From Variovorax sp. PAMC26660 (GTDB lineage: Bacteria; Pseudomonadota; Gammaproteobacteria; Burkholderiales; Burkholderiaceae_C), in NCBI RefSeq assembly GCF_014302995.1, contig NZ_CP060295.1:3525501-3589500 (forward strand): 64,000 nucleotides of DNA, in the 5' to 3' direction. Within the stretch, counting starts at the first letter, position 1, and each line of letters begins with the position of its first letter. A program made the position numbers and the translations under genes. The notes under the pieces are model-generated. The model saw nothing but the letters and a program-made list of their open reading frames with translations, ran no database searches and was not told where the DNA came from. Shown piece after piece: positions 1-64,000 of this stretch.

Positions 1-31
1 GCGTTCCAGTTCGTTCAAGGAGCCAGTCACC

Positions 32-994
32 GTGAAGAAACCCGCCGCAAAGGCCACGCCAGCAACCAAGCCCGCCACAAAGAAGGCGCCGGCTGCGAAG
101 GCTGTACCCGCGGCGAAAAAGGTTTCCGCCACCGCACATGGTCCTGCCGCGAAGGAGAAAAGCGCGCCGTCCAAAAAGCCCGCAGCACCACCGGTCAAAG
201 CCGCGACCGCTGCGAAGAAGCCCGTCAAGCCTGCGACCAAGACCGCGGCAGGCGCGGGTCCATCGTCATCCAAACCTGTCGGCCGCCCTGCTGCCGTTCC
301 TTCTGTCCCCCCGATCCCCATGAAAAAAACGGCTGCCGCCTCCTCTTCCGCCCCGGCGACACCCTCGATGCCCGTTCAAACCATCACGCCCGCACCCGCT
401 GCACGTGGTGGCCGTGTGTCCCGGCTGTCGCAACTGACCGTCCCCTCGATGCCGCAGTCGGTGGCATCGACCGCTGCCAAATCCAGCTTCTCGCAAGCAC
501 CTTCCACCGCGCTGGTGCCGCCGCCGCCGCTGGCCGTCAAGAAAGACCCGAAGCTGGTCAACAACTGGAAGGCCAAGACCGCCGCCGAGCTGAGCGATGC
601 CGAAGTCATCGCCATGCCCGACGACGAGTACATGAACGAAAAGCAGATGGCGTTCTTCCGCCTGAAGCTGGTCGAACTCAAGCGCGGCATTCTGGAAAAC
701 GCCGGCGAAACCACCGAGCACCTGCGTGAAGACACCGTGGTCGTGCCCGATCCGGCCGACCGCGCGACCATCGAGGAAGAACACGCCCTCGAGCTGCGCA
801 CGCGCGACCGCGAGCGCAAGCTGCTCAAGAAGATCGAGCAATCGATCCAGCGCATCGACGCCGGCGACTACGGCTACTGCGACGAAACCGGCGAACCCAT
901 CGGTGTCGGCCGCCTGCTGGCCCGCCCGACCGCCACGCTGTCGCTCGAAGCGCAACAGCGCCGCGAACTCAAGCAAAAGATGTTCGGGGATTGA
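32..994 (+). CDS. dksA: RNA polymerase-binding transcription factor DksA with long Lys/Ala/Pro-rich N-terminal extension
   Basis: DksA binds the secondary channel of RNA polymerase and, with ppGpp, adjusts transcription of rRNA and amino-acid genes. The last ~125 residues match the family: EYMNE at 199-203, the coiled-coil tip PDPADRAT at 239-246 with both Asp conserved, and a C-terminal zinc-finger region from 278. That region keeps one Cys (C283) of the usual four, the form I associate with alpha- and betaproteobacterial DksA. Residues 1-190 are low complexity, rich in Lys, Ala and Pro, like a histone H1-type tail. At 320 aa it is about twice the E. coli length (151). The start is GTG, with AAGGAG at 17-22 giving good spacing. 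The DksA identity is firm; the role of the extension is unknown. Confidence 0.93.
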   Translation: MKKPAAKATPATKPATKKAPAAKAVPAAKKVSATAHGPAAKEKSAPSKKPAAPPVKAATAAKKPVKPATKTAAGAGPSSSKPVGRPAAVPSVPPIPMKKTAAASSSAPATPSMPVQTITPAPAARGGRVSRLSQLTVPSMPQSVASTAAKSSFSQAPSTALVPPPPLAVKKDPKLVNNWKAKTAAELSDAEVIAMPDDEYMNEKQMAFFRLKLVELKRGILENAGETTEHLREDTVVVPDPADRATIEEEHALELRTRDRERKLLKKIEQSIQRIDAGDYGYCDETGEPIGVGRLLARPTATLSLEAQQRRELKQKMFGD

Positions 995-1043
995 TCGGCG
1001 AGAAGGTAGAGAGAAACCTGCTCGTTCGACAGTCTTTCACCGC

Positions 1044-2711
1044 ATGGCAAAGGAAGAGTCGGGCCGCCTTTTTTCCAAGGTGGCCAAGTTTGTCCGCAAT
1101 CCCCTGAAGGATTGGTCGGAGCTGGATGCGCCTTCTTCGTCGGACTCCTCGCTGCCCGACCAGGCCTACAGCCGGGAAATGCTCAAGGAGATGATCGAGC
1201 GGCGCCAGCGCAACGATTTCGTGCGCCGGCGCGAGTTCGACATGCTTCGCAAGCTGCGCCAGCGCGAAGCCGCCGCCCATGCCTTCGAGGCGACGGTCAC
1301 GCCGTCTTCGTTCAACCTGAACAGCTCTTCCGAAAAGCCGGAGGGCCGCGCGCTCACGCTCAAGAAGATCGACGAGATCGAGCAGCAGATGTCGCAGCAG
1401 TGGTGGAAGGGGCGGGGGCCGAACGGCGAGACGCTGGTCAACCCGCCGCCCGATGCCGGCGCCGAGACGCTGCCGCCCGTGCATGCCGGCGACCCGCTCG
1501 AAGAGCAGGCCGAGCGCGTGCCTGCCCCGGCAGCCACCGCTGCCGTTGCACCAGTGACGGCTGGCAGTCCGCCCGTCGCCAGCAGCGCGCCGCTGATGTC
1601 GTCCCGGCTCGCCCACGATGGCGCGCTCGAAGAGGCGGTGATCCGCTTTGCGCATGGCGACGATGCCGGCGCCGAAGCCATCCTGCTGCAGGCCCTGGCC
1701 TCCGAGAGCCCCACGGCTTCCGATGGCGAGAGCGATCACCCCACAGCCGAGCGTGACGACAGCCGCTGGCGTGCCCTGTTCGATCTGTACCGCGCAACGG
1801 GCGATGCCGCCAAGTTTGCGGCCGCCCGCATGCGCTATGCGCAGCGCATGAAGCGCATGGGGCCCGACTGGGTGTCGCTCGAAGAGCTGGCCCGCAGTGT
1901 GAAGGCGGTCACTGCCAGCGAAGAAGCCGTAACAACAGCCGAAGGCGGCAGCGCCGACTGGACCAGCCCCGCACGCCTGGCGCGCGAAGGTCTCATGGGC
2001 CTCACGCGCGCACTCTCGCAGGCGGGTTCGGTCTGGACGCTCGACTGGCGTGGCCTGAGCGCCATCGAGCCCGATGCGGCCGCGCCGCTGCGCGCCTTGT
2101 TCGCCCACTGGGCCGACTCGCCGGTGCAACTGCGCTTCATGGGCACCGCCCAGTTGCTGGCAGTGCTGTCCGAGGCGGCGCCCAACAACGACCGTGGCAC
2201 CAACGACATCTGGTGGCAACTGCACCTTGCCGCGCTGCGCATGATGCATCTGCCCGACGATTTCGAGCTGGTGGCGCTCAACTACTGCATCACCTACGAG
2301 GTGTCGCCGCCGTCCTGGCAAGACCCCAAGGGCGAATACACCTCGCTGGCCGCGCCGCCGGCAAGCCGGCACAGTTCGGTGTGGTCGCTGCTGTCCGTTG
2401 GCGGTGACTCCGACAGCTTTCCGTCCACCGACAGCGCTTTTGCGGCGCTGGCGGGCGACCTGCGGGGCGATTCGCTCTCGTGCTGGCAGCGGCTGGACAA
2501 CGATCTGCGCCACACCACGGCGCCCGTCATTTCCTGTGCGGCGCTGGTGCGCATGGATCTCGTTGCCGCCGGAACGTTGTTGAGCTGGGTGCGCGCGCGC
2601 GACGCCAACGGCGAGCGGGTGCAGTTCGTCGATGCACACCGCCTGATGGCCGCGCTGTTCAACCTGATCGGCATTGCGGACCACGCAACCGTAGCCATTC
2701 GCAAGAACTGA
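1044..2711 (+). CDS. STAS-like domain protein of unknown function
   Basis: This 555-aa protein has a charged N-terminal segment with many Arg/Lys/Glu residues, a Pro/Ala-rich linker at about 130-190, and a C-terminal part whose pattern (roughly residues 315-400: short strands, a W-x-L-D-W-R-G-L step, then an amphipathic helix) resembles a STAS/MlaB-type fold. No signal peptide or membrane segment is visible. It lies 49 bp after dksA and about 65 bp before hslV on the same strand. ATG 1044 gives the sequence MAKEESGR; an in-frame extension further upstream would run through dksA coding sequence. The STAS assignment is by eye and moderate; the function is not known to me. Confidence 0.7.
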
Positions 2712-2775
2712 AACCGCCTGGAACCCGGCTTTGCCCGGGGGTTGCATTGCCGCGGCGCATCCCCAGATGGCTTCG

Positions 2776-3321
2776 ATGGAACAGTTTCACGGCACCACCA
2801 TCGTGAGCGTGCGCCGCAAGACCCCCCAAGGCGATCAGGTCGCCATTGGCGGGGACGGGCAGGTCACTCTCGGCACCATCATCATCAAGGGCACGGCGCG
2901 CAAGGTGCGACGGCTCTATCACGGCAAGGTGCTCGCTGGCTTTGCCGGCGCCACGGCCGACGCCTTCACGCTCTTCGAGCGCTTCGAGGCCAAGCTCGAA
3001 AAGCACCAAGGGCATCTGACCCGCGCAGCCGTCGAACTCACCAAGGACTGGCGCACCGACCGCGTGCTGCGCAAGCTCGAAGCCATGCTGGCCGTGGCCG
3101 ACGCCACCACCTCGCTCATCATCACCGGCAACGGCGACGTGCTGGAGCCGGAAGACGGCGTCATTGCCATCGGTTCGGGTGGTGCCTATGCGCAGTCGGC
3201 GGCCAAGGCGCTGATCGACAACACCGACCTTTCGGCCGAGCAGATTGTCAGGAAATCGCTGGCGATCGCGGGCGAAATCTGCATTTACACGAACATGAAC
3301 CACACGGTGGAAGCGCTCTGA
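2776..3321 (+). CDS. hslV: ATP-dependent protease subunit HslV
   Basis: HslV is the proteolytic double-hexamer ring of the HslUV cytosolic protease; the N-terminal nucleophile is a threonine exposed by processing. The sequence begins [14 protein letters not shown], so a short propeptide (MEQFHG) precedes the catalytic Thr7, as in other betaproteobacteria. The glycine-rich stretch [22 protein letters not shown] and [13 protein letters not shown] are family signatures, and 181 aa is the normal size. An in-frame ATG at 2767 would add three residues (MAS); I prefer 2776 because the family typically starts there. hslU follows after two bases, so the two subunits are surely co-transcribed. Confidence 0.95.
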
Positions 3322-3323
3322 CC

Positions 3324-4652
<1,329 letters not shown>

Positions 4653-4664
4653 AGCCGCTTCTTC

Positions 4665-4689
4665 TTCCCCCTGTAACGGGGGAATCCTT
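4665..4689 (+). terminator. Weak terminator-like hairpin after hslU
   Basis: TTCCCCC (4665-4671) pairs with GGGGGAA (4678-4684) around a 6-nt loop, about 12 bp after the hslU stop. The downstream run is TCCTT rather than a clean T tract, so efficiency is uncertain. Confidence 0.45.
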
Positions 4690-4740
4690 CACGCATCACA
4701 TTCACTGCGTGAGCTAAGTACTTCATTTTCAACGAAATTC

Positions 4741-4766
4741 GCTGATTCCCGGGTTTGGGAATCAGC
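4741..4766. repeat. Perfect 10-bp inverted repeat in the hslU-mraZ gap
   Basis: GCTGATTCCC (4741-4750) is exactly complementary to GGGAATCAGC (4757-4766) with a 6-nt loop. It lies between hslU and the mra promoter region, with no T tract on either side. It could be a structural terminator or a protein site; the sequence does not decide. Confidence 0.5.
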
Positions 4767-4810
4767 GCTAAGTCGTTGATTCCATTACAAAAAATACCAC
4801 CAACGGCCAG

Positions 4811-4838
4811 TTGCGTCCCAAGTGTTTCCTGCTACAGT
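4811..4838 (+). promoter_or_regulatory. Candidate mra/dcw promoter
   Basis: TTGCGT (4811-4816) and TACAGT (4833-4838), 16 bp apart, form a plausible sigma-70 promoter about 88 bp before mraZ. The -10 element runs into the first repeat of the MraZ box, as expected for a promoter repressed by MraZ. Inferred from sequence only. Confidence 0.45.
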
Positions 4839-4871
4839 GCAAAAAAGTGCAGTTAAGTGGGAAATAGTGCG
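4837..4871 (+). promoter_or_regulatory. MraZ box: four GTGnn repeats at 10-bp period
   Basis: GTG triplets start at 4837, 4847, 4857 and 4867 (GTGCA, GTGCA, GTGGG, GTGCG), each separated by a 5-bp A/T-rich spacer. The exact 10-bp period matches the known MraZ operator, in which an MraZ ring binds direct repeats on one face of the DNA. It lies between the candidate -10 and the mraZ start, so MraZ probably autoregulates the whole cluster from here. Confidence 0.8.
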
Positions 4872-4925
4872 GGTGGTGCCCCCTTCGGGTGCTGCAGCAC
4901 CTCCCAACACAGGGGTTTCGTGGTC

Positions 4926-5354
4926 GTGTTTCAAGGCGCTTCATCGCTCAGTCTGGATGCCAAGGGGCGGCTCTCCGTGCCGACCCGGCACCGCGACGTC
5001 CTGAGCGCCACGGCGGGCGGCCAGCTCACGATCACCAAGCATCCGCACGGATGCCTGATGGTGTTCCCCCGTCCCGAATGGGAAAAATTCCGCGAGCGCA
5101 TCGCTGCGCTGCCGATGTCGGCGCAGTGGTGGAAGCGCGTGTTCCTTGGCAACGCCATGGACGTGGAGATGGACGGCACCGGCCGCATCCTGGTGTCGCC
5201 CGAACTGCGCGCCGCCACCGGCATCGCGCGCGACACGCTGCTGCTGGGCATGGGCAACCACTTCGAACTCTGGGACAAGGCCACGTACGAGGCCAAGGAG
5301 GCCGAGGCCACCCAGGGCGAGATGCCCGATGTGTTTCAGGACTTCGCGTTCTGA
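4926..5354 (+). CDS. mraZ: Transcriptional regulator MraZ
   Basis: MraZ is a ring-forming AbrB-like DNA-binding protein that represses the division and cell wall cluster it heads. The product is 142 aa with the duplicated MraZ fold: first copy [18 protein letters not shown] (the DxKGR DNA-contact motif) and second copy [14 protein letters not shown] in the middle. The start is GTG 4926, giving M-F-Q-G; another GTG at 4920 would add two residues. Four GTGnn repeats lie 55-90 bp upstream. rsmH follows after 8 bp. Confidence 0.93.
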
Positions 5355-5362
5355 GGATCCAC

Positions 5363-6286
5363 GTGAACACCCCATGGACCCATACGACCGTCTTGCTGAA
5401 CGAAGCGGTGGAAGCCCTTCTTTCCGGCAGCGCGGCGGCAACCGGCACCTATGTCGATGCAACTTTCGGCCGGGGAGGTCATGCGCGCGCAATCCTCGCG
5501 CGGCTGGCACCGGAAGGCAGGCTGATCGCATTCGACAAGGATGCGGAAGCAGTGGCCGAAGCAGCGCGCATCTCGGATGCGCGTTTTTCTATCCGGCACC
5601 AGGGATTCCGCTCGCTGGGCGAATTGCCCGATGCCAGCGTGGCGGGCGTGCTGCTGGACCTGGGCGTGAGCTCGCCGCAGATCGACAACCCGGTGCGCGG
5701 TTTCAGTTTTCGATTCGACGGCCCGCTCGACATGCGCATGGACACCACGCGCGGCGAGAGCGTGGCCGAATGGCTGGCAACGGCCGAACTTCAGCAGATT
5801 GCAGAGGTGATCCGTGACTATGGCGAAGAACGGTTTGCTGTTCAGGTTGCAAAGGCGATTGTTGCTCGCCGACAAGAACGGGGCCCAATTTCAACCACCA
5901 CCGAACTGGCCGAGCTCGTGGCTGGCACGGTCAAAACCCGCGAGCAGGGCCAGAACCCTGCAACGCGCACATTTCAGGCTTTTCGGATTTTCATCAACGC
6001 CGAGCTTGAAGAGCTGCAACAGGCGCTAGAGGCAAGCCTTTCCGTGCTGCAGCCCGGCGGACGGCTCGCGGTGATCAGCTTCCACTCGCTGGAAGACCGC
6101 ATCGTCAAGCAGTTCATTGCCAAGCACTCGAAGGAGGTCTACGACCGCCGTGCACCCTTTGCCGCCCCGAAGGTGATGAAGCTCAATGCGCTCGAGCGCA
6201 TCAAGCCATCGCAAGCCGAGGTGAGCGGCAACCCGCGCTCGCGCAGCGCCATCCTGCGCGTGGCCGAGCGCACCGAGGCCAACTGA
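5363..6286 (+). CDS. rsmH: 16S rRNA (cytosine(1402)-N(4))-methyltransferase RsmH
   Basis: RsmH (MraW) N4-methylates C1402 in the decoding centre of 16S rRNA using S-adenosylmethionine. The 307-aa product shows the SAM-binding motif [12 protein letters not shown] near residues 29-40, the acidic FDKD after the second strand, [12 protein letters not shown], the [15 protein letters not shown] segment, and the C-terminal [14 protein letters not shown] typical of the family. The start is GTG 5363, 8 bp after mraZ, with GGATCC rather than a good Shine-Dalgarno upstream. ftsL begins 1 bp after the stop. Confidence 0.95.
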
Positions 6287-6287
6287 C

Positions 6288-6629
6288 ATGGCCCGCATCA
6301 ACCTGCTCCTGCTGCTGGCCGTCATTGCGACGGCGCTGTACCTTGTGCACACGCAGTACCAGTCGCGCCAGCTCTACACAGAGCTTGACCGCGTACAGCA
6401 GGAAGCCCGCCGGCTCGAAACCGACCGCGACCGGCTGCAGGTTGAAAAGCGCGCCCAGGCCACGCCGCTGCGCGTCGAGAAGCTCGCCAAGGAGCAGCTG
6501 CAGATGCGCACCACCACGCCGGCCATCACGCAGTACGTGCGCCCGGACGGCTCGGTGATTCCGGCCGTGGCACCCCTGCCGCCGGTGACGCCGCCGAAGC
6601 CCGCGGCCGCGGGGAGGGCGCCACGATGA
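6288..6629 (+). CDS. ftsL: Cell division protein FtsL
   Basis: FtsL is a small bitopic inner-membrane protein that forms the FtsQLB complex and helps activate septal synthesis by FtsWI. The 113-aa product has a short N-terminus, one hydrophobic segment at about residues 3-20, then a periplasmic heptad-rich helix (about 25-75, with QLYTELDRVQQEARRLE) and a Pro/Ala-rich tail. Position between rsmH and ftsI and the size fit the family, which is weakly conserved. Its stop overlaps the ftsI start by four bases (ATGA), suggesting translational coupling. Confidence 0.92.
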   Translation: MARINLLLLLAVIATALYLVHTQYQSRQLYTELDRVQQEARRLETDRDRLQVEKRAQATPLRVEKLAKEQLQMRTTTPAITQYVRPDGSVIPAVAPLPPVTPPKPAAAGRAPR

Positions 6630-8380
6630 GCCGCGGCAACCGCAGCGTGCGCTACACCACCAGCCCCTTGCTCGCGAGCAAGACGCCGGTCTGGCGCAGC
6701 AAGTTCATCGTGGCCGGCATCGCGCTGGGCTTCGTCATGCTGGCGGCGCGGGCCGCGTACGTGCAGGTCTTCAACAACAGCTTCTTCCAGCGGCAGGGCG
6801 AAGTGCGCTTTGCGCGCACGCTGGAGCTGCCGGCCAACCGCGGTCGCATCCTCGATCGCAACGGACTCATCCTCGCGTCCAGCGTGGTGGCGCCCAGCAT
6901 CTGGGCCATTCCCGAAGACATCGAACGCGACGACCCCGAAGTGCGCGCCAAGCTCAAGCAGGTGGCCAAGCTGCTGGAGATGTCGCAAAAGGACTTCGAC
7001 AAGAAGCTCGAAGACGAGGACAAGACCTTCGTCTGGATCAAGCGCCAGGTCGACGAACCCATCGCCAAGCAGATCGCCGCGCTCAACCTCAAGGGCATCT
7101 ACCAGCGCAAGGAATACAAGCGCCAGTACCCCGAGGGCGAGGCGGCAGCGCACGTGGTGGGCTTCACCAACGTGGAAGACAACGGGCAGGAAGGCATCGA
7201 GCTGGCCTTCAACAAGGACCTGGCCGGCAAGGCCGGCTCGCGCCGCGTCATCAAGGACCGCCTGGGCCGCGTGGTCGAAGGCGTGGGCGAGACCGTGCCG
7301 CCGCTCGACGGCAAGGACATCCAGCTCAGCGTCGACAGCAAGGTGCAGTTCTTCGCCTACCAGAAGCTGCGCGACGCGGTCACTGCGCGCAAGGCCAAGG
7401 CCGGCAGCGTGGTGGTGCTCGACGCCATCACCGGCGAAGTGCTGGCGCTGGCCAACTACCCGAGCTACGTGCCCGACAAGCGCCAGAACCTGACGGGCGA
7501 GCAGCTGCGCAACCGCGCGATGACAGACACCTTCGAGCCCGGCTCGACCATGAAGCCCATCACCGTCGGCATGGCGCTCGAAGCTGGCCGCGTGAAGCCG
7601 ACGACGCTGATCGAAACCGGCCCCGGCCGCTTCCAGATCGGCGGCTTCACCATCAGCGACACCCACAACTACGGCACGCTGACGGTCGAAGGCGTGATCC
7701 AGAAGTCGAGCAACGTCGGCGCGCTCAAGATCGCCCAGAAGATGACCCCGCACGAGATGTGGGACACCTACACGGCGCTTGGCTACGGCCAGAAGCCGCA
7801 AATCCAGTTTCCTGGCGCGGTCACCGGCCGGCTGCGCCCGTGGAAGACCTGGAAGCCGGTCGAGCAGGCCACCATGGCCTACGGCTACGGCCTGTCGGCG
7901 TCGCTGTTCCAGATGGCGCACTCGTACACCTCGTTCGCGCACGACGGTTCGATCATTCCGGTCACCATCCTCAAGAGCACCGAGACGCCGGTCGGCGTGC
8001 GGGTGTTCTCCCCGTCCAACGCACTGGCGGTGCGCAAGATGCTGCAGATGGCCGCCGGCCCCGGCGGCACCGGCACGCGCGCCCAGACGGTCGGCTACTC
8101 GGTCGGCGGCAAGTCGGGCACGGCCCACAAGCAGGTCGGCAAGGGCTACGCCAGCAACAAGTACCGCGCCTGGTTCACCGGCATGGCGCCCATCGAGAAG
8201 ACGCGAATCATCGTCGCGGTGATGATCGACGAGCCCACCGACGGTCAGTATTTCGGCGGGCTTGCGGCTGCGCCCGTGTTCAGCGAAGTCGTGCAGCAGA
8301 CCCTGCGCATGATGAACGTTGCGCCCGATCTGGCTGTCAAACCGCTTGTGATGACGCAGGGCGTCGACGAGAGCTTCTGA
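6626..8380 (+). CDS. ftsI: Septal peptidoglycan transpeptidase FtsI (PBP3)
   Basis: FtsI cross-links septal peptidoglycan together with the glycosyltransferase FtsW. The 584-aa protein has an N-terminal membrane segment (about residues 28-48), the pedestal domain with RGRILDRNG near 72-80, and the transpeptidase domain with all three active-site motifs: S307-T-M-K, S361-S-N and K496-S-G. Length is normal for class B PBP3. It overlaps ftsL by four bases and is followed after two bases by murE. Confidence 0.97.
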   Translation: MSRGNRSVRYTTSPLLASKTPVWRSKFIVAGIALGFVMLAARAAYVQVFNNSFFQRQGEVRFARTLELPANRGRILDRNGLILASSVVAPSIWAIPEDIERDDPEVRAKLKQVAKLLEMSQKDFDKKLEDEDKTFVWIKRQVDEPIAKQIAALNLKGIYQRKEYKRQYPEGEAAAHVVGFTNVEDNGQEGIELAFNKDLAGKAGSRRVIKDRLGRVVEGVGETVPPLDGKDIQLSVDSKVQFFAYQKLRDAVTARKAKAGSVVVLDAITGEVLALANYPSYVPDKRQNLTGEQLRNRAMTDTFEPGSTMKPITVGMALEAGRVKPTTLIETGPGRFQIGGFTISDTHNYGTLTVEGVIQKSSNVGALKIAQKMTPHEMWDTYTALGYGQKPQIQFPGAVTGRLRPWKTWKPVEQATMAYGYGLSASLFQMAHSYTSFAHDGSIIPVTILKSTETPVGVRVFSPSNALAVRKMLQMAAGPGGTGTRAQTVGYSVGGKSGTAHKQVGKGYASNKYRAWFTGMAPIEKTRIIVAVMIDEPTDGQYFGGLAAAPVFSEVVQQTLRMMNVAPDLAVKPLVMTQGVDESF

Positions 8381-8382
8381 CC

Positions 8383-9942
8383 ATGCTCACATTCACCTCT
8401 CCCCAATTGGCAGCGTTCTGGCTCAAGGAACGCGTGCAGGGTGCGCTGCATGCCGACAGCCGCGCCGTGGGCGCGGGCGATGCCTTCATCGCCTGGCCTG
8501 GTGCCGCGACCGACGGGCGCAAGCATGTGGCCGCCGCGCTGGCGCAGGGCGCCGTGGCTTGCCTGGTCGAGCACGAGGGCGTCGAGGCCTTCGGCTTCGA
8601 CGGCGATCAGCGCATCGTGAGCTACCCCGGCCTGAAGATGGCCACCGGCCCGATCGCCTCGGCCTTCTACGACAACCCCTCGGCCCTGCTCGACGTGCTG
8701 GCCGTGACCGGCACCAACGGCAAGACCTCCACCGCGTGGTGGCTGGCCGAATCGCTCGGTACGCTGCGCGCGGCCGGTGGCGTTCGCGCGATGCGGCCCG
8801 ACGGCACGCTGGAGCGCGGTGCGCCGTCGCCCTGTGCCGTGATGGGCACGCTGGGCATCGGCGTGCCGCCCGCGCTGACCTACACCGGCCTCACCACGCC
8901 CGACCCCGTGATGATGCAGCGCGAACTGCGCGCGCTGGTCACGGGCGGCTTCGGCGCCTGCGCCATCGAGGCCTCGTCGATCGGCATTGCCGAACGCCGG
9001 CTCGACGGCACGCGCGTCGCCGTGGCCGTGTTCACCAATTTCACGCAGGACCACCTCGACTACCACGGCAGCATGGACGCCTACTGGCAGGCCAAGGCGG
9101 AGTTGTTCCGCTGGACCGGCCTGCGCGCGGCCGTCATCAACATCGACGACGTGCACGGCGCCAGCCTGTGCGCGAACCTGGTCGATGCCGGCATTGGCGC
9201 GCTCGACGTCTGGACCGTGTCGGCCGAAGGCCATCCGGCGCGGCTGATGGCGCGCGACGTCGGCTACGACGCGCAGGGCCTGCAGTTCTCGGTGGCCGAG
9301 CACGGCACCGCGACGGTCGAGCGGCTGTCGACCGGCCTGATCGGCCAGTACAACGTCGCCAACCTGCTGGGCGTGCTCGGCACCCTGCGCGCCTTGGGCC
9401 TGACGCTCGCGCAATCCGTGGCTGCCTGCGCCAACCTGACCAGCGTGCCGGGCCGCATGGAGCGCGTGGCTTTGGGCGACGGCGCCAGCGCGCCGCTCGC
9501 CGTGGTCGATTACGCCCACACACCCGATGCGCTCGACAAGGCCCTGATCGGCTTGCGTCCGCTCGCCAAACAGCGCGGCGGTGCGTTGTGGTGCCTGTTC
9601 GGCTGTGGCGGCGACCGCGACCCGATCAAGCGCCCGATGATGGCCGCCGTGGCCGAGCGCCAGGCCGATCGCGTCGTCGTCACCAGCGACAACCCGCGCA
9701 GCGAAAAACCCGACGCGATCATTGCCCAGGTGCTGCGCGGCTTCTCGCGCCCCGAAGTGGCACAGGTGCAGCCCGACCGCGCCGCTGCCATTGCCGATGT
9801 GCTCGCGCAAGCCGCACCGCAAGACGTGGTGCTGATCGCCGGCAAGGGCCACGAGGCATGGCAGGAAATTGCCGGCCAGCGCATCGCGTTTTCCGACAAG
9901 GCGCATGCACTGCAGGCGTTGACCCAGCGAGGTGCCGCATGA
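8383..9942 (+). CDS. murE: UDP-N-acetylmuramoyl-L-alanyl-D-glutamate--2,6-diaminopimelate ligase MurE
   Basis: MurE adds meso-diaminopimelate to UDP-MurNAc-L-Ala-D-Glu. The 519-aa product has the Mur-ligase P-loop TGTNGKTS (109-116), the conserved FTNFTQDHLDYHG in the central domain, and D436-N-P-R, the motif that selects meso-DAP over lysine. ATG 8383 lies two bases after ftsI. The stop overlaps the murF start by four bases, so murE and murF are probably translated in a coupled way. Confidence 0.97.
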   Translation: MLTFTSPQLAAFWLKERVQGALHADSRAVGAGDAFIAWPGAATDGRKHVAAALAQGAVACLVEHEGVEAFGFDGDQRIVSYPGLKMATGPIASAFYDNPSALLDVLAVTGTNGKTSTAWWLAESLGTLRAAGGVRAMRPDGTLERGAPSPCAVMGTLGIGVPPALTYTGLTTPDPVMMQRELRALVTGGFGACAIEASSIGIAERRLDGTRVAVAVFTNFTQDHLDYHGSMDAYWQAKAELFRWTGLRAAVINIDDVHGASLCANLVDAGIGALDVWTVSAEGHPARLMARDVGYDAQGLQFSVAEHGTATVERLSTGLIGQYNVANLLGVLGTLRALGLTLAQSVAACANLTSVPGRMERVALGDGASAPLAVVDYAHTPDALDKALIGLRPLAKQRGGALWCLFGCGGDRDPIKRPMMAAVAERQADRVVVTSDNPRSEKPDAIIAQVLRGFSRPEVAQVQPDRAAAIADVLAQAAPQDVVLIAGKGHEAWQEIAGQRIAFSDKAHALQALTQRGAA

Positions 9943-11369
9943 GCGATACGACGCCGCTGAACATGACGCTGGCGCAGGCGCAGCAGTGGATTCCAGGTTC
10001 GCGCCTGGTGGGTGACCCTTTGACGGTCATCGCCCGCGTCCACACCGACACCCGCACACTGGCTGCGGGCGACCTGTTCGTCGCGCTCAAGGGCGAACGC
10101 TTCGATGCCAACGATTTCCTGGCCGATGCCAGGAAGCAGGGTGCCGTTGCTGCCATTGCCCATCATGGCCTCGAAGCTGCAGGCCTTGCCGGCCTCGAAG
10201 TGCCGGACTCGCTGGCCGCGCTCGGTGCGCTCGGCGCCGGCTGGCGCGCACAGTTCGAGCTGCCGCTGATCGCCGTCACCGGCAGCAACGGCAAGACCAC
10301 CGTCACGCAGATGATTGCGGCGATCCTGTTTGCCTTCCACGCCGAACGCGCGCTGGCGACGGCCGGCAACTTCAACAACGAGATCGGCGTGCCGCTCACG
10401 CTGCTGCGCTTGCGCGCATCGCACCAGCGCGCCGTGCTCGAACTCGGCATGAACCACCCGGGCGAGATTGCGCGGCTGGCCACCATTTCGCGCCCGACCA
10501 TCGCACTGGTCAACAACGCCCAACGCGAGCACCAGGAATTCATGGCCTCCGTCGAAGCGGTGGCCGTCGAGAACGCCGCCGTGTTCGCGGTGCTGCCCGA
10601 CGACGGCACGGCCGTGTTTCCGTACGGCGATACCTTCACCTCGCTGTGGACCGACATGGCCCGCGAAGGCGGCAGCCGTCGCTGCATGACCTTCGGCGAA
10701 GACGAGGCTGCCGACATTTCGCTCGGCAGCGCCGAATGGACGCAGGGCGCCTGGGCCGTGCGCGTACGCACGCCGCTGGGCGCTTTCGACGCGCGCCTGC
10801 ACATCGCGGGCCGCCACAACGTGGGCAACGCGCTGGCCGCCACCGCCTGCGCACTCGCGGCCGGCGTTGCCATCGAGACCATCGCGGCCGGCCTCTCGGC
10901 CTTCGAGCCGGTCAAGGGCCGCTCCAAGGCAAGCGAGATCGTGCTGCCGAACGGCCACGCGCTCACGCTGGTCGACGACAGCTACAACGCCAACCCCGAT
11001 TCCGTACTCGCCGCCATCGACGTGCTCGCCGCCTTGCCGGGCCCGCGCCTGCTGGCGCTCGGTGAAATGGCCGAGGTGGGCAACCGCTCGCCCGAGTTCC
11101 ACGCCGAAGTCGGCGAGCGGGCGCGCCAGCGCGGCATCGAGACCGTCTACACGATCGGCACCGCGACGGCCCACACCGTTGCAGCTTTCAAGGGCGACGC
11201 CAACGGCCGCCATTTCGAGGCATTCGACGCGCTCAGCGCGGCGGTGCTCGCCCGCTTGCCGCAGGTCGGCAGTGTGCTCGTCAAGGGATCGCGCTCCATG
11301 AAGATGGAGCGGCTGGTGCAGGCCATTGCTGCCCATGCACAACCACAACAAAAAGGAGGCCGGTCATGA
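9939..11369 (+). CDS. murF: UDP-N-acetylmuramoyl-tripeptide--D-alanyl-D-alanine ligase MurF
   Basis: MurF attaches D-Ala-D-Ala to complete the UDP-MurNAc pentapeptide. The 476-aa product has the N-terminal substrate domain (DTRTLAAGDLFVALKGERFD), the P-loop TGSNGKTT at about 115-122, the NNEIGVPLTLL segment and, late in the chain, LVDDSYNANPDS, which is highly characteristic of MurF. The start ATG overlaps the murE stop (ATGA). mraY follows after 22 bp, one of the few gaps in this part of the cluster. Confidence 0.97.
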   Translation: MSDTTPLNMTLAQAQQWIPGSRLVGDPLTVIARVHTDTRTLAAGDLFVALKGERFDANDFLADARKQGAVAAIAHHGLEAAGLAGLEVPDSLAALGALGAGWRAQFELPLIAVTGSNGKTTVTQMIAAILFAFHAERALATAGNFNNEIGVPLTLLRLRASHQRAVLELGMNHPGEIARLATISRPTIALVNNAQREHQEFMASVEAVAVENAAVFAVLPDDGTAVFPYGDTFTSLWTDMAREGGSRRCMTFGEDEAADISLGSAEWTQGAWAVRVRTPLGAFDARLHIAGRHNVGNALAATACALAAGVAIETIAAGLSAFEPVKGRSKASEIVLPNGHALTLVDDSYNANPDSVLAAIDVLAALPGPRLLALGEMAEVGNRSPEFHAEVGERARQRGIETVYTIGTATAHTVAAFKGDANGRHFEAFDALSAAVLARLPQVGSVLVKGSRSMKMERLVQAIAAHAQPQQKGGRS

Positions 11370-11391
11370 CGCATGAGCCGCGCAACACCAC

Positions 11392-12570
11392 ATGCTGATG
11401 AGCCTGGCCCAATGGCTGCAAACGCTGTCGCCCGAGTTCGGGTTCTTGCGCGTTTTCCAGTACCTCACGTTCCGCGCGCTGATGGCGGCGCTGACGGCGC
11501 TGGTGGTCGGCCTCGTGGCCGGTCCGTACGTGATCCGCCGCCTGACCGCCCTGAAGATCGGCCAGCCGATCCGCGGCTACGGCATGGAAACGCACCTGAC
11601 CAAGAGCGGCACGCCCACCATGGGCGGTGTGCTGGTGCTGTTCTCGATCGCCTTCGCCACGCTGCTGTGGTTCGACATCTCCAACAGGTTCGTGTGGATC
11701 GTGCTGTGGGTCACGATGGGCTTTGGCGCCATCGGCTGGGTGGACGACTGGCGCAAGGTGGTGAGCAAGGACCCTGAAGGCATGCGCTCGCGCGAGAAGT
11801 ATTTCTGGCAGTCGGTGGTCGGCCTCATGGCCGGTTTCTATTTGCTCTTCAGCATCTCCGAAAGCTCCAACTGGCGCGTGCTGCAGTTGTTCTTCGCCTG
11901 GGTGCAGTCGGGCTTCGATCTGGACTTCCCGCCCAAGATCAACCTGCTGGTGCCTTTCTTCAAGGAAGTGAGCTATCCGCTGGGCGGCATCGGCTTCGTG
12001 ATCCTCACCTACCTGGTGATCGTCGGTGCGAGCAATGCGGTCAACCTGACCGACGGGCTCGACGGCCTGGCGATCATGCCGGTGGTGATGGTCGGTTCGG
12101 CGCTGGGCGTGTTCGCGTACGTCACGGGCAGCGCGGTGTATTCCAAGTACCTGCTGTTCCCCAATATCCCGGGCTCGGGCGAGCTGCTGGTGTTCTGCTC
12201 GGCCATGGCCGGCGCGGGCCTGGCCTTCCTCTGGTTCAACACCCATCCGGCGCAGGTCTTCATGGGCGACGTGGGCGCGCTCGCGCTGGGCGGCGCGCTG
12301 GGCACCATCGCGGTCATCGTGCGCCAGGAGATCGTGTTCTTCATCATGGGCGGCATCTTCGTGGTCGAGGCGCTCTCGGTGATGGCGCAGGTCATGTACT
12401 TCAAGTACACGAAGAAGCGCTACGGCGAAGGCCGCCGCGTGCTCAAGATGGCGCCGCTGCACCACCACTTCGAGAAGAGCGGCTGGCGCGAGACGCAGGT
12501 CGTGGTGCGCTTCTGGATCATCACGATGCTGCTGTGCCTCGTGGGCCTTTCAACGCTGAAGCTGCGCTGA
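11392..12570 (+). CDS. mraY: Phospho-N-acetylmuramoyl-pentapeptide-transferase MraY
   Basis: MraY transfers phospho-MurNAc-pentapeptide to undecaprenyl phosphate, making lipid I at the inner membrane. The 392-aa polytopic protein (about ten membrane segments) has the family motifs [12 protein letters not shown] near 65-76, GWVDDWRKV with the Asp pair, [13 protein letters not shown], and the C-terminal [12 protein letters not shown] with the HHH cluster. Start ATG 11392 gives MLMSLAQWL; a second ATG two codons later is possible. Confidence 0.97.
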
Positions 12571-12583
12571 GAAGAAAAAGCAC

Positions 12584-14812
12584 ATGCGGCACCTGAAAGA
12601 CCTCCCCGTTCTCATCCTCGGCCTCGGCGCGTCCGGGCTGGCGATGGCGCGCTGGTGCGCGCGCCACGGTGCGGTCGTGACTGTGGCCGACACGCGCGAG
12701 GCGCCCGCGCTGCTCGCGACGCTGAAGGCGCAGTGGCCCGATGTCGTCTTTGTCGGCGGGCCGTTCTCGGCCGCACTGATCGAAGGCACGCCGATTCGCG
12801 CGGTGTACCGCTCGCCGGGCCTTTCGCCCGCGACCATTGCATCGGTGGTCGACGCGGCGCGCGCGGTCGGCCTGCCGGTCGGTGGCGAACTGGATCTGTT
12901 CGCACGTGCGCTGCTGGATTTGCGGACGGTCGAAGTGCCGGTGGTGGAAGCCGAGCCCGTGCCTGAAGTGGCGGTCGAGCCTGAAGCGCTGGCCGAGCCG
13001 GTGGCTGAAGAAGTGCCAGTCGAGGAGGCCGTGGAAACGGAAGCCCAGGCGCAACTGCCGTTGGAAGAGCCACTGCCTGTCGTCGAAACGCCGGAAGCTG
13101 TTCAAGAGGCTGCGCCGGCCGATGCCGTCGCACTCGTGACGGAACCGGTTGTGTCGACCGAACCGAGCGAACCGGCCGAACCAGCGCAAGCCGTCGAAAC
13201 GCCCGAAGCCACTGAAACCAGTCCCGAGCCGGTCACCCCCGCCATGGCCGAAGCCATGCCACGCGATCCGTCGATGAGCGTTTCCGTCGCGACGCCGACA
13301 GAAGCCTCGGATGCCGAAGCGCCTGAAGCTGCATCGCAAGCCCCTGACGCCGCGGTGGAAGTCCCGGAAGCTGCGTCGGACGCGCCCACTGCCACACCGG
13401 CATCCAACACCGGCTCCCGCCTGCCGACAACCGGCAAGCCCTACGTTCCCACGGCAGCCAAGGAAGCCGCCGAGTTCGTTGCCAAGATCGCCGAGTTCGC
13501 CGCGACCAACCCGGCCTCTGCTGCCGCCGAGGAAGAAACGCCCCAGCTCGAACTGGCGCCCGTGGCCGAACCCGAACCGCCAAAGGGCTACACGCCCGCG
13601 GTGCTCGCCATCACCGGCACCAACGGCAAGACCACCGTGACCGCGCTCACCGGCCAACTGGTCGAGCGCGCGGGCAAGACCGTGGCCGTGGCCGGCAACA
13701 TCGGCCCGACGCTGCTCGACACCCTGTCCGCGCACATCGATGCCGGCACGTTGCCCGACGTCTGGGTGCTTGAACTCTCCAGCTTCCAGCTCGACGGCGT
13801 GCAGGACTTCGAGCCGACCGCCGCCACCGTGCTCAACCTCACGCAGGACCACCTCGACTGGCACGGCGACATGCCGGCCTACGCGGCGGCCAAGGCGCGC
13901 ATCTTCGGCGCGCGCGGCCTGCTGGTGCTGAACCGCGACGACGCCGGCGTGATGGCGATGCTGCCGCCGCCCATCCGCGCGAAGCTGCAGCGTCCGCAGA
14001 TTCGCGCCCATGTCACCTTCGGCGCGGCGATGCCGCTGCGCCCCGGCGACTACGGCATCGAGCGCATCAACGGCGTCGCCTGGCTGGTGCGCGCGCTGGA
14101 AGCCGACGAAACACAGAAGCGCAAGCGCGGTGCGGTGGTGGAAGAAGAAATCTTCTTTCAGCGCCTGATGCCCGCCGATGCGCTGCGCATTCGCGGTCGC
14201 CACAACGCCATGAACGCCCTGGCCGCGCTCGCGCTCGCCAGCGCAGCCGATTGCGCGCTGGGCCCGATGCTCTATGGCCTGCGCGAGTACCGCGGTGAGC
14301 CGCACCGCGTGGAGCCGATCGCGATCGTGGACGAGGTCGAGTACTTCGACGACAGCAAGGGCACCAATGTCGGCGCGACGGTCGCCGCACTGATCGGCCT
14401 TGGCGAAGAACGCCGCGTGGTCGTGATCCTCGGCGGCGAAGGCAAGGGGCAGGACTTCGAGCCGCTCGCAGAACCCGTGCGCAAGTACGCGCGCGCCGTG
14501 GTGCTGATCGGACGCGACGCGCCGATCATCGAAGCCGCGCTGGCCACGACCGGTGTTTCGCTGATGCATGCCGGCTCGATGGAGGAGGCCGTCAGGCTCT
14601 GCGCCGCCCGTGCCAACCCCGGCGATGCCGTGCTGCTGTCACCCGCCTGTGCGAGCTTCGACATGTTCAAGGACTACGAGCACCGCGCCGAAGTGTTCCG
14701 CGAGGCCGTGCAGGCCTACGCGGACAGCCCGCGCGGCCTTCTTGGGGAACACACCCCGACGCAAGACGCCCCGTCGTCTTCCGCTTCGGGATCGATGGAG
14801 GAGCAGGTTTGA
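12584..14812 (+). CDS. murD: UDP-N-acetylmuramoyl-L-alanine--D-glutamate ligase MurD with ~215-aa low-complexity insertion
   Basis: MurD adds D-glutamate to UDP-MurNAc-L-Ala in the cytoplasm. Residues 1-115 are the UMP-binding domain ([22 protein letters not shown]), and the ATPase domain starts with ITGTNGKTT at 343-351, followed by [12 protein letters not shown] and the C-terminal domain with [11 protein letters not shown] and [18 protein letters not shown]. Between the first two domains lies a 215-residue Glu/Pro/Ala/Val-rich stretch (about 117-333) where E. coli MurD has almost none; the total is 742 aa against 438. The reading frame is open throughout and codon use stays high-GC, so this looks like a real insertion rather than a frameshift. 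The insertion has no recognisable domain. The stop overlaps the ftsW start. Confidence 0.95.
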
Positions 14813-16107
14813 ACTCCGCTGCCTCAGGCGCCACGCCAGAGACCCGCACCAGCCGCTTCGGTGGCTGGTTCACGCGTGCCCGCAGCGGCATCGACGCCTT
14901 GCCGATGCACCTGCCGGTGCGCCTGGGCGGCGCCGGCTTCTCGCAGACCAAGGCCACGCCGATGCGTGTGCTGGGTTTCGACCAGGCGCTGGTCTGGGTC
15001 ACGGTCGCGCTGCTGACCTGGGGCCTGATCATGGTGTATTCGGCCTCGATCGCACTGCCCGACAACCCGCGCTTTGCGCGCGCCGGCTACGGTGCTTCGT
15101 TCTTCCTCACGCGGCATGCCGCCTCGGTGGTGATCGCGTTCATCGCCGCGCTGCTGGCCTTCCAGATTCCGATGAAGACCTGGGAGCGTGCCGCGCCCTG
15201 GCTCTTCGTGGCCTCGCTGCTGCTGCTGGTGGCCGTGCTCATTCCGCACATCGGCATCAACGTCAACGGCGCGCGCCGCTGGCTGCCGATGGGCTTCATG
15301 CGCTTCCAGCCCTCCGAACTCGCCAAGCTCGCGATGGTGCTCTACGCCGCCAGCTACATGGTGCGCAAGATGGAGATCAAGGAGCGGTTCTTCCGCGCCG
15401 TGCTGCCGATGGGCATCGCGGTGGTGGTGGTCGGCATGCTGGTGATGGCCGAGCCCGACATGGGCGCATTCATGGTGATCGCCGTGATCGCCATGGGCAT
15501 CCTGTTCCTGGGCGGCGTGAACGCGCGCATGTTCTTCGTGATTGCCGCGCTGGTGGTGGTGGCCTTCGGCAGCATCGTCGCGAGCAGCCCGTGGCGCCGC
15601 GAGCGCATCTTTGCCTACCTCGATCCCTGGAGCGAAGAACACGCGCTTGGCAAGGGCTACCAGTTGTCGCACTCGCTGATCGCCATCGGGCGCGGCGAGA
15701 TCTTCGGGGTGGGCCTGGGCGGCAGCGTCGAGAAGCTGCACTGGCTGCCCGAGGCGCACACCGACTTTCTGCTCGCCGTGATCGGTGAAGAGTTCGGCCT
15801 GATCGGCGTGCTGCTGATCATCGGCCTGTTCCTCTGGCTCACGCGCCGCATCATGCACATCGGCCGCCAGGCGATCGCGCTGGACCGCGTGTTCTCGGGC
15901 CTCGTCGCCCAGGGCGTCGGCGTGTGGATCGGCTTCCAGACCTTCATCAACATGGGCGTGAACCTGGGCGCATTGCCGACCAAGGGGCTGACCCTGCCGC
16001 TGATGAGCTTCGGGGGCTCGGCCATCCTGATGAACATGGTCGCATTGGCCATCGTGCTGCGCATCGACTATGAAAACCGCGTTCTCATGCGCGGAGGCCG
16101 CGTATGA
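14809..16107 (+). CDS. ftsW: Septal peptidoglycan glycosyltransferase FtsW
   Basis: FtsW is the SEDS-family polymerase that builds septal glycan strands from lipid II with FtsI. The 432-aa protein has about ten membrane helices and the SEDS signatures [26 protein letters not shown] segment near 145-170, AEPDMG, a periplasmic loop with [16 protein letters not shown], and [16 protein letters not shown]. The start is TTG 14809, supported by GGAGGAG at 14797-14803 and by overlap with the murD stop. The C-terminus (MRGGRV) is encoded within a strong hairpin. Confidence 0.95.
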
Positions 16108-16118
16108 GAACGCGGTTT
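16074..16118. repeat. 21-bp hairpin spanning the ftsW stop codon
   Basis: Bases 16074-16088 are exactly complementary to 16104-16118 (15 bp). The stem continues inward by one G-U and five G-C pairs (16089-16094 with 16098-16103), closing on an AGG triloop. The ftsW stop TGA (16105-16107) is inside the 3' arm. A second perfect 8-bp inverted repeat, GCGGCGCA/TGCGCCGC, follows at 16147-16164. No T tract follows, so an intrinsic terminator is unlikely; control of murG translation or partial read-through is possible. Confidence 0.8.
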
Positions 16119-16187
16119 CGCCACAACCGCGTCAGCGCGCAGCGCTGCGGCGCAAATGCGCCGCTCATGCGGGGAGGCCGCGTATGA
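16084..16187 (+). repeat. 24-bp direct repeat, 80 bp apart, at the ftsW-murG junction
   Basis: Bases 16084-16107 and 16164-16187 are identical over 23 of 24 positions (C16092 versus G16172). Each copy ends in GAGGCCGCGTATGA. The first copy overlaps the ftsW stop; the second supplies the Shine-Dalgarno (GGGGAGG, 16171-16177) and start codon of murG. The pattern suggests duplication or insertion at what was once an overlapping ATGA junction. Confidence 0.8.
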
Positions 16188-17245
16188 CGCGCACCGCACT
16201 CGTCATGGCTGGCGGAACCGGCGGCCACATCTTTCCGGGACTTGCCGTGGCTGAAGCGCTGCGCGAACGCGGCTGGCGCGTGCACTGGCTGGGCGCGCCC
16301 GGCAGCATGGAAGAAAAACTCGTGCCGCCGCGCGGCTTCGCCTTCGAGCCCGTGCAGTTCGGCGGCGTGCGCGGCAAGGGCCCGCTCACGCTGGTGCTGC
16401 TGCCGCCGAAGCTGCTGCGCGCCTTCTGGCAGAGCTTTCGCGTGGTGCGCCGCGTCAAGCCCGACGTGCTGGTGGGCCTGGGTGGCTACATCACCTTTCC
16501 GGGCGGAATGATGGGCGTGCTGCTGGGCAAGCCGCTGGTGCTGCATGAGCAGAACTCGGTCGCGGGTCTCGCCAACAAGGTGCTGGCGGGCGTGGCCGAC
16601 CGTGTGTTCACGGCCTTCCCGAACGTGATCAAGAAGGCGCAGTGGGTGGGCAACCCGTTGCGCGCGGCATTCACCTCGCAGCCCGATCCGGCCACGCGCT
16701 TCGTGGGTCGCACGGGCCCGCTCAAATTGCTGGTGGTCGGCGGCAGCCTTGGCGCGCGCGGCCTCAACACCGTGGTGCCGCAGGCGCTGGCACGCATCGA
16801 TGCGGCCGTGCGCCCGCAGGTGCTGCACCAGAGCGGCGCCAAGCAGATCGATGAGCTGCGCGCCAACTACACGGCCGCCGGCGTCGAGGGCGAACTCACG
16901 CCCTTCATCGAAGACACGGCGCAGGCCTATGCGGACGCCGACGTCATCGTCGCGCGCGCCGGTGCCAGCACCGTCACAGAAATCGCGGCCGTCGGCGCAG
17001 CAGCGCTGTTCGTGCCTTTCCCTTCAGCGGTCGACGACCACCAGACCACCAACGCGCGCTTCCTCGTGGATGCGGGCGGCGGCTGGCTCGTGCAGCAGGC
17101 CGACCTCACACCTGAATTGCTGGCTGATTTGCTACAGAACACCGAGCGCACGACGCTGATCGAGAAGGCCACCAAGGCCAAAACCATGCAGAAGACAGAG
17201 GCTGTGCAAGCCGTTGTCCGCGCCTGCGAGGAGCTTGCCAAATGA
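16184..17245 (+). CDS. murG: UDP-N-acetylglucosamine--N-acetylmuramyl-(pentapeptide) pyrophosphoryl-undecaprenol GlcNAc transferase MurG
   Basis: MurG adds GlcNAc to lipid I, making lipid II on the cytoplasmic face of the membrane. The 353-aa product has the N-terminal G-loop [16 protein letters not shown] (residues 8-23), the acceptor-domain [12 protein letters not shown], the second G-loop [12 protein letters not shown], and the donor-binding region [15 protein letters not shown] near 260-275. ATG 16184 is preceded by GGGGAGG. The stop overlaps the murC start by four bases. Confidence 0.96.
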
Positions 17246-18711
17246 AGCACGCGATTCGTCACATCCATTTCGTCGGCGTCGGCGGCTCGGGCATGAGCGG
17301 CATCGCCGAAGTGCTGCTGAACCTGGGCTACAAGATCACCGGTTCCGACCTGTCCGACAGCGTCACGCTGCGCCGGCTCGCGGGCCTGGGCATCGGCACC
17401 TTCGTCGGCCACGCGGCAGCGCACATCGACGGCGCGGATGCAGTCGTCACGTCCACCGCGGTGCAGTCGGACAACCCCGAGGTGCTGGCCGCACGCGAGA
17501 AGCGCATTCCGGTCGTGCCGCGCGCGCTGATGCTGGCCGAGCTGATGCGCCTGAAGCAGGGCATCGCGATTGCCGGCACGCACGGCAAGACCACCACCAC
17601 CAGCCTGGTGGCCAGCGTGCTCGACGCCGCGGGGCTCGATCCGACCTTCGTGATCGGTGGCCGCCTGAACAGCGCCGGCGCCAATGCGCAACTGGGCAGC
17701 GGCGACTACATCGTGGTCGAGGCCGACGAGTCCGACGCCTCGTTCCTGAACCTGCTGCCCATCATGGCGGTGGTCACGAACATAGACGCCGACCACATGG
17801 AGACCTATGGGCACGACTTCGCGAAGCTCAAGAAAGCCTTCGTCGATTTCCTGCACCGCATGCCGTTCTATGGCGTGGCCATCCTGTGCACCGACGATCC
17901 GGCCGTGCGCGACATCGTGGCCGACGTCACCTGCCCGGTCACCAGCTACGGCTTCGGCGAGGACGCCCAGGTGCGCGCCATCAACGTGCGCGCCGTGGGC
18001 GCCCAGATGCATTTCACCGCCCAGCGCCGCAACGGCGTGACGCTGCCCGACCTGCCCATCGTGCTGAACCTGCCGGGCGAGCACAACGTGCGCAATGCGC
18101 TGTCGGTGATCGCCGTGGCGGTCGAGCTTGGCATTCCCGACGAAGCCGTGCAGCGCGGCCTCGAAGGATTCAAGGGCGTGGGCCGCCGCTTCCAGAGCTA
18201 TGGCGAAGTGAGCGTGCCGGGCGATGCCGCCGCGGGCCACTTCACCGTGATCGACGACTACGGCCATCACCCGGTCGAGATGGCGGCCACCATTGCTGCG
18301 GCGCGCGGCGCCTTCCCGGGTCGCCGGCTGGTGCTGGCCTTCCAGCCGCACCGCTACACCCGCACGCGCGACTGCTTCGAGGATTTCGTCAAGGTCATCG
18401 GCACGGCCGATTCGGTGCTGCTGGGCGAGGTCTATGCCGCCGGTGAAGCACCCATCGTGGCAGCCGACGGCCGCACGCTGGCGCGCGCATTGCGCGTGGC
18501 GGGCAAGGTGGAGCCGGTGTTCGTCGACGACATCGGCGCCATGCCTCAAGCCATTCTCGACAACGCCCTGCCCGGCGACGTGGTGCTCTGCATGGGCGCG
18601 GGGTCCATCGGCGCGGTGCCGGCCAGGGTGGTCGAACTCGGTGCGGCCGCCGCTGTGGCGCCGTCCTCATCAACATCGGAGCGCAGTGCGCGCAAGGGGA
18701 GGGCTGCATGA
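17242..18711 (+). CDS. murC: UDP-N-acetylmuramate--L-alanine ligase MurC
   Basis: MurC adds L-alanine to UDP-MurNAc, the first step of stem-peptide assembly. The 489-aa product begins with the Rossmann-like [16 protein letters not shown], has the P-loop [10 protein letters not shown] near 111-120, the [10 protein letters not shown] motif, and in the C-terminal domain [13 protein letters not shown] and FQPHRYTRT. Length matches E. coli MurC (491). It overlaps murG and ddlB by four bases each, indicating tight coupling. Confidence 0.97.
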
Positions 18712-19679
18712 GCCTTCAGGATCCAAAACTCTTCGGCAAGGTGGCCGTGCTGTTCGGCGGAAGCTCCGCCGAGCGCGAGATTTCATTGATGTCCGGCAAC
18801 GGTGTGCTCGAAGCCCTGCGTTCGCGCGGCGTCGATGCGCATGCGTTCGACCCGTCCGAGCGTGAGCTGTTCGAGCTCAAGCGCGACGGCTTCGCGCGTT
18901 GCTTCGTCGCGCTGCATGGCCGCCATGGCGAAGACGGCACCGTGCAGGGCGCGCTCGAACTGCTGGGCATTCCGTACACCGGCTCGGGCGTCATGGCTTC
19001 GAGCGTGGCCATGGACAAGGTCATGACCAAGCGCATCTGGCAAGCCGATGGCCTGCCGACGCCCAAGTACGTGCGCCTGGCCTTCGACCAGCAAAGCCGC
19101 GAACAGATCATGGCCGTGCCCGACGTGCTCGGCCTGCCCGTGATCGTGAAGCCGCCGCGCGAGGGCTCGTCCATCGGCGTGACCAAGGTCGAGGGCTACT
19201 CGCAGATGCAAGACGCCGTCACGCTGTCGGCGAAGTACGACGCCGACGTGCTGTGCGAGGAATTCATCGAAGGCGAGGAAGTGACCTGCGCCGTGCTCGG
19301 CCACGGGCTCGATGCGCGCGCGCTGCCGGTGGTGCGCATTGCCGCGCCCGAAGGCGCCTACGACTACCAGAACAAGTACTTCACCGACGACGTGAAGTAC
19401 CACTGCCCGAGCGGCTTGCCCGAAGCCGAGGAACGCGAGATCCAGAGCATCACGCTGGCCGCCTACCGCACGCTCGGCTGCCGGGGCTGGGGCCGTGCCG
19501 ACGTGATGATCCGCGCCAGCGACCGCAAGCCCTTCCTGCTCGAGATGAACACCTCGCCGGGCATGACCGGCCATTCGCTGGTGCCGATTTCGGCGCGCGC
19601 GGCAGGCATTCCCTACGAAGAACTTTGCCTGCGAGTGCTGGCCTCGGCCACGCTCGACGCCACGGGAGGTTCGCAATAG
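18708..19679 (+). CDS. ddlB: D-alanine--D-alanine ligase DdlB
   Basis: DdlB is the ATP-grasp enzyme that joins two D-alanines for MurF. The 323-aa product shows [17 protein letters not shown] at the N-terminus, [14 protein letters not shown], the P-loop-like [28 protein letters not shown], and the metal-binding end [18 protein letters not shown]. All are expected for Ddl. It starts inside the murC stop (ATGA) and ends two bases before ftsQ. Confidence 0.96.
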
Positions 19680-19681
19680 CC

Positions 19682-20470
19682 ATGGCCGACAGCATCCCCG
19701 CGCCCTTCGACGTCAAGCTCATGAACATCGTTGCGAATCTTGCATTCGCGGCGGTGGCGCTCATGCTGCTGGCGGCGGGCGCATGGTGGGTGCTGCGCCA
19801 ACCTTTCTTTCCCATCGGCGGCATCAAGGTGGACGGCGAGGTCACGCACAACAACGCGGTCACGCTGCGTGCCAACGTGGCGCCGCAGCTCAACGGCAAC
19901 TTCTTCACCATCGACCTGGCGCGTGCGCGCACCGCCTTCGAGTCGGTGCCGTGGGTGCGCAGCGCGGTGGTGCGGCGCGAGTTCCCGAACAAGCTGCGTG
20001 TGACGCTGACCGAGCAGGTGCCGGTGGCCAACTGGGGCGACGAAGCGGGCTCCAAGCTGATCAACGGCTTCGGCGACGTGTTCGAGGCCAACGTGGCCGA
20101 GGTGGACGACAACCTGCCGCGCCTCGATGGCCCGATCGAGCAGGCCGGGCAGGTGCTCGGCATGTACCGCGTGCTGCAGCCGCAGTTCCAGCCTTACGAC
20201 TTCAGCATCGACGAGCTGTCGCTGTCGAGCCGGGGCAGCTGGAAGGTGGTGCTCGACAGCGGTGCAGAGATCGAGCTGGGCCGAGGCCAGAGCGAGGAGG
20301 TGACGGCCCGCCTGCAGCGCTTCCTGAAGACCGTGACCCAGGTTGCGGGCCAGTACCACCGAACGGTGGCCGACGTCGAAGGCGCCGATCTGCGCCACAA
20401 CGACGCGTATGCACTGCGGCTGCGCGGCGTCACCACGGTCTCGCCCGAGGCCCCAAGAAGAATCAAGTAG
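19682..20470 (+). CDS. ftsQ: Cell division protein FtsQ
   Basis: FtsQ is a bitopic inner-membrane protein linking early and late divisome proteins through FtsL and FtsB. The 262-aa product has a short cytoplasmic N-terminus, one membrane segment at about residues 14-38, a POTRA domain beginning FFPIGGIKVDGEVTHNN (about 41-110) that includes SVPWVRSAVVRREFPN, and the beta domain ending near residue 255. It starts two bases after the ddlB stop. ftsA follows after 30 bp. Confidence 0.94.
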   Translation: MADSIPAPFDVKLMNIVANLAFAAVALMLLAAGAWWVLRQPFFPIGGIKVDGEVTHNNAVTLRANVAPQLNGNFFTIDLARARTAFESVPWVRSAVVRREFPNKLRVTLTEQVPVANWGDEAGSKLINGFGDVFEANVAEVDDNLPRLDGPIEQAGQVLGMYRVLQPQFQPYDFSIDELSLSSRGSWKVVLDSGAEIELGRGQSEEVTARLQRFLKTVTQVAGQYHRTVADVEGADLRHNDAYALRLRGVTTVSPEAPRRIK

Positions 20471-20500
20471 CGCTCATCGAGAAATCGAGGACATATCTCA

Positions 20501-21730
20501 ATGCCTAAAGAATACAAAGACCTGGTCGTAGGACTCGACATCGGCACCGCCAAAGTGATGGTGGTGGTGGCCGAAGTGCTGCCCGGCGGCGAACTCAAGC
20601 TGGCCGGCCTCGGGATTGCGCCGAGCAACGGGCTCAAGCGTGGCGTGGTGGTGAACATCGACGCCACGGTGCAGAGCATCCAGCAGGCCTTGAAGGAGGC
20701 CGAGCTGATGGCTGACTGCAAGATCAGCCGCGTCTACACCGGCATCACCGGCAGCCACATCCGCGGCATCAATTCGAGCGGCATGGTGGCGGTGAAGGAC
20801 AAGGAAGTCACTCCGGCCGACGTGGCCCGCGTGGTCGAGACGGCGCGCGCCATCAACATCTCCAGCGACCAGCGCCTGCTGCTGGTCGAGCCGCAGGAGT
20901 TCGTGATCGACGGGCAGGACGTGAAGGAGCCGATCGGCATGAGCGGCATGCGGCTCGAAGCCAAGGTGCACATCGTGACCGGCGCGCAGAGCGCGGCCGA
21001 GAACATCATCAAGTGCGTGCGCCGCTGCGGCCTCGAAGTCGACCAGTTGATGCTGAACCCGCTGGCATCGAGCCAGGCGGTGCTGACGGAAGACGAACGT
21101 GAGCTGGGCGTGGTGCTGGTCGACATCGGCGCCGGCACGACCGACGTGGCGATCTTCACCAACGGCGCGATCCGCCACACGGCCGTGATTCCGATCGCGG
21201 GCGACCTGATCACCAGCGACATCGCGATGGCGCTGCGCACGCCCACCAAGGACGCGGAAGACATCAAGGTCGAGCATGGCTACGCCAAGCAACTGCTGGC
21301 CGACCCTGAATCGCAGGTCGAGGTGCCGGGCCTGGGCGATCGCGGCCCGCGCATGCTGAGCAAGCAGGCACTGGCCGGCGTGATCGAGCCGCGCATCGAA
21401 GAGATCTTCTCGCTGGTGCAACAGGTGGTGCGCGAGTCGGGCTACGAAGAAGTGCTGTCGTCGGGCGTGGTGCTTACGGGTGGCAGCGCGGTGATGCCGG
21501 GCATGGTCGAGCTGGGTGAAGACATCTTCCTGAAGCCCGTGCGCCGTGGCATTCCGAAGTATTCGAGCGCGTTGTCCGACATGGTTGCACAGCCTCGCGC
21601 CGCTACAGTCATGGGCCTGCTCGAAGAGGCCCGCTTCGCACGCATGCGCGGCTTCAAGGTCGCGCAGAAGAACGGGTCGGTGAAGACCGCGTTCGGACGC
21701 TTCAAGGACTTCATCGTGGGGAACTTCTGA
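20501..21730 (+). CDS. ftsA: Cell division protein FtsA
   Basis: FtsA is the actin-like ATPase that tethers FtsZ to the membrane and recruits later division proteins. The 409-aa product has the phosphate-1 motif GLDIGTAKV near residues 11-19, the second phosphate motif VLVDIGAGTTDVAIF in the middle, and VLTGGSAVMPGM in the adenosine site. The C-terminus ends with a basic/hydrophobic amphipathic helix (TAFGRFKDFIVGNF), the membrane-targeting sequence. Normal length. Confidence 0.97.
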   Translation: MPKEYKDLVVGLDIGTAKVMVVVAEVLPGGELKLAGLGIAPSNGLKRGVVVNIDATVQSIQQALKEAELMADCKISRVYTGITGSHIRGINSSGMVAVKDKEVTPADVARVVETARAINISSDQRLLLVEPQEFVIDGQDVKEPIGMSGMRLEAKVHIVTGAQSAAENIIKCVRRCGLEVDQLMLNPLASSQAVLTEDERELGVVLVDIGAGTTDVAIFTNGAIRHTAVIPIAGDLITSDIAMALRTPTKDAEDIKVEHGYAKQLLADPESQVEVPGLGDRGPRMLSKQALAGVIEPRIEEIFSLVQQVVRESGYEEVLSSGVVLTGGSAVMPGMVELGEDIFLKPVRRGIPKYSSALSDMVAQPRAATVMGLLEEARFARMRGFKVAQKNGSVKTAFGRFKDFIVGNF

Positions 21731-21830
21731 CCATGACCCAGTCCCCACTTTGGCTCGCGCGCAGCAGCCCCCCTTTGCATTTCAACGAGCGATGGCGACG
21801 CACAGGTCCACCGCGACGACGACCCCATCG

Positions 21831-21860
21831 TTGATCTCGTCACAGCACAAGAAATATTCA
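21831..21860 (+). promoter_or_regulatory. Possible ftsZ promoter
   Basis: TTGATC (21831-21836) and TATTCA (21855-21860), 18 bp apart, lie about 40 bp before the ftsZ start, in an A/T-richer stretch within the 170-bp ftsA-ftsZ gap. The match is modest; an internal ftsZ promoter is common in other bacteria. Confidence 0.3.
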
Positions 21861-21900
21861 TAGATACATAACGGCAACTGCAAGATTCAAGGAGTTAAAA

Positions 21901-23115
21901 ATGACCATCGAAATGATCGAAGTCGAAGAGTTCAATCAGGGCACGCAGATCAAGGTGATCGGTGTGGGCGGTGGCGGCGGCAATGCGGTCGCCCACATGA
22001 TGGAGCGCGGTGTGCAGGGCGTTCAATTCGTCTGCGCGAACACCGACGCACAAGCGCTCACGCGGAGCAATGCGAACAAGATCATCCAGCTCGGCACCAG
22101 CGGACTGGGCGCGGGCAGCAAGCCCGACAAGGGCCGTGAAGCGGCCGAACTCGCGGTGGATGAAATCCGCGCGGCCATCGACGGCGCACACATGCTGTTC
22201 ATCACCGCCGGCATGGGCGGCGGCACGGGCACCGGTGCCGCACCGGTGATCGCGCGCATCGCCAAGGAAATGGGCATCCTCACCGTGGGTGTGGTGACCA
22301 AGCCCTTCGACTGGGAAGGCGGTCGCCGCATGAAGAATGCGGACGACGGCCTGGCCGAGCTCGAAGCCAATGTCGATTCGCTGATCGTGGTGCTCAACGA
22401 AAAGCTGCTCGACGTGCTGGGCGACGACATCACCCAGGACGAAGCCTTCGCGCACGCCAACGACGTGCTGAAGAACGCCGTGGGCGGCATCTCGGAAATC
22501 ATCAACGAGTACGGTGGCGTGAACGTCGACTTCGAAGACGTGCGCACCGTGATGGGTGAGCCCGGCAAGGCCATGATGGGCACGGCCGCGGCCGCAGGTC
22601 CGGACCGCGCGCGCATCGCCGCCGAACAAGCCGTGGCCTGCCCGCTGCTCGAAGGCATCGACCTGTCGGGCGCCAAGGGCGTGCTGGTGCTGGTGACGGC
22701 ATCGAAGGGTTCGCTGAAGCTGAACGAATCGAAGCTCGCGATGAACACCATCCGCGCCTACGCCTCGCCCGATGCCCACGTGATCTACGGCGCGGCCTAC
22801 GACGAAGCCCTGGGCGACGAAATGCGCGTGACCGTGGTGGCCACGGGCCTGTCGCGTGCCGATGCCCGCCGCCAGGCTCCGACGCTGGAAGTGATCCGCA
22901 CCGGCACCGACAACATCGGCTTCACAGTGCCCACGCTCGGCGGTACCGGCCATGCGCACAGCAGCGGTGGCAGCCAGCCGAACTACGACGGCATGGCGGT
23001 TCCCAGCGTGTGGCGTACCAACCGCACGATGGCTGCGGCCAAGGTCGATGCGCTGTCGTCGGGTGGCATGGACGACTTCGAGATTCCCGCTTTCCTGCGC
23101 CGCCAGGCTGACTGA
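21901..23115 (+). CDS. ftsZ: Cell division protein FtsZ
   Basis: FtsZ is the tubulin-like GTPase that forms the cytokinetic ring. The 404-aa product contains IKVIGVGGGGGNAV near the N-terminus, the tubulin signature GGGTGTGAAPV near 107-117, the T7 loop with NVDFEDVRTVM, and the conserved C-terminal peptide DDFEIPAFLRRQAD that binds FtsA and other partners. A disordered linker (about 340-385) precedes it. The start is supported by AAGGAG at 21889-21894. Confidence 0.98.
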   Translation: MTIEMIEVEEFNQGTQIKVIGVGGGGGNAVAHMMERGVQGVQFVCANTDAQALTRSNANKIIQLGTSGLGAGSKPDKGREAAELAVDEIRAAIDGAHMLFITAGMGGGTGTGAAPVIARIAKEMGILTVGVVTKPFDWEGGRRMKNADDGLAELEANVDSLIVVLNEKLLDVLGDDITQDEAFAHANDVLKNAVGGISEIINEYGGVNVDFEDVRTVMGEPGKAMMGTAAAAGPDRARIAAEQAVACPLLEGIDLSGAKGVLVLVTASKGSLKLNESKLAMNTIRAYASPDAHVIYGAAYDEALGDEMRVTVVATGLSRADARRQAPTLEVIRTGTDNIGFTVPTLGGTGHAHSSGGSQPNYDGMAVPSVWRTNRTMAAAKVDALSSGGMDDFEIPAFLRRQAD

Positions 23116-23130
23116 TCAAGGAGACGCTGC

Positions 23131-23269
23131 CGGTGGTTTCTTCAGAAATCACCGACAGCGGACTCGACCGGACGCAGAGGGCACGAAGGTTCGCAAGGGG
23201 TACGGCAAAGACCTGAAAGGGACTGGCGCCGGCTCTACGCACTGCGAACGCTTCGTGCCCCTTGCGTCC
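23131..23269. repeat. Two inverted repeats between ftsZ and lpxC
   Basis: A compact hairpin lies at 23131-23154 (CGGTGGTTTCT against AGAAATCACCG, one G-T wobble). A larger imperfect inverted repeat pairs 23170-23194 with 23244-23269 (two mismatches and one bulge, about 49-nt loop). Neither is followed by a T tract. They fill most of the 245-bp gap and may slow or end transcription before lpxC, or be relics of a dispersed repeat. Confidence 0.6.
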
Positions 23270-23360
23270 ATCGTCGGGCGCTTCCATTGAACGTATGTCT
23301 ATCGGTGCCATAGCGAGGGGAATGGGGCGTCACGCCCGTCACGCGCCTAAAATCCCCGGC

Positions 23361-24284
23361 GTGCTGCAACAACGAACCCTCAAGTCGATCAGCCGCGCCG
23401 TGGGCGTGGGGCTTCACAGCGGGCAACGCGTGGAGCTGACCCTGCGACCAGCCCCGGCCGACACGGGCATCGTGTTCCGCCGCGTCGACCTGCCCGAGCC
23501 GGTCGAGATCCGCATGACCGCTGAATCGGTCACCGACACGCGCCTGGCATCCACGGTCTCCACCGGCGGCGCCAAGGTGCAGACCGTCGAACACATCATG
23601 TCCGCCTGCGCGGGCCTGGGCATCGACAACCTCTACATCGACATCACGGCCGACGAAGTGCCGATCCTCGACGGATCGGCCTCGTCCTTCGTGTTCCTGC
23701 TGCAAAGCGCGGGCATCGAACTGCAGAAGGCACCGCGTCGCTTCATCCGTGTGCTCCGCAAGGTCGAGGTGCGCGAAGGCCAGGGCGCCAACGAGAAGTG
23801 GGCGAGCCTGGAGCCGTACCACGGCTTCAAGCTGAGCTTCGAGATCGACTTCGATCACCGCGTCGTCAACTCCACCGGCCAGCGCGTGGAGTTCGACCTG
23901 GGCTCCGATTCGTACAGCCGCGACATCGCACGCGCCCGCACCTTCGGCTTCACCAAAGAAGTCGAGTACATGCGCAGCAAGGGCCTGGCGCTCGGCGGCG
24001 GACTGGACAACGCCATCGTGATGGACGACACCAAGGTGCTCAATGCGGGCGGCCTGCGCTACGACGACGAGTTCGTGAAGCACAAGATCCTCGATGCCAT
24101 GGGCGACCTGTACATCATCGGCAAGCCGCTGCTGGCCGCCTACACGGCGTTCCGCTCGGGCCATGCGCTCAACAACAAGCTGCTGCGCGAACTGCTGGCG
24201 AACAGCGATGCCTACGAAGTCGTGACCTTCGAGGACGAAAAGCGCGCGCCGCGCGGTTTCAGCGAAGTGGCGCGGGCCTGGTAG
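23361..24284 (+). CDS. lpxC: UDP-3-O-acyl-N-acetylglucosamine deacetylase LpxC
   Basis: LpxC is the zinc deacetylase catalysing the committed step of lipid A synthesis. The 307-aa product begins [20 protein letters not shown] and has [16 protein letters not shown] with a zinc-binding His, [33 protein letters not shown] with a second ligand region, and SGHALNNKL. The start is GTG 23361, which gives the usual N-terminus (M-L-Q-Q-R-T-L-K); upstream in-frame codons give a non-conserved extension. It closes the dcw cluster as in most proteobacteria. Confidence 0.95.
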
Positions 24285-24312
24285 GCCGCTGCTTCTTCCA
24301 CATCACTTCCTC

Positions 24313-24489
24313 ATGCTTCTCTTTCGCTGGGCCATCCTGTTGCTTTTGCTGGTGGCCGGCGTGTCTTTCGCGTTCTACGCCGGCACGGGTCAGGTCAAGT
24401 TCCGGCGCTTCGGCTGGATCGTGCTCAAGTGGACGCTGCTGGCCGCCTTCGGCTTCTTCGCGGTGCTGATCGCCGAGCGCGTGGCGTAG
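24313..24489 (+). CDS. Small two-segment membrane protein
   Basis: A 58-residue reading frame from ATG 24313, starting 28 bp after lpxC. It has two hydrophobic segments (about 2-22 and 37-54) separated by a basic, aromatic loop (QVKFRRFGW). The codon use is like its neighbours. The pattern resembles small conserved hypothetical inner-membrane proteins of Comamonadaceae, but I cannot name a family. The reading frame is short, so coding status is likely rather than certain. Confidence 0.6.
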   Translation: MLLFRWAILLLLLVAGVSFAFYAGTGQVKFRRFGWIVLKWTLLAAFGFFAVLIAERVA

Positions 24490-24561
24490 CAGCTTTCCGG
24501 CTTTCGTTCGCATGTCCGGAAACGGCATGCCGAACAAAATCGAGCGGCGCACGATGGCGCC

Positions 24562-25044
24562 ATGAACACCTCCATTCAAGTGCCCCGCAATCCGTTCGGC
24601 GTGCAGGACGCACCCGATCCGAACGGTGAAGACATCAACCGGTTCGCCGCCGGCGTTCGCCTCGATGGGGCGGCCAGCGACGTCAATGCCGTGGCCTGGG
24701 GCCAGTCCTTCAACGCGGCACAGGTTTCGTCGATCGGTGGTGCCTGGTCCAGCCGCTGGAACGGCGGCGCGGACCCGACAATCCCCGGCGACACCGCCGC
24801 AGCCTGGAAGCAAGGCGAGGCCAGCGTGAAGATCGCAGTCGGCCGCATCTACATGCTGTTCGACTGGAGCGACGGTGCGCGCCGGGCGTTGCTGGACGTT
24901 CGCCAGGTCGGCCTCCAGCAGCTCGTAGGTCGTTACATCAACCTGAGCAACCCGGCCATCACGCAGCCATGGGTAGGCCTGATCGTCGACAACCGCCGGA
25001 TCGATGGTCGCTGGACCCACGGGCGGCTGGACTTCAGGCGATAG
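24562..25044 (+). CDS. Hypothetical protein
   Basis: A 160-aa reading frame of unknown family. It has no signal peptide or membrane segment. The protein is moderately acidic to neutral, rich in Gly, Trp and Asn, with short alternating hydrophobic stretches (KIAVGRIYMLFDW; WVGLIVDNRRIDGRW) that suggest a small mixed alpha/beta domain. Codon use is normal for the window. It is convergent with ruvC, whose stop is 7 bp away, and lies downstream of lpxC and the small membrane protein. No upstream Shine-Dalgarno is obvious. Confidence 0.6.
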   Translation: MNTSIQVPRNPFGVQDAPDPNGEDINRFAAGVRLDGAASDVNAVAWGQSFNAAQVSSIGGAWSSRWNGGADPTIPGDTAAAWKQGEASVKIAVGRIYMLFDWSDGARRALLDVRQVGLQQLVGRYINLSNPAITQPWVGLIVDNRRIDGRWTHGRLDFRR

Positions 25045-25051
25045 GCCACTG

Positions 25052-25600
25052 TCAGCGCGAACGACCTTGCCGGTAGGTGCCGGCGTGGGTCTTCGACAAC
25101 TCGGCCGCTTCCGCCAGCCGGGCCATCGAGCGGCCGACCTGTGCGTGCGTGATGGCAATGCCCAGCGCGTCCGCCGCGTCGGCGCCCGGCAGGCCGGGCA
25201 GATCGAGCAGGCGCTTGACCATCTCCTGCACCTGCGCCTTGGCGGCCTGGCCGTGGCCCGCCACCGCCTTCTTCATCTGCAGCGCGGTGTATTCGGCCAC
25301 CGAGAGATTGCAGTTGACCAGCGAGGTCACGCAGGCGCCGCGCGCCTGGCCCAGCAGCAGTGTCGATTGCGGGTTGACGTTGACGAAGATGATTTCAACC
25401 GCCGACGCATCCGGTTGGTAGCGCGCATTGACTTCCGCGATGCCGTCGAACAGCACCTTCAGCCGCGCCGGCAGGTTGCCAGTGCCCAGGTGCCGCGTGC
25501 TGATGGTGCCGCTGGCGACGTAGCGCAGTGCGTGGCCGTCCGCATCGACCACGCCGAAGCCGGTGGTCGTCAAGCCGGGGTCGATGCCGAGAATTCGCAT
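25052..25600 (-). CDS. ruvC: Crossover junction endodeoxyribonuclease RuvC
   Basis: RuvC is the Holliday-junction resolvase that works with RuvAB. The 182-aa product starts [19 protein letters not shown], with the first catalytic Asp in GIDPG, followed by [22 protein letters not shown] (second acidic residue) and a C-terminal [14 protein letters not shown] with the last acidic pair. The start at 25600 fits the family. It lies 1 bp after the cdsA-like gene on the minus strand, so the two are probably co-transcribed; ruvA and ruvB are not in the window. Confidence 0.96.
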
Positions 25601-25601
25601 G

Positions 25602-26591
25602 TCAGGCGTTGAAGTACCAGCGGATCGAATGGAAGAAGATGGGCGCAGCAAAGCACAGCGCATCGACGCGATCGAGCAGGCCATTGGCGCCGGTCACGCC
25701 CACGCCCTTCTTGCCCCAGTTGGGAATGCCGCGGTCGCGCTTGAGCGCCTTCATCACCAGGTGGCCCATCGAACCGGCGATGCAGGCAATGACCGACACC
25801 GCGAGCGCCTGTCCGAACTTGAAAGGCGTGATGAACGAGAACAGCGCGCCCACCAGGCTGGCCACCACGATGCCGATGCCCCAACTGGTCCAGTTGAAGC
25901 TGCGGCTCACGTTGGGCGCAAAGGGTGGGCGCTGCGTGCGGCGCGAGATCAGGTGCTGCACGAGCACCGAGGTCTGCACCACGAACACCAGGAAGAACAC
26001 GAGGAACGCACTCTTGCCTTCGTAGCCCGGAAAGCTCAGCAGCAGCAGCGCCGGCACGTGGCTCATGCCGTAGACGCAGACCATGATGCCCCACTGCAGC
26101 TTGGCGTTGCGCTCCAGAAACTGGCTCGGATCATTGGCCAGCGCGCTCGCCACCGGCATCGCAAGGAACACGTAGACCGGAATGAACACGGTGAACAGGT
26201 CGAAGCGCGCCGTGGCCACCAGCCAGAACTGGATCGGCAGCACCACGAAGAAGGCGAGGATCAGGCTGCGGTGGTCGCCGCGCCGCGTGGGCGAGAGGGT
26301 GATGAACTCGCGCAGCGCGAAGAAGGAGATCAGCGCGAACAGCACGGTGGCGACTGTCTCGCCGAGTGCCCAGCCGATCCAGAAGATGATCACCATGAAC
26401 CACGTGGTGCCGAGCAGCGCGCGGAAGTGCGCCAGCTCGGCCTGCCAGGTGGCGTCGTGCACGGGGTTGCGCTTTTCCCTGAAGCTCAGGAAGAAAGCGG
26501 TGGTGCTCACGATCACGAGCAGGCCGAAGACGATGAGGAAGAGGGCGGCGACCTGCTGGGTCGGGGTGAGGCTGCGCAGGAACTGGTTCAT
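25602..26591 (-). CDS. Phosphatidate cytidylyltransferase-like membrane protein (CdsA family)
   Basis: The product (329 aa) is a polytopic membrane protein with about eight hydrophobic segments. Near the C-terminus, [20 protein letters not shown] followed by [10 protein letters not shown] resembles the CTP-transferase signature (K-R-x-K-D ... D-R-x-D), with the usual HGG replaced by TGAN. CdsA enzymes make CDP-diacylglycerol from phosphatidate and CTP. The start at 26591 gives MNQFLRSL. A PlsC-like acyltransferase lies upstream on the same strand, consistent with a phospholipid role. This longer type may be a paralogue of the housekeeping CdsA. Confidence 0.82.
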
Positions 26592-26598
26592 GTCAGTT

Positions 26599-26927
26599 TT
26601 CTTCGCGCGTTGTGTGGGCGGCTTGTGTTCGTAGAGGGCACATTCGGGGCGAGTGCGAATGACCCCAGGTGCTCCCCTCCGCGAATGTCCCCCGCTTCGC
26701 TCCTCCTTTATTTCGCTGCGGGGAGCACCTGGTGTCATTCGCACAGGGGCACGCGGCTGGTGTGCAGCCGGTCAACGACTGCTCTGTCCAACGCTCGCGC
26801 CGATACGGGGCTCTTTTTCGCGAAATAAAGGAGGAGCGAAGCGGGGGACATTCGCGAAAAAGAGCCCCGTGTCGGCGCGAGCGTCGCCCTGAACAGCAGC
26901 AGCGCTCAAACCGCACAACGCGAAGAA
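26599..26927. repeat. Nested palindromic element: two inverted cores with distinct self-complementary arms
   Basis: The 356-bp gap between the CdsA-like and PlsC-like genes is almost filled by this element. Core 1 (26681-26716) and core 2 (26820-26855) are perfect 36-bp inverted copies. Core 1 is flanked by arms 26653-26677 and 26720-26744, complementary over 24 of 25 bp. Core 2 is flanked by arms 26791-26822 and 26853-26884, complementary over 31 of 32 bp. The two arm pairs do not resemble each other. Imperfect outer arms (26599-26617 and 26911-26927) enclose everything. It encodes no convincing protein and I see no target-site duplication. Confidence 0.85.
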
Positions 26928-26947
26928 CAGAAAAACAGGATTTCATT

Positions 26948-27829
26948 TCAGACGTCACGCAAGGCAATCACCGCAGCGCGTGCGCGATCAAGAAAAGGCC
27001 GGCGCTCTTCGCCTTCTTCGACACGAACAGGCGCGCCGAAGGTCACGGAGCAGAGGATGGGCACGGGCACGATCTCGCCCTTGGGCATGACACGCTGCAC
27101 GTTGTCGATCCACGCCGGCACCAGCACGACCTCGGGGAACATCGTCGCCAGCGCGTACAGGCCCGACTTGAACTTTTGCGGCTCGCCGGTGTGGCCGCGC
27201 GTGCCTTCGGGAAAGATGATGATCGAGTCGCCGCTGCGCAGGGCTTCGATGAGCGGCGCCAATGGGTCGACGGCGGGCGGTACGTCTGCCACAGGCGGCT
27301 CAGGCTCCACTGCCACAGGCGGTGGCTCAGGCGCGGGCGGTGGTGGAGGCGGCGGCGCAGGAAGGTCGAGCTGCCTCTGCACTTCGTTCATGACTTCGAC
27401 GGACGTATCGGCGAAGGGCAGCGACATCGGCAGCAGCGGCTCCATCGAAGGCTCGATGCGCTCGGCGGGCGGCGCCACGACAGCGCGCGGTACAGCCGAA
27501 GATGGAGGGGCTTCGGCCATAACCGATGCGGCAGGTGCCGGTGGCGTCGTCGCTGCACGCTCCACATACACCGCGTTGAACACCTCGGTCGTGATCCAGC
27601 GCTTGAAAGGCGTGTTGGCCCAGTAGTCGCGCGCCGCAATCGGCCGCGTGATGCTGCGCAGCTCCTCGGGCAAGGCCGCCCAGATCATCACGAGGTCGGC
27701 GTGGCTCTGGTGATTGGCGAAATAGATGCGCTGCTCGGCCTTCGGCGGACAACCGTACCAGCGCGCCTGGGCGCCTGTCAGCAACCGGACGATTCCCAAC
27801 AACAACCAACCTGTGAGCTTTGCCAGCAT
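26948..27829 (-). CDS. PlsC-like 1-acyl-sn-glycerol-3-phosphate acyltransferase with ~100-aa Pro-rich insertion
   Basis: PlsC-family enzymes acylate lysophosphatidate to phosphatidate at the inner membrane. The 293-aa product has a hydrophobic N-terminus, the catalytic motif NHQSHAD (H40, D45) and the substrate-binding FPEGTRG (206-212), then a conserved-looking tail (KFKSGLYALA, VPAWIDNVQR). Residues about 91-190, between the two motifs, are Pro/Ala/Glu/Val-rich, including a run of eight prolines, and would not be part of the catalytic fold. Its start codon lies 21 bp from that of the divergent DUF2809-like gene. Confidence 0.85.
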   Translation of the reverse strand: MLAKLTGWLLLGIVRLLTGAQARWYGCPPKAEQRIYFANHQSHADLVMIWAALPEELRSITRPIAARDYWANTPFKRWITTEVFNAVYVERAATTPPAPAASVMAEAPPSSAVPRAVVAPPAERIEPSMEPLLPMSLPFADTSVEVMNEVQRQLDLPAPPPPPPPAPEPPPVAVEPEPPVADVPPAVDPLAPLIEALRSGDSIIIFPEGTRGHTGEPQKFKSGLYALATMFPEVVLVPAWIDNVQRVMPKGEIVPVPILCSVTFGAPVRVEEGEERRPFLDRARAAVIALRDV

Positions 27830-27850
27830 ATGGGCGCGATGATACGGGCC

Positions 27851-28255
27851 ATGCGATGGCGTTTCGATCCTCTTTCACTGGTGTGGGCGGTGGCCCTGTT
27901 TTTAGTGCTCGTGCTGCTGGCCACCGTCGGCGCACGCTGGGGCTGGGTGCGCAGCTTCTTCGGCGACGTGCTGGCCGTGGTGTGGGTGTACTTCGTCTTC
28001 AAGACGGTCATCGGCACGCGCGTGTTGCCGCTGGCGCTGGCCGCACTGGGCGTGGGTGTTGCGGTCGAGCTGGGGCAGTACCTGGCGTCGGCATGGCACC
28101 TGCACATTCCGAACCGCGCCTTGCGCATCGTGCTCGGCAGCACGGCCGACTGGTGGGACGTGCTGGCCTACGTGATCGGCTTCGCCGGCGTGCTGGCCAT
28201 CGAAGGCCTGCTCTGCGCTTTCAGGGCAGCTCGGCCGCAGACATCCGCGCCATGA
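27851..28255 (+). CDS. DUF2809/VanZ-like small membrane protein
   Basis: A 134-aa protein with about four membrane segments (roughly 8-27, 33-50, 53-75 and 105-125). The short conserved-looking parts are FVFKTVIGTR, ELGQYL and STADWWDVLAYVIG, which resemble the DUF2809 family, a relative of VanZ-like membrane proteins. Function is unknown. Alternative ATGs at 27830 and 27839 would lengthen it by 7 or 4 residues and bring it against the divergent acyltransferase start. Its 3' end overlaps mtgA on the other strand by 35 bp. Confidence 0.75.
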   Translation: MRWRFDPLSLVWAVALFLVLVLLATVGARWGWVRSFFGDVLAVVWVYFVFKTVIGTRVLPLALAALGVGVAVELGQYLASAWHLHIPNRALRIVLGSTADWWDVLAYVIGFAGVLAIEGLLCAFRAARPQTSAP

Positions 28256-28964
28256 CCGTCGACGCCCGGTTGCTGAGGTAGGGCGAGCCGGGCCGGCGCT
28301 CGAAGAACTTGGGGCTCGGCAGCATCACCGCGAGGCGCGCGGCCTCGTTGGCGCTCAGGCGCGATGCCGGCTTCTTGAAGTAGTACTGCGCCGCCGCCTC
28401 GGCGCCGAACACGCCTTCGCCCCATTCGACATTGTTCAGGTACAGCTCGAGGATGCGCCGCTTGTCGAGCAGCACTTCGAGCAACGTGGCGAGCACCAGC
28501 TCCTGGCCTTTGCGCAGCATGGTGCGCTCGCCGGACAGCAGCAGGTTCTTGGCCAGTTGCTGCGTGATGGTCGAGCCGCCGCGCAGCCGCACGGGCTGCA
28601 CCGGCTTGCCGCGCGCCACCGCGCGCGCGGTGCGCTTGGCCGCCAGTTCCTCGGCCTTGGCGTTGCGCTGGCGCGCGCGTTCGATGGCTTCCCACTCCAC
28701 GCCATTGTGGTCGACGAAGCCGGCATCCTCGCTCGCGATGACTGCGCGCTTGAGCGTGTCGTTGATCTGCGTGTACGGCACCCACTGCTGCCGCCAGCCA
28801 CCGCCCGTGCCTTGGTGAATGGCGATCTGCCAGGCCTCGGAGCGCTGGAAGGCCGTGCTCGTCGGATCGATCACCGCCATCGTCGCGATGCGGACCACGA
28901 AGAACAATTGGAGTGCCACGCCCGCCACCACGAGGCAGGCGATCAGGCGCAGCACGGCTTTCAT
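28221..28964 (-). CDS. mtgA: Monofunctional biosynthetic peptidoglycan transglycosylase MtgA
   Basis: MtgA polymerises lipid II into glycan strands without a transpeptidase domain (GT51 family). The 247-aa product has one N-terminal membrane anchor (about 6-28), the catalytic-Glu motif ASEDAGFVDHNGVEW, RGGSTITQQLAKNL, and the third family motif LDKRRILELYLNNVEWGEGVFG. Length is near that of E. coli MtgA (242). Its start overlaps the aroE stop by four bases on the minus strand; the pairing of aroE and mtgA is familiar in betaproteobacteria. Confidence 0.95.
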   Translation of the reverse strand: MKAVLRLIACLVVAGVALQLFFVVRIATMAVIDPTSTAFQRSEAWQIAIHQGTGGGWRQQWVPYTQINDTLKRAVIASEDAGFVDHNGVEWEAIERARQRNAKAEELAAKRTARAVARGKPVQPVRLRGGSTITQQLAKNLLLSGERTMLRKGQELVLATLLEVLLDKRRILELYLNNVEWGEGVFGAEAAAQYYFKKPASRLSANEAARLAVMLPSPKFFERRPGSPYLSNRASTVMARMSAAELP

Positions 28965-29809
28965 TTCAGTTCGGCGCGCAGTTCGGCCAACACCTGAGCG
29001 GAGGGCGGACGCACGCCGCGCCAGATCTCGAACGACTCGGCTGCCTGCTCGACCAGCATGCCGAGCCCGTCGCGCGCCACCGCGCCGTGCGCCTCGGCCC
29101 AGGCCATGAAGCCGGCGGCGGCGGGGCCGTACATCATGTCGACCGCGAGCCCGCCGGCGCGCAGCACGGATGCGCTCACCGGCACCGCATCGCCCGCGAG
29201 GCTGGAAGCCGTGGCGTTGACCACCACGTCGAAGGCGCCCGGCACGTCGTCCAGGGCCCAGGCTTCGAGCGTGGCACCGTGGCGCAGTGCGATCGCGGCA
29301 TGGCGGCGGACCACGGCCACGGCCTTGTCGACGGTGCGGTTGGCCACCACGATGCGCGCGGCGCCCGCGTCGAGCAACGGGCCGAGCACGCCTGCGGCAG
29401 CGCCGCCTGCACCGATCAGCAGCAGTTCCTTGCCGGCCAGCGGCACACCCGCGTTGCGCACGATGTCGTTGACCAGGCCGATACCGTCTGTGTTGTCCGC
29501 GTGAATGCCGCCGTCGGCGTCGAAGCGCAGCGTGTTGACGGCCTGCGCGAGCAATGCGCGCTCGCTGGTGTGCTGCGCCAGCGCGGCGGCTTCGAACTTG
29601 AAGGGCACGGTGATGTTGCAGCCGCGCGCGGTGTCGCCGCGTTCAGCGGCTTCGCGCCGGAAAGCGGCAATGCCTTCGGCAAAGGCGCCGAGTGGAATCA
29701 GGCGCCGGCCATAGTCCATCTGCTGGCTGCAGAGTTCGGCAAAACGGGCATGGATGCGAGGCGAGCGGCTGTGCTCGACGGGGTTGCCCATTACACAGTA
29801 CAGGTCCAT
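28961..29809 (-). CDS. aroE: Shikimate dehydrogenase AroE
   Basis: AroE reduces 3-dehydroshikimate to shikimate with NADPH in the common aromatic pathway. The 282-aa product has the substrate-binding NPVEHSRSPRIHARF, the catalytic-Lys motif NITVPFKFEAA, ADNTDGIGLVND with the catalytic Asp, and the NADP-binding LLIGAGGAAAGVL followed by VANRTVDKA. It lies 21 bp after the TonB-like gene and overlaps mtgA. aroG is about 13 kb away on the other strand. Confidence 0.96.
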   Translation of the reverse strand: MDLYCVMGNPVEHSRSPRIHARFAELCSQQMDYGRRLIPLGAFAEGIAAFRREAAERGDTARGCNITVPFKFEAAALAQHTSERALLAQAVNTLRFDADGGIHADNTDGIGLVNDIVRNAGVPLAGKELLLIGAGGAAAGVLGPLLDAGAARIVVANRTVDKAVAVVRRHAAIALRHGATLEAWALDDVPGAFDVVVNATASSLAGDAVPVSASVLRAGGLAVDMMYGPAAAGFMAWAEAHGAVARDGLGMLVEQAAESFEIWRGVRPPSAQVLAELRAELK

Positions 29810-29830
29810 GGCGCCTTGCTTTCTTGAGGG

Positions 29831-30682
29831 CTACTGCGATGAGAGTTCGATGGTCTCGTCGCGCGTGAACTTGAAGCGCGACTGCAGCACGATCTGGTCG
29901 GTCTGCTTGCGCATCGCGTCGGTGAACTTGCCGAAATTGCCGATGCTGCGAACGATGGCCTGCGCGCGGCGGTCGAGCGTCAGGTCGCCCGAGCTTTCAT
30001 CGACCGCGGTGTCGAGCACCTTGCCGTCGTTGTTGATGGTGACGGTCATCTTCAGCTCGCCATAGAGCTTCTTGCCGGCCGCCGTGGGGAAGTTTTCAGT
30101 GCCGCGCACTTCGATGCGGCGGCGCAGCGTGTCGACGTAAATGGCGTAGGCGGCCTCGCGCGTCGAAGGGCTCAGGTAGCGCTTCTTGGGGCGTGCGTTT
30201 TCCTCGTTCACGCGGCGCTCGATCTCGGCGAGCAGCTCGACCATCTGGCGGCGCTTTTCCTCGCGCGCGACGGCTTCGGTCGGGTCGCCGGCGGCACGCG
30301 GATCGGGCACGGGCATTGCAGCCAGGTCGCGCTTGAGCTGCGCGAGCATCTGCATCTGCTGGGCCTGCATGGCCTCGACCTGGCGCCGCGAATCCTCGAA
30401 CGAATCGCCGACGGAGGTGAAGCTCGATGGCGGCAGCGGGCTGGTTGCGCGGCCTTTTTCGAGGTCGCCGCCGCCTGCGAGCGAGGTCTGCGCCATCACC
30501 TTGGCGCCCGGGTCCGGCTTGTCCTTGGTCTTGCTGTTGACCAGGATCACTTCGAGCGGCGTTTCGCTGAAGACCCGGTTGAACGACTCGGGGTCGACGA
30601 AGCGCACCGCGAGCAGCGCGGCGTGCGCAATGACCGACACGCCCAGTGCAATCTGCAGCGTGCTGAAGTCCTTGAAATTCAT
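29831..30682 (-). CDS. TonB family C-terminal domain protein
   Basis: A 283-aa protein with one N-terminal membrane anchor (about 8-26), a long periplasmic part with a Gln/Met/Arg-rich coiled-coil stretch (RRQVEAMQAQQMQMLAQLKRD), and a C-terminal domain (about 195-283) containing YVDTLRRRIEVRGTENFP and GELKMTVTINNDGKVLDTAVDESSG, typical of TonB C-terminal folds. No exbBD or receptor gene is adjacent, so it may be a TonB-like envelope protein rather than the energy transducer. The start at 30682 places the anchor correctly; an upstream in-frame extension looks non-coding. Confidence 0.82.
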   Translation of the reverse strand: MNFKDFSTLQIALGVSVIAHAALLAVRFVDPESFNRVFSETPLEVILVNSKTKDKPDPGAKVMAQTSLAGGGDLEKGRATSPLPPSSFTSVGDSFEDSRRQVEAMQAQQMQMLAQLKRDLAAMPVPDPRAAGDPTEAVAREEKRRQMVELLAEIERRVNEENARPKKRYLSPSTREAAYAIYVDTLRRRIEVRGTENFPTAAGKKLYGELKMTVTINNDGKVLDTAVDESSGDLTLDRRAQAIVRSIGNFGKFTDAMRKQTDQIVLQSRFKFTRDETIELSSQ

Positions 30683-30791
30683 TCTCGAAAGTCCTCCAGG
30701 GGCCGCGTTTCTGCGGACGATCCGCCGGCGAGCATTGAACAAACCTCCGCGCTGCGCGCTTCGGTATTCGCCTTGGGAACGGCCCGGCGGC

Positions 30792-32858
30792 TCATGCCGG
30801 CGTGTTTTCCGGCGCGGCCTCGTTGTCGCTCAGGTCGACGGCAATGGCGATAGGGCCTGCCACCACTTCTTCGTCTTCACCGCTGTCGTCGTCGGCGGCG
30901 CCGTCCGCATCGGTCTTCGGCGTGTCGAGGCGTTCCAGCACGGTGCCGTTCACGTCGAGCGCAATCTCGTCGATCTCGCCGAGCTTCACGCGCAGGCGCG
31001 CACCGCGCTCCTGCTGGCCGGCCACCGGGAACACCAGCGGCAGCGCATCGGCACGCACCAGCGCGCCGTTGGGAATGTCCTTGATGACCGTGGCTTCCAG
31101 CTCGGTGATGCCCTGCTGCTGCAGGTACTTGAGCGTCCAGAAGCGTTCCATGCCGCCCTGGTAGCCGTTGTAGGTCGCATAGGCCGCGTCGAAACCCGAG
31201 AGGATCGAGAACAGGTCGGCGTCCTTCGGCTTGAAGGGCGCGGCCAGCGCGGCGGTCTTGCCGTGGCGCGCGGCCGCGATGATCTGCCACTGGTTCACGA
31301 GGTCGGTGTAGCGGCGCAGCGGCGAGGTGCTCCACGCATAGCTTTTCACGCCCAGGCCCGCATGCGGCAGCGCGCGCGTGCCCATGCGCACCTTGATGCC
31401 GGGCGCCAGGCTGGCCTGGCTGCGGTAGAGCCCGGGCACGCCGAGTTCGCCGAGCCAACTGCCCCAGGTGCTGTTGGCCAGGATCATCGCTTCGGACACG
31501 ATCAGGTCGAGCGGCGCGCCGCGCTGGCGGGTGCTGATCTGCACCTGCTCGTTGCCGGTGGGTTCGTTGCCGTCGTTGCCGACGAGGCGGAAGTTGTAGT
31601 CGGGCCGGTTGAAGTTCTCCGGCTTGCCGCGCACCACTTCGCGCTGCGCCTTCAACTGCTTCGCGAGGCGGAACAGGAAGGAGAGCGGGGCGCGCAGGTT
31701 GGCTGCGGCTTCAGGCGTGTTGTCGTTCGTGAACGCGGCGTCTTCGAGCCAGGGCTGCGTGACGACGGCATCGAGCTGGTCGTGCCGCAGGTTGGCGACG
31801 ATCGGCACGCGTTCGAGCTTGGTCTCTGTGCCTTGCAGCTCCAGCGTGGCTTCGTCGAAGCGCGCGTAGAGCGACACGGCCGGGCGGTCGCCGCCTTCGA
31901 GCAGCGTGTAGGTGTTGACCACCTCGTCCGGCAGCATCGTGATCTTGTAGCCCGGCATGTAGACCGTCGACATGCGCGCACGCGCCACGTTGTCGATGGC
32001 GCTGCCGGGTGTCAGCGCCAGGGCCGGCGCGGCGATGTGGATGCCGACGGTGACGGTGCCGCTGCCCAGGCCTTGTACCGAGAGCGCATCGTCGATTTCA
32101 GTGGTCTGCGAATCGTCGATCGAGAAGGCCTGCACGCCAACGGCCACGGGCAGGTCGTCCACGATGGCCGGTGCCGCGAGCGCCGGGAAGCCGGTGCCCT
32201 TGGGGAAGTTCTCGAACAGGAAGCGCCGCCAGTGGAACTGGTAGGGCGAATCGATGGCGCCTGCGCGCTCCAGCAGATCGAGCGGCGGGCGCTGTGTGGC
32301 GCGCGAGGCGTCGACCACAGCCTTGTATTCGGGGGCGTTCTTGTCGGGCTTGAACAGGATCTTGTAGAGCTGCTCGCGGATCGGCGGCGGGCACACGCCC
32401 TCGGCCAGTTGCCCGGCCCATTCGACGATCTGCGCCTGAACGGCTTTCTTCTTCTCGATGGCGGCCAGCGCCTGCTGCACGATTTCGGCGGGCGCCTTCT
32501 TGAAGCGCCCCTTGCCCGCGCGGCGGAAGTAGTGCGGCGCCTCGAACAGCGCGAACAGTGCGGCGGCCTGCTGGGCGAGCGACGGCTTGTCGCTGTAATA
32601 GTCGGCCGCGAGATCGGCAAAGCCGAACTCGCCCTCGGCCGCAAATTCCCAGGCAAGGTCCAGGTCCATCGCGGCGGCGAGCGTGCGCGCCTGCGCGATC
32701 AACTCGGTGGGTGACGGTTTCTCGAAACGCAGAACAATGTTGGCGCCCTTGACCTTGACGCGCTTGCCGGTTTCGAGCTCGACTTGTGCCGATGCTTCGG
32801 CCTCCGACAGCACGCGGCCACCGAGGTACTTGCCGGCTTCTTCAAACAATACAAACAT
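30792..32858 (-). CDS. RNase II/RNB-family exoribonuclease
   Basis: The 688-aa product is a 3'-5' exoribonuclease of the RNB family. The catalytic acidic cluster is visible in SIDDSQTTEIDDALSV near residues 249-264, followed by IHIAAPALALTPGSAID, a second motif with YMPGYKITMLPD, and SPLRRYTDLVNQWQI near 510-525. A weakly conserved N-terminal region replaces clear cold-shock domains, and the C-terminus is an acidic tail. This is the shorter RNase II type common in betaproteobacteria, not RNase R. It probably shares an operon with the YqiA-like gene upstream (47 bp). Confidence 0.9.
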   Translation of the reverse strand: MFVLFEEAGKYLGGRVLSEAEASAQVELETGKRVKVKGANIVLRFEKPSPTELIAQARTLAAAMDLDLAWEFAAEGEFGFADLAADYYSDKPSLAQQAAALFALFEAPHYFRRAGKGRFKKAPAEIVQQALAAIEKKKAVQAQIVEWAGQLAEGVCPPPIREQLYKILFKPDKNAPEYKAVVDASRATQRPPLDLLERAGAIDSPYQFHWRRFLFENFPKGTGFPALAAPAIVDDLPVAVGVQAFSIDDSQTTEIDDALSVQGLGSGTVTVGIHIAAPALALTPGSAIDNVARARMSTVYMPGYKITMLPDEVVNTYTLLEGGDRPAVSLYARFDEATLELQGTETKLERVPIVANLRHDQLDAVVTQPWLEDAAFTNDNTPEAAANLRAPLSFLFRLAKQLKAQREVVRGKPENFNRPDYNFRLVGNDGNEPTGNEQVQISTRQRGAPLDLIVSEAMILANSTWGSWLGELGVPGLYRSQASLAPGIKVRMGTRALPHAGLGVKSYAWSTSPLRRYTDLVNQWQIIAAARHGKTAALAAPFKPKDADLFSILSGFDAAYATYNGYQGGMERFWTLKYLQQQGITELEATVIKDIPNGALVRADALPLVFPVAGQQERGARLRVKLGEIDEIALDVNGTVLERLDTPKTDADGAADDDSGEDEEVVAGPIAIAVDLSDNEAAPENTPA

Positions 32859-32905
32859 GGCGCGGATTGTCCCACGCAGGCCAGGGCTGTCCGGCCCGGC
32901 GGTGC

Positions 32906-33499
32906 TCAGACGGGGTTGATGAAGGCCATCACGTCATCGAGATGGGCTTTTTCGAAGTCGGACAGCGCGTGGTCGCTGCCTTCGAGCAGCTTGATGTTGC
33001 TGTCGGGATAGCGCGCCGACATCTCGTGCCAGTCGAGTGCTTCGTCGCCCTTGGCGATGATGGCGAAGACACGCTCGGGCCGCGTGAGCTGGCCGACCTC
33101 CATGGCGCGCAGCTCATGGATGTATTCGGGGCGGAAATAGAAATGCTCGGCCGGGTCGTGCCACACGGTCTGGTCGCCGATGTAGCGCGTGAGGTCGCGT
33201 GCCGGGTGCACGGCCGGGTTGAGCAGCACGGCGCGGCAGCGTGTCATGCCGGCCACGTAGGTGGCGTAGAAACCGCCCAGCGACGAACCGACCACGGCCA
33301 TCGATTTGCGCGGCCAGTCCGCGATGCCCTTCATCACCATGTCGATGGCATCGTGCGGCGAAGGCGGCAGTTGCGGGCACCACCACTGCAGGTTGGGGTG
33401 GCGTTGCGCCACGCGTTCCGCGACCAGCCGTGCCTTGGTCGAACGGGGCGAGGAGCGAAAGCCGTGCAGGTACAACAGGTGGGTGGTTTGCGGATCCAT
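32906..33499 (-). CDS. YqiA/YcfP-like alpha/beta hydrolase
   Basis: A 197-aa alpha/beta hydrolase. LLYLHGFRSSPRSTKA near the N-terminus is the oxyanion-hole region, VVGSSLGGFYATY (residues about 73-85) holds the nucleophile Ser elbow, and GSDHALSDFEKH-like sequence near the end carries the catalytic His. This pattern matches YqiA/YcfP esterases, whose physiological substrates are not well established. An in-frame ATG at 33562 would add 21 residues; I choose 33499 because the fold starts immediately after it. No strong Shine-Dalgarno marks either start. Confidence 0.82.
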   Translation of the reverse strand: MDPQTTHLLYLHGFRSSPRSTKARLVAERVAQRHPNLQWWCPQLPPSPHDAIDMVMKGIADWPRKSMAVVGSSLGGFYATYVAGMTRCRAVLLNPAVHPARDLTRYIGDQTVWHDPAEHFYFRPEYIHELRAMEVGQLTRPERVFAIIAKGDEALDWHEMSARYPDSNIKLLEGSDHALSDFEKAHLDDVMAFINPV

Positions 33500-33595
33500 G
33501 CGGGAAGGAAACTGGAGGTGCCGACGTTGCACCCCGCTTGCCGGGACCGGGTAATTTTGCATGAGGTCTGTGCGCGCGAGGCTGTTTCCAACGTA

Positions 33596-33616
33596 GAAAA
33601 CCCCGCATTGCGGGGT
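33596..33616 (-). terminator. Minus-strand intrinsic terminator candidate
   Basis: On the minus strand, ACCCCGCA and TGCGGGGT form an 8-bp inverted repeat (33600-33616) followed by TTTTC (33599-33595). It would end a minus-strand transcript coming from about 33850 and insulate the YqiA-like gene. No T tract follows it on the plus strand. Confidence 0.5.
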
Positions 33617-33695
33617 CTCTCGGGAAGCCGCAAGCTTACCGAGACTTAGGGGGCGCAGGCACCTTGTTTACCTCCGTCCGGCACAGGCTGGGCGC

Positions 33696-33842
33696 CTAGT
33701 GATCGAAAGTATTCAAAGCATGACCTTCGCGATTTAAAAAGCCTACGTTCGGGTTACTGAAGCCCACGTCGGCGCTGGCACCTTGCGGGACGCGGGTCGA
33801 AGTGAAGGTCGACGCGTTGTGTTCCGCCCGGCGCGAATCCAT
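33696..33842 (-). CDS. Possible small protein or transcript of unknown function
   Basis: A 48-residue reading frame (starting MDSRRAEHNAS, ending NTFDH) lies in the 450-bp region between the YqiA-like gene and the response regulator. It is rich in Asn, Ser, Thr and Phe, unlike the Ala/Arg-rich frames that arise by chance in this DNA, and a minus-strand terminator candidate lies 80 bp downstream. There is no clear Shine-Dalgarno. It may be a small protein, a small RNA, or chance. The remainder of the 33500-33950 gap holds only the inverted repeat at 33884. Confidence 0.3.
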   Translation of the reverse strand: MDSRRAEHNASTFTSTRVPQGASADVGFSNPNVGFLNREGHALNTFDH

Positions 33843-33883
33843 GTTCAAAAAGGCGGCGCAAGTGTCGTGGCGGGTCGCGATGG

Positions 33884-33909
33884 GCGCATCCCATGAACTA
33901 GGGATGCGC
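33884..33909. repeat. Perfect 9-bp inverted repeat 40 bp upstream of the response regulator
   Basis: GCGCATCCC (33884-33892) and GGGATGCGC (33901-33909) are exactly complementary around an 8-bp spacer, giving a 17-bp half-site spacing. The dyad lies 41 bp before the response-regulator start. Its form suits a dimeric regulator's operator, possibly autoregulation; a transcript hairpin is the alternative. Confidence 0.5.
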
Positions 33910-33950
33910 TTGGGGGTTTCCGCTGTGCGCCGCGGCTTATGCTCGTGACC

Positions 33951-34691
33951 ATGAATACAGAGGCTCACGACGACGCAATGCCACGCCGATGGGGCGTGCT
34001 GGTCGTCGAAGACGACAGTCGCGCACGCGCCTTTTTCGAGGCCAGCGTGCAGCGCAGTCCGCGCCTCTTCTGGCTCGGCAGCGCGGGCACCGTGCAGGAG
34101 GCGCTGGCCTGGCTGGCCCACACCGTCACGATTCCCGATGTGCTGCTGGTCGACCTGGGCATGCCCGACGGCACCGGCCTGGACGTGATCCGCGATGCCG
34201 TCGCCCGTTTCCCCGGCTGCGAACCGCTGGTGGTGTCGGTCTTCGGCGACGAAGAGAACGTGCTCGCCAGCATCGAGGCCGGCGCCGTGGGCTACATCCA
34301 CAAGGACGCCGCGCCCGAGGACATCGCGCAGACCATCGTCGAGATGAAGGCCGGCGCCTCGCCGATCTCGCCCATGATCGCGCGGCGGGTGCTGGCGAAG
34401 TACCGCAGCCTGCAGTCGGCGGCGATGCCGGGGGGCGCCGCCGCGCCAGGTGTTGCGCCCGAGGTGGCCGCAGGGGAGACCGATCGCGGCCTGCTGTCGG
34501 CACGCGAGCACGAGGTGCTGACGCTGATCGCCCGGGGCTTCTCGTATGCGGAGATTGCGCGGCTCAAGGGCTTGAGCGTGCACACGGTGCAGACCCACAT
34601 CAAGAACCTTTACGGAAAGCTCGCGGTGCATTCCAAGAGCGAGGCGGTTTTCGAAGCGACGCGTCTCGGCCTGCTGTCTCATCCGGGCTGA
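33951..34691 (+). CDS. NarL/FixJ-type two-component response regulator
   Basis: A 246-aa DNA-binding response regulator. The receiver domain starts WGVLVVEDDSRAR and carries the phospho-acceptor D68 in LLVDLGMPDG; the conserved Lys is in GYIHKDAAPEDIA. A Pro/Ala-rich linker leads to a LuxR-type helix-turn-helix (about 180-240) with LSAREHEVLTLIARGFSYAEIARLKGLS-type sequence and TVQTHIKNLYGKL. Start ATG 33951 is chosen; ATG 33939 would add four residues. The sensor kinase starts 6 bp after its stop, so they form a cognate pair. Confidence 0.92.
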   Translation: MNTEAHDDAMPRRWGVLVVEDDSRARAFFEASVQRSPRLFWLGSAGTVQEALAWLAHTVTIPDVLLVDLGMPDGTGLDVIRDAVARFPGCEPLVVSVFGDEENVLASIEAGAVGYIHKDAAPEDIAQTIVEMKAGASPISPMIARRVLAKYRSLQSAAMPGGAAAPGVAPEVAAGETDRGLLSAREHEVLTLIARGFSYAEIARLKGLSVHTVQTHIKNLYGKLAVHSKSEAVFEATRLGLLSHPG

Positions 34692-34697
34692 GCGCGG

Positions 34698-36539
34698 ATG
34701 CTGCCGAGGCGGTTGTTGCTGCTTTTGCTATGGCCGGTGCTGCTCCTTGCGGGCATCGCCGGGGCTGCGAATGCGGCTGCGCCCGACAGCCCGATCGAAC
34801 TGCGCCAGGGCACCGTGACGACCACCATCGACGGTGTCACGCGCACAGCGCCGGTCGAGCTTTCCTACCACTGGGACCGCATGCACCAGGGCCGGCCCGG
34901 CTTCGCGAACTTCGACCTGCCGTTCACGCTCGAGGCCACGCCCGAGGCGCCCTGGGGCATCTTCATTCCGCGCGCCGGCAGCGTGTTCGAGGTGCAGCTC
35001 AACGATGCGCTGCTGCAGGTCTACGGTGACCTGGGCAGCGGCAACCAGGCCGACTATGCCAAGGCACCAATCTACGTACCGGTGCCGGGGCACCTGCTGA
35101 AGAAGGGCGACAACCATCTGCAGATCCACCTGCGTGCCGACAGCGCAAGGCGTGCCGGCTTGTCGCGCGTGGTCATCGGACCGGCCACGCCGGTGCGCAC
35201 CGAGTTCTTCGAGAGCGCCTACGCCTGGCGCTTCACCGGCTCCGTACTGCTGACCGCCTTCAGCCTGATCGTCGGCGGCATCGCGCTGGCGCTCTGGCTG
35301 ACGCAGGTCGAGGTCGATGCCAAAGGGCGGACGCGGCGCGAGGGCCTCTATTTCTGGGCCGCGCTGGCCGAGTTCTGCTGGGCGATCCGCGTGGCCGACG
35401 GGGTGATTCCCGAGCCGCCGTTGTCGTGGGGGCCTTGGGGCGTGCTGATGGCTGCCTGCTACGCGGGCTGGGCGGTCTCCGTCATGATGTTCGGTTTCCA
35501 CATCGCAGGATGGGGGCGAAACCCTCGCTACCAGTGGGTGCGCTGGCCGATGGGCGCGATCGTGGTCGGCACCGTGGTGTTCAGCGCGCTGTCGCTGCAC
35601 CGCGACGAGCCGTTGTGGCTCACCGGCTGGCTTGCTGTCGAGATCGTGCTCATCTTCCTGTTCGTCGCCGCCTTCGCTGTGGCCACCGTTCGCAAGCCGA
35701 ACGCCGAGCAACTGCTGGTGGCCGGCGCCGCGCTGGTGACGGTGGCGTTCGGCGCACGCGACTGGCTGGTGATCCGGCTCAGCGATGCCTACGGTGAAAC
35801 CACCTGGGTTCGCTATTCCTCGGTGTTCTTCGGCGTGGCGCTGCTGCTGATCGTGCTGCGGCGCTTTCATGCCGCGAGCGTCCAGGCACGGGGATCGGTG
35901 GCGGCGCTGGCCGAGCGGGTGGCGCAGCGAGAGCGCGAACTGGCGGCCACCTATGCAGAGCTGGAAGCGGCGGCGCGCGACCAGGCGCGCACCCACGAGC
36001 GCGAGCGCATCCTGCGCGACATGCACGACGGCGTGGGCTCGCACATCAGTTCGGCAATCCGGCAGTTGCAGTCGGGCCAGACCAGCTCGGGCGACCTGCT
36101 GCGCACGCTGCGCGACTCGCTCGACCAGCTCAAGCTGTCTATCGACTCGATCCACCTGCCGCCGGGCGACATCGGCGCCTTGCTCGCGGCGCTGCGCTAC
36201 CGGCTGGAGCCCCGGTTGGCGGCGGCGGGCATCGAGTTCGAGTGGGCGGTGGACGAGGTCGCGCCGGTGGCGCGGCTCGACGCGCAGGCCATGCGACAAC
36301 TGCAGTTTTTGCTGTTCGAGGCCATCTCGAACGTGCTGCAGCACGCCCACGCCAGCGTGCTGCGGATCGAGGCAGGCATGCAGGGCACGACGGTGCAGTT
36401 GCGCGTGATCGACAACGGTCGGGGCTTCGATGCAGCGCATGCGCCCCGGTCACTGGCGGAGCGCGCCGGGGCCATCGGCGCCCGGCTGGGGCTGGAAAGC
36501 CGACCGGGGCGCACCGTGGTTCAGCTCGAATTTGCTTGA
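34698..36539 (+). CDS. 7TMR-DISM-like sensor histidine kinase (NarX/LuxR-partner type)
   Basis: The 613-aa protein has a signal peptide, a periplasmic beta-rich domain (about 30-165) like the sugar-binding-like extracellular part of 7TM sensors, seven hydrophobic segments (about 175-395), a short coiled coil, then a HisKA_3-type dimerisation motif ERILRDMHDGVGSHI with H443, and an HATPase-like domain with N box EAISNVLQHAHAS and G box VIDNGRGFDAA. The signal is unknown. It pairs with the response regulator 6 bp upstream and converges with a minus-strand lipoprotein gene. Confidence 0.88.
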   Translation: MLPRRLLLLLLWPVLLLAGIAGAANAAAPDSPIELRQGTVTTTIDGVTRTAPVELSYHWDRMHQGRPGFANFDLPFTLEATPEAPWGIFIPRAGSVFEVQLNDALLQVYGDLGSGNQADYAKAPIYVPVPGHLLKKGDNHLQIHLRADSARRAGLSRVVIGPATPVRTEFFESAYAWRFTGSVLLTAFSLIVGGIALALWLTQVEVDAKGRTRREGLYFWAALAEFCWAIRVADGVIPEPPLSWGPWGVLMAACYAGWAVSVMMFGFHIAGWGRNPRYQWVRWPMGAIVVGTVVFSALSLHRDEPLWLTGWLAVEIVLIFLFVAAFAVATVRKPNAEQLLVAGAALVTVAFGARDWLVIRLSDAYGETTWVRYSSVFFGVALLLIVLRRFHAASVQARGSVAALAERVAQRERELAATYAELEAAARDQARTHERERILRDMHDGVGSHISSAIRQLQSGQTSSGDLLRTLRDSLDQLKLSIDSIHLPPGDIGALLAALRYRLEPRLAAAGIEFEWAVDEVAPVARLDAQAMRQLQFLLFEAISNVLQHAHASVLRIEAGMQGTTVQLRVIDNGRGFDAAHAPRSLAERAGAIGARLGLESRPGRTVVQLEFA

Positions 36540-36562
36540 GTCCGAGGGGCCCGGACGCTTTC

Positions 36563-38626
36563 TCAGAACTGTTTGTAGAACAACACGTAGCGCGTGATGC
36601 CGAGGCTGCGTGCGTTGTAGGCCTCGAACGCCAGGTAATGCACCCGGGTTCCTTCTGCGTACTGCTTGCCTGCATTGCTGTCGCAATGCGTGTCGCCAAG
36701 CGTCTCGGCCGAGCAGTCGATCATTGCCTTGCGCGCCGTGGTCGACAGAGCGACGCTGTCGTTGAAACGAGTGCTCGACTTGGCGAAGCCGTAGGCCGTC
36801 AGCACCGAGGGCGCCAGCGCACCGCGCGGCACAACCCATGCGTCCTGGTTGCCGGTGGCGCTGATGTCCAGGATGTTTGGCTGGTTCACGCTGTTCGCGG
36901 GGTAGACCAAACCGGAGTCGGCGCTGGTGCGGGCGACCAACTGGGTGCGCATCGCCGGTGTCAGGTCGAACAGTGGCTGCTGGCGGATTTCCCCGATCGT
37001 TGCAGCGCGCGAGAGCGTGCGTTCGTACTGGATCACGTTGGGAACACCCGATGTCGCGTGCACGAACTCGAACTTCCACACACTCTGGTCCTGCAACTGG
37101 CTGATCTGTTGGTCGGTGTACTGGGGGTCGAGCAGGCCGATGCCGGATTCACGGCTCGCCAGGCTGCCGGGCGTGGACGGGTTCTCGTAGATGCCGCGCA
37201 GGTTGATGCCGTTGTTGAGCTCCGGCGTGCCGTCGGGCCTGGTCACCACGAGGAACGACAGACCGGGTTGCGGTATGAAGGTCAGGACCTTGTTCAGCGG
37301 CGAGGTCACGATGACTTTGCTGAAGAGCGCCGCGCCGTTTTCCTGCCGGTTCCGGATCGGGATGCCGTAGCCCGTGGTGTACGAGTTGAATGCGGGCGAG
37401 TTGATCATGTCGCGGTAGGCGAACACGGGGCGCACGTTGGAGGCGTAGACGTGGCCGTCCCCCGAGATCTTGAGCGTGCCGCCGACCTTGCGCGCGGTGA
37501 GGGTGCCGAAGACGACGTTGTCCCCCACGTCGGTCGCGCGGTAGCTCAGCGTCAGGTCGCCGTTCGGCCTGAAGAATTCGAAGTTCGCACGGTCCCAGGT
37601 GCGGCCCGTGTTTTCGGGACGAAACAGGGTGCTGAAGCCGCCCTGGTTGTTGGCATCGCGGCCCACTCCGAAGCCGCTGTTGATGTAGCCGGCAGGATCG
37701 TTGCCGACGAAGAGTTCGCGGCAGGCAGGCGCGGTCACGTCGGCCGGGCCGCCGGTCACGGCTGTGGCGTCGTTCGGCGCGGTGACGCGTTGCGACAGCG
37801 GCAGCCGGTAGCACGCGTTCAGGCGGTTGAACAGATCGGCCAGCAAGGTCGGTGGGGGAAGGCTGGCCAGTTGGTCCGCGGTGATGCTCGTCGGCAGCGC
37901 GGGAACGGAGGCATCGCTGCTGCGGAAGATGACGGAGGTCGGAGAGGCGCCGTCGCCCGACGGAAGGCCCTTCACGGTGATCTCGATGTTGGCAGCGCTG
38001 CTGTCGGGGCGCACGCTGACCAGCAGCGCGTCGAGCACCTTGTCGTGCCCGGTGCCATCGGCGCTGAACTTGCCGGAGATCGGGTCGAAGCTGGCTTGCC
38101 CGAGAGCGTCCAGCACCGACTTGAGCGCGGCGGCGAGGGCGGCCGTCTGCTGCTGCAGGCGCGCGTCGGTCACGGTGCCCGCGTCGGCCTGGATGGCCGC
38201 TGCCAGATTGGCTGGCCGGCCATCCGGCGACAGTCGGGACACGATGACCGTGGTCAGCGGCGTGATGTTGGCCGTGCCGCCACTGCTGGCGACGGTGCTG
38301 TAGAGCGACTGGTCATCGCGCACTGCGGTGACGGCGAGGGGAGGCTTGGTTGCCGGGGACAGCACGCAGTTGTAGGTGCCCTGGCCGTCGGTCTGGGTGG
38401 TGCAGACCGTTGCTCCGCTTTGATCCTGGACCGTGACGGTGGCGCCGCCGAAAGCCGCGCCGGTGGCGGCCGTGCCGCTGAGCGACGTCGAAGCGGGAGA
38501 GGTCGGGGTGGGCGAGCCGCCCAAGCCGAGGGGGAGGCCGCCGCCGCCACCGCCGCCACCACCGCATGCGGCGACCGAAATGCAAAGACCTGCCACGAGC
38601 GACAGGCGCAGAAGTTGAGACCTCAT
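36563..38626 (-). CDS. Large lipoprotein with poly-glycine tether, unknown function
   Basis: A 687-aa predicted lipoprotein. The signal peptide ends in a lipobox VAAC, and the mature Cys is followed by nine glycines, then a Pro/Ser/Thr-rich spacer. Residues about 45-110 look like a carboxypeptidase-regulatory or Ig-like domain (GAAFGGATVTVQDQSG, TQTDGQGTYNC). The rest is a long beta-rich region with Asn/Thr/Gly-rich turns and no domain I can name. It ends in Phe (YKQF), as many outer-membrane proteins do. It is a single minus-strand gene between the sensor kinase and rodA. Confidence 0.8.
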   Translation of the reverse strand: MRSQLLRLSLVAGLCISVAACGGGGGGGGGLPLGLGGSPTPTSPASTSLSGTAATGAAFGGATVTVQDQSGATVCTTQTDGQGTYNCVLSPATKPPLAVTAVRDDQSLYSTVASSGGTANITPLTTVIVSRLSPDGRPANLAAAIQADAGTVTDARLQQQTAALAAALKSVLDALGQASFDPISGKFSADGTGHDKVLDALLVSVRPDSSAANIEITVKGLPSGDGASPTSVIFRSSDASVPALPTSITADQLASLPPPTLLADLFNRLNACYRLPLSQRVTAPNDATAVTGGPADVTAPACRELFVGNDPAGYINSGFGVGRDANNQGGFSTLFRPENTGRTWDRANFEFFRPNGDLTLSYRATDVGDNVVFGTLTARKVGGTLKISGDGHVYASNVRPVFAYRDMINSPAFNSYTTGYGIPIRNRQENGAALFSKVIVTSPLNKVLTFIPQPGLSFLVVTRPDGTPELNNGINLRGIYENPSTPGSLASRESGIGLLDPQYTDQQISQLQDQSVWKFEFVHATSGVPNVIQYERTLSRAATIGEIRQQPLFDLTPAMRTQLVARTSADSGLVYPANSVNQPNILDISATGNQDAWVVPRGALAPSVLTAYGFAKSSTRFNDSVALSTTARKAMIDCSAETLGDTHCDSNAGKQYAEGTRVHYLAFEAYNARSLGITRYVLFYKQF

Positions 38627-38763
38627 TCAAATCCTCCCTTTTATTTATGAACCCGGCAAATGTAAAAGGAGGTGACGACGGATCCGCGACGGTCGGCAGG
38701 AGGAATTCCACGGAGAGCCAAACACACGGAATTCGTATACAGAAAGCCGGATAATTCGCCCCC

Positions 38764-39918
38764 ATGTCTGCCGTGTTCAATCAGCCCTCCCTGGCGCGTC
38801 GTGTCGCGCCCATCTTCCAGGGCTTCGACGGCTTTCTGGCCTTCGCCGTGCTCCTGCTGGCCTTTGCGGGGCTGGCGACCATGTATTCCTCGGGCTACGA
38901 CCACGGTTCGCGCTTCATCGACCATGGCCGCAACATGCTGCTGGCGGGCTTCATCATGTTCGTGGTGGCGCAGGTGCCGCCGCAGCGGCTGATGATGTTC
39001 GCGGTGCCGCTCTATGCGGCGGGCGTGGCACTGCTGGTTGCAGTGGCGCTCTTCGGTATCACCAAGAAGGGTGCCCAGCGCTGGATCAACGTGGGCGTTG
39101 TGATCCAGCCCAGCGAAATTCTCAAGATCGCGATGCCGCTGATGCTGGCCTGGTGGTTCCAGCGGCGCGAAGGCCAGTTGCGGCCGCTCGACTTCGTGGT
39201 GGCCACGGTGCTGCTGGCGGTGCCGGTCGGGCTCATCATGAAGCAGCCCGACCTGGGCACGTCGCTGCTGGTGCTGGCGGCGGGCATGGCGGTGATCTTC
39301 TTTGCTGGCCTGCCCTGGAAGCTGATCGTGCCGCCGGTGCTGATCGGCGCGGTGGCCGTGACGCTGATCGTGGGCTTCGAGTCGAAGCTGTGCGCCGACG
39401 GCGTCGACTGGAAGGTGCTGCACGACTACCAGAAGCAGCGCGTGTGCACGCTGCTGGACCCGAGCAAGGACCCGCTGGGCAAGGGCTTCCACATCATCCA
39501 GGGGATGATCGCCATCGGCTCTGGCGGGGTGGGCGGCAAGGGCTTCATGCAGGGCACGCAGACGCACCTTGAATTCATTCCCGAGCGCACCACCGACTTC
39601 ATCTTTGCCGCCTATTCCGAGGAATTCGGGCTGATGGGCAACCTGGCGCTGATCGCGGCCTTCATCCTGCTGATCTTCCGCGGGCTGGCCATCGCCACCA
39701 ACGCGCCGACCCTGTTCTCGCGCCTGCTGGCGGGGGCGGTCACGATGATTTTCTTCACCTATGCCTTCGTCAACATGGGCATGGTGAGCGGCATCCTGCC
39801 GGTGGTGGGGGTGCCGTTGCCGTTCATCAGCTATGGCGGAACGGCCATGGTGACGCTGGGGCTGGGGCTGGGCATCCTGATGTCGATCGCCCGGGCCAGG
39901 AAGCTGGCCCAGAACTAG
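38764..39918 (+). CDS. rodA: Rod shape-determining SEDS glycosyltransferase RodA
   Basis: RodA is the SEDS polymerase of the elongasome, working with PBP2. The 384-aa protein has about ten membrane segments, KKGAQRWINVGVVIQPSEILK, MKQPDLGTSLLVLAAG, a periplasmic loop with DPLGKGFHIIQGMIAIGSGG, and ERTTDFIFAAYSEEFG. These distinguish it from the FtsW in the dcw cluster, which it parallels. In many relatives rodA follows mreBCD and mrdA; here a minus-strand lipoprotein gene precedes it, so rodA must have its own promoter in the 137-bp gap. tldD follows after 59 bp. Confidence 0.94.
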   Translation: MSAVFNQPSLARRVAPIFQGFDGFLAFAVLLLAFAGLATMYSSGYDHGSRFIDHGRNMLLAGFIMFVVAQVPPQRLMMFAVPLYAAGVALLVAVALFGITKKGAQRWINVGVVIQPSEILKIAMPLMLAWWFQRREGQLRPLDFVVATVLLAVPVGLIMKQPDLGTSLLVLAAGMAVIFFAGLPWKLIVPPVLIGAVAVTLIVGFESKLCADGVDWKVLHDYQKQRVCTLLDPSKDPLGKGFHIIQGMIAIGSGGVGGKGFMQGTQTHLEFIPERTTDFIFAAYSEEFGLMGNLALIAAFILLIFRGLAIATNAPTLFSRLLAGAVTMIFFTYAFVNMGMVSGILPVVGVPLPFISYGGTAMVTLGLGLGILMSIARARKLAQN

Positions 39919-39977
39919 AACTGGCGCCGAGTGCCCTCGGGGCGGCACGGGAGAGGGCGGCTGCCTAGAATGGCGAG

Positions 39978-41438
39978 ATGATCTCTCGCGAACCCACCAT
40001 CGAGCGCCTCGCCACGGCGCAACAGCTCCTGCTCACGCCGTTCGGCCTTGACGAATCGCACTTGAGCAAAGCCCTGGCCGAGATCACCTCGCACCGGGTG
40101 GACGACGCCGATCTGTACTTCCAGTACACGCGCAGCGAAGGCTGGAGCCTCGAAGAGGGCATCGTCAAGACCGGCAGCTTCAGCATCGACCAGGGCGTCG
40201 GGGTGCGCGCGGTCAGCGGCGAGAAAACCGCTTTCGCCTATTCGGACGATATTTCCGAGGCTTCGCTGCTCGACGCGGCGCGCACGGTGCGCTCCATTTC
40301 CTCCGCAGGCCGCACCGGCCGCGTGAAGACGCCGACCCGCAAGATCGCATCGAGCCGCTCGCTGTACGACGGCATCGACCCCATTTCCACGCTCGACAGC
40401 ACCACCAAGGTGAAGCTGCTCGAAAAGGTCGAGAAGCTGGCCCGCTCGCGCGATCCGCGCGTGGCGCAGGTCATGGCGGGCCTGGCGAGCGAGTACGACG
40501 TGGTGCTCGTGGCGCGCGCCGACGGCACGCTGGCCGCCGACGTGCGGCCGCTGGTGCGCCTGTCGGTCACTGTCATTGCCGAGCAGAACGGCCGCCGCGA
40601 GATCGGTTCGGGCGGTGGCGGCGGGCGCTTCGGCCTGGCCTATTTCACTGACGAGCAGATCGCCGAGTATGTCGACCATGCCGTGAAAGCGGCGCTCACC
40701 AACCTCGACGCCCGCCCGGCGCCGGCCGGCGAGATGACCGTGGTGCTCGGTTCCGGCTGGCCCGGCATCCTGCTGCACGAAGCCATCGGCCACGGGCTCG
40801 AAGGCGACTTCAACCGCAAGGGCTCGAGCGCCTTCGCCGGCCGCATCGGCCAGCGCGTGGCGGCCAAGGGCGTGACGGTGCTCGACGACGGCACGATCGC
40901 CGACCGCCGGGGCTCGCTCAATGTCGACGACGAGGGCAACGCCAGCCAGCGCAACGTGCTGATCGAGGACGGCATCCTTAAGGGCTACATCCAGGATTCG
41001 CTCAATGCGCGCCTCATGAAGGTCAAGCCCACGGGCAATGGCCGCCGCGAGAGCTACGCCCACGTGCCGATGCCGCGCATGACCAACACCTACATGCTGG
41101 GCGGCGACAAGGACCCGAAGGAAATCGTGGCCAGCATCAAGAAGGGGCTGTACGCCACCAACTTCGGCGGCGGGCAGGTCGACATCACGAGCGGCAAGTT
41201 CGTGTTCTCGGCGAGCGAGGCCTATTGGGTCGAGAACGGCAAGATCCAGTACCCGGTCAAGGGCGCGACCATCGTGGGCAACGGTCCCGATGCGCTGACC
41301 CGCGTGACCATGATCGGCAACGACATGGCGCTCGATTCGGGCGTCGGCACCTGCGGCAAGGAAGGCCAGAGCGTGCCTGTGGGCGTCGGCCAGCCGACCC
41401 TGCGCATCGACGGCTTGACAGTAGGTGGAACGGCTTAG
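39978..41438 (+). CDS. tldD: Metalloprotease TldD
   Basis: TldD with TldE (PmbA) forms a zinc metalloprotease that processes small peptides. The 486-aa product has the zinc-binding H267-E-A-I-G-H motif (HExxxH) within LLHEAIGHGLEGDFNRKGSSAF, the upstream VDDADLYFQYTRSEGWSLEEG, and the late GGGQVDITSGKFVFSASEAYWVENGK. Length matches E. coli TldD (481). pmbA/tldE is not in the window. It stands alone between rodA and a lipoprotein gene. Confidence 0.96.
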   Translation: MISREPTIERLATAQQLLLTPFGLDESHLSKALAEITSHRVDDADLYFQYTRSEGWSLEEGIVKTGSFSIDQGVGVRAVSGEKTAFAYSDDISEASLLDAARTVRSISSAGRTGRVKTPTRKIASSRSLYDGIDPISTLDSTTKVKLLEKVEKLARSRDPRVAQVMAGLASEYDVVLVARADGTLAADVRPLVRLSVTVIAEQNGRREIGSGGGGGRFGLAYFTDEQIAEYVDHAVKAALTNLDARPAPAGEMTVVLGSGWPGILLHEAIGHGLEGDFNRKGSSAFAGRIGQRVAAKGVTVLDDGTIADRRGSLNVDDEGNASQRNVLIEDGILKGYIQDSLNARLMKVKPTGNGRRESYAHVPMPRMTNTYMLGGDKDPKEIVASIKKGLYATNFGGGQVDITSGKFVFSASEAYWVENGKIQYPVKGATIVGNGPDALTRVTMIGNDMALDSGVGTCGKEGQSVPVGVGQPTLRIDGLTVGGTA

Positions 41439-41519
41439 GACTTTCGTCACTTGCCGATTGTTTCCTTCGGTTGCTAAGCTGCGCTCCTTTTGCGAATGAC
41501 GAATTCAAGGAGCATTTCA

Positions 41520-42059
41520 ATGGGGAACAGGATCAATTCGCCCGCCGTGCTGTGGGCCGTGACCGCCGTGGTGGCGCTGGCCACCGCCGGTTGTGCGTCC
41601 CGCGGCGGTTCGGGCAGCCAACCCCAGGCCGCGCCTGCGCCCGCGGCGGCCGCTCCAGCGGCGCCCGCGCGCAGCGGTTCCGGCGCCGGCATGGATGGCC
41701 GAGGCAACGTGACCGATTCCTCCAAGGTCGAAGCCGGCAGCGGCCGCACCGTCAAGGGCCTGAACGGCTACGAAGGCGAGATCACCGGCAACCCCGCGCG
41801 CAACAGCAAGTTCACGCGCCTGCAGATCGGCATGAGCGCCAGGCAGGTCACCGACCTTGCCGGCCAGCCGACCGACCAGGGGGCCTACATCACCGGCAAG
41901 GCCTTCATTCCGTTCTACTTCGGCAGCGACCGCCACCGTTTCGAGATGACCTACAAGGGCCAGGGGCGGCTGATTTTCGCGGGTGGCGGCATGGGTGATT
42001 TCTCCAGCGGCAACCTGATCTGGATCATCCACAACGCCAACGAGTCGGGCTACCGATAA
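41520..42059 (+). CDS. Small BamE/SmpA-like lipoprotein
   Basis: A 179-aa predicted lipoprotein: signal peptide with lipobox ATAGC, followed by an Ala/Pro/Ser-rich linker (about 30-65), then a domain with LQIGMSARQVTDLAGQPTDQG that resembles the helix-turn of BamE/SmpA-type folds (L-x-x-G-M-x-x-x-Q-V-x-x-L-x-G-x-P). The rest is short beta strands. AAGGAG at 41507-41512 supports ATG 41520; an upstream ATG 30 bp earlier would push the signal peptide inwards. The resemblance is by pattern only. Confidence 0.8.
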   Translation: MGNRINSPAVLWAVTAVVALATAGCASRGGSGSQPQAAPAPAAAAPAAPARSGSGAGMDGRGNVTDSSKVEAGSGRTVKGLNGYEGEITGNPARNSKFTRLQIGMSARQVTDLAGQPTDQGAYITGKAFIPFYFGSDRHRFEMTYKGQGRLIFAGGGMGDFSSGNLIWIIHNANESGYR

Positions 42060-42068
42060 GCAACGCAG

Positions 42069-42098
42069 AGCCTGGTCGCTTGACTGGGCTTTTGTTTT
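42069..42098 (+). terminator. Terminator of the BamE-like lipoprotein gene
   Basis: AGCCTGGTC (42069-42077) pairs fully, counting two G-T wobbles, with GACTGGGCT (42082-42090) around a GCTT loop, followed by TTTGTTTT. It overlaps the -35 element of the aroG leader promoter, so termination and the next promoter share DNA. Confidence 0.65.
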
Positions 42099-42110
42099 CC
42101 GTGCTACATT
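42080..42110 (+). promoter_or_regulatory. Candidate promoter of the aroG leader
   Basis: TTGACT (42080-42085) and TACATT (42105-42110) preceded by TGC (extended -10) lie 19 bp apart. Transcription would begin near 42117, only about two bases before the leader-peptide ATG. The spacing is long but the extended -10 compensates. Start site is inferred. Confidence 0.5.
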
Positions 42111-42118
42111 CCGCCCAC

Positions 42119-42193
42119 ATGTCCGCCCTCCGCGCTTATTTCTTTGCCTACTTTTGGTTCCCGGTTTCCGGCGGACGAGAGGCGAGCGCGTAA
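42119..42193 (+). CDS. Aromatic leader peptide of the aroG attenuator
   Basis: A 24-codon reading frame from ATG 42119 to TAA 42191-42193. Residues 7-14 are Y-F-F-A-Y-F-W-F: seven aromatic residues in eight positions, covering Phe, Tyr and Trp, the three products that depend on DAHP synthase. No Shine-Dalgarno separates the candidate -10 element from the ATG, so translation may be leaderless. It lies directly upstream of an alternative hairpin set and a terminator. Ribosome stalling at these codons when aromatic amino acids run short would control read-through into aroG. Confidence 0.85.
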   Translation: MSALRAYFFAYFWFPVSGGREASA

Positions 42194-42223
42194 AGCAAAC
42201 GAACACCCTCCCAGAACCGCCGG
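42121..42223 (+). promoter_or_regulatory. Attenuator protector and antiterminator pairings (segments 1, 2, 3)
   Basis: Segment 1 GTCCGCC (42121-42127) is complementary to segment 2 GGCGGAC (42170-42176). Segment 2 also offers CCGGCGG (42168-42174), which is complementary to segment 3 CCGCCGG (42217-42223), the 5' arm of the terminator. Pairing 1:2 leaves the terminator free to form; pairing 2:3, favoured when a ribosome stalls on the aromatic codons and covers segment 1, blocks it. This is the layout of the classical trp-type attenuator. Confidence 0.8.
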
Positions 42224-42248
42224 CGCATCCAGCCCCGGCGGTTTTTTT
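42215..42248 (+). terminator. Attenuator terminator upstream of aroG
   Basis: AACCGCCGG (42215-42223) pairs perfectly with CCGGCGGTT (42235-42243) around an 11-nt loop, followed by a run of seven T (42242-42248). It lies between the leader-peptide stop and the aroG start (42286), so it can only act on the aroG transcript. Confidence 0.9.
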
Positions 42249-42285
42249 ATGCCCTGACGATATCCACTCCAACAAGGAAGCACCC

Positions 42286-43404
42286 ATGAGCACGAACACT
42301 GCCCCCGCCAGCGACAGCTGGTATGCGAGCGTCGAAAAAACCAGCAAGACCGACGACGAACGCATCAAGGACATCAACGTGCTGCCCCCTCCCGAACATC
42401 TGATCCGCTTTTTCCCGATCCGCGGCACAGCCATCGAAACGCTGATCGAAGGCACCCGCCGCAACATCCACAACATCATGGCCGGCAAGGATGACCGGCT
42501 GCTGGTGATCATGGGGCCCTGCTCGATCCACGACCCGGCGGCTGCCGTCGAATACGCCAAGCGCCTGAAGGTCGAGCGCGAAAAGTACGCCGGCACGCTG
42601 GAGATCGTGATGCGGGTGTACTTCGAGAAGCCGCGCACCACCGTCGGCTGGAAGGGCCTGATCAACGACCCGTACCTCGACGAGAGCTTCCGCATCGACG
42701 AAGGTCTGCGCATCGCGCGTCAGTTGCTGATCGACATCAACCGCATCGGCCTGCCGGCGGGCAGCGAGTTCCTCGACGTGATCTCGCCCCAGTACATCGG
42801 CGACCTGATCGCCTGGGGCGCCATCGGCGCGCGCACCACCGAAAGCCAGGTGCACCGCGAGCTGGCCTCGGGCCTGTCGGCACCCATCGGCTTCAAGAAC
42901 GGCACCGATGGCAACATTCGCATTGCGACCGACGCCATCCAGGCAGCGGCCCGTGGTCACCATTTCCTGTCGGTGCACAAGAACGGCCAGGTCGCCATCG
43001 TGCAGACCAATGGCAACCGCGACTGCCACGTGATCCTGCGCGGCGGCAAGGCGCCGAACTACGACGCTGCCAGCGTCGAAGCCGCCTGCAAGGACCTCGA
43101 AGCTGCCAAGCTGCCGCCCACGCTGATGGTCGACTGCAGCCACGCCAACAGCTCCAAGCAACACCAGAAGCAGATCGACGTGGCCAAGGACATCGCGGGC
43201 CAGATTGCCAGCGGCTCGAACCGCGTGTTCGGCGTGATGGTCGAGAGCCACCTGCAGGCCGGCGCCCAGAAGTTCACGCCGGGCAAGGACCAGCTTTCGG
43301 ACCTCGAATACGGCAAGAGCATCACCGATGCCTGCATCGGCTGGGACGATTCGGTGCAGGTGCTGGAGACGCTGTCGCAGGCCGTCAAGCAACGCCGCGG
43401 TTAA
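42286..43404 (+). CDS. aroG: 3-deoxy-7-phosphoheptulonate synthase (DAHP synthase, type I)
   Basis: This enzyme condenses phosphoenolpyruvate and erythrose 4-phosphate, the entry step to aromatic amino acids. The 372-aa product has VIMGPCSIHDPAAA, the PEP/E4P-binding FEKPRTTVGWKGLINDP, SEFLDVISPQYIGD, GFKNGTDGN, and VDCSHANSSKQ, all of the AroFGH family. AAGGAAG precedes ATG 42286. The leader region upstream suggests control by aromatic-tRNA supply rather than only by feedback inhibition. The leader contains Phe, Tyr and Trp codons, so the sequence does not reveal which amino acid inhibits the enzyme. Confidence 0.95.
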   Translation: MSTNTAPASDSWYASVEKTSKTDDERIKDINVLPPPEHLIRFFPIRGTAIETLIEGTRRNIHNIMAGKDDRLLVIMGPCSIHDPAAAVEYAKRLKVEREKYAGTLEIVMRVYFEKPRTTVGWKGLINDPYLDESFRIDEGLRIARQLLIDINRIGLPAGSEFLDVISPQYIGDLIAWGAIGARTTESQVHRELASGLSAPIGFKNGTDGNIRIATDAIQAAARGHHFLSVHKNGQVAIVQTNGNRDCHVILRGGKAPNYDAASVEAACKDLEAAKLPPTLMVDCSHANSSKQHQKQIDVAKDIAGQIASGSNRVFGVMVESHLQAGAQKFTPGKDQLSDLEYGKSITDACIGWDDSVQVLETLSQAVKQRRG

Positions 43405-43910
43405 AGCATCCCGGCCAGCTCGGGCCAGTGGTGCCGCATCGACGCAGCCTCGTCGCTGTCGGGTGGCACCAGCGAGAAGTCGGCGAAGTCGAAGCCCGGG
43501 CCGACCATGCAGGCGACCAGCGTGTAGTCGCCTGCTGTGTGGCCCTGGATCGGCCGGGCCGCCTGCCACTGCCCGGCCGGCACCACGTGCTGGGGACGGG
43601 TGCCGTGGGCATCGACCGGGCCCAGCCGCGTGTGGGCTGGCGCTGTGCGCATCGCGGCATCGCAGGTCCAGAGCGCCAGCGGCACGCCTTCCAGGTGCAC
43701 CCAGACTTCATCGGACAGCACCCGGTGCCAGCGCGAATGCTGGCCCGCTTCAAGCAGGAAGTAGATGCTGGTCAGGGCATTGCGGGGCGGGCGGCCGTCG
43801 GCGGGCGTCACGCTCGCGGCCGAACGGAATACCTCGCTGTACCAGCCGCCCTCGGGATGGGGCTGCAGTTTCAGGGTGTCGATCAGCTCGCGGGCGCGCA
43901 TGGCGGTCAT
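43401..43910 (-). CDS. Cupin_5 (DUF985) family protein
   Basis: A 169-aa single-domain cupin of the DUF985 type. LQPHPEGGWYSEVFRS near the N-terminus, TSIYFLLEAGQHSRWHRVLSDEVWVHLEG (with the metal-type His pattern), and FSLVPPDSDEAA with a late HHWPEL fit the family. Members have been linked to sugar or small-molecule binding, but no activity can be assigned here. Its ATG overlaps the mpl stop (ATGA), so it is translated after mpl. Its C-terminus overlaps the aroG stop by four bases on the other strand. Confidence 0.8.
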   Translation of the reverse strand: MTAMRARELIDTLKLQPHPEGGWYSEVFRSAASVTPADGRPPRNALTSIYFLLEAGQHSRWHRVLSDEVWVHLEGVPLALWTCDAAMRTAPAHTRLGPVDAHGTRPQHVVPAGQWQAARPIQGHTAGDYTLVACMVGPGFDFADFSLVPPDSDEAASMRHHWPELAGML

Positions 43911-45310
43911 GATGCCGCCCTCGCTCGGAGGGCGGCAAGCAGTTTGTCGTGCACGCCGCCAAAGCCGCCATTGCTCATGCATACGATGTGATCGCCCGGC
44001 CGGGCGGCCGCCACGATCTGCGCCAGCAGCGGCTCGATGGCGCCTGCCACCTGCGCGCGGTCGCCCATCGGGGCCAGCGCCGCGGCGGCATCCCAGTCGA
44101 GGCCGGCCGTGTGGCAGAACGACAGGTCGGCGGATTCCAGGCTCCACGGCAACTGCGCCGCCATCACGCCCAGTTTCATCGTGTTGCTGCGCGGCTCGAA
44201 GGCCGCGAGGATGCGCTCACTTTGCTTGCCGGCATCGTCGAGTTTCTTGCGCAGGCCATCGAGCGTGGTGCGAATGGCGGTCGGGTGGTGGGCGAAGTCG
44301 TCATAGACCGTGATCGCGCCGCCGCTGCGCTCGACCGCGCCGCGCAGTTCCATGCGCCGCCGCACATTGCGGAAGCTGCCGAGTGCGCGGGCCGCATCGG
44401 CCGGCGCAACGCCCACATGCTCGGCCGCCGCGATGGCTGCCAACGCATTCATCTGGTTGTGCAGGCCCGAAAGCGCCCATTCGACGCGGCCGACCGGCTC
44501 GCCCCGGTGCAGCACATCGAAAGCGTCGTGCGATCCGCGTGCCTGCCACTCACCGCCCGCGCCGAAACGCGCGAGCTCGCTCCAGCAGCCCTGGGCCAGC
44601 ACGCGCTGCAGGCTTTCTTCGGTGGCGTTCACCACCAAGCGTCCGGTGCTCGGCACGGTGCGTACGAGGTGGTGGAACTGGCGTTCGATGGCAGCGAGAT
44701 CGTCGAAGATGTCCGCGTGGTCGAACTCCAGGTTGTTCAGCACGGCCGTGCGCGGACGGTAGTGCACGAACTTGCTGCGCTTGTCGAAGAAGGCGGTGTC
44801 GTATTCATCGGCTTCGATCACGAAGGCCGCGCCACCGCCCAGCCGGGCCGAGACGCCAAAGTCGAGCGGCACGCCGCCGACCAGGAAGCCCGGCGCCTTG
44901 CCTCCTTGCTCAAGCACCCAGGCCAGCATCGATGTGGTGGTCGTCTTGCCGTGCGTGCCGGCCACGGCGAGCACGTGGCGGCCCAGCAGCACGTGCTCGG
45001 CCAGCCACTGTGGGCCGCTGGTGTAGGGCTTGCCGGCATCCAGGATGGCTTCCATCAGTGGGAACTTGGGGCGCCCATCGGGCAAGCGCGCCCGAGACAC
45101 CACGTTGCCGACCACGAACACGTCGGGCGAAAGTGCAAGCTGATCGGCGCCGAAACCCTCGACCAGGTCGATGCCGAGGGCGCGCAACTGGTCGCTCATC
45201 GGCGGGTACACGCCGGCATCGCAGCCCGTGACCCGGTGGCCTGCCTCGCGCGCCAGGGCGGCCAGTCCGCCCATGAACGTGCCGCAGATACCCAGAATAT
45301 GAATGTGCAT
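43907..45310 (-). CDS. mpl: UDP-N-acetylmuramate:L-alanyl-gamma-D-glutamyl-meso-DAP ligase Mpl
   Basis: Mpl recycles murein tripeptide by ligating it to UDP-MurNAc, bypassing MurC-MurD-MurE. The 467-aa product resembles MurC but has the Mpl-type N-terminus MHIHILGICGTFMGGLAALA, the P-loop [33 protein letters not shown] (Mpl-specific), and VYDDFAHHPTAIRTTL. Together with ampD in this window it supports active peptidoglycan recycling. The cupin gene overlaps its stop. Confidence 0.95.
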   Translation of the reverse strand: MHIHILGICGTFMGGLAALAREAGHRVTGCDAGVYPPMSDQLRALGIDLVEGFGADQLALSPDVFVVGNVVSRARLPDGRPKFPLMEAILDAGKPYTSGPQWLAEHVLLGRHVLAVAGTHGKTTTTSMLAWVLEQGGKAPGFLVGGVPLDFGVSARLGGGAAFVIEADEYDTAFFDKRSKFVHYRPRTAVLNNLEFDHADIFDDLAAIERQFHHLVRTVPSTGRLVVNATEESLQRVLAQGCWSELARFGAGGEWQARGSHDAFDVLHRGEPVGRVEWALSGLHNQMNALAAIAAAEHVGVAPADAARALGSFRNVRRRMELRGAVERSGGAITVYDDFAHHPTAIRTTLDGLRKKLDDAGKQSERILAAFEPRSNTMKLGVMAAQLPWSLESADLSFCHTAGLDWDAAAALAPMGDRAQVAGAIEPLLAQIVAAARPGDHIVCMSNGGFGGVHDKLLAALRARAAS

Positions 45311-45421
45311 CGGTCGATTCTAGGGAGGCGACATGCACGGCCTGTGCCTCGGCTCGCCCTTTGTCCTGTGCTTCGTACTGATGTTCATGTGAGGGCCGTC
45401 TACTGCGGGCAAAATGCCCCG

Positions 45422-46018
45422 ATGGACACGTCCAAGCGTGAAATTGCCGCCACTGCAGCCCGCCTCGTTGTCGAGGAAGGACTGGAATATGGCCCGGCCA
45501 AACGCCGGGCGCTGCGGGATCTGGGTCTCTCGACCCGCACCGCACTGCCGAACAACGATGAGGTCGAGGCCGAGGTGCGCGACTACATCGAGCTCTTCTG
45601 TGCCGACACCCAGCCCCAGGAACTGCATGTGCTGCGCCTGCTGGCGCTCGAATGGATGGAGCGGATGACCGTCTTCCGTCCCCATGTGGGCGGCGCCGTA
45701 TGGCACGGAACGGCCACCAGGCTGTCAGACATTTATATTCAATTGTTCTGCGATGATTCCAAGTCGGCCGAAATCGCCCTGATCGATCACCATGTGGACT
45801 ACGAGCCGCGCATGGTGACGGGCTTCCACGGCGAGCAGGTCGAGGCCCTGAGCGTGCATGCCCCGAGCCGCGCGCTTGGAGAGGAAATCGGCGTGCATCT
45901 GCTGGTCTACGACCTCGACGACCTGCGCGGGGCCCTGAAGCCCGATGCCCAGGGGCGCACGCCGCGTGGCGATCTGCCCGCATTGCGCCGACTGATTGAA
46001 CGAGAAAAGGACAAGTGA
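45422..46018 (+). CDS. Conserved hypothetical protein
   Basis: A 198-aa soluble protein with no signal or membrane segment. It begins with a helical, basic-acidic region (REIAATAARLVVEEGLEYGPAKRRALRDLGL), and later has HHVDYEPRMVTGFHGEQVEAL and LLVYDLDDLRGALKPD. The early segments could suit a nucleotidyltransferase-like or RNA-binding fold, but I cannot name the family with confidence. It is divergent from mpl (111 bp) and its stop touches the tlpA-like start, so both are probably one transcript. Confidence 0.65.
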   Translation: MDTSKREIAATAARLVVEEGLEYGPAKRRALRDLGLSTRTALPNNDEVEAEVRDYIELFCADTQPQELHVLRLLALEWMERMTVFRPHVGGAVWHGTATRLSDIYIQLFCDDSKSAEIALIDHHVDYEPRMVTGFHGEQVEALSVHAPSRALGEEIGVHLLVYDLDDLRGALKPDAQGRTPRGDLPALRRLIEREKDK

Positions 46019-46567
46019 ATGACTTCTTCGCCCACACGACGCGGCATGCTCTATGCCGGCGTGGCGGCTGCGGCTGCTGCCGCCGGGCTCGGCGGAGCCT
46101 GGTGGAAGGAGCGTGGCAGCAGTGCGGCGAGCGGCGAGACGCTCGATGCGGCTTTCTGGGCCCAGAGCTTCGAGCGGCCTGAGGGCGGTGACCTGCTCCT
46201 GTCGAGCCTGCGTGGAAAACCCGTGCTGCTCAACTTCTGGGCCACATGGTGCCCGCCCTGCATCGAAGAAATGCCCATGATCGACGCCTTTTTCCGCGAA
46301 CATGGAGCCAACGGCTGGCAAGTGGTGGGATTGGCCATTGATCAGCCGAGCGCCGTGCGCAAGTTCCTGCAACGTACACCAGTCACCTATCCCATCGGGC
46401 TGGCTGGTTTGCAAGGCACGGAACTGGTCAAGAATCTTGGCAATACCGGTGGCGGCTTGCCCTTCACGCTGGTGCTGAACGGGAGCGGATCGGTGACGGC
46501 TCGTAAAATGGGCAAGCTCGAAACCACCGATCTGGACACTTGGCGACGCGAACTGCTTCATGGTTAG
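46019..46567 (+). CDS. TlpA-family periplasmic thiol-disulfide reductase
   Basis: A 182-aa thioredoxin-fold protein with an N-terminal export signal (RRGMLYAGVAAAAAAAG, possibly of the twin-arginine type), and the redox motif W-C78-P-P-C81. GGLPFTLVLNGSG holds the cis-proline typical of thioredoxins. TlpA-like proteins keep periplasmic cysteines reduced, for example in cytochrome c maturation; a ccsA-like gene is in the window but 15 kb away. It starts immediately after the stop of the hypothetical gene. accB follows after 100 bp. Confidence 0.9.
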   Translation: MTSSPTRRGMLYAGVAAAAAAAGLGGAWWKERGSSAASGETLDAAFWAQSFERPEGGDLLLSSLRGKPVLLNFWATWCPPCIEEMPMIDAFFREHGANGWQVVGLAIDQPSAVRKFLQRTPVTYPIGLAGLQGTELVKNLGNTGGGLPFTLVLNGSGSVTARKMGKLETTDLDTWRRELLHG

Positions 46568-46584
46568 AATCAGTTTCTTATGCC

Positions 46585-46624
46585 GGCGTTGAACGCCGAA
46601 CGCCGAAAATCGCCGATTTTCGGC
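46585..46624. repeat. Two adjacent inverted repeats upstream of accB
   Basis: GGCGTT/AACGCC (46585-46590 and 46592-46597) is followed directly by a perfect 10-bp dyad, GCCGAAAATC/GATTTTCGGC (46602-46611 and 46615-46624). They fill the 100-bp gap between the TlpA-like gene and accB. No T run follows. They may terminate the upstream transcript weakly or regulate accBC. Confidence 0.6.
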
Positions 46625-46667
46625 CAAGTTATATCCTAATGACCGGTAAAGCCGGCCCTGGAGTCTC

Positions 46668-47126
46668 ATGGATCTGCGCAAACTCAAGACACTGATCGAC
46701 CTGGTGTCCGAATCGAATATTTCCGAACTGGAAATCACCGAAACCGAAGGCAAGGTTCGCATTGTCAAAGGCGGCGGTGCCGCACCCGTGCAGTATGTGC
46801 AAACCTTGGCGGCACCTCCTGCTGTTGCCGCGCCCGCTGTCGCTGGCGCCCCCGCCGTGGCCAGCGCGCCGGCGGCCGAAGCCGCGCCGACGGGTCATGC
46901 CGTCAAGTCGCCGATGGTCGGCACCTTCTATCGTTCGTCCAGCCCGGGCGCCGCGGCTTTCGTGGAAGTCGGCAGCAAGGTGAACGAGGGTGACACGATC
47001 TGCATCATCGAAGCGATGAAGATCCTCAACGAAATCGAGGCCGACAAGTCCGGCACGATCACCCAGATCCTCGGCGAAAACGGGCAGGCGGTCGAATACG
47101 GCCAGCCGCTGTTCATCATCGAGTGA
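46668..47126 (+). CDS. accB: Acetyl-CoA carboxylase biotin carboxyl carrier protein AccB
   Basis: AccB carries biotin between the carboxylase (AccC) and transferase (AccAD) of acetyl-CoA carboxylase, the first step of fatty acid synthesis. The 152-aa product has an N-terminal interaction region ([23 protein letters not shown]), an Ala/Pro-rich linker, and a C-terminal biotinyl domain with the thumb ([12 protein letters not shown]) and EAMK118 as the biotinylation lysine. accC starts two bases after its stop. In several relatives aroQ precedes accB; it is absent here. Confidence 0.97.
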
Positions 47127-47128
47127 CC

Positions 47129-48478
47129 ATGTTCAAGAAGATCCTGGTTGCAAACCGGGGGGAGATTGCCCTTCGGATTCAGCGCGCCTGCAGCGAGATG
47201 GGCATCAAGGCCGTCATGGTCTATTCCGAAGCCGATCGCGACGCCAAGTACGTCAAGCTGGCGCAGGAGGCCGTGTGCATCGGCCCGGCGCCATCGGCGC
47301 TGAGCTATCTCAACATGCCGGCGATCATTTCGGCCGCCGAAGTGACCGACGCCGAGGCCATCCACCCCGGCTACGGCTTCCTGAGCGAAAACGCCAACTT
47401 TGCCGAACGCGTGGAGCAGAGCGGTTTCCAGTTCATCGGCCCGACGCCGGACAACATCCGCACGATGGGCGACAAGGTCTCGGCCAAGCAGGCCATGATC
47501 AAGGCTGGCGTGCCTTGCGTGCCCGGCTCCGAGGGTGAACTCTCGGACGATGCTGCCACCAACAAGCGCATTGCCCGTGCAATCGGCTACCCGGTCATCA
47601 TCAAGGCGGCGGGCGGCGGCGGTGGCCGCGGCATGCGCGTGGTGCACACCGAGGCGGCGCTGGTCAATGCGATCCAGATGACCAAGGCGGAGGCCGGTGC
47701 GGCTTTCAGCAATCCGGCCGTGTACATGGAGAAGTTTCTCCAGAACCCGCGCCACATCGAGATCCAGATCCTCGCGGACAAGCACAAGAACGCGGTCTAC
47801 CTGGGCGAGCGCGACTGCTCCATGCAGCGCCGCCACCAGAAGGTGATCGAGGAATCGCCGGCCCCCGGCATTCCGCGCAAGCTGATCGAGAAGATCGGCG
47901 AGCGCTGCGCTGCGGCCTGCAAGAAGATCGGCTACCGCGGTGCCGGCACCTTCGAGTTCCTCTATGAAAACGGCGAGTTCTATTTCATCGAGATGAACAC
48001 GCGCGTGCAGGTCGAGCATCCGGTCACGGAGTTCACCACCGGCATCGACATCGTCAAGACGCAGATCATGGTGGCGGCCGGCGAAAAGCTGCCGTTCACC
48101 CAGCGCCAGATCGAGATGCGCGGCCATGCCATCGAGGTCCGCATCAACGCGGAAGACGCCTGGAAATTCACGCCGTCGCCGGGTCGCATTACCATGTGGC
48201 ATCCGCCGGGTGGCCCTGGCGTGCGCGTCGATTCGCATGCGTACACCAACTACTTCGTGCCCCCGAACTACGACTCGATGATCGGCAAGATCATCGTGTA
48301 CGGCGACACGCGCGAGCAGGCCATGGCGCGCATGCGCACGGCGCTCAACGAAACCGTGATCGAAGGCATTCAGACCAACATCCCGCTGCATCGCGAGTTG
48401 ATGGTCGACGCCAACTTCATGAGCGGCGGCACCAACATCCACTATCTTGAAGAGTGGCTGGCGGCGCACAAGCGCTGA
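47129..48478 (+). CDS. accC: Acetyl-CoA carboxylase biotin carboxylase AccC
   Basis: AccC carboxylates AccB-bound biotin with ATP and bicarbonate. The 449-aa product, equal in length to E. coli AccC, has [32 protein letters not shown], the glycine-rich ATP loop [33 protein letters not shown], and [16 protein letters not shown]. Start ATG 47129 follows the accB stop by two bases, confirming an operon. Confidence 0.98.
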
Positions 48479-48497
48479 GCAGCAGGTACGCAACGCC

Positions 48498-49382
48498 ATG
48501 TTTGAACTCCGCCTGATGGCGCCCGAAGACCGGGTCGAAGCACTCAGCGATGCACTCGACGCACTCGATGCGTTGAGCGTGTCGGTCGAGGACGCCGACG
48601 CGCAGACCGACGCCGAGCAGGCGCTGTTCGGCGAGCCCGGCATGCCGCCGCCCAAGGAGGGCTGGCAGCGTTCACGCGTGATCGCGCTGTTCCCCGATGA
48701 GGCGCTGGCGAAAGATGCCGCATCGGTGCTCGCGCTGCAGGATTTCTTCGAAGGTTGTTCGGTGCTCGGCGTGGCGAACGTACCCGAGCAGGACTGGGTG
48801 CGCCTGACGCAATCGCAGTTCGCGCCGGTCGAGATCACGCCCGAGTTCTGGATCGTGCCGACGTGGCATGAGCCACCCGCGCAAGCGAAGCAGGTGATCC
48901 GGCTCGACCCGGGCCTGGCCTTCGGCACCGGCACGCATCCCACCACGCGCATGTGCCTGCGGTGGATTGCGACGCAGGGCACGCTGGGCAACCAGCGCGT
49001 GCTCGACTACGGCTGCGGCTCCGGCATCCTGGCGATCGGCGCCGCGAAATTCGGTGCAACCGACATCGACGCCGTCGACATCGACGAAGCCGCGGTCTCG
49101 TCGACCCGGCTCAATGCCGAGGCCAACAGCGTGCGCCTGAACGCCGGTTTGCCCGACGCGGCCAAAGGCCACTACAACACCGTGCTCGCCAACATCCTGG
49201 CCACGCCGCTCAAGGTGCTCGCGCCGCTGCTGCGCAGCCATGTGGCGGCTGGCGGATCGCTGGTGCTGGCCGGCATCCTCGAGCGCCAGGCCGACGAGCT
49301 CAAGGAGGCGTATGCACCTTATGCGGCGCTCGAAGTCAGTGACAGCGAGGACGGCTGGATCCTCATGACGGCGCGCTGCTGA
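48498..49382 (+). CDS. prmA: Ribosomal protein L11 methyltransferase PrmA
   Basis: PrmA trimethylates lysine and N-terminal amines of ribosomal protein L11. The 294-aa product has the substrate-recognition N-terminal domain (about 1-90, acidic), PGLAFGTGTHPTTRMCL, the SAM-binding VLDYGCGSGILAIGAAKFGA, and NILATPLKVLAPLL. Length matches E. coli PrmA (293). ATG 48498 is 19 bp after accC; accB-accC-prmA is a familiar betaproteobacterial arrangement. Confidence 0.95.
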   Translation: MFELRLMAPEDRVEALSDALDALDALSVSVEDADAQTDAEQALFGEPGMPPPKEGWQRSRVIALFPDEALAKDAASVLALQDFFEGCSVLGVANVPEQDWVRLTQSQFAPVEITPEFWIVPTWHEPPAQAKQVIRLDPGLAFGTGTHPTTRMCLRWIATQGTLGNQRVLDYGCGSGILAIGAAKFGATDIDAVDIDEAAVSSTRLNAEANSVRLNAGLPDAAKGHYNTVLANILATPLKVLAPLLRSHVAAGGSLVLAGILERQADELKEAYAPYAALEVSDSEDGWILMTARC

Positions 49383-49458
49383 GAGGCGCGCGCCTCGTTT
49401 TTCGCGTCGCTTCGCATCCACTCACGCGGCGAGGGCTCAACCCTACAATCGCCCCGTC

Positions 49459-50883
49459 ATGAGTCTCGTCACCCGCTGCCCCGCCTGCACCACCACCTTC
49501 AAGGTGGTGCGCGACCAGCTTCGCATCTCGGACGGCTGGGTGCGCTGCGGTCGATGCAGCCATGTGTTCGACGCCACGCTCGATCTGCACGAAGCGCCCG
49601 ATGGTGCGCCGGCGAGCGCATCGCCGCCGATGCAGGGTGGCTACATGCCCGGACTGGTCGAGCCTGCGCGCGAGGCCAGGGCAGAGCCCTTCGTTGCACC
49701 TGCACCGCCACCGTTGCCATTGCCTGAACTGGCGCAGCCTCAACCGGAGGCTCCGCAGGCGGTGGAAGACGCGGATTTCTTCGACGACGAACCCGAACAG
49801 CAGCAACGCGTGCAGGCGGAGACTTCGCTGCCTGCCTCCGTGCCTGCGCCAGACGTCGGGCCTGCAGCCTCGCCGTCTCCCGAACTGCCGCTTTCGTCGT
49901 TTTCGTTTCCCCCCGAGTTTTCGTTGTCCTTGCCCGAACATGGCATCGCCGCGGACGAGCCCTGGTCCGATCTCGATGCCAGTGAGCCCGCATGGCGGCC
50001 TCCCGCGACGTCCCTGCCGCCGTTCCCGAACATCGACCTGAATCTCGCGGCCCCGCCGCCCTCGCTCCCGCCCCCCGCACCACCGCTGCCCGTGGCTCCG
50101 CGCATCAAGGCGCGTGCGCTGGTCGAGCGGGCCAGCGACGACGGGGAAGGGGAGCAGGAAGAGAAGGACCACGACCAGGTGCAGATGCAGAAAGCGCTGC
50201 GTCGGGCTCGCATCAAGTCGGCCAAGATTGCAAGGGCCAAGGCCCGCGACGAGCGCGCGGCCGCACAGGCTCCTGCCTCCGTGGTGGCAGTCGAGAGCGA
50301 GCCGGACTTTTCGCTTTCGTCACCCTTCGAGGCGCCGGAAGGCCATCCCTTTGCCGAAGAGGATGACGCCGTCGAAAGGCCGCGTGGCTTCTGGCAGCGC
50401 AAGGGCGTGCGCGGCGTGCTCATCCTGCTGGCGGTGCTCGCCATTCTGTTGCTCGTCGTGCAGGTCATCCGCCATGAGCGTGACGGCATTGCTGCGCGGC
50501 AGCCGAGCCTGCGCCCTGCACTCGCCACGCTGTGCCAATACACGGGCTGCGAACTTGCAGCCCTGCGCCAGATCGGCGACATCGTGATCGAAGGCGCGGC
50601 CTTCGCGCGCGAGAAGAGTGGTGGCAACGACTACCGCCTCAGCTTCACTCTGCGCAACAGCGCTACCGTGCCGCTCGCGATGCCGGCTATCGAGCTGTCG
50701 CTGCTCGACATGCAAGAGCGTGCCGTGGTGCGCCGCGTGCTGATGCCCGCGGACTATGGCGCATCCGCCGTGCTGGCCGCGCGCGCCGACCGTGCGGCCT
50801 CGTTGCCCCTGACCTTGTCCGCTACCGAAGCCGCCGCGCTGCCGCCCATTGCGGGCTACCGTGTCGAAGCCTTCTATCCCTAG
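49459..50883 (+). CDS. Zinc-ribbon/DUF3426 membrane protein
   Basis: A 474-aa protein. The N-terminus is an MJ0042-type zinc ribbon, CPACTTTF then VRCGRCSHVFDA (four Cys). A long disordered stretch rich in Pro, Ala, Glu and Ser (about 50-300) leads to one membrane segment (GVRGVLILLAVLAILLLVV, about 318-336) and a periplasmic C-terminal DUF3426 domain with CQYTGCELAALRQ and DYRLSFTLRNSATVPLAMPAIELSL. Gene function is unknown; it commonly follows prmA in betaproteobacteria. Confidence 0.88.
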   Translation: MSLVTRCPACTTTFKVVRDQLRISDGWVRCGRCSHVFDATLDLHEAPDGAPASASPPMQGGYMPGLVEPAREARAEPFVAPAPPPLPLPELAQPQPEAPQAVEDADFFDDEPEQQQRVQAETSLPASVPAPDVGPAASPSPELPLSSFSFPPEFSLSLPEHGIAADEPWSDLDASEPAWRPPATSLPPFPNIDLNLAAPPPSLPPPAPPLPVAPRIKARALVERASDDGEGEQEEKDHDQVQMQKALRRARIKSAKIARAKARDERAAAQAPASVVAVESEPDFSLSSPFEAPEGHPFAEEDDAVERPRGFWQRKGVRGVLILLAVLAILLLVVQVIRHERDGIAARQPSLRPALATLCQYTGCELAALRQIGDIVIEGAAFAREKSGGNDYRLSFTLRNSATVPLAMPAIELSLLDMQERAVVRRVLMPADYGASAVLAARADRAASLPLTLSATEAAALPPIAGYRVEAFYP

Positions 50884-50947
50884 CCGGACGCCGCGCGCGT
50901 CGTCCTTTCTTCATTCATCCATCTTCCACTCAACAAACGGTCCACCC

Positions 50948-51850
50948 ATGGCAGCAGTGATTTGCGGTTCCCTCGCGTTCGACACCATCATGACTTTCGA
51001 GGGCCGGTTCGCCGACCAGATTCTTCCGGACCAGCTGCACATCCTCAATGTGTCGTTCCTCGTGCCGACCCTTCGGCGTGACTTCGGCGGCTGTGCCGGC
51101 AACATCGCCTACAGCCTCAATGCGCTGGGCGGCAATGCCTTGCCGATGGCGACGCTTGGCACGGATGGCGCCGACTACATCGAGCGCATGCGCTCGCTGG
51201 GCATCAGCACGGAGTTCGTGCGCCAGCTCGAAGGCACGTTCACCGCGCAAGCGATGATCATGAGCGACATCGACAACAACCAGATCACGGCCTTCCACCC
51301 CGGTGCGATGCAGCAGGCGCACGTGACGCAAGTGGCCGCGCGCGAGGACATCAAGCTGGGCATCATCGCGCCCGATGGCCGCGAGGCGATGCTGCAGCAC
51401 GCCGAGCAGTTCGCCGCCGCTGGTATTCCCTTCGTGTTCGATCCGGGCCAGGGTCTGCCGATGTTCGACGGTGAAGCGCTCAAGCATTTCGTCGAGCTGG
51501 CAAGCTGGGTCGTGGTCAACGACTACGAAGGCAAGATGCTGTCGCAGCGTACGGGCTGGAGCTTGGCCGAGATCTCGAAGCGCGTGCGCGGCCTGGTGGT
51601 CACGCTGGCGGCCGAGGGCTGCGAAGTCTGGATCGACGGTGAGCGTGAGCACGTGGCGGGCGTCGTGGCCACCGAGGTGGTCGAGCCCACCGGCTGCGGC
51701 GACGCATGGCGTGGCGCGCTGCTGTTCGGTCTGGAGAAGGAATGGCCGCTCGCGCAATGCGCGGCATTGGGCAATCGCATCGGGGCGCTCAAGATCGCGC
51801 AGCGCGGTCCGCAGAACTACCAGGTCGATCGCAAGGCTCTGGGCCTGTAA
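50948..51850 (+). CDS. PfkB-family carbohydrate kinase (adenosine/ribokinase-like)
   Basis: A 300-aa sugar or nucleoside kinase. It begins MAAVICGSLAFDTIMTF, has the first PfkB region FGGCAGNIAYSLNALGGNALPMATLG, and the anion-hole/catalytic motif EPTGCGDAWRGALL near residues 245-258 with the catalytic Asp. The substrate cannot be read from the sequence; the family includes adenosine, ribose and fructose kinases. It stands 64 bp after the DUF3426 gene and is followed by a hairpin, so it probably ends this transcript. Confidence 0.88.
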   Translation: MAAVICGSLAFDTIMTFEGRFADQILPDQLHILNVSFLVPTLRRDFGGCAGNIAYSLNALGGNALPMATLGTDGADYIERMRSLGISTEFVRQLEGTFTAQAMIMSDIDNNQITAFHPGAMQQAHVTQVAAREDIKLGIIAPDGREAMLQHAEQFAAAGIPFVFDPGQGLPMFDGEALKHFVELASWVVVNDYEGKMLSQRTGWSLAEISKRVRGLVVTLAAEGCEVWIDGEREHVAGVVATEVVEPTGCGDAWRGALLFGLEKEWPLAQCAALGNRIGALKIAQRGPQNYQVDRKALGL

Positions 51851-51855
51851 TTCTC

Positions 51856-51874
51856 AGCCGGCTCGCCGGCTTGT
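51856..51874 (+). terminator. Possible terminator after the PfkB-family gene
   Basis: AGCCGGC and GCCGGCT (51856-51862 and 51865-51871) form a near-perfect dyad separated by two bases, so the outer part of the stem would pair, followed by TTGTT. It lies just after the kinase stop. Confidence 0.45.
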
Positions 51875-51884
51875 TCCGGCGCCA

Positions 51885-51919
51885 TGAAAAAAGCCCGACA
51901 CCGTGAGGTGCCGGGCTTT
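51885..51919 (-). terminator. Terminator between the kinase and the histone-like gene
   Basis: On the minus strand, AAAGCCCG-x-CACC pairs with GGTG-x-CGGGCTTT around a 4-nt loop (51890-51919, one mismatched position), followed by six T. It ends the histone-like transcript and, with a shorter T run, could also act on the plus strand. Confidence 0.8.
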
Positions 51920-51943
51920 GCGCCTTCAAGGCCGCTGAGAAAC

Positions 51944-52501
51944 TCAGGGCTTGCTGGCCGTCGGAAACGGCCAGGCTGCCTGGGGATTCAGCGTCGTCTG
52001 CGCCGCAGGAGCGGGCGCTACGGCAGCCTTGGCGGGCGCTGCAGCTTTGGCTGCCTTCTTTGCTGCGGGCTTCTTTGCCGCAGCAGCAGGCTTGGCGGCA
52101 GCGGCAGGCTTGGCAGCGGGCTTTTTCGCGGCTTTCTTGGCCGCAGCCTTTTTCGCCGGGGCCTTCTTGGCAGCAGCCTTCTTCGCAGGCGCCTTCTTGG
52201 CGGCGGCCTTCTTTGCCGGAGCCTTCTTGGCAGCGGCCTTCTTCGCCGGAGCCTTCTTCGCTACGGCCTTCTTTGCCGGAGCCTTCTTGGCGGCGGCCTT
52301 CTTTGCCGGAGCTGCCTTCTTGGCGGCTACCTTCTTCGCAGGCGCCTTCTTGGCGGCTACCTTCTTCGCCGCGACCTTCTTGGCCGGAGCCTTCTTCGCA
52401 GCTACCTTCTTTGCCGGAGCCTTCTTAGCAGCCACGACCTTCTTTGCCGGAGCCTTCTTTGCAGCGGCTTTCTTAGCCGGCGCTTTCTTTGCAGTTGCCA
52501 T
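51944..52501 (-). CDS. Histone H1-like nucleoid-associated protein
   Basis: A 185-aa protein made almost only of Lys, Ala, Pro and Val. Residues 1-125 are tandem KKAPAKKxAA-type units, the pattern of bacterial H1-like proteins (such as AlgP tails and the Bordetella H1 homologue) that bind DNA without sequence preference. The C-terminus is an Ala/Pro stretch ending [13 protein letters not shown]. The number of repeats usually differs between strains. AAGGAG (minus strand, 52510-52515) supports the start. It lies downstream of nrdB on the same strand but a 196-bp gap suggests its own promoter. Confidence 0.88.
52130..52501 (-). repeat. Tandem coding repeats in the histone-like gene
   Basis: The DNA is built of imperfect units of roughly 15-30 bp encoding (K-K-A-P-A-K-K-x-A-A), with minor codon drift. 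Such tracts are prone to copy-number change by slippage or recombination. They are not a CRISPR array: there are no unique spacers and the reading frame is kept throughout. Confidence 0.7.
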
Positions 52502-52697
52502 TTCTATTTCTCCTTGATCAAGTTGAAAAAATCAACCTATTGAAGCACTCCACGCACGTTGGTAGCGTGAAGCGATTCATGGCGTTGGAATCTGAGCCCC
52601 AGCACCATGAACACCTGAGCCCTCATCCATGCCGCGCTCTGTGGCGCGATCGGTGGCAAGGGCAATTCTTGAATTCATTAATTCTTATCGGAAAGAT

Positions 52698-53936
52698 TCA
52701 ATCCCAGGAGAGCGCACCACCCGACTGGTACTCGATCACGCGGGTTTCGAAAAAGTTGCGCTCTTTCTTCAGGTCAATCATTTCGCTCATCCAGGGGAAC
52801 GGGTTTTCTTCGTTCGGGAAAAGCGTTTCGAGGCCGATCTGCTGTGCACGCCGGTTGGCAATGTAGCGCAGGTAGCCCTTGAACATGGAGGCATTCATGC
52901 CGAGCACGCCACGCGGCATCGTGTCTTCGGCGTATTTGTACTCGAGCTCGACGGCCTTCATGAAGAGGTCCTTGATCTCGGCCTTGAACTCGGAGGTCCA
53001 GAGGCCGGGATTTTCGAGCTTGAGCTGGTTGATCAGGTCGATGCCGAAATTGCAGTGCATCGACTCGTCGCGCAGGATGTACTGGTACTGCTCGGCGGCG
53101 CCGGTCATCTTGTTCTGGCGGCCCAGCGCAAGGATCTGCGTGAAGCCGACGTAGAAGAACAGGCCTTCCATCAGGCAGGCGAACACGATGAGCGACTTGA
53201 GCAGCGTCTGGTCGGTTTCGTGCGTGCCGGTCTTGAAGTGCGGATCGCTGATGGCGTCGATGAACGGGAGCAGGAACTGGTCCTTCTCGCGGATCGACTG
53301 CACTTCGTTGTAGGCGTTGAAGATCTCGCTCTCGTCCAGGCCGAGCGACTCGACGATGTACTGGTACGCGTGCGTGTGGATCGCTTCCTCGAAGGCCTGG
53401 CGCAGCAGGAACTGGCGGCATTCGGGAGCCGTGATGTGGCGGTAGGTGCCCAGCACGATGTTGTTGGCGGCCAGTGAGTCGGCGGTCACGAAGAAGCCGA
53501 GGTTGCGCTTGACGATGCGGCGCTCGTCTTCGGTCAGGCCGTTCGGGTCTTTCCACAACGCGATGTCGCGCGTCATGTTTACTTCTTGCGGCATCCAATG
53601 GTTGGCGCAGGTGGCGAGGTACTTTTCCCAGGCCCACTTGTACTTGAACGGCACCAACTGGTTGACATCGGTCTGGCCGTTGATGATGCGCTTGTCGGAA
53701 GCCTTGACGCGCTGGGCGACAGCGGGGACCGCAGTGGCGGTCGGTGCGACCTGACGCAGTGGCGCAGCGGCGCCGTCATCGAGCGTGCGCAGTGCTGCGG
53801 GTTGTGCAATCGACGAAGTCGGAGCATCCACCGAACGACCTGCGGGCGAGCCGCTGGTCGATGCGTTGTGGTGCTGCAATCCTTGTTGCATATCCTTTGG
53901 TAAGGAGGGCTTGACTTCTTCGTCCCAGGTCAACAT
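52698..53936 (-). CDS. nrdB: Class Ia ribonucleotide reductase beta subunit NrdB
   Basis: NrdB holds the di-iron tyrosyl-radical cofactor of aerobic ribonucleotide reductase. The 412-aa product has an N-terminal extension (about 1-80, Pro/Ala-rich), [18 protein letters not shown] with early metal-site residues, the [17 protein letters not shown] iron-binding helix, and [16 protein letters not shown] with the second E-x-x-H ligand pair. Start ATG 53936 is preferred over an upstream TTG (53948). It lies 201 bp downstream of nrdA on the same strand, separated by a palindrome. Confidence 0.95.
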
Positions 53937-54030
53937 AGAAAAATCCAATGCTCAAATTATCGGAGTAACGATGTAAGTTGCAAAGTGCTCGTTCACATCG
54001 CGCTCCATTTATGTGGTTGTTATGTTGCTC

Positions 54031-54094
54031 GCATGCATCGCGCGATGTCAGTCAATGCCTTCATTGTCTGAACGTCGCGCGATTTTTTGCATGC
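54031..54094. repeat. Bulged 15-bp inverted repeat between nrdA and nrdB
   Basis: GCATGCA+TCGCGCGA (54031-54045) is complementary to TCGCGCGA (54075-54082) plus TGCATGC (54088-54094), with five T bulged out between the two parts and a 29-nt loop. On the nrdA-nrdB transcript this would be a strong hairpin. It may set the relative level of nrdB or stabilise an mRNA end. Confidence 0.65.
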
Positions 54095-54137
54095 GCCTCA
54101 CTGGCTCACGGACTCTGTGTCGCGAGCATCGACACGT

Positions 54138-57053
54138 TCACTGGCACGCTTCGCAGGTCGGATCGTCCACACCGCAGAACGCGATGTCGGTGGCAGGCAT
54201 CGCGCTCATCTGTGCCTTCGCTGCAGCAGCGGCGGCTTCGAGTGCGCTCATGCCCGAAGGTGCGTCGTTGCCCGACGACACCGCGTTGAGACGGCCCGAT
54301 TGCACCGTCGATTTTTCGGCGTGCGTCGCGCTCTGCGTGCGCAGGTAGTAGGTGGTCTTCAGGCCGCGCAGCCATGCGAGCTTGTAGGTGTCGTCGAGCT
54401 TCTTGCCCGATGCGCCGGCCATGTAGATGTTGAGCGACTGCGCCTGGTCGATCCACTTCTGGCGACGCGAGGCGGCTTCGACGAGCCACGTGGTTTCCAC
54501 TTCGAACGCGGTGGCATAGAGCGCCTTCACGTCTTGCGGCACGCGGTCGATCGGACGCAGCGAACCGTCGAAGTGCTTCAGGTCCATGACCATCACGTCG
54601 TCCCACAGGCCCAGGCGCTTGAGGTCGCGCACCAGGTAGTGGTTGATCACGGTGAATTCGCCCGACAGGTTCGACTTGACCGACAGGTTGCCGAAGCAGG
54701 GTTCGATCGAAGCGTCGACGCCGATGATGTTCGAGATGGTCGCCGTCGGTGCAATGGCCACGCAGTTCGAATTGCGCATGCCTTGCGTCTTGATCTTCTG
54801 GCGCAGCGCGTCCCAGTCGAGCGTGGACGAACGGTCGACTTCGACATAACCGCCGCGTGCCTTCTCGAGCAGGTCGAGTGTGTCGATCGGAAGGATGCCC
54901 TTGTCCCACAGCGAGCCCTTGTAGCTCGAGTACTTGCCGCGCTCACGCGCCAGGTCGGCCGATGCCGAGTAGGCGTGGTAGCAGATGGCTTCCATCGATT
55001 CGTCGGCGAACTGCACGGCTTCCTGCGAGGCGTAGGGAATGCGCAGTTCGTACAGCGAGTCCTGGAAGCCCATCAGGCCCAGGCCGACCGGACGGTGGCG
55101 CAGGTTCGAGTCGCGCGCCTTCTTCACGGCGTAGTAGTTGATGTCGATCACGTTGTCGAGCATGCGCATCGCGGTCGAGATCGTCTTCTTCAGCTTTTCC
55201 TGGTCGACCTTGCCGTCCTTCAGATGCTGCAGCAGGTTCACCGAACCCAGGTTGCACACGGCGGTTTCGGTGTCGCTGGTGTTCAGCGTGATCTCGGTGC
55301 ACAGGTTCGACGAGTGCACCACGCCAGCGTGCTGTTGCGGCGAGCGCACGTTGCAGGCGTCCTTGAACGTGATCCACGGATGGCCGGTCTCGAACAGCAT
55401 CGTGAGCATCTTGCGCCACAGGTCCGAGGCCTGCAGCGTGCGCGCCGGCTTGATCTCGCCGCGGGCGGCCTTCTCTTCGTAGGCGACGTAGGCCTTCTCG
55501 AAGTCGGCGCCGAACAGGTCGTGCAGGTCAGGCACGTTGGAGGGCGAGAACAGCGTCCAGGTGCCCTTTTCCATCACGCGACGCATGAAGAGGTCGGGAA
55601 TCCAGTTGGCCGTGTTCATGTCGTGCGTGCGGCGGCGGTCGTCGCCGGTGTTCTTGCGCAGCTCCAGGAACTCCTCGATGTCGAGGTGCCAGGTTTCCAG
55701 GTACGTGCAGACGGCGCCCTTGCGCTTGCCGCCCTGGTTCACCGCCACGGCCGTGTCGTTGACCACCTTGAGGAACGGCACCACGCCTTGCGATTCGCCG
55801 TTGGTGCCCTTGATGTGGCTGCCCAGCGCGCGCACGCGGGTCCAGTCGTTGCCCAGGCCGCCCGCAAACTTCGAGAGCAGCGCGTTTTCCTTGATCGACT
55901 CGTAGATGCCGTCCAGGTCGTCGGGCACGGTGGTCAGGTAGCAGCTGGACAGTTGCGAGCGCAGCGTGCCGGCGTTGAACAGCGTGGGCGTGCTCGACAT
56001 GAAGTCGAAGGACGACAGCACTTCGTAGAACTCGATGGCGCGCGCTTCGCGGTCGATTTCGTTCAGCGACAGGCCCATCGCCACGCGCATGAAGAAAGCC
56101 TGCGGCAGCTCGATGCGGGTCTTGCGCACGTGCAGGAAGTAGCGGTCATACAGCGTCTGCAGGCCGAGGTAGTCGAACTGGTTGTCGCGCTCGGCCTTCA
56201 GGGCGGCGCCCAGGCGGGGCAGGTCGTACTGCAGCAGCTTTTCGTCGAGCAGTTCGTTGTCCACGCCCTTCTTGATGAATTGCGGGAAGTAGTCGGCGTA
56301 GGCCGTGGCACGGTCGGCCGGCATCACTTCGCGGCCGATGATCTCCTTGAAGATCGTGTGCAGCAGCAGGCGCGCGGTGGCGAAGGTGTAGTCGGGGTCT
56401 TTTTCGATCAGCGTGCGGGCCGCCAGGATCGAGGCCTTGTAGACCTCGTCCAGTGGCACGCCGTCGTACAGGTTGCGCATCGTCTCGGCCTGGATCGGCG
56501 CGGCGGTGATGCTGTCGCCCAGGTTTTCGCAGGCGGACTCGATCAGGCCCTTGAGTTCGTTCAGGTCAAGTGCGACGAGCTCGCCGTTGTCCAGCACGTG
56601 CAACGCGGGTGCGGCCGGCGTGTCGTGCTCGACCTGCTTGGAGCGCTCTTGCGTGCGGCGTTCGCGGTACAGCACGTAGGCACGCGCGATTTCGTGGTGG
56701 CCGCCGCGCATCAGGCCGAGCTCGACCTGGTCTTGCACGTCTTCGATGTGGAAGGTGCCGCCGCCCGGACGCGAGCGCACCATGGCGCGGATCACGGCTT
56801 GGGTGAGCGTGTCGACCGTTTCGCGCACGCTGGCCGAAGCTGCGCCCTGGGTGCCGTGCACCGCCAGGAAGGCCTTCATCATCGCGATGGCGATCTTGTT
56901 CGGCTCGAAGGGCACGACGGCGCCGTTGCGGCGAATGATCTGGTAGTGCGCGAGGTTCTGGCCGGTGGACGAGCCAGCAGTGTCTCGCTGCTGCTGCGGT
57001 GGCGTCGAGGGAACGGCACGCGGGGTCGATTGGGGGTTCAGGGCTGTTTGCAT
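54138..57053 (-). CDS. nrdA: Class Ia ribonucleotide reductase alpha subunit NrdA
   Basis: NrdA is the catalytic subunit that reduces ribonucleoside diphosphates. The 971-aa protein has an N-terminal ATP-cone (YQIIRRNGAVVPFEPNKIAIAMMKAF) for allosteric activity control, the catalytic barrel with SSCYLTTVPDDLDG and NLCTEITLNTSDTETAVCNLGSVNL, and a C-terminal C-x-x-C tail (CEACQ end) for re-reduction. At 971 aa it is longer than E. coli NrdA (761). The start at 57053 has AGAGGAAG upstream; codons before it lack support. A NrdR-type operator pair lies about 80-130 bp upstream. Confidence 0.96.
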   Translation of the reverse strand: MQTALNPQSTPRAVPSTPPQQQRDTAGSSTGQNLAHYQIIRRNGAVVPFEPNKIAIAMMKAFLAVHGTQGAASASVRETVDTLTQAVIRAMVRSRPGGGTFHIEDVQDQVELGLMRGGHHEIARAYVLYRERRTQERSKQVEHDTPAAPALHVLDNGELVALDLNELKGLIESACENLGDSITAAPIQAETMRNLYDGVPLDEVYKASILAARTLIEKDPDYTFATARLLLHTIFKEIIGREVMPADRATAYADYFPQFIKKGVDNELLDEKLLQYDLPRLGAALKAERDNQFDYLGLQTLYDRYFLHVRKTRIELPQAFFMRVAMGLSLNEIDREARAIEFYEVLSSFDFMSSTPTLFNAGTLRSQLSSCYLTTVPDDLDGIYESIKENALLSKFAGGLGNDWTRVRALGSHIKGTNGESQGVVPFLKVVNDTAVAVNQGGKRKGAVCTYLETWHLDIEEFLELRKNTGDDRRRTHDMNTANWIPDLFMRRVMEKGTWTLFSPSNVPDLHDLFGADFEKAYVAYEEKAARGEIKPARTLQASDLWRKMLTMLFETGHPWITFKDACNVRSPQQHAGVVHSSNLCTEITLNTSDTETAVCNLGSVNLLQHLKDGKVDQEKLKKTISTAMRMLDNVIDINYYAVKKARDSNLRHRPVGLGLMGFQDSLYELRIPYASQEAVQFADESMEAICYHAYSASADLARERGKYSSYKGSLWDKGILPIDTLDLLEKARGGYVEVDRSSTLDWDALRQKIKTQGMRNSNCVAIAPTATISNIIGVDASIEPCFGNLSVKSNLSGEFTVINHYLVRDLKRLGLWDDVMVMDLKHFDGSLRPIDRVPQDVKALYATAFEVETTWLVEAASRRQKWIDQAQSLNIYMAGASGKKLDDTYKLAWLRGLKTTYYLRTQSATHAEKSTVQSGRLNAVSSGNDAPSGMSALEAAAAAAKAQMSAMPATDIAFCGVDDPTCEACQ

Positions 57054-57134
57054 TCGCTTCCTCTCGGTTGGCAATTCTTGTTGGATGGCGACGCCTTGGC
57101 GGGTGTCGCGCCGACATTGAGCGTCGGACGGAAG

Positions 57135-57182
57135 ACACTATATCTAGGGTGTGGGAGGGGTACAACCCACTAGATGTAGCGT
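57135..57182 (-). promoter_or_regulatory. Pair of NrdR boxes at the nrdAB promoter
   Basis: Box 1 ACACTATATCTAGGGT (57135-57150) matches the NrdR consensus ACACwATATATwGTGT at about 14 of 16 positions, and box 2 CCACTAGATGTAGCGT (57167-57182) at about 12 of 16. They are separated by 16 bp (32 bp centre to centre), the usual helical phasing. Box 1 covers the -10 element, so NrdR binding would block the promoter. nrdR itself is not in the window. Confidence 0.85.
57137..57165 (-). promoter_or_regulatory. Sigma-70 promoter of nrdAB
   Basis: On the minus strand, TTGTAC (57165-57160) and TATAGT (57142-57137) are spaced 17 bp apart. The -10 lies inside NrdR box 1 and the -35 lies just 3' of box 2. 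Transcription would begin near 57130, leaving about 77 nt before the nrdA start. The rest of the gap (57183-57402) shows nothing I can support. Confidence 0.7.
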
Positions 57183-57402
57183 TTTCCTCTGGATACAACC
57201 ACTACCGATATTTCTTTCGGCATAGGACACGGCCAGCGGTGCCGCATCAATACTGGCCTATGGTGGCGCAAGCCGCATGGGGCTTGGCTTGCAGGCCGAT
57301 TTGGGCCTGCAGGGCGCATGGTTGCTGGATCGAGCGTTTGCAATTGTCGCATTGCTGCGCCGCAAGAACGGCGCATCACGGGACGCAACGCGATTGAAAA
57401 AA

Positions 57403-58020
57403 TTAGCGCTGCACCACCTGAGCAGGAAACATTTGTTGATCCCACCCGAGCTGTTCGCGCAGCAAACGCCAGTCGAAACCTTCGCCGGGGTCTTGCTTGC
57501 GGCCCGGCGCGATGTGCTCGTGACCGGCGATGTACGCGATGGCGTAGTGCTGCGCGACGGCGGCGCAGAGGCTTGCGAGCGTCTCGTATTGCGCCTCCTC
57601 GAAATGCCGGCCTTCGAGGCCTTCGAGTTCGATGCCGATCGAGTCGTCGTTGCAGTTGCCACGGCCGCGCCACGACGACACGCCGGCATGCCAGGCGCGG
57701 TCGTCGCAGCTCACGAACTGCCAGAGTTCGCCGTTGCGGCGCACATAGAAATGCGAGGACACCGCCAGGCCGCGGATGCTCTGGAAGTAGGGGTGCGCGT
57801 CCCAGTCGAGCTGGTTGGTGAAGAGCTGTTGCACTGCGTCACCGCCGTACTCGCCGGGCGGCAGGCTGATCGAGTGCAACACGACCAGGTCGGTCTGCGC
57901 GCCTTCGGGGCGAGGGCCGAAATTCGGCGAGCGCAGTGCCTTGGCGAAGCGATACCAGCCGGCCTGCCAGAGGCCGTCGTCGGCGGAGGCTTCAGTCGTC
58001 GGCATGGCTGCTGGCGCCAT
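57403..58020 (-). CDS. ampD: 1,6-anhydro-N-acetylmuramyl-L-alanine amidase AmpD
   Basis: AmpD is the cytosolic zinc amidase that cleaves anhydro-muropeptides during peptidoglycan recycling; its loss induces AmpC in some bacteria. The 205-aa product has FGPRPEGAQTDLVVLHSISLPPGEYGG (first zinc His), SSHFYVRRNGELWQFVSCDDRAWHAGVSSW, NDDSIGIELEG and GHEHIAPGRKQDPGEGFDW (further ligands). Together with mpl it completes a recycling route. The start at 58020 overlaps pilR by 29 bp; an internal ATG at 58005 would give 200 aa and a smaller overlap. Confidence 0.95.
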   Translation of the reverse strand: MAPAAMPTTEASADDGLWQAGWYRFAKALRSPNFGPRPEGAQTDLVVLHSISLPPGEYGGDAVQQLFTNQLDWDAHPYFQSIRGLAVSSHFYVRRNGELWQFVSCDDRAWHAGVSSWRGRGNCNDDSIGIELEGLEGRHFEEAQYETLASLCAAVAQHYAIAYIAGHEHIAPGRKQDPGEGFDWRLLREQLGWDQQMFPAQVVQR

Positions 58021-59545
58021 CGTCGCCGTTGGGCGTGGTGATGCCCAGCCGGGCGATGCGGTAGCGGATCTGGCGCAGGCTCATGCCGAGCCGCGCGGCG
58101 GCTGCCGTGCGGTTGAAGCCGCTTTCGTGCAGCGCGCGCACGAGGATTTCGCGCTCCTGCTGGTCGAGGTAAGCCTGCAGATCGGAGGGCAATGGGGGCG
58201 CGGCAAGCTTGGGTTCTGCGACAGGCGCAACGGGAGCGGTGGCAACGGGCAGATCGCCGGCGGGCGACAGCGGGGAAGGTCCTGTGGCGGCGGCTTCTGC
58301 GGCAGCCGCTGCCGTGGCGGCAGCGCTCATCAGGTCGAGCTGCAGTTCGTCGCCGTCGTTGAGCGCGACCGCGCGGTGCAGCAGGTTTTCAAGCTCGCGC
58401 ACATTGCCGTCGAGCGGGTGCAGCGCCAGCCGGCGCAGCAATTCGGTCGACAGGTGCGGCACGGGCAAGCCGCCGTCTTGCGCGATGCGCGCGAGCAGGG
58501 CAGTGCACAGCGCGGGCAGGTCTTCGCGGCGCTCGCGCAGCGCGGGCACCGCGATCTCGATCACGTTGAGGCGGTAGAAAAGGTCTTGCCGGAAGCGCGC
58601 GGCCTGCACCTCGGCGTGCAGGTCCTTGTGCGTGGCGCTCACGATGCGTACATCGACCGCGTCTTCCTGCGTCGAGCCGATCGAGCGCACGCTGCGCTCC
58701 TGGATGGCGCGCAGCAGCTTCGACTGCATGGCCAGCGGCAGGTCGCCGATTTCGTCGAGGAACAAGGTGCCGCCGCGTGCGGCCTGGAAATAGCCGTCGC
58801 GGTCTTGCGCCGAGCCGGTGTACGAGCCCTTCTTGGCGCCAAAGAATTCGGCTTCGAGCAGGTTCTCGGGAATCGCGCCGCAGTTGACCGCGACAAAAGG
58901 CCCGTCGCTGCGTTGGCTGCAGGCGTGCACCGCACGCGCCACCAGTTCCTTGCCCGTGCCCGATTCGCCGCGCACCAGCACCGGCGCCATGCCGCGCGCC
59001 ACTTTCGCGATGCGCGACTTGACCAGGCGCATGGGTTCCGAATCGCCCACCAGCCGGTCGAGCGCAGCAGCGCCGCTGCCCGTGGTCACCAGCGGTGTCT
59101 CGCTGCTTGCCGGGGTTGTCCGCACGGCGCGGGCCGGCGGCAGCGGCGACGCCTGCCGCGCCTGCACGGCAGAGGCGACAACGGCGCGGAACTGCTTCAG
59201 GTCGACAGGCTTCGTGAGGTAGTCGAAGGCGCCCGCCTTCAGCGCCTCGACCGCGTTTTCGGCCGAGCCGTAGGCGGTCATGACGACGCAGCGCTCGCTG
59301 CGCTGGTCTCTCTGGATGCGATGGATGATTTCCATGCCCTGCCCGTCGGGCAGCCGCATGTCGGTGATCACCGCGTCGAAGCGGCCGGCTTCGAGGTGCT
59401 GCCAGGCTTCGGACACGCTGCCCGCGGCTTCGACGCGATAACCCTCGCGCAGCAGCGTCAGCTCATAGAGCGTGCGCAGGTCGGGTTCGTCGTCGATGAC
59501 CAGGATCTGCGCGGGGCGCTGGGTGGGAGGGTGCGGAATGCTCAC
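57992..59545 (-). CDS. pilR: Sigma-54-dependent response regulator PilR-like
   Basis: PilR activates sigma-54 transcription of type IV pilin genes. The 517-aa product has a receiver domain with phospho-acceptor D62 in AVITDMRLPDG, an Ala/Pro-rich linker, a central AAA+ domain with Walker A GESGTGKE (193-200) and Walker B LFLDEIGD (261-268), and a C-terminal Fis-type helix-turn-helix (HESGFNRTAAAARLGMSLRQIRYR). The sigma-54 contact loop reads GSYTGS (240-245) instead of the usual G-[AS]-F-T-G-A. pilS lies 4 bp upstream on the same strand. Confidence 0.92.
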   Translation of the reverse strand: MSIPHPPTQRPAQILVIDDEPDLRTLYELTLLREGYRVEAAGSVSEAWQHLEAGRFDAVITDMRLPDGQGMEIIHRIQRDQRSERCVVMTAYGSAENAVEALKAGAFDYLTKPVDLKQFRAVVASAVQARQASPLPPARAVRTTPASSETPLVTTGSGAAALDRLVGDSEPMRLVKSRIAKVARGMAPVLVRGESGTGKELVARAVHACSQRSDGPFVAVNCGAIPENLLEAEFFGAKKGSYTGSAQDRDGYFQAARGGTLFLDEIGDLPLAMQSKLLRAIQERSVRSIGSTQEDAVDVRIVSATHKDLHAEVQAARFRQDLFYRLNVIEIAVPALRERREDLPALCTALLARIAQDGGLPVPHLSTELLRRLALHPLDGNVRELENLLHRAVALNDGDELQLDLMSAAATAAAAAEAAATGPSPLSPAGDLPVATAPVAPVAEPKLAAPPLPSDLQAYLDQQEREILVRALHESGFNRTAAAARLGMSLRQIRYRIARLGITTPNGDDGASSHADD

Positions 59546-59549
59546 GGCC

Positions 59550-61247
59550 CTATTGTGTCAGCCGGTTTTCGCTGGCGGCGAAGCTGACGAAGAATTCGTT
59601 GCCCTCGGGGCCGCCCGGCACAAGCGAGCGTCGTTCGTAGCCGATGGTGGCGCCGTGGCGCCGGCACAGCTCGCGGCAAAGGAACAGGCCGAGCCCGCTC
59701 GAGCGGCTCTCGGACGAGAAGAAAGGCTCGAACAGATGCCGCTTCACTGCCGGCTCCAGCGGCGCGCCGTCGCTCCACACCGCCAGGCTGGGGCGATGGG
59801 TGCCCCCGCGCTGGAGCGTCGTCAGCACCTGGATCGAGCCTTCGCGATTGCCGGCGTAGCGCGCGGCGTTGTCGAGCAGGTTGACCATCAGGCGGCGCAG
59901 GTGTTCGGCGTCGAAGCGCACGTCGCTCTGAGCGGCGTCCAGCGTGATGAGCACGCCCTTGCGCTGCGTCTGGCGCACCCACTCATCGGCCAGCACCTGC
60001 ACCGCGGGGTCGAGCACGACCTGCTCGCCGAGCGAGAGCACGCGCTGCTGGCGCGCCCGCGAGACGTCGAGCACGTCGTCCACGATGCGGGCCAGCCGCT
60101 GCGCGTTGTGCTGGACCATGCTCGTGAGCTTGCGGTGCGCGGGGTCGGTCAGGTCTTCGGCGAGCAGCGCGCTGGCTTGGGTGATGGCTGCCAGCGGATT
60201 GCGGATTTCATGCGCGACGGCGGCCGACATGCGGCCCATCGCGGCCAGTTTCTCGGTGCGGATGCGGGCTTCGAGTTCGCGCAGGTCCTGCAGGAACATC
60301 ACGCAGAGGCTGTCGACATGCCGGTCGCTGGTGGGCGTGAGCCGCGTGCGCACGCGCACCTCGCGCGCTGCGCCGCGCGCCTGCGCGACGGGAATTTCTT
60401 CGGATTGCGGCGCCCGGCGCGCGAAGGTCTGGCGCGCGAGCGCGGCCAGCGCATGCCAGGCCGGCTGCGCATGCAGCGCGAACGGCGGCGTCATTTTTGC
60501 CAGGCCCTGCCCGAGGATCGCATCGGCCGCCGGGTTGGCCGCGTGCACCAGCCCTTCGGCGTCGATCACCAGCACGCCTTCGCTCAGCGTCTCGATCACC
60601 AGGTCGTTGACCTGCGCCTGCATCTGCGCGCTGCTGCGGTTGCGCTGCGCCACCGCCTCCTCGCGTGTCAGGCGGCGGGCCAGTTCGTGGGCGAGCAGGG
60701 CCACCACGAAGAGGCCGGTGCCGGTGAGCGCCGCCTGCACGAAGCGGCCGGAAGAGTCGATCGGCTGCTGCAGCCAGTGCCAGCCCGCGTCGGCCAGCAG
60801 CAGCAGCGTGACGGTGGCCGTGGTGCCCAGGCTCACGGTCATCGTGCCGAGCACCGCGCTCATGAGCACCGGCAGCGCAAACAGCGGCGTGTAGTTGACG
60901 TTGCCGCCCTGGATCACCTGCAGCGAGGTGAAGGCGGCGAGGTCGACGCCGATGGTCAGCAGCCACAGGGGGGTGAAGCCGCGAATCGGCGGCACGAAGC
61001 GCGTGTAGCGCATGCCCAGCCAACTGGCGATCAGGTAGCCGGCCGAGATCGCGATGGCCACCGGCTGCATCGTCTGCCCGAGCGCGAAGGCCACGCACTG
61101 CAACAGCACCAGCACCAGCGCGACGAAACAGCGCGCGACCATGAAGCCGCGCCAGAGCCGCTGCAGGGCCGTGCTTTGGCCGCGGCCCTGTTCGAGCACG
61201 TCCCAGTCGGTGACCGGTTCGCCGCGCGACCAGAGGGGGGAACTCAT
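59550..61247 (-). CDS. pilS: Sensor histidine kinase PilS-like
   Basis: PilS is the membrane sensor paired with PilR. The 565-aa product has six hydrophobic segments in its first 200 residues (starting after about residue 30), a PAS-like region (about 215-330), the phospho-acceptor motif AVAHEIRNPLAAI, the N box LMVNLLDNAARYAG and the G2-like SGLGLFLCRELCRRHG. No HAMP domain is evident. Its stop is 4 bp before pilR. The start at 61247 gives MSSPLWSRGEP; an upstream extension overlaps the PP0621-like gene. Confidence 0.9.
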   Translation of the reverse strand: MSSPLWSRGEPVTDWDVLEQGRGQSTALQRLWRGFMVARCFVALVLVLLQCVAFALGQTMQPVAIAISAGYLIASWLGMRYTRFVPPIRGFTPLWLLTIGVDLAAFTSLQVIQGGNVNYTPLFALPVLMSAVLGTMTVSLGTTATVTLLLLADAGWHWLQQPIDSSGRFVQAALTGTGLFVVALLAHELARRLTREEAVAQRNRSSAQMQAQVNDLVIETLSEGVLVIDAEGLVHAANPAADAILGQGLAKMTPPFALHAQPAWHALAALARQTFARRAPQSEEIPVAQARGAAREVRVRTRLTPTSDRHVDSLCVMFLQDLRELEARIRTEKLAAMGRMSAAVAHEIRNPLAAITQASALLAEDLTDPAHRKLTSMVQHNAQRLARIVDDVLDVSRARQQRVLSLGEQVVLDPAVQVLADEWVRQTQRKGVLITLDAAQSDVRFDAEHLRRLMVNLLDNAARYAGNREGSIQVLTTLQRGGTHRPSLAVWSDGAPLEPAVKRHLFEPFFSSESRSSGLGLFLCRELCRRHGATIGYERRSLVPGGPEGNEFFVSFAASENRLTQ

Positions 61248-61263
61248 GAGGGGCGCTGCGTGC

Positions 61264-61530
61264 TCAGCCGGGCGCCGCGCCGGCCTGGCGGTGCGCGGTG
61301 CTGCAGTAGACCACGCCACCGGGGCCGGCGATGGCGTCGGTGGCCGGCAGGTGCAGGCCGCAATGGGCGCAGCGCACCATGGCCTGCGGCGGGCCGACCG
61401 CGGGTGCGGCGGGCGCCCGCTGCGCTTTGGCCGCGCGCTCGCGCTGCGCATCGCGCATTTCTTCGCGCCGGTTCTTGCGCCAGAGCCAGATCGCGATCCA
61501 GAGCACGGCGAGGACAAGCAAATACTTCAT
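61264..61530 (-). CDS. PP0621-like small membrane-anchored zinc-ribbon protein
   Basis: An 88-aa protein with one N-terminal membrane segment (MKYLLVLAVLWIAIWLWRKNR), a charged linker, and a C-terminal treble-clef-like C-x-x-C and Y-C-S-x-x-H (CAHCGLHLP, YCSTAHR). This pattern matches small conserved proteins such as PP0621. Function is unknown. It overlaps the ccsA-like gene by four bases upstream and lies 16 bp before pilS, so it is in the same transcript. Confidence 0.85.
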   Translation of the reverse strand: MKYLLVLAVLWIAIWLWRKNRREEMRDAQRERAAKAQRAPAAPAVGPPQAMVRCAHCGLHLPATDAIAGPGGVVYCSTAHRQAGAAPG

Positions 61531-62342
61531 ACGGGAGGACGCGTCAGCACCACTTCGAGCACGAAGCGGGAGCCTACATAGGCGAGCAACAGGAGGGCCG
61601 AGCCGGCGTACAGCACGCGGCGTGCGGTGCGACCGCGCCAGCCGAAGCGCGCCCGGCCGATCAGCAGGATCGCGAAGGTGAGCCACGCGAGCACCGAGAA
61701 GGTGGTCTTGTGGTCCCACTTCCAGATGCGACCCGCGGCGCCGTACAGCTGCTCGCTGAACAGAAGGCCGGCCAGCAGCGTGGCCGAGAGCAGCACGAAG
61801 CCGGCGGTCACGAAGCGGAAGGTGAGCCGTTCGAGCGTGAGCAACGGCACGCCACCATCGCCCGGCGTGCCGCTCGTCAGGCGAATCTGCTTTTCGGCCC
61901 GCGTGATCAACCAGGCGTGCACCACGGCCGCGCCAAACAGGCCGTAAGAGGCAATGCCGAGCGCCAGATGCAGCGGCAACCAGGGCGAGGCGCTGACATG
62001 CAACGGCGTGCCAGGAAACAGGATGGCCAGCAACACGGCGGCCGCACCCAGCCAGGCCAGCGCGCGGCGCACCTTCAATTGGGGATACATGCGGCTTTCG
62101 ACCGCATAGACGGTGAGCACCAGCCAGGCGGTGACGGAAAGCGCGGGCGCAAAGCCGAAGCGCGGTTCGTTGCCCACGAGGCCGTGGCCCAGGACCGCAG
62201 CGTGCAGTAACCATGCAATGCCAAGGGCCCATTGGGTCGCCTGGCGGCTCAGCCTGGCACCCGCGGCAGCGGCAAATCCATAGGCCACCGCGGTGGCGAT
62301 GCCCAGCGCCACGCCGAGTGGAGAGGGGATCGCTAAAATCAT
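61527..62342 (-). CDS. CcsA/YpjD-like cytochrome c assembly membrane protein
   Basis: A 271-aa polytopic protein with about eight membrane segments. LPLHLALGIASYGLFGAAVVHAW and RIWKWDHKTTFSVLAWLTF (WDHK motif) resemble the haem-handling CcsA/CcmC superfamily, the YpjD/CorE-like branch seen beside ffh in many proteobacteria. Its role in cytochrome c assembly is an inference from the family. It is the first gene of the minus-strand group running through pilS, pilR and ampD, and its start faces ffh across 114 bp. Confidence 0.85.
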   Translation of the reverse strand: MILAIPSPLGVALGIATAVAYGFAAAAGARLSRQATQWALGIAWLLHAAVLGHGLVGNEPRFGFAPALSVTAWLVLTVYAVESRMYPQLKVRRALAWLGAAAVLLAILFPGTPLHVSASPWLPLHLALGIASYGLFGAAVVHAWLITRAEKQIRLTSGTPGDGGVPLLTLERLTFRFVTAGFVLLSATLLAGLLFSEQLYGAAGRIWKWDHKTTFSVLAWLTFAILLIGRARFGWRGRTARRVLYAGSALLLLAYVGSRFVLEVVLTRPPV

Positions 62343-62456
62343 CGGTCGGAGTTTAGCGTCTCGCCCTTGCGTTCCCAGCGCCCGACTTCAAGTTCTCCCC
62401 TCGTCTTCCAGACTTTCCATCCGACCCGCCGCAGCGGGCAGCAAGGCATCCCGTTC

Positions 62457-63845
62457 ATGGCCACCGCCCTCACAGAAAAGTTCTCCCGCCTCGTCAAGAC
62501 GATGAGCGGCCAGGCGCGCATCACCGAAAGCAACGTGCAGGACATGCTGCGCGAAGTGCGCATGGCGCTGCTGGAAGCCGACGTGGCGCTGCCCGTGGTG
62601 CGCGACTTCGTCGCCCGCGTGAAGGAAAAATCGCTGGGCCAGGAAGTGCTGGGCTCGCTCAAGCCGGGCCAGGCGCTGGTCGGCATCGTGAACCGCGAAC
62701 TTGCCGCGACCATGGGCGAAGGCGTCTCGGACATCAACCTCGCGGCCCAGCCGCCGGCCGTGATCCTGATGGCCGGCCTGCAGGGCGCCGGCAAGACCAC
62801 CACCACCGCCAAGCTCGCCAAGCACCTGATCGAAAAGCGCAAGAAGAAGGTGCTGACGGTGTCGGGCGACGTTTACCGCCCCGCCGCCATCGAGCAGCTC
62901 AAGACCGTGACCAAGCAGGCCGGCGCCGAATGGTTCCCGAGCACGCCGGACCAGAAGCCGCTCGATATCGCGCGCGCCGCGCTCGATCACGCCAAGCGCC
63001 ACTATTTCGACGTGCTGCTGGTCGACACCGCCGGCCGCCTGGCCATCGACGAAGTGCTGATGACCGAAATCAAGCAGCTGCACGCGGCGCTCGATCCGGT
63101 CGAAACCCTGTTCGTGGTCGATGCCATGCAGGGCCAGGATGCGATCAACACCGCCAAGGCCTTCAAGGAAGCGCTGCCCCTGACCGGCATCATCCTGACC
63201 AAGACCGATGGCGACTCGCGCGGTGGTGCGGCGCTGTCGGTGCGCCAGGTCACGGGCGTGCCGATCAAGTTCGCAGGCACCAGCGAGAAGATCGATGGCC
63301 TCGAAGTGTTCGACGCCGAACGCCATGCGGGCCGCATCCTGGGCATGGGCGACATCGTCGCGCTGGTCGAGCAGGTCACGGCCGGCGTCGACGTGGCGGC
63401 GGCGCAGAAGCTCGCGGCCAAGGTCAAGAGCGGCGCGGGCTTCGACCTGAACGATTTCCTGGGCCAGCTTCAGCAGATGAAGCAGATGGGTGGCCTCTCC
63501 AGCCTGATGGACAAGCTGCCCGCGCAGATGGCCGCCAAGGCGAGCGAGGCCGACATGACGCGTGCCGAGCGCGACATCCGCCGCAAGGAAGGAATCATCC
63601 AGAGCATGACCCCGCTGGAACGCCGCAAGCCAGAGCTGCTGAAGGCCACGCGCAAGCGCCGCATTGCGGCCGGTGCCGGCGTGCAGGTTCAGGAAGTGAA
63701 CCGCCTGCTCAACGAGTTCGAGCAGATGCAAGGGATGATGAAGAAGATGAAGGGCGGCGGCCTGATGAAGATGATGAAGAAGATGGGCGGCATGAAGGGC
63801 ATGGGCGGTATGGGTGGCCCTGGTGGTCCGAAGCTGCCGTTCTGA
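62457..63845 (+). CDS. ffh: Signal recognition particle protein Ffh
   Basis: Ffh binds signal sequences on nascent chains and, with 4.5S RNA and FtsY, delivers them to the membrane. The 462-aa product has the N domain (VQDMLREVRMALLEADVALPVV), the GTPase G domain with G1 GLQGAGKTTTTAKL, DTAGR and TKTDG, and the C-terminal M domain rich in Met and Gly (QMQGMMKKMKGGG) that binds RNA and signal peptides. The start ATG 62457 lies between a divergent ccsA-like gene and ffh. Confidence 0.97.
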   Translation: MATALTEKFSRLVKTMSGQARITESNVQDMLREVRMALLEADVALPVVRDFVARVKEKSLGQEVLGSLKPGQALVGIVNRELAATMGEGVSDINLAAQPPAVILMAGLQGAGKTTTTAKLAKHLIEKRKKKVLTVSGDVYRPAAIEQLKTVTKQAGAEWFPSTPDQKPLDIARAALDHAKRHYFDVLLVDTAGRLAIDEVLMTEIKQLHAALDPVETLFVVDAMQGQDAINTAKAFKEALPLTGIILTKTDGDSRGGAALSVRQVTGVPIKFAGTSEKIDGLEVFDAERHAGRILGMGDIVALVEQVTAGVDVAAAQKLAAKVKSGAGFDLNDFLGQLQQMKQMGGLSSLMDKLPAQMAAKASEADMTRAERDIRRKEGIIQSMTPLERRKPELLKATRKRRIAAGAGVQVQEVNRLLNEFEQMQGMMKKMKGGGLMKMMKKMGGMKGMGGMGGPGGPKLPF

Positions 63846-63865
63846 GCCTCGTACATATATAGACA

Positions 63866-63897
63866 GAAGCCCGCCGGGGCATTCCCCGGCGGGCTTC
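63866..63897. terminator. Terminator between ffh and the next gene
   Basis: GAAGCCCGCCGGGG (63866-63879) pairs perfectly with CCCCGGCGGGCTTC (63884-63897), a 14-bp stem with a CATT loop. It lies 20 bp after the ffh stop and just before the convergent gene at 63905, so it can act on both transcripts. The flanking T content is modest. Confidence 0.75.
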
Positions 63898-63904
63898 GTC
63901 GTTT

Positions 63905-64000
63905 TCAGGTCTGCACTTCGTAGACCGTCTCGTGCGCCTCCACAGGCGCCGGCAGCTCCCAGCGATGCAGCATCCGCTCGATGTCCGCGTTCGACAGCGT
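63905..64000 (-). CDS. C-terminal fragment of an unidentified gene, cut by the window edge
   Basis: The minus strand holds an open frame from the window edge to a TGA at 63905-63907. The visible 31 residues include IERMLHRWELPAP and end VYEVQT, with codon use like its neighbours. The remainder lies outside the window. It is convergent with ffh across a strong hairpin. No family can be named from this short piece. Confidence 0.55.
   Translation of the reverse strand, partial: TLSNADIERMLHRWELPAPVEAHETVYEVQT

What the first reader, a model, noticed from the sequence alone, without database searches (positions are those of the whole stretch)
42105..42250. Complete aromatic-amino-acid transcription attenuator upstream of aroG
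Seen: a 24-codon frame (42119-42193) with residues Y-F-F-A-Y-F-W-F; segment 1 GTCCGCC (42121-42127) complementary to segment 2 GGCGGAC (42170-42176); segment 2 CCGGCGG (42168-42174) complementary to CCGCCGG (42217-42223); and a 9-bp terminator with seven T (42215-42248). The three pairings exclude each other exactly as in trp-type attenuation. The stalled ribosome would cover segment 1, free segment 2, and block the terminator. Known: E. coli aroG is controlled by TyrR, and I do not recall a named attenuator of a DAHP synthase gene in Burkholderiales. A leader sensing Phe, Tyr and Trp together would match the common entry enzyme.
Basis: partly seen in the sequence, partly recalled or inferred. 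Interest (0 to 1): 0.88.

Follow-up and report, generated by a model that had tools for sequence, protein, structure and literature searches.

The report
Aromatic amino acid attenuator of aroG
A short start-of-message RNA switch, built from a tiny peptide gene rich in phenylalanine, tyrosine and tryptophan codons, most likely turns on the entry enzyme of aromatic amino acid synthesis when those amino acids run short, and a like switch stands before the same gene in many other Proteobacteria.

Summary
A 24-codon leader (MSALRAYFFAYFWFPVSGGREASA, 42119-42193) precedes a terminator (42215-42248) and aroG (42286-43404) in a Variovorax-like genome. It is the only such aromatic-rich short frame in the window. 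The interpretation, ribosome-mediated transcription attenuation, is strongly supported by comparison. Leader plus terminator occur in 74 of 82 loci examined and before aroG in other proteobacterial families, including another class. Segments 2, 3 and 4 co-vary. Segment 2 is kept as RNA in all three reading frames. A folding model allows antitermination while the ribosome sits on the aromatic codons and not beyond. Two amendments. The leader mRNA appears leaderless: an extended -10 box lies 6-8 nt before the ATG in 72 of 74. Attenuation, a leader peptide ahead of DAHP synthase (C. glutamicum aroR) and a leaderless leader (S. meliloti trpL) are all known. No Rfam family matches, and ten paper searches did not show this aroG family. 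No function was tested at the bench.

The parts
42102..42110 (+). Predicted extended -10 promoter element TGC-TACATT; start of transcription expected at about the A of the leader ATG (8 nt between box and ATG)
   Evidence: same kind of element with 6-8 nt spacing in 72 of 74 loci, 1 of 887 shifted control windows. Inferred, no transcript data.
42119..42193 (+). Leader peptide ORF MSALRAYFFAYFWFPVSGGREASA, probably leaderless (no Shine-Dalgarno)
   Evidence: unique in the window
42137..42160 (+). Control codons Tyr-Phe-Phe-Ala-Tyr-Phe-Trp-Phe
42157..42164 (+). Proposed segment 1 (GUUCCCGG), overlapping the Trp/Phe codons; pairs with 42168-42176
   Evidence: MFE fold; UUCUC/GAGAG helix at the like place in relatives paired in 92.9% of cells of A1
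42168..42182 (+). Segment 2 (CCGGCGG, then GAGAGG)
42207..42223 (+). Segment 3: CCUC plus AACCGCCGG; pairs with segment 2 (antiterminator) or segment 4 (terminator)
   Evidence: the CCUC:GAGG extension was seen by eye, not counted
42235..42248 (+). Segment 4 CCGGCGG and the T run: 3' half of the intrinsic terminator
42274..42278 (+). Shine-Dalgarno-like AAGGA of aroG
   Evidence: Sequence
42286..43404 (+). aroG, class I DAHP synthase (372 aa)
   Evidence: TIGR00034 above cut-off; PF00793

Best explanation
A ribosome-mediated transcription attenuator controls aroG. RNA polymerase starts at or next to the leader ATG, and a ribosome loads on the 5'-terminal AUG (inferred). With enough charged Phe-, Tyr- and Trp-tRNA the ribosome runs through to the stop codon and covers or passes segment 2; segment 3 then pairs with segment 4, and transcription ends before aroG. 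When a charged aromatic tRNA is scarce, the ribosome stalls in the aromatic run, disrupts the 1:2 hairpin (GUUCCCGG with CCGGCGGAC in the window), and leaves segment 2 free to pair with segment 3. The terminator cannot form and aroG is transcribed. Shown here: anatomy, conservation, co-variation, RNA-level rather than peptide-level conservation of segment 2, and consistency with a folding model. Inferred: start site, stalling, read-through and the response to amino acids.
For: Leader plus terminator in 74 of 82 loci. Of the other 8, L002 is the window genome's second DAHP synthase, L023 has almost no upstream sequence, and L028 has the leader without a recognisable terminator. Mean 6.8 F/W/Y per leader over 73 rows. 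Segment 2 core is read in frames 0 (60) and 2 (12) of 72 parsed rows of A1, and in frames 0, 2 and 1 (12, 50, 6) of 68 rows of A2. 3:4 pairing on 68 order-wide leaders: 42 cells changed on both sides, 0 of 500 shuffles as high; 2:3: 21 cells, 2 of 500. One position of segments 2/3/4 is T/A/T in 22 and C/G/C in 18 of 68 rows. Folding model, 73 leaders: mean P(2:3) 0.95-0.97 with the A site 24 to 15 nt before the segment 2 core, 0.72 at 12 nt, 0.03 at 9 nt where no residue is aromatic, 0.00 at the stop codon; window: 0.97-1.00 at codons 7-13, 0.80 at Phe14, 0.01 at Pro15, 0.00 without a ribosome. The contrast between stall and stop codon holds for footprints of 12, 15 and 18 nt. aroG beside the element in 79 of 90 examined R1 loci of the order, the window included, and in 20 of 22 further loci.
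Against: No transcript, reporter or ribosome data. Shuffle controls do not correct for phylogeny. The number of pairs with a double change is not above shuffles (361 of 500 as high for 2:3, 109 of 500 for 3:4), so the signal rests on few columns; at the most variable 2:3 position only 44 of 68 rows are Watson-Crick. Mean P(2:3) without a ribosome is 0.275 (median 0.041), and non-aromatic codons before the run also score 0.73-0.79. 290 of 399 genomes of the order gave no R2 match at 1e-5, and three of the 109 that did (G074, G117, G308) have it before another gene. Four Polynucleobacter loci and one Cupriavidus locus have this aroG without the leader. The apposed -10 box is not evident in several families.
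Confidence: 0.9

Rival explanations
1. The terminator simply ends upstream transcription and the aromatic frame is a chance frame; aroG has its own downstream promoter.
For: Intergenic terminators are common. A separate terminator-like hairpin at 42067-42092 already follows the upstream gene.
Against: Conserved aromatic run with both synonymous codons in use, co-varying segments, and conserved spacing of promoter box and ORF. A promoter for aroG alone would have to lie within about 37 nt between terminator and start codon.
Confidence: 0.03
2. The leader is an attenuator, but its main signal is Phe (and Tyr) only; the Trp codon is incidental or only slows the ribosome.
For: Phe codons dominate (318 F, 108 Y, 70 W in A1; 313 F, 131 Y, 31 W in A2). 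38 of 68 order-wide leaders have no Trp. In C. glutamicum aroR, Phe limitation acts and Tyr availability does not (review PMC11802643, passages).
Against: 67 of 73 leaders of A1 have Trp, placed where the model gives the highest P(2:3): mean 0.98 over 70 Trp codons against 0.92 for Tyr and 0.90 for Phe.
Confidence: 0.4
3. The released leader RNA or peptide also acts in trans, as rnTrpL/peTrpL does in Sinorhizobium.
For: Same probable leaderless layout as S. meliloti trpL, whose products act in trans (PMC7298713, passages).
Against: The peptide after the aromatic run is not conserved: segment 2 is read in different frames. No target was sought.
Confidence: 0.1

Closest known systems
Corynebacterium glutamicum aroR attenuator upstream of aroF (Neshat et al. 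2014, not read; seen in passages of PMC11802643 and PMC4046766)
   Same: Leader peptide with aromatic codons (F-Y-F) before a DAHP synthase gene; ribosome stalling said to enhance transcription under Phe limitation
   Different: Different phylum; shorter aromatic run without Trp as described; sequence homology with the present leader was not tested
Sinorhizobium meliloti trpL / rnTrpL attenuator of trpE(G) (PMC7298713, PMC10117765, passages)
   Same: Leaderless leader ORF beginning at the transcript's 5' end; transcription attenuation
   Different: Controls trpE(G) through Trp codons; has reported trans functions, none known here
Escherichia coli trp and pheA leaders (review PMC11802643, passages; architecture recalled)
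   Same: Segment 1/2/3/4 logic, control codons near segment 1, terminator before the gene
   Different: Leaders with Shine-Dalgarno sequences (recalled); control trpE or pheA, while E. coli aroG is under TyrR (recalled)
Predicted attenuators before aroAI-alpha_Y > tyrA in two Vibrio species (Table 7 of PMC1173090, from Merino's database, passages)
   Same: Predicted attenuator ahead of a DAHP synthase gene in Proteobacteria
   Different: Different gene pair and lineage; no leader peptide described in the passages seen

Membership tests
Ribosome-mediated transcription attenuator (trp/phe/his type) | Short leader ORF with codons for the product of the controlled pathway | tested here: met
   7 aromatic of 8 consecutive codons in the window; 74 of 82 loci have such an ORF with the terminator
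Ribosome-mediated transcription attenuator (trp/phe/his type) | Intrinsic terminator between leader and gene | tested here: met
   42215-42248; 3:4 helix 99.6% paired in A1, co-varying in A2
Ribosome-mediated transcription attenuator (trp/phe/his type) | Antiterminator that excludes the terminator | tested here: met
   2:3 pairing 90.8% of cells, 21 doubly changed cells, 2 of 500 shuffles as high
Ribosome-mediated transcription attenuator (trp/phe/his type) | 1:2 hairpin disrupted by the stalled ribosome | tested here: inconclusive
   92.9% of cells paired in A1, but the helix is short, was not counted in A2, and the window itself uses a shifted variant
Ribosome-mediated transcription attenuator (trp/phe/his type) | Read-through rises on starvation for the cognate amino acid | not testable with these tools
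   Needs RNA or reporter measurements; only a folding model was run
Rfam leader families (any) | Match at the family's gathering score | tested here: not met
   No match at gathering score in the window region 40000-44500 nor in 7 loci from different lineages
C. glutamicum aroR | Common descent with aroR | not tested
   No Corynebacterium sequence was compared
S. meliloti trpL-like leaderless leader | Transcript begins at the leader AUG | tested here: inconclusive
   Extended -10 box 6-8 nt before ATG in 72 of 74 against 1 of 887 shifted windows; Shine-Dalgarno-like match in 1 of 74; several other families lack the pattern; no 5' end data

The most novel reading that the evidence does not exclude
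This is an example of an undescribed 'aroG leader' family of Proteobacteria: a leaderless, RNA-only device, ancestral or carried along with aroG, in which one ribosome reads Phe, Tyr and (in some lineages) Trp codons as an OR gate and sets entry into the shikimate pathway where the TyrR/TrpR repressors of enterobacteria are missing.
Probability: 0.45. Interest if true: 0.7.

Novelty: new member of a known kind. Interest (0 to 1): 0.55.

Why it matters
The first committed step of aromatic synthesis has textbook control by TyrR in enterobacteria. A comparative study reports TrpR and TyrR as conserved in many gammaproteobacteria but absent in other classes (PMC5343134, passages), and no match to the TrpR family was found in the window's genome (TyrR was not tested). 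A conserved attenuator before aroG would fill that gap. It would offer a natural test of how one leader combines two or three tRNA signals, add a probably leaderless attenuator family beside rhizobial trpL, and be a target for relieving control in aromatic-compound production. It also supplies covariance models for a family that Rfam lacks.

Tried and rejected
A 7-nt complement occurs in 3 of 73 leaders, 6 nt in 3, 5 nt in 7, 3-4 nt in 60. Against my own choice: the Trp/Phe stretch gives 5 nt in 2, 4 nt in 57, 3 nt in 14, so length alone does not separate the two. My choice rests on the local MFE hairpin and on the 92.9% of paired cells.

RNAalifold on A1 found only the terminator; the structures were therefore named by hand and counted.

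Eleven of 90 examined R1 loci have no aroG nearby (R1 E 0.0018-0.0095). By eye most are bare terminators, and one (L156) overlaps a tRNA-like sequence. One (L157) proved to be a leucine-rich leader before an acetyltransferase-like gene and leuA. In the class search, weak matches (E 2e-5 and above) were not counted as members; many are terminator-only, and the three full-length weak ones looked at (L183, L184, L189) have no aroG. 90 of the 114 match rows were examined; 24 were not.

Of the 79 order loci with aroG, a strict pattern found the leader in 62. A second scan showed a leader with at least 4 of 9 aromatic codons in 11 of the other 17. Six (L131, L142, L151, L162, L163, L164) were not parsed cleanly, and some of these look poor in aromatic codons. 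One search found no terminator for L100, L116, L140 and L162 among the order loci. Dropped before A2: those four; L086 (near copy of the window); L120, L131, L142, L151, L164 (misparsed); and L083 (the window again). From the 83 candidates left 15 were thinned by hand and the ends of L105 were shortened by hand, leaving 68 rows. L059 was left out of A1, and L028 had no terminator.

The AroG tree (52 of 53 rows; L123 dropped as short) does not decide between vertical inheritance and transfer.

A first count of the extended -10 box as 73 of 74 mixed two tallies; recounted as 72 of 74. The exceptions are L049 (9 nt) and L044 (start codon probably misplaced).

Full report
Observation. The sequence at 42119-42248 is as described. 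The frame codes MSALRAYFFAYFWFPVSGGREASA, segments 2, 3 and 4 are in place, and a seven-T run follows. Among ATG-started frames of 10-45 codons on both strands of the 64-kb window it is the only one with five or more aromatic residues in nine. Downstream is a class I DAHP synthase (TIGR00034, PF00793). Upstream are a 179-aa frame with no Pfam or NCBIfam match at 0.001 and a PmbA/TldD protein. The genome has 7.39 Mb in one contig. The nearest named relatives by AroG are Variovorax records, 97% and 95% identical.

Conservation near the window. With the window's own copy and its second DAHP synthase, 82 loci were scanned, and 74 have an aromatic-rich ATG frame followed by the terminator. Without it: the paralogue L002, L023 (almost no upstream sequence), L028 (leader without a recognisable terminator), four Polynucleobacter loci (L066, L068, L072, L074) and Cupriavidus L082. 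In an alignment of 73 leaders (A1) the aromatic run, the GGCGG core, GAGAGG and the terminator stand out.

Leaderless start. In 72 of 74 leaders an extended -10 box (mostly TGnTACATT) ends 6-8 nt before the leader ATG; the same test on windows shifted 30-140 nt upstream scored 1 of 887. Only 1 of 74 has a Shine-Dalgarno-like match. Transcription should therefore begin at or next to the AUG. S. meliloti trpL is a documented leaderless leader (PMC7298713 and PMC10117765, passages). This is an inference from sequence. In the order-wide set the same kind of box was found in f1, f4, f23, f40 and part of f44; f13 has a box without the TG; it was not evident in f3, f8, f32, f11 or f20, and in f10 only weakly. 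In several of the nine loci from another class GTGACA, 17 nt, TATATG stands 6-7 nt before the ATG (read by eye).

Three structures. In A1 the terminator helix pairs in 99.6% of cells. A helix UUCUC/GAGAG, whose 5' side lies on the codons next to the conserved Trp codon, pairs in 92.9%. Its counterpart in the window is GUUCCCGG (42157-42164) with CCGG-C-GGAC (42168-42176) in the minimum-energy fold. In 68 leaders from across the order (A2) the 2:3 helix pairs in 90.8% of cells with 21 cells changed on both sides (2 of 500 shuffles as high; slid partners at most 14). The 3:4 helix pairs in 91.2% with 42 such cells (0 of 500; slid partners at most 10). The number of pairs with a double change is not above shuffles (361 and 109 of 500). 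At one position the triple of segments 2/3/4 is T/A/T in 22 rows and C/G/C in 18. Of 68 rows, 40 are Watson-Crick in both pairings, 44 in 2:3 and 63 in 3:4. The shuffles do not account for relatedness.

RNA, not peptide. The GGCGG core of segment 2 sits in frame 0 in 60 and frame 2 in 12 of 72 parsed A1 leaders, and in frames 0, 2 and 1 in 12, 50 and 6 of 68 A2 leaders, giving peptides such as PGGRE, PLAEG or PRRxx from the same RNA. Aromatic positions, in contrast, are kept as amino acids with both synonymous codons in use (TTT 204, TTC 114; TAC 64, TAT 44 in A1). That is the pattern expected of an attenuator: the run is read by the ribosome, the rest by base pairing.

Folding model. For each leader the RNA downstream of a ribosome (3' edge at P site + 15) up to the end of segment 3 was folded, and the chance of 2:3 pairing computed (73 leaders). 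The mean is 0.73-0.79 near the start of the frame, 0.95-0.97 with the A site 24 to 15 nt before the segment 2 core (the last aromatic codons), 0.72 at 12 nt, 0.03 at 9 nt where no residue is aromatic, and 0.00 at the stop codon. Without a ribosome the mean is 0.275 and the median 0.041. The window gives 0.00 without a ribosome, 0.97-1.00 at codons 7-13, 0.80 at Phe14 and 0.01 at Pro15. Early non-aromatic codons also score high, so the model shows that stalls beyond the run would not work; it does not show that stalls before it would fail. Footprints of 12 and 18 nt keep the contrast between the best aromatic stall (0.98-0.99) and the stop codon (0.00); with 12 nt the value two codons past the run is 0.40-0.46 (72 and 68 leaders).

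Distribution. Model R1 (A1) matched 110 of 399 genomes of the order at E <= 0.01, in 62 of 158 genera; R2 (A2) matched 109 of 399 at 1e-5, 59 of 158 genera. Of 90 examined R1 loci (of 114 match rows), 79 have aroG beside the element; the strict leader pattern held in 62 of the 79. Not every R2 match is an aroG leader: G117 (L217), G074 (L218) and G308 (L157) have other genes, and the partial matches in G013 and G265 were not examined. In the class search (369 genomes) the four strong full-length matches outside the order (G410, G562, G670, G671) all precede aroG, 60-65% identical. In family f63, 15 of 60 genomes match; nine further loci from it all have aroG. In the phylum search (299 genomes, 34 matches at 1e-5) 16 genomes of three families outside the class match (f253, f256, f260), and all nine of these 16 that were fetched (L207-L215) have aroG downstream. 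E-values of the models are rough. The AroG tree groups the f63, f68 and other-class proteins with Burkholderiales family f4 and one f30 row (97/90), which fits transfer of aroG with its leader or an old origin. Leader-free Polynucleobacter rows sit beside leader-bearing ones (93/82), which points to loss.

Signals sensed. In A1, 65 of 73 leaders have all three aromatics; in A2, 28 of 68. So three-way sensing is plausible in the window's relatives, and Phe/Tyr sensing in many others. In C. glutamicum aroR a review says that Phe limitation acts and Tyr availability does not (PMC11802643, passages), a warning against reading codons as equal signals.

Known or new. No Rfam family matches at gathering score. 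Ten searches of an open-access library listed no paper that, from its listing, or from passages in the seven papers that I opened, describes an aroG leader attenuator in Alpha-, Beta- or Gammaproteobacteria. Subscription papers are mostly missing, supplements were not available, and Vitreschak et al. 2004 was not held. Prior art seen: aroR in C. glutamicum and predicted attenuators before aroAI-alpha_Y > tyrA in two Vibrio species (PMC1173090, Table 7). A survey of premature terminators does not mention aroG or aroF in its main text (PMC2965389, word search). Hence the mechanism is known, the gene-mechanism pair is known in another phylum, and the family reported here appears undescribed as far as these searches reach.

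Verdict.

Noticed in passing
   Followed up: partly
   Followed up: partly
L028 around 1876-2010: Ramlibacter MAG with an intact leader but no recognisable terminator and with the start of aroG missing; a deletion or a misassembly.
   Followed up: no
L014 1839-1967: A record named Solimonas (Nevskiaceae) carries a Comamonadaceae-like aroG with leader and terminator: transfer or contamination.
   Followed up: no
L002; G000:C1:3674000-3675049: The window's genome has a second DAHP synthase, 58% identical, with no aromatic leader or terminator pattern upstream.
   Followed up: partly
42067-42092: Terminator-like hairpin just after the upstream gene; it overlaps the place where a -35 element of the leader promoter could lie (TTGACT, 19 nt before the -10 box).
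   Followed up: no
L169 and L170 (both from G301): Two contigs of one genome carry very similar leader-aroG loci: duplication or strain mixture.
   Followed up: no
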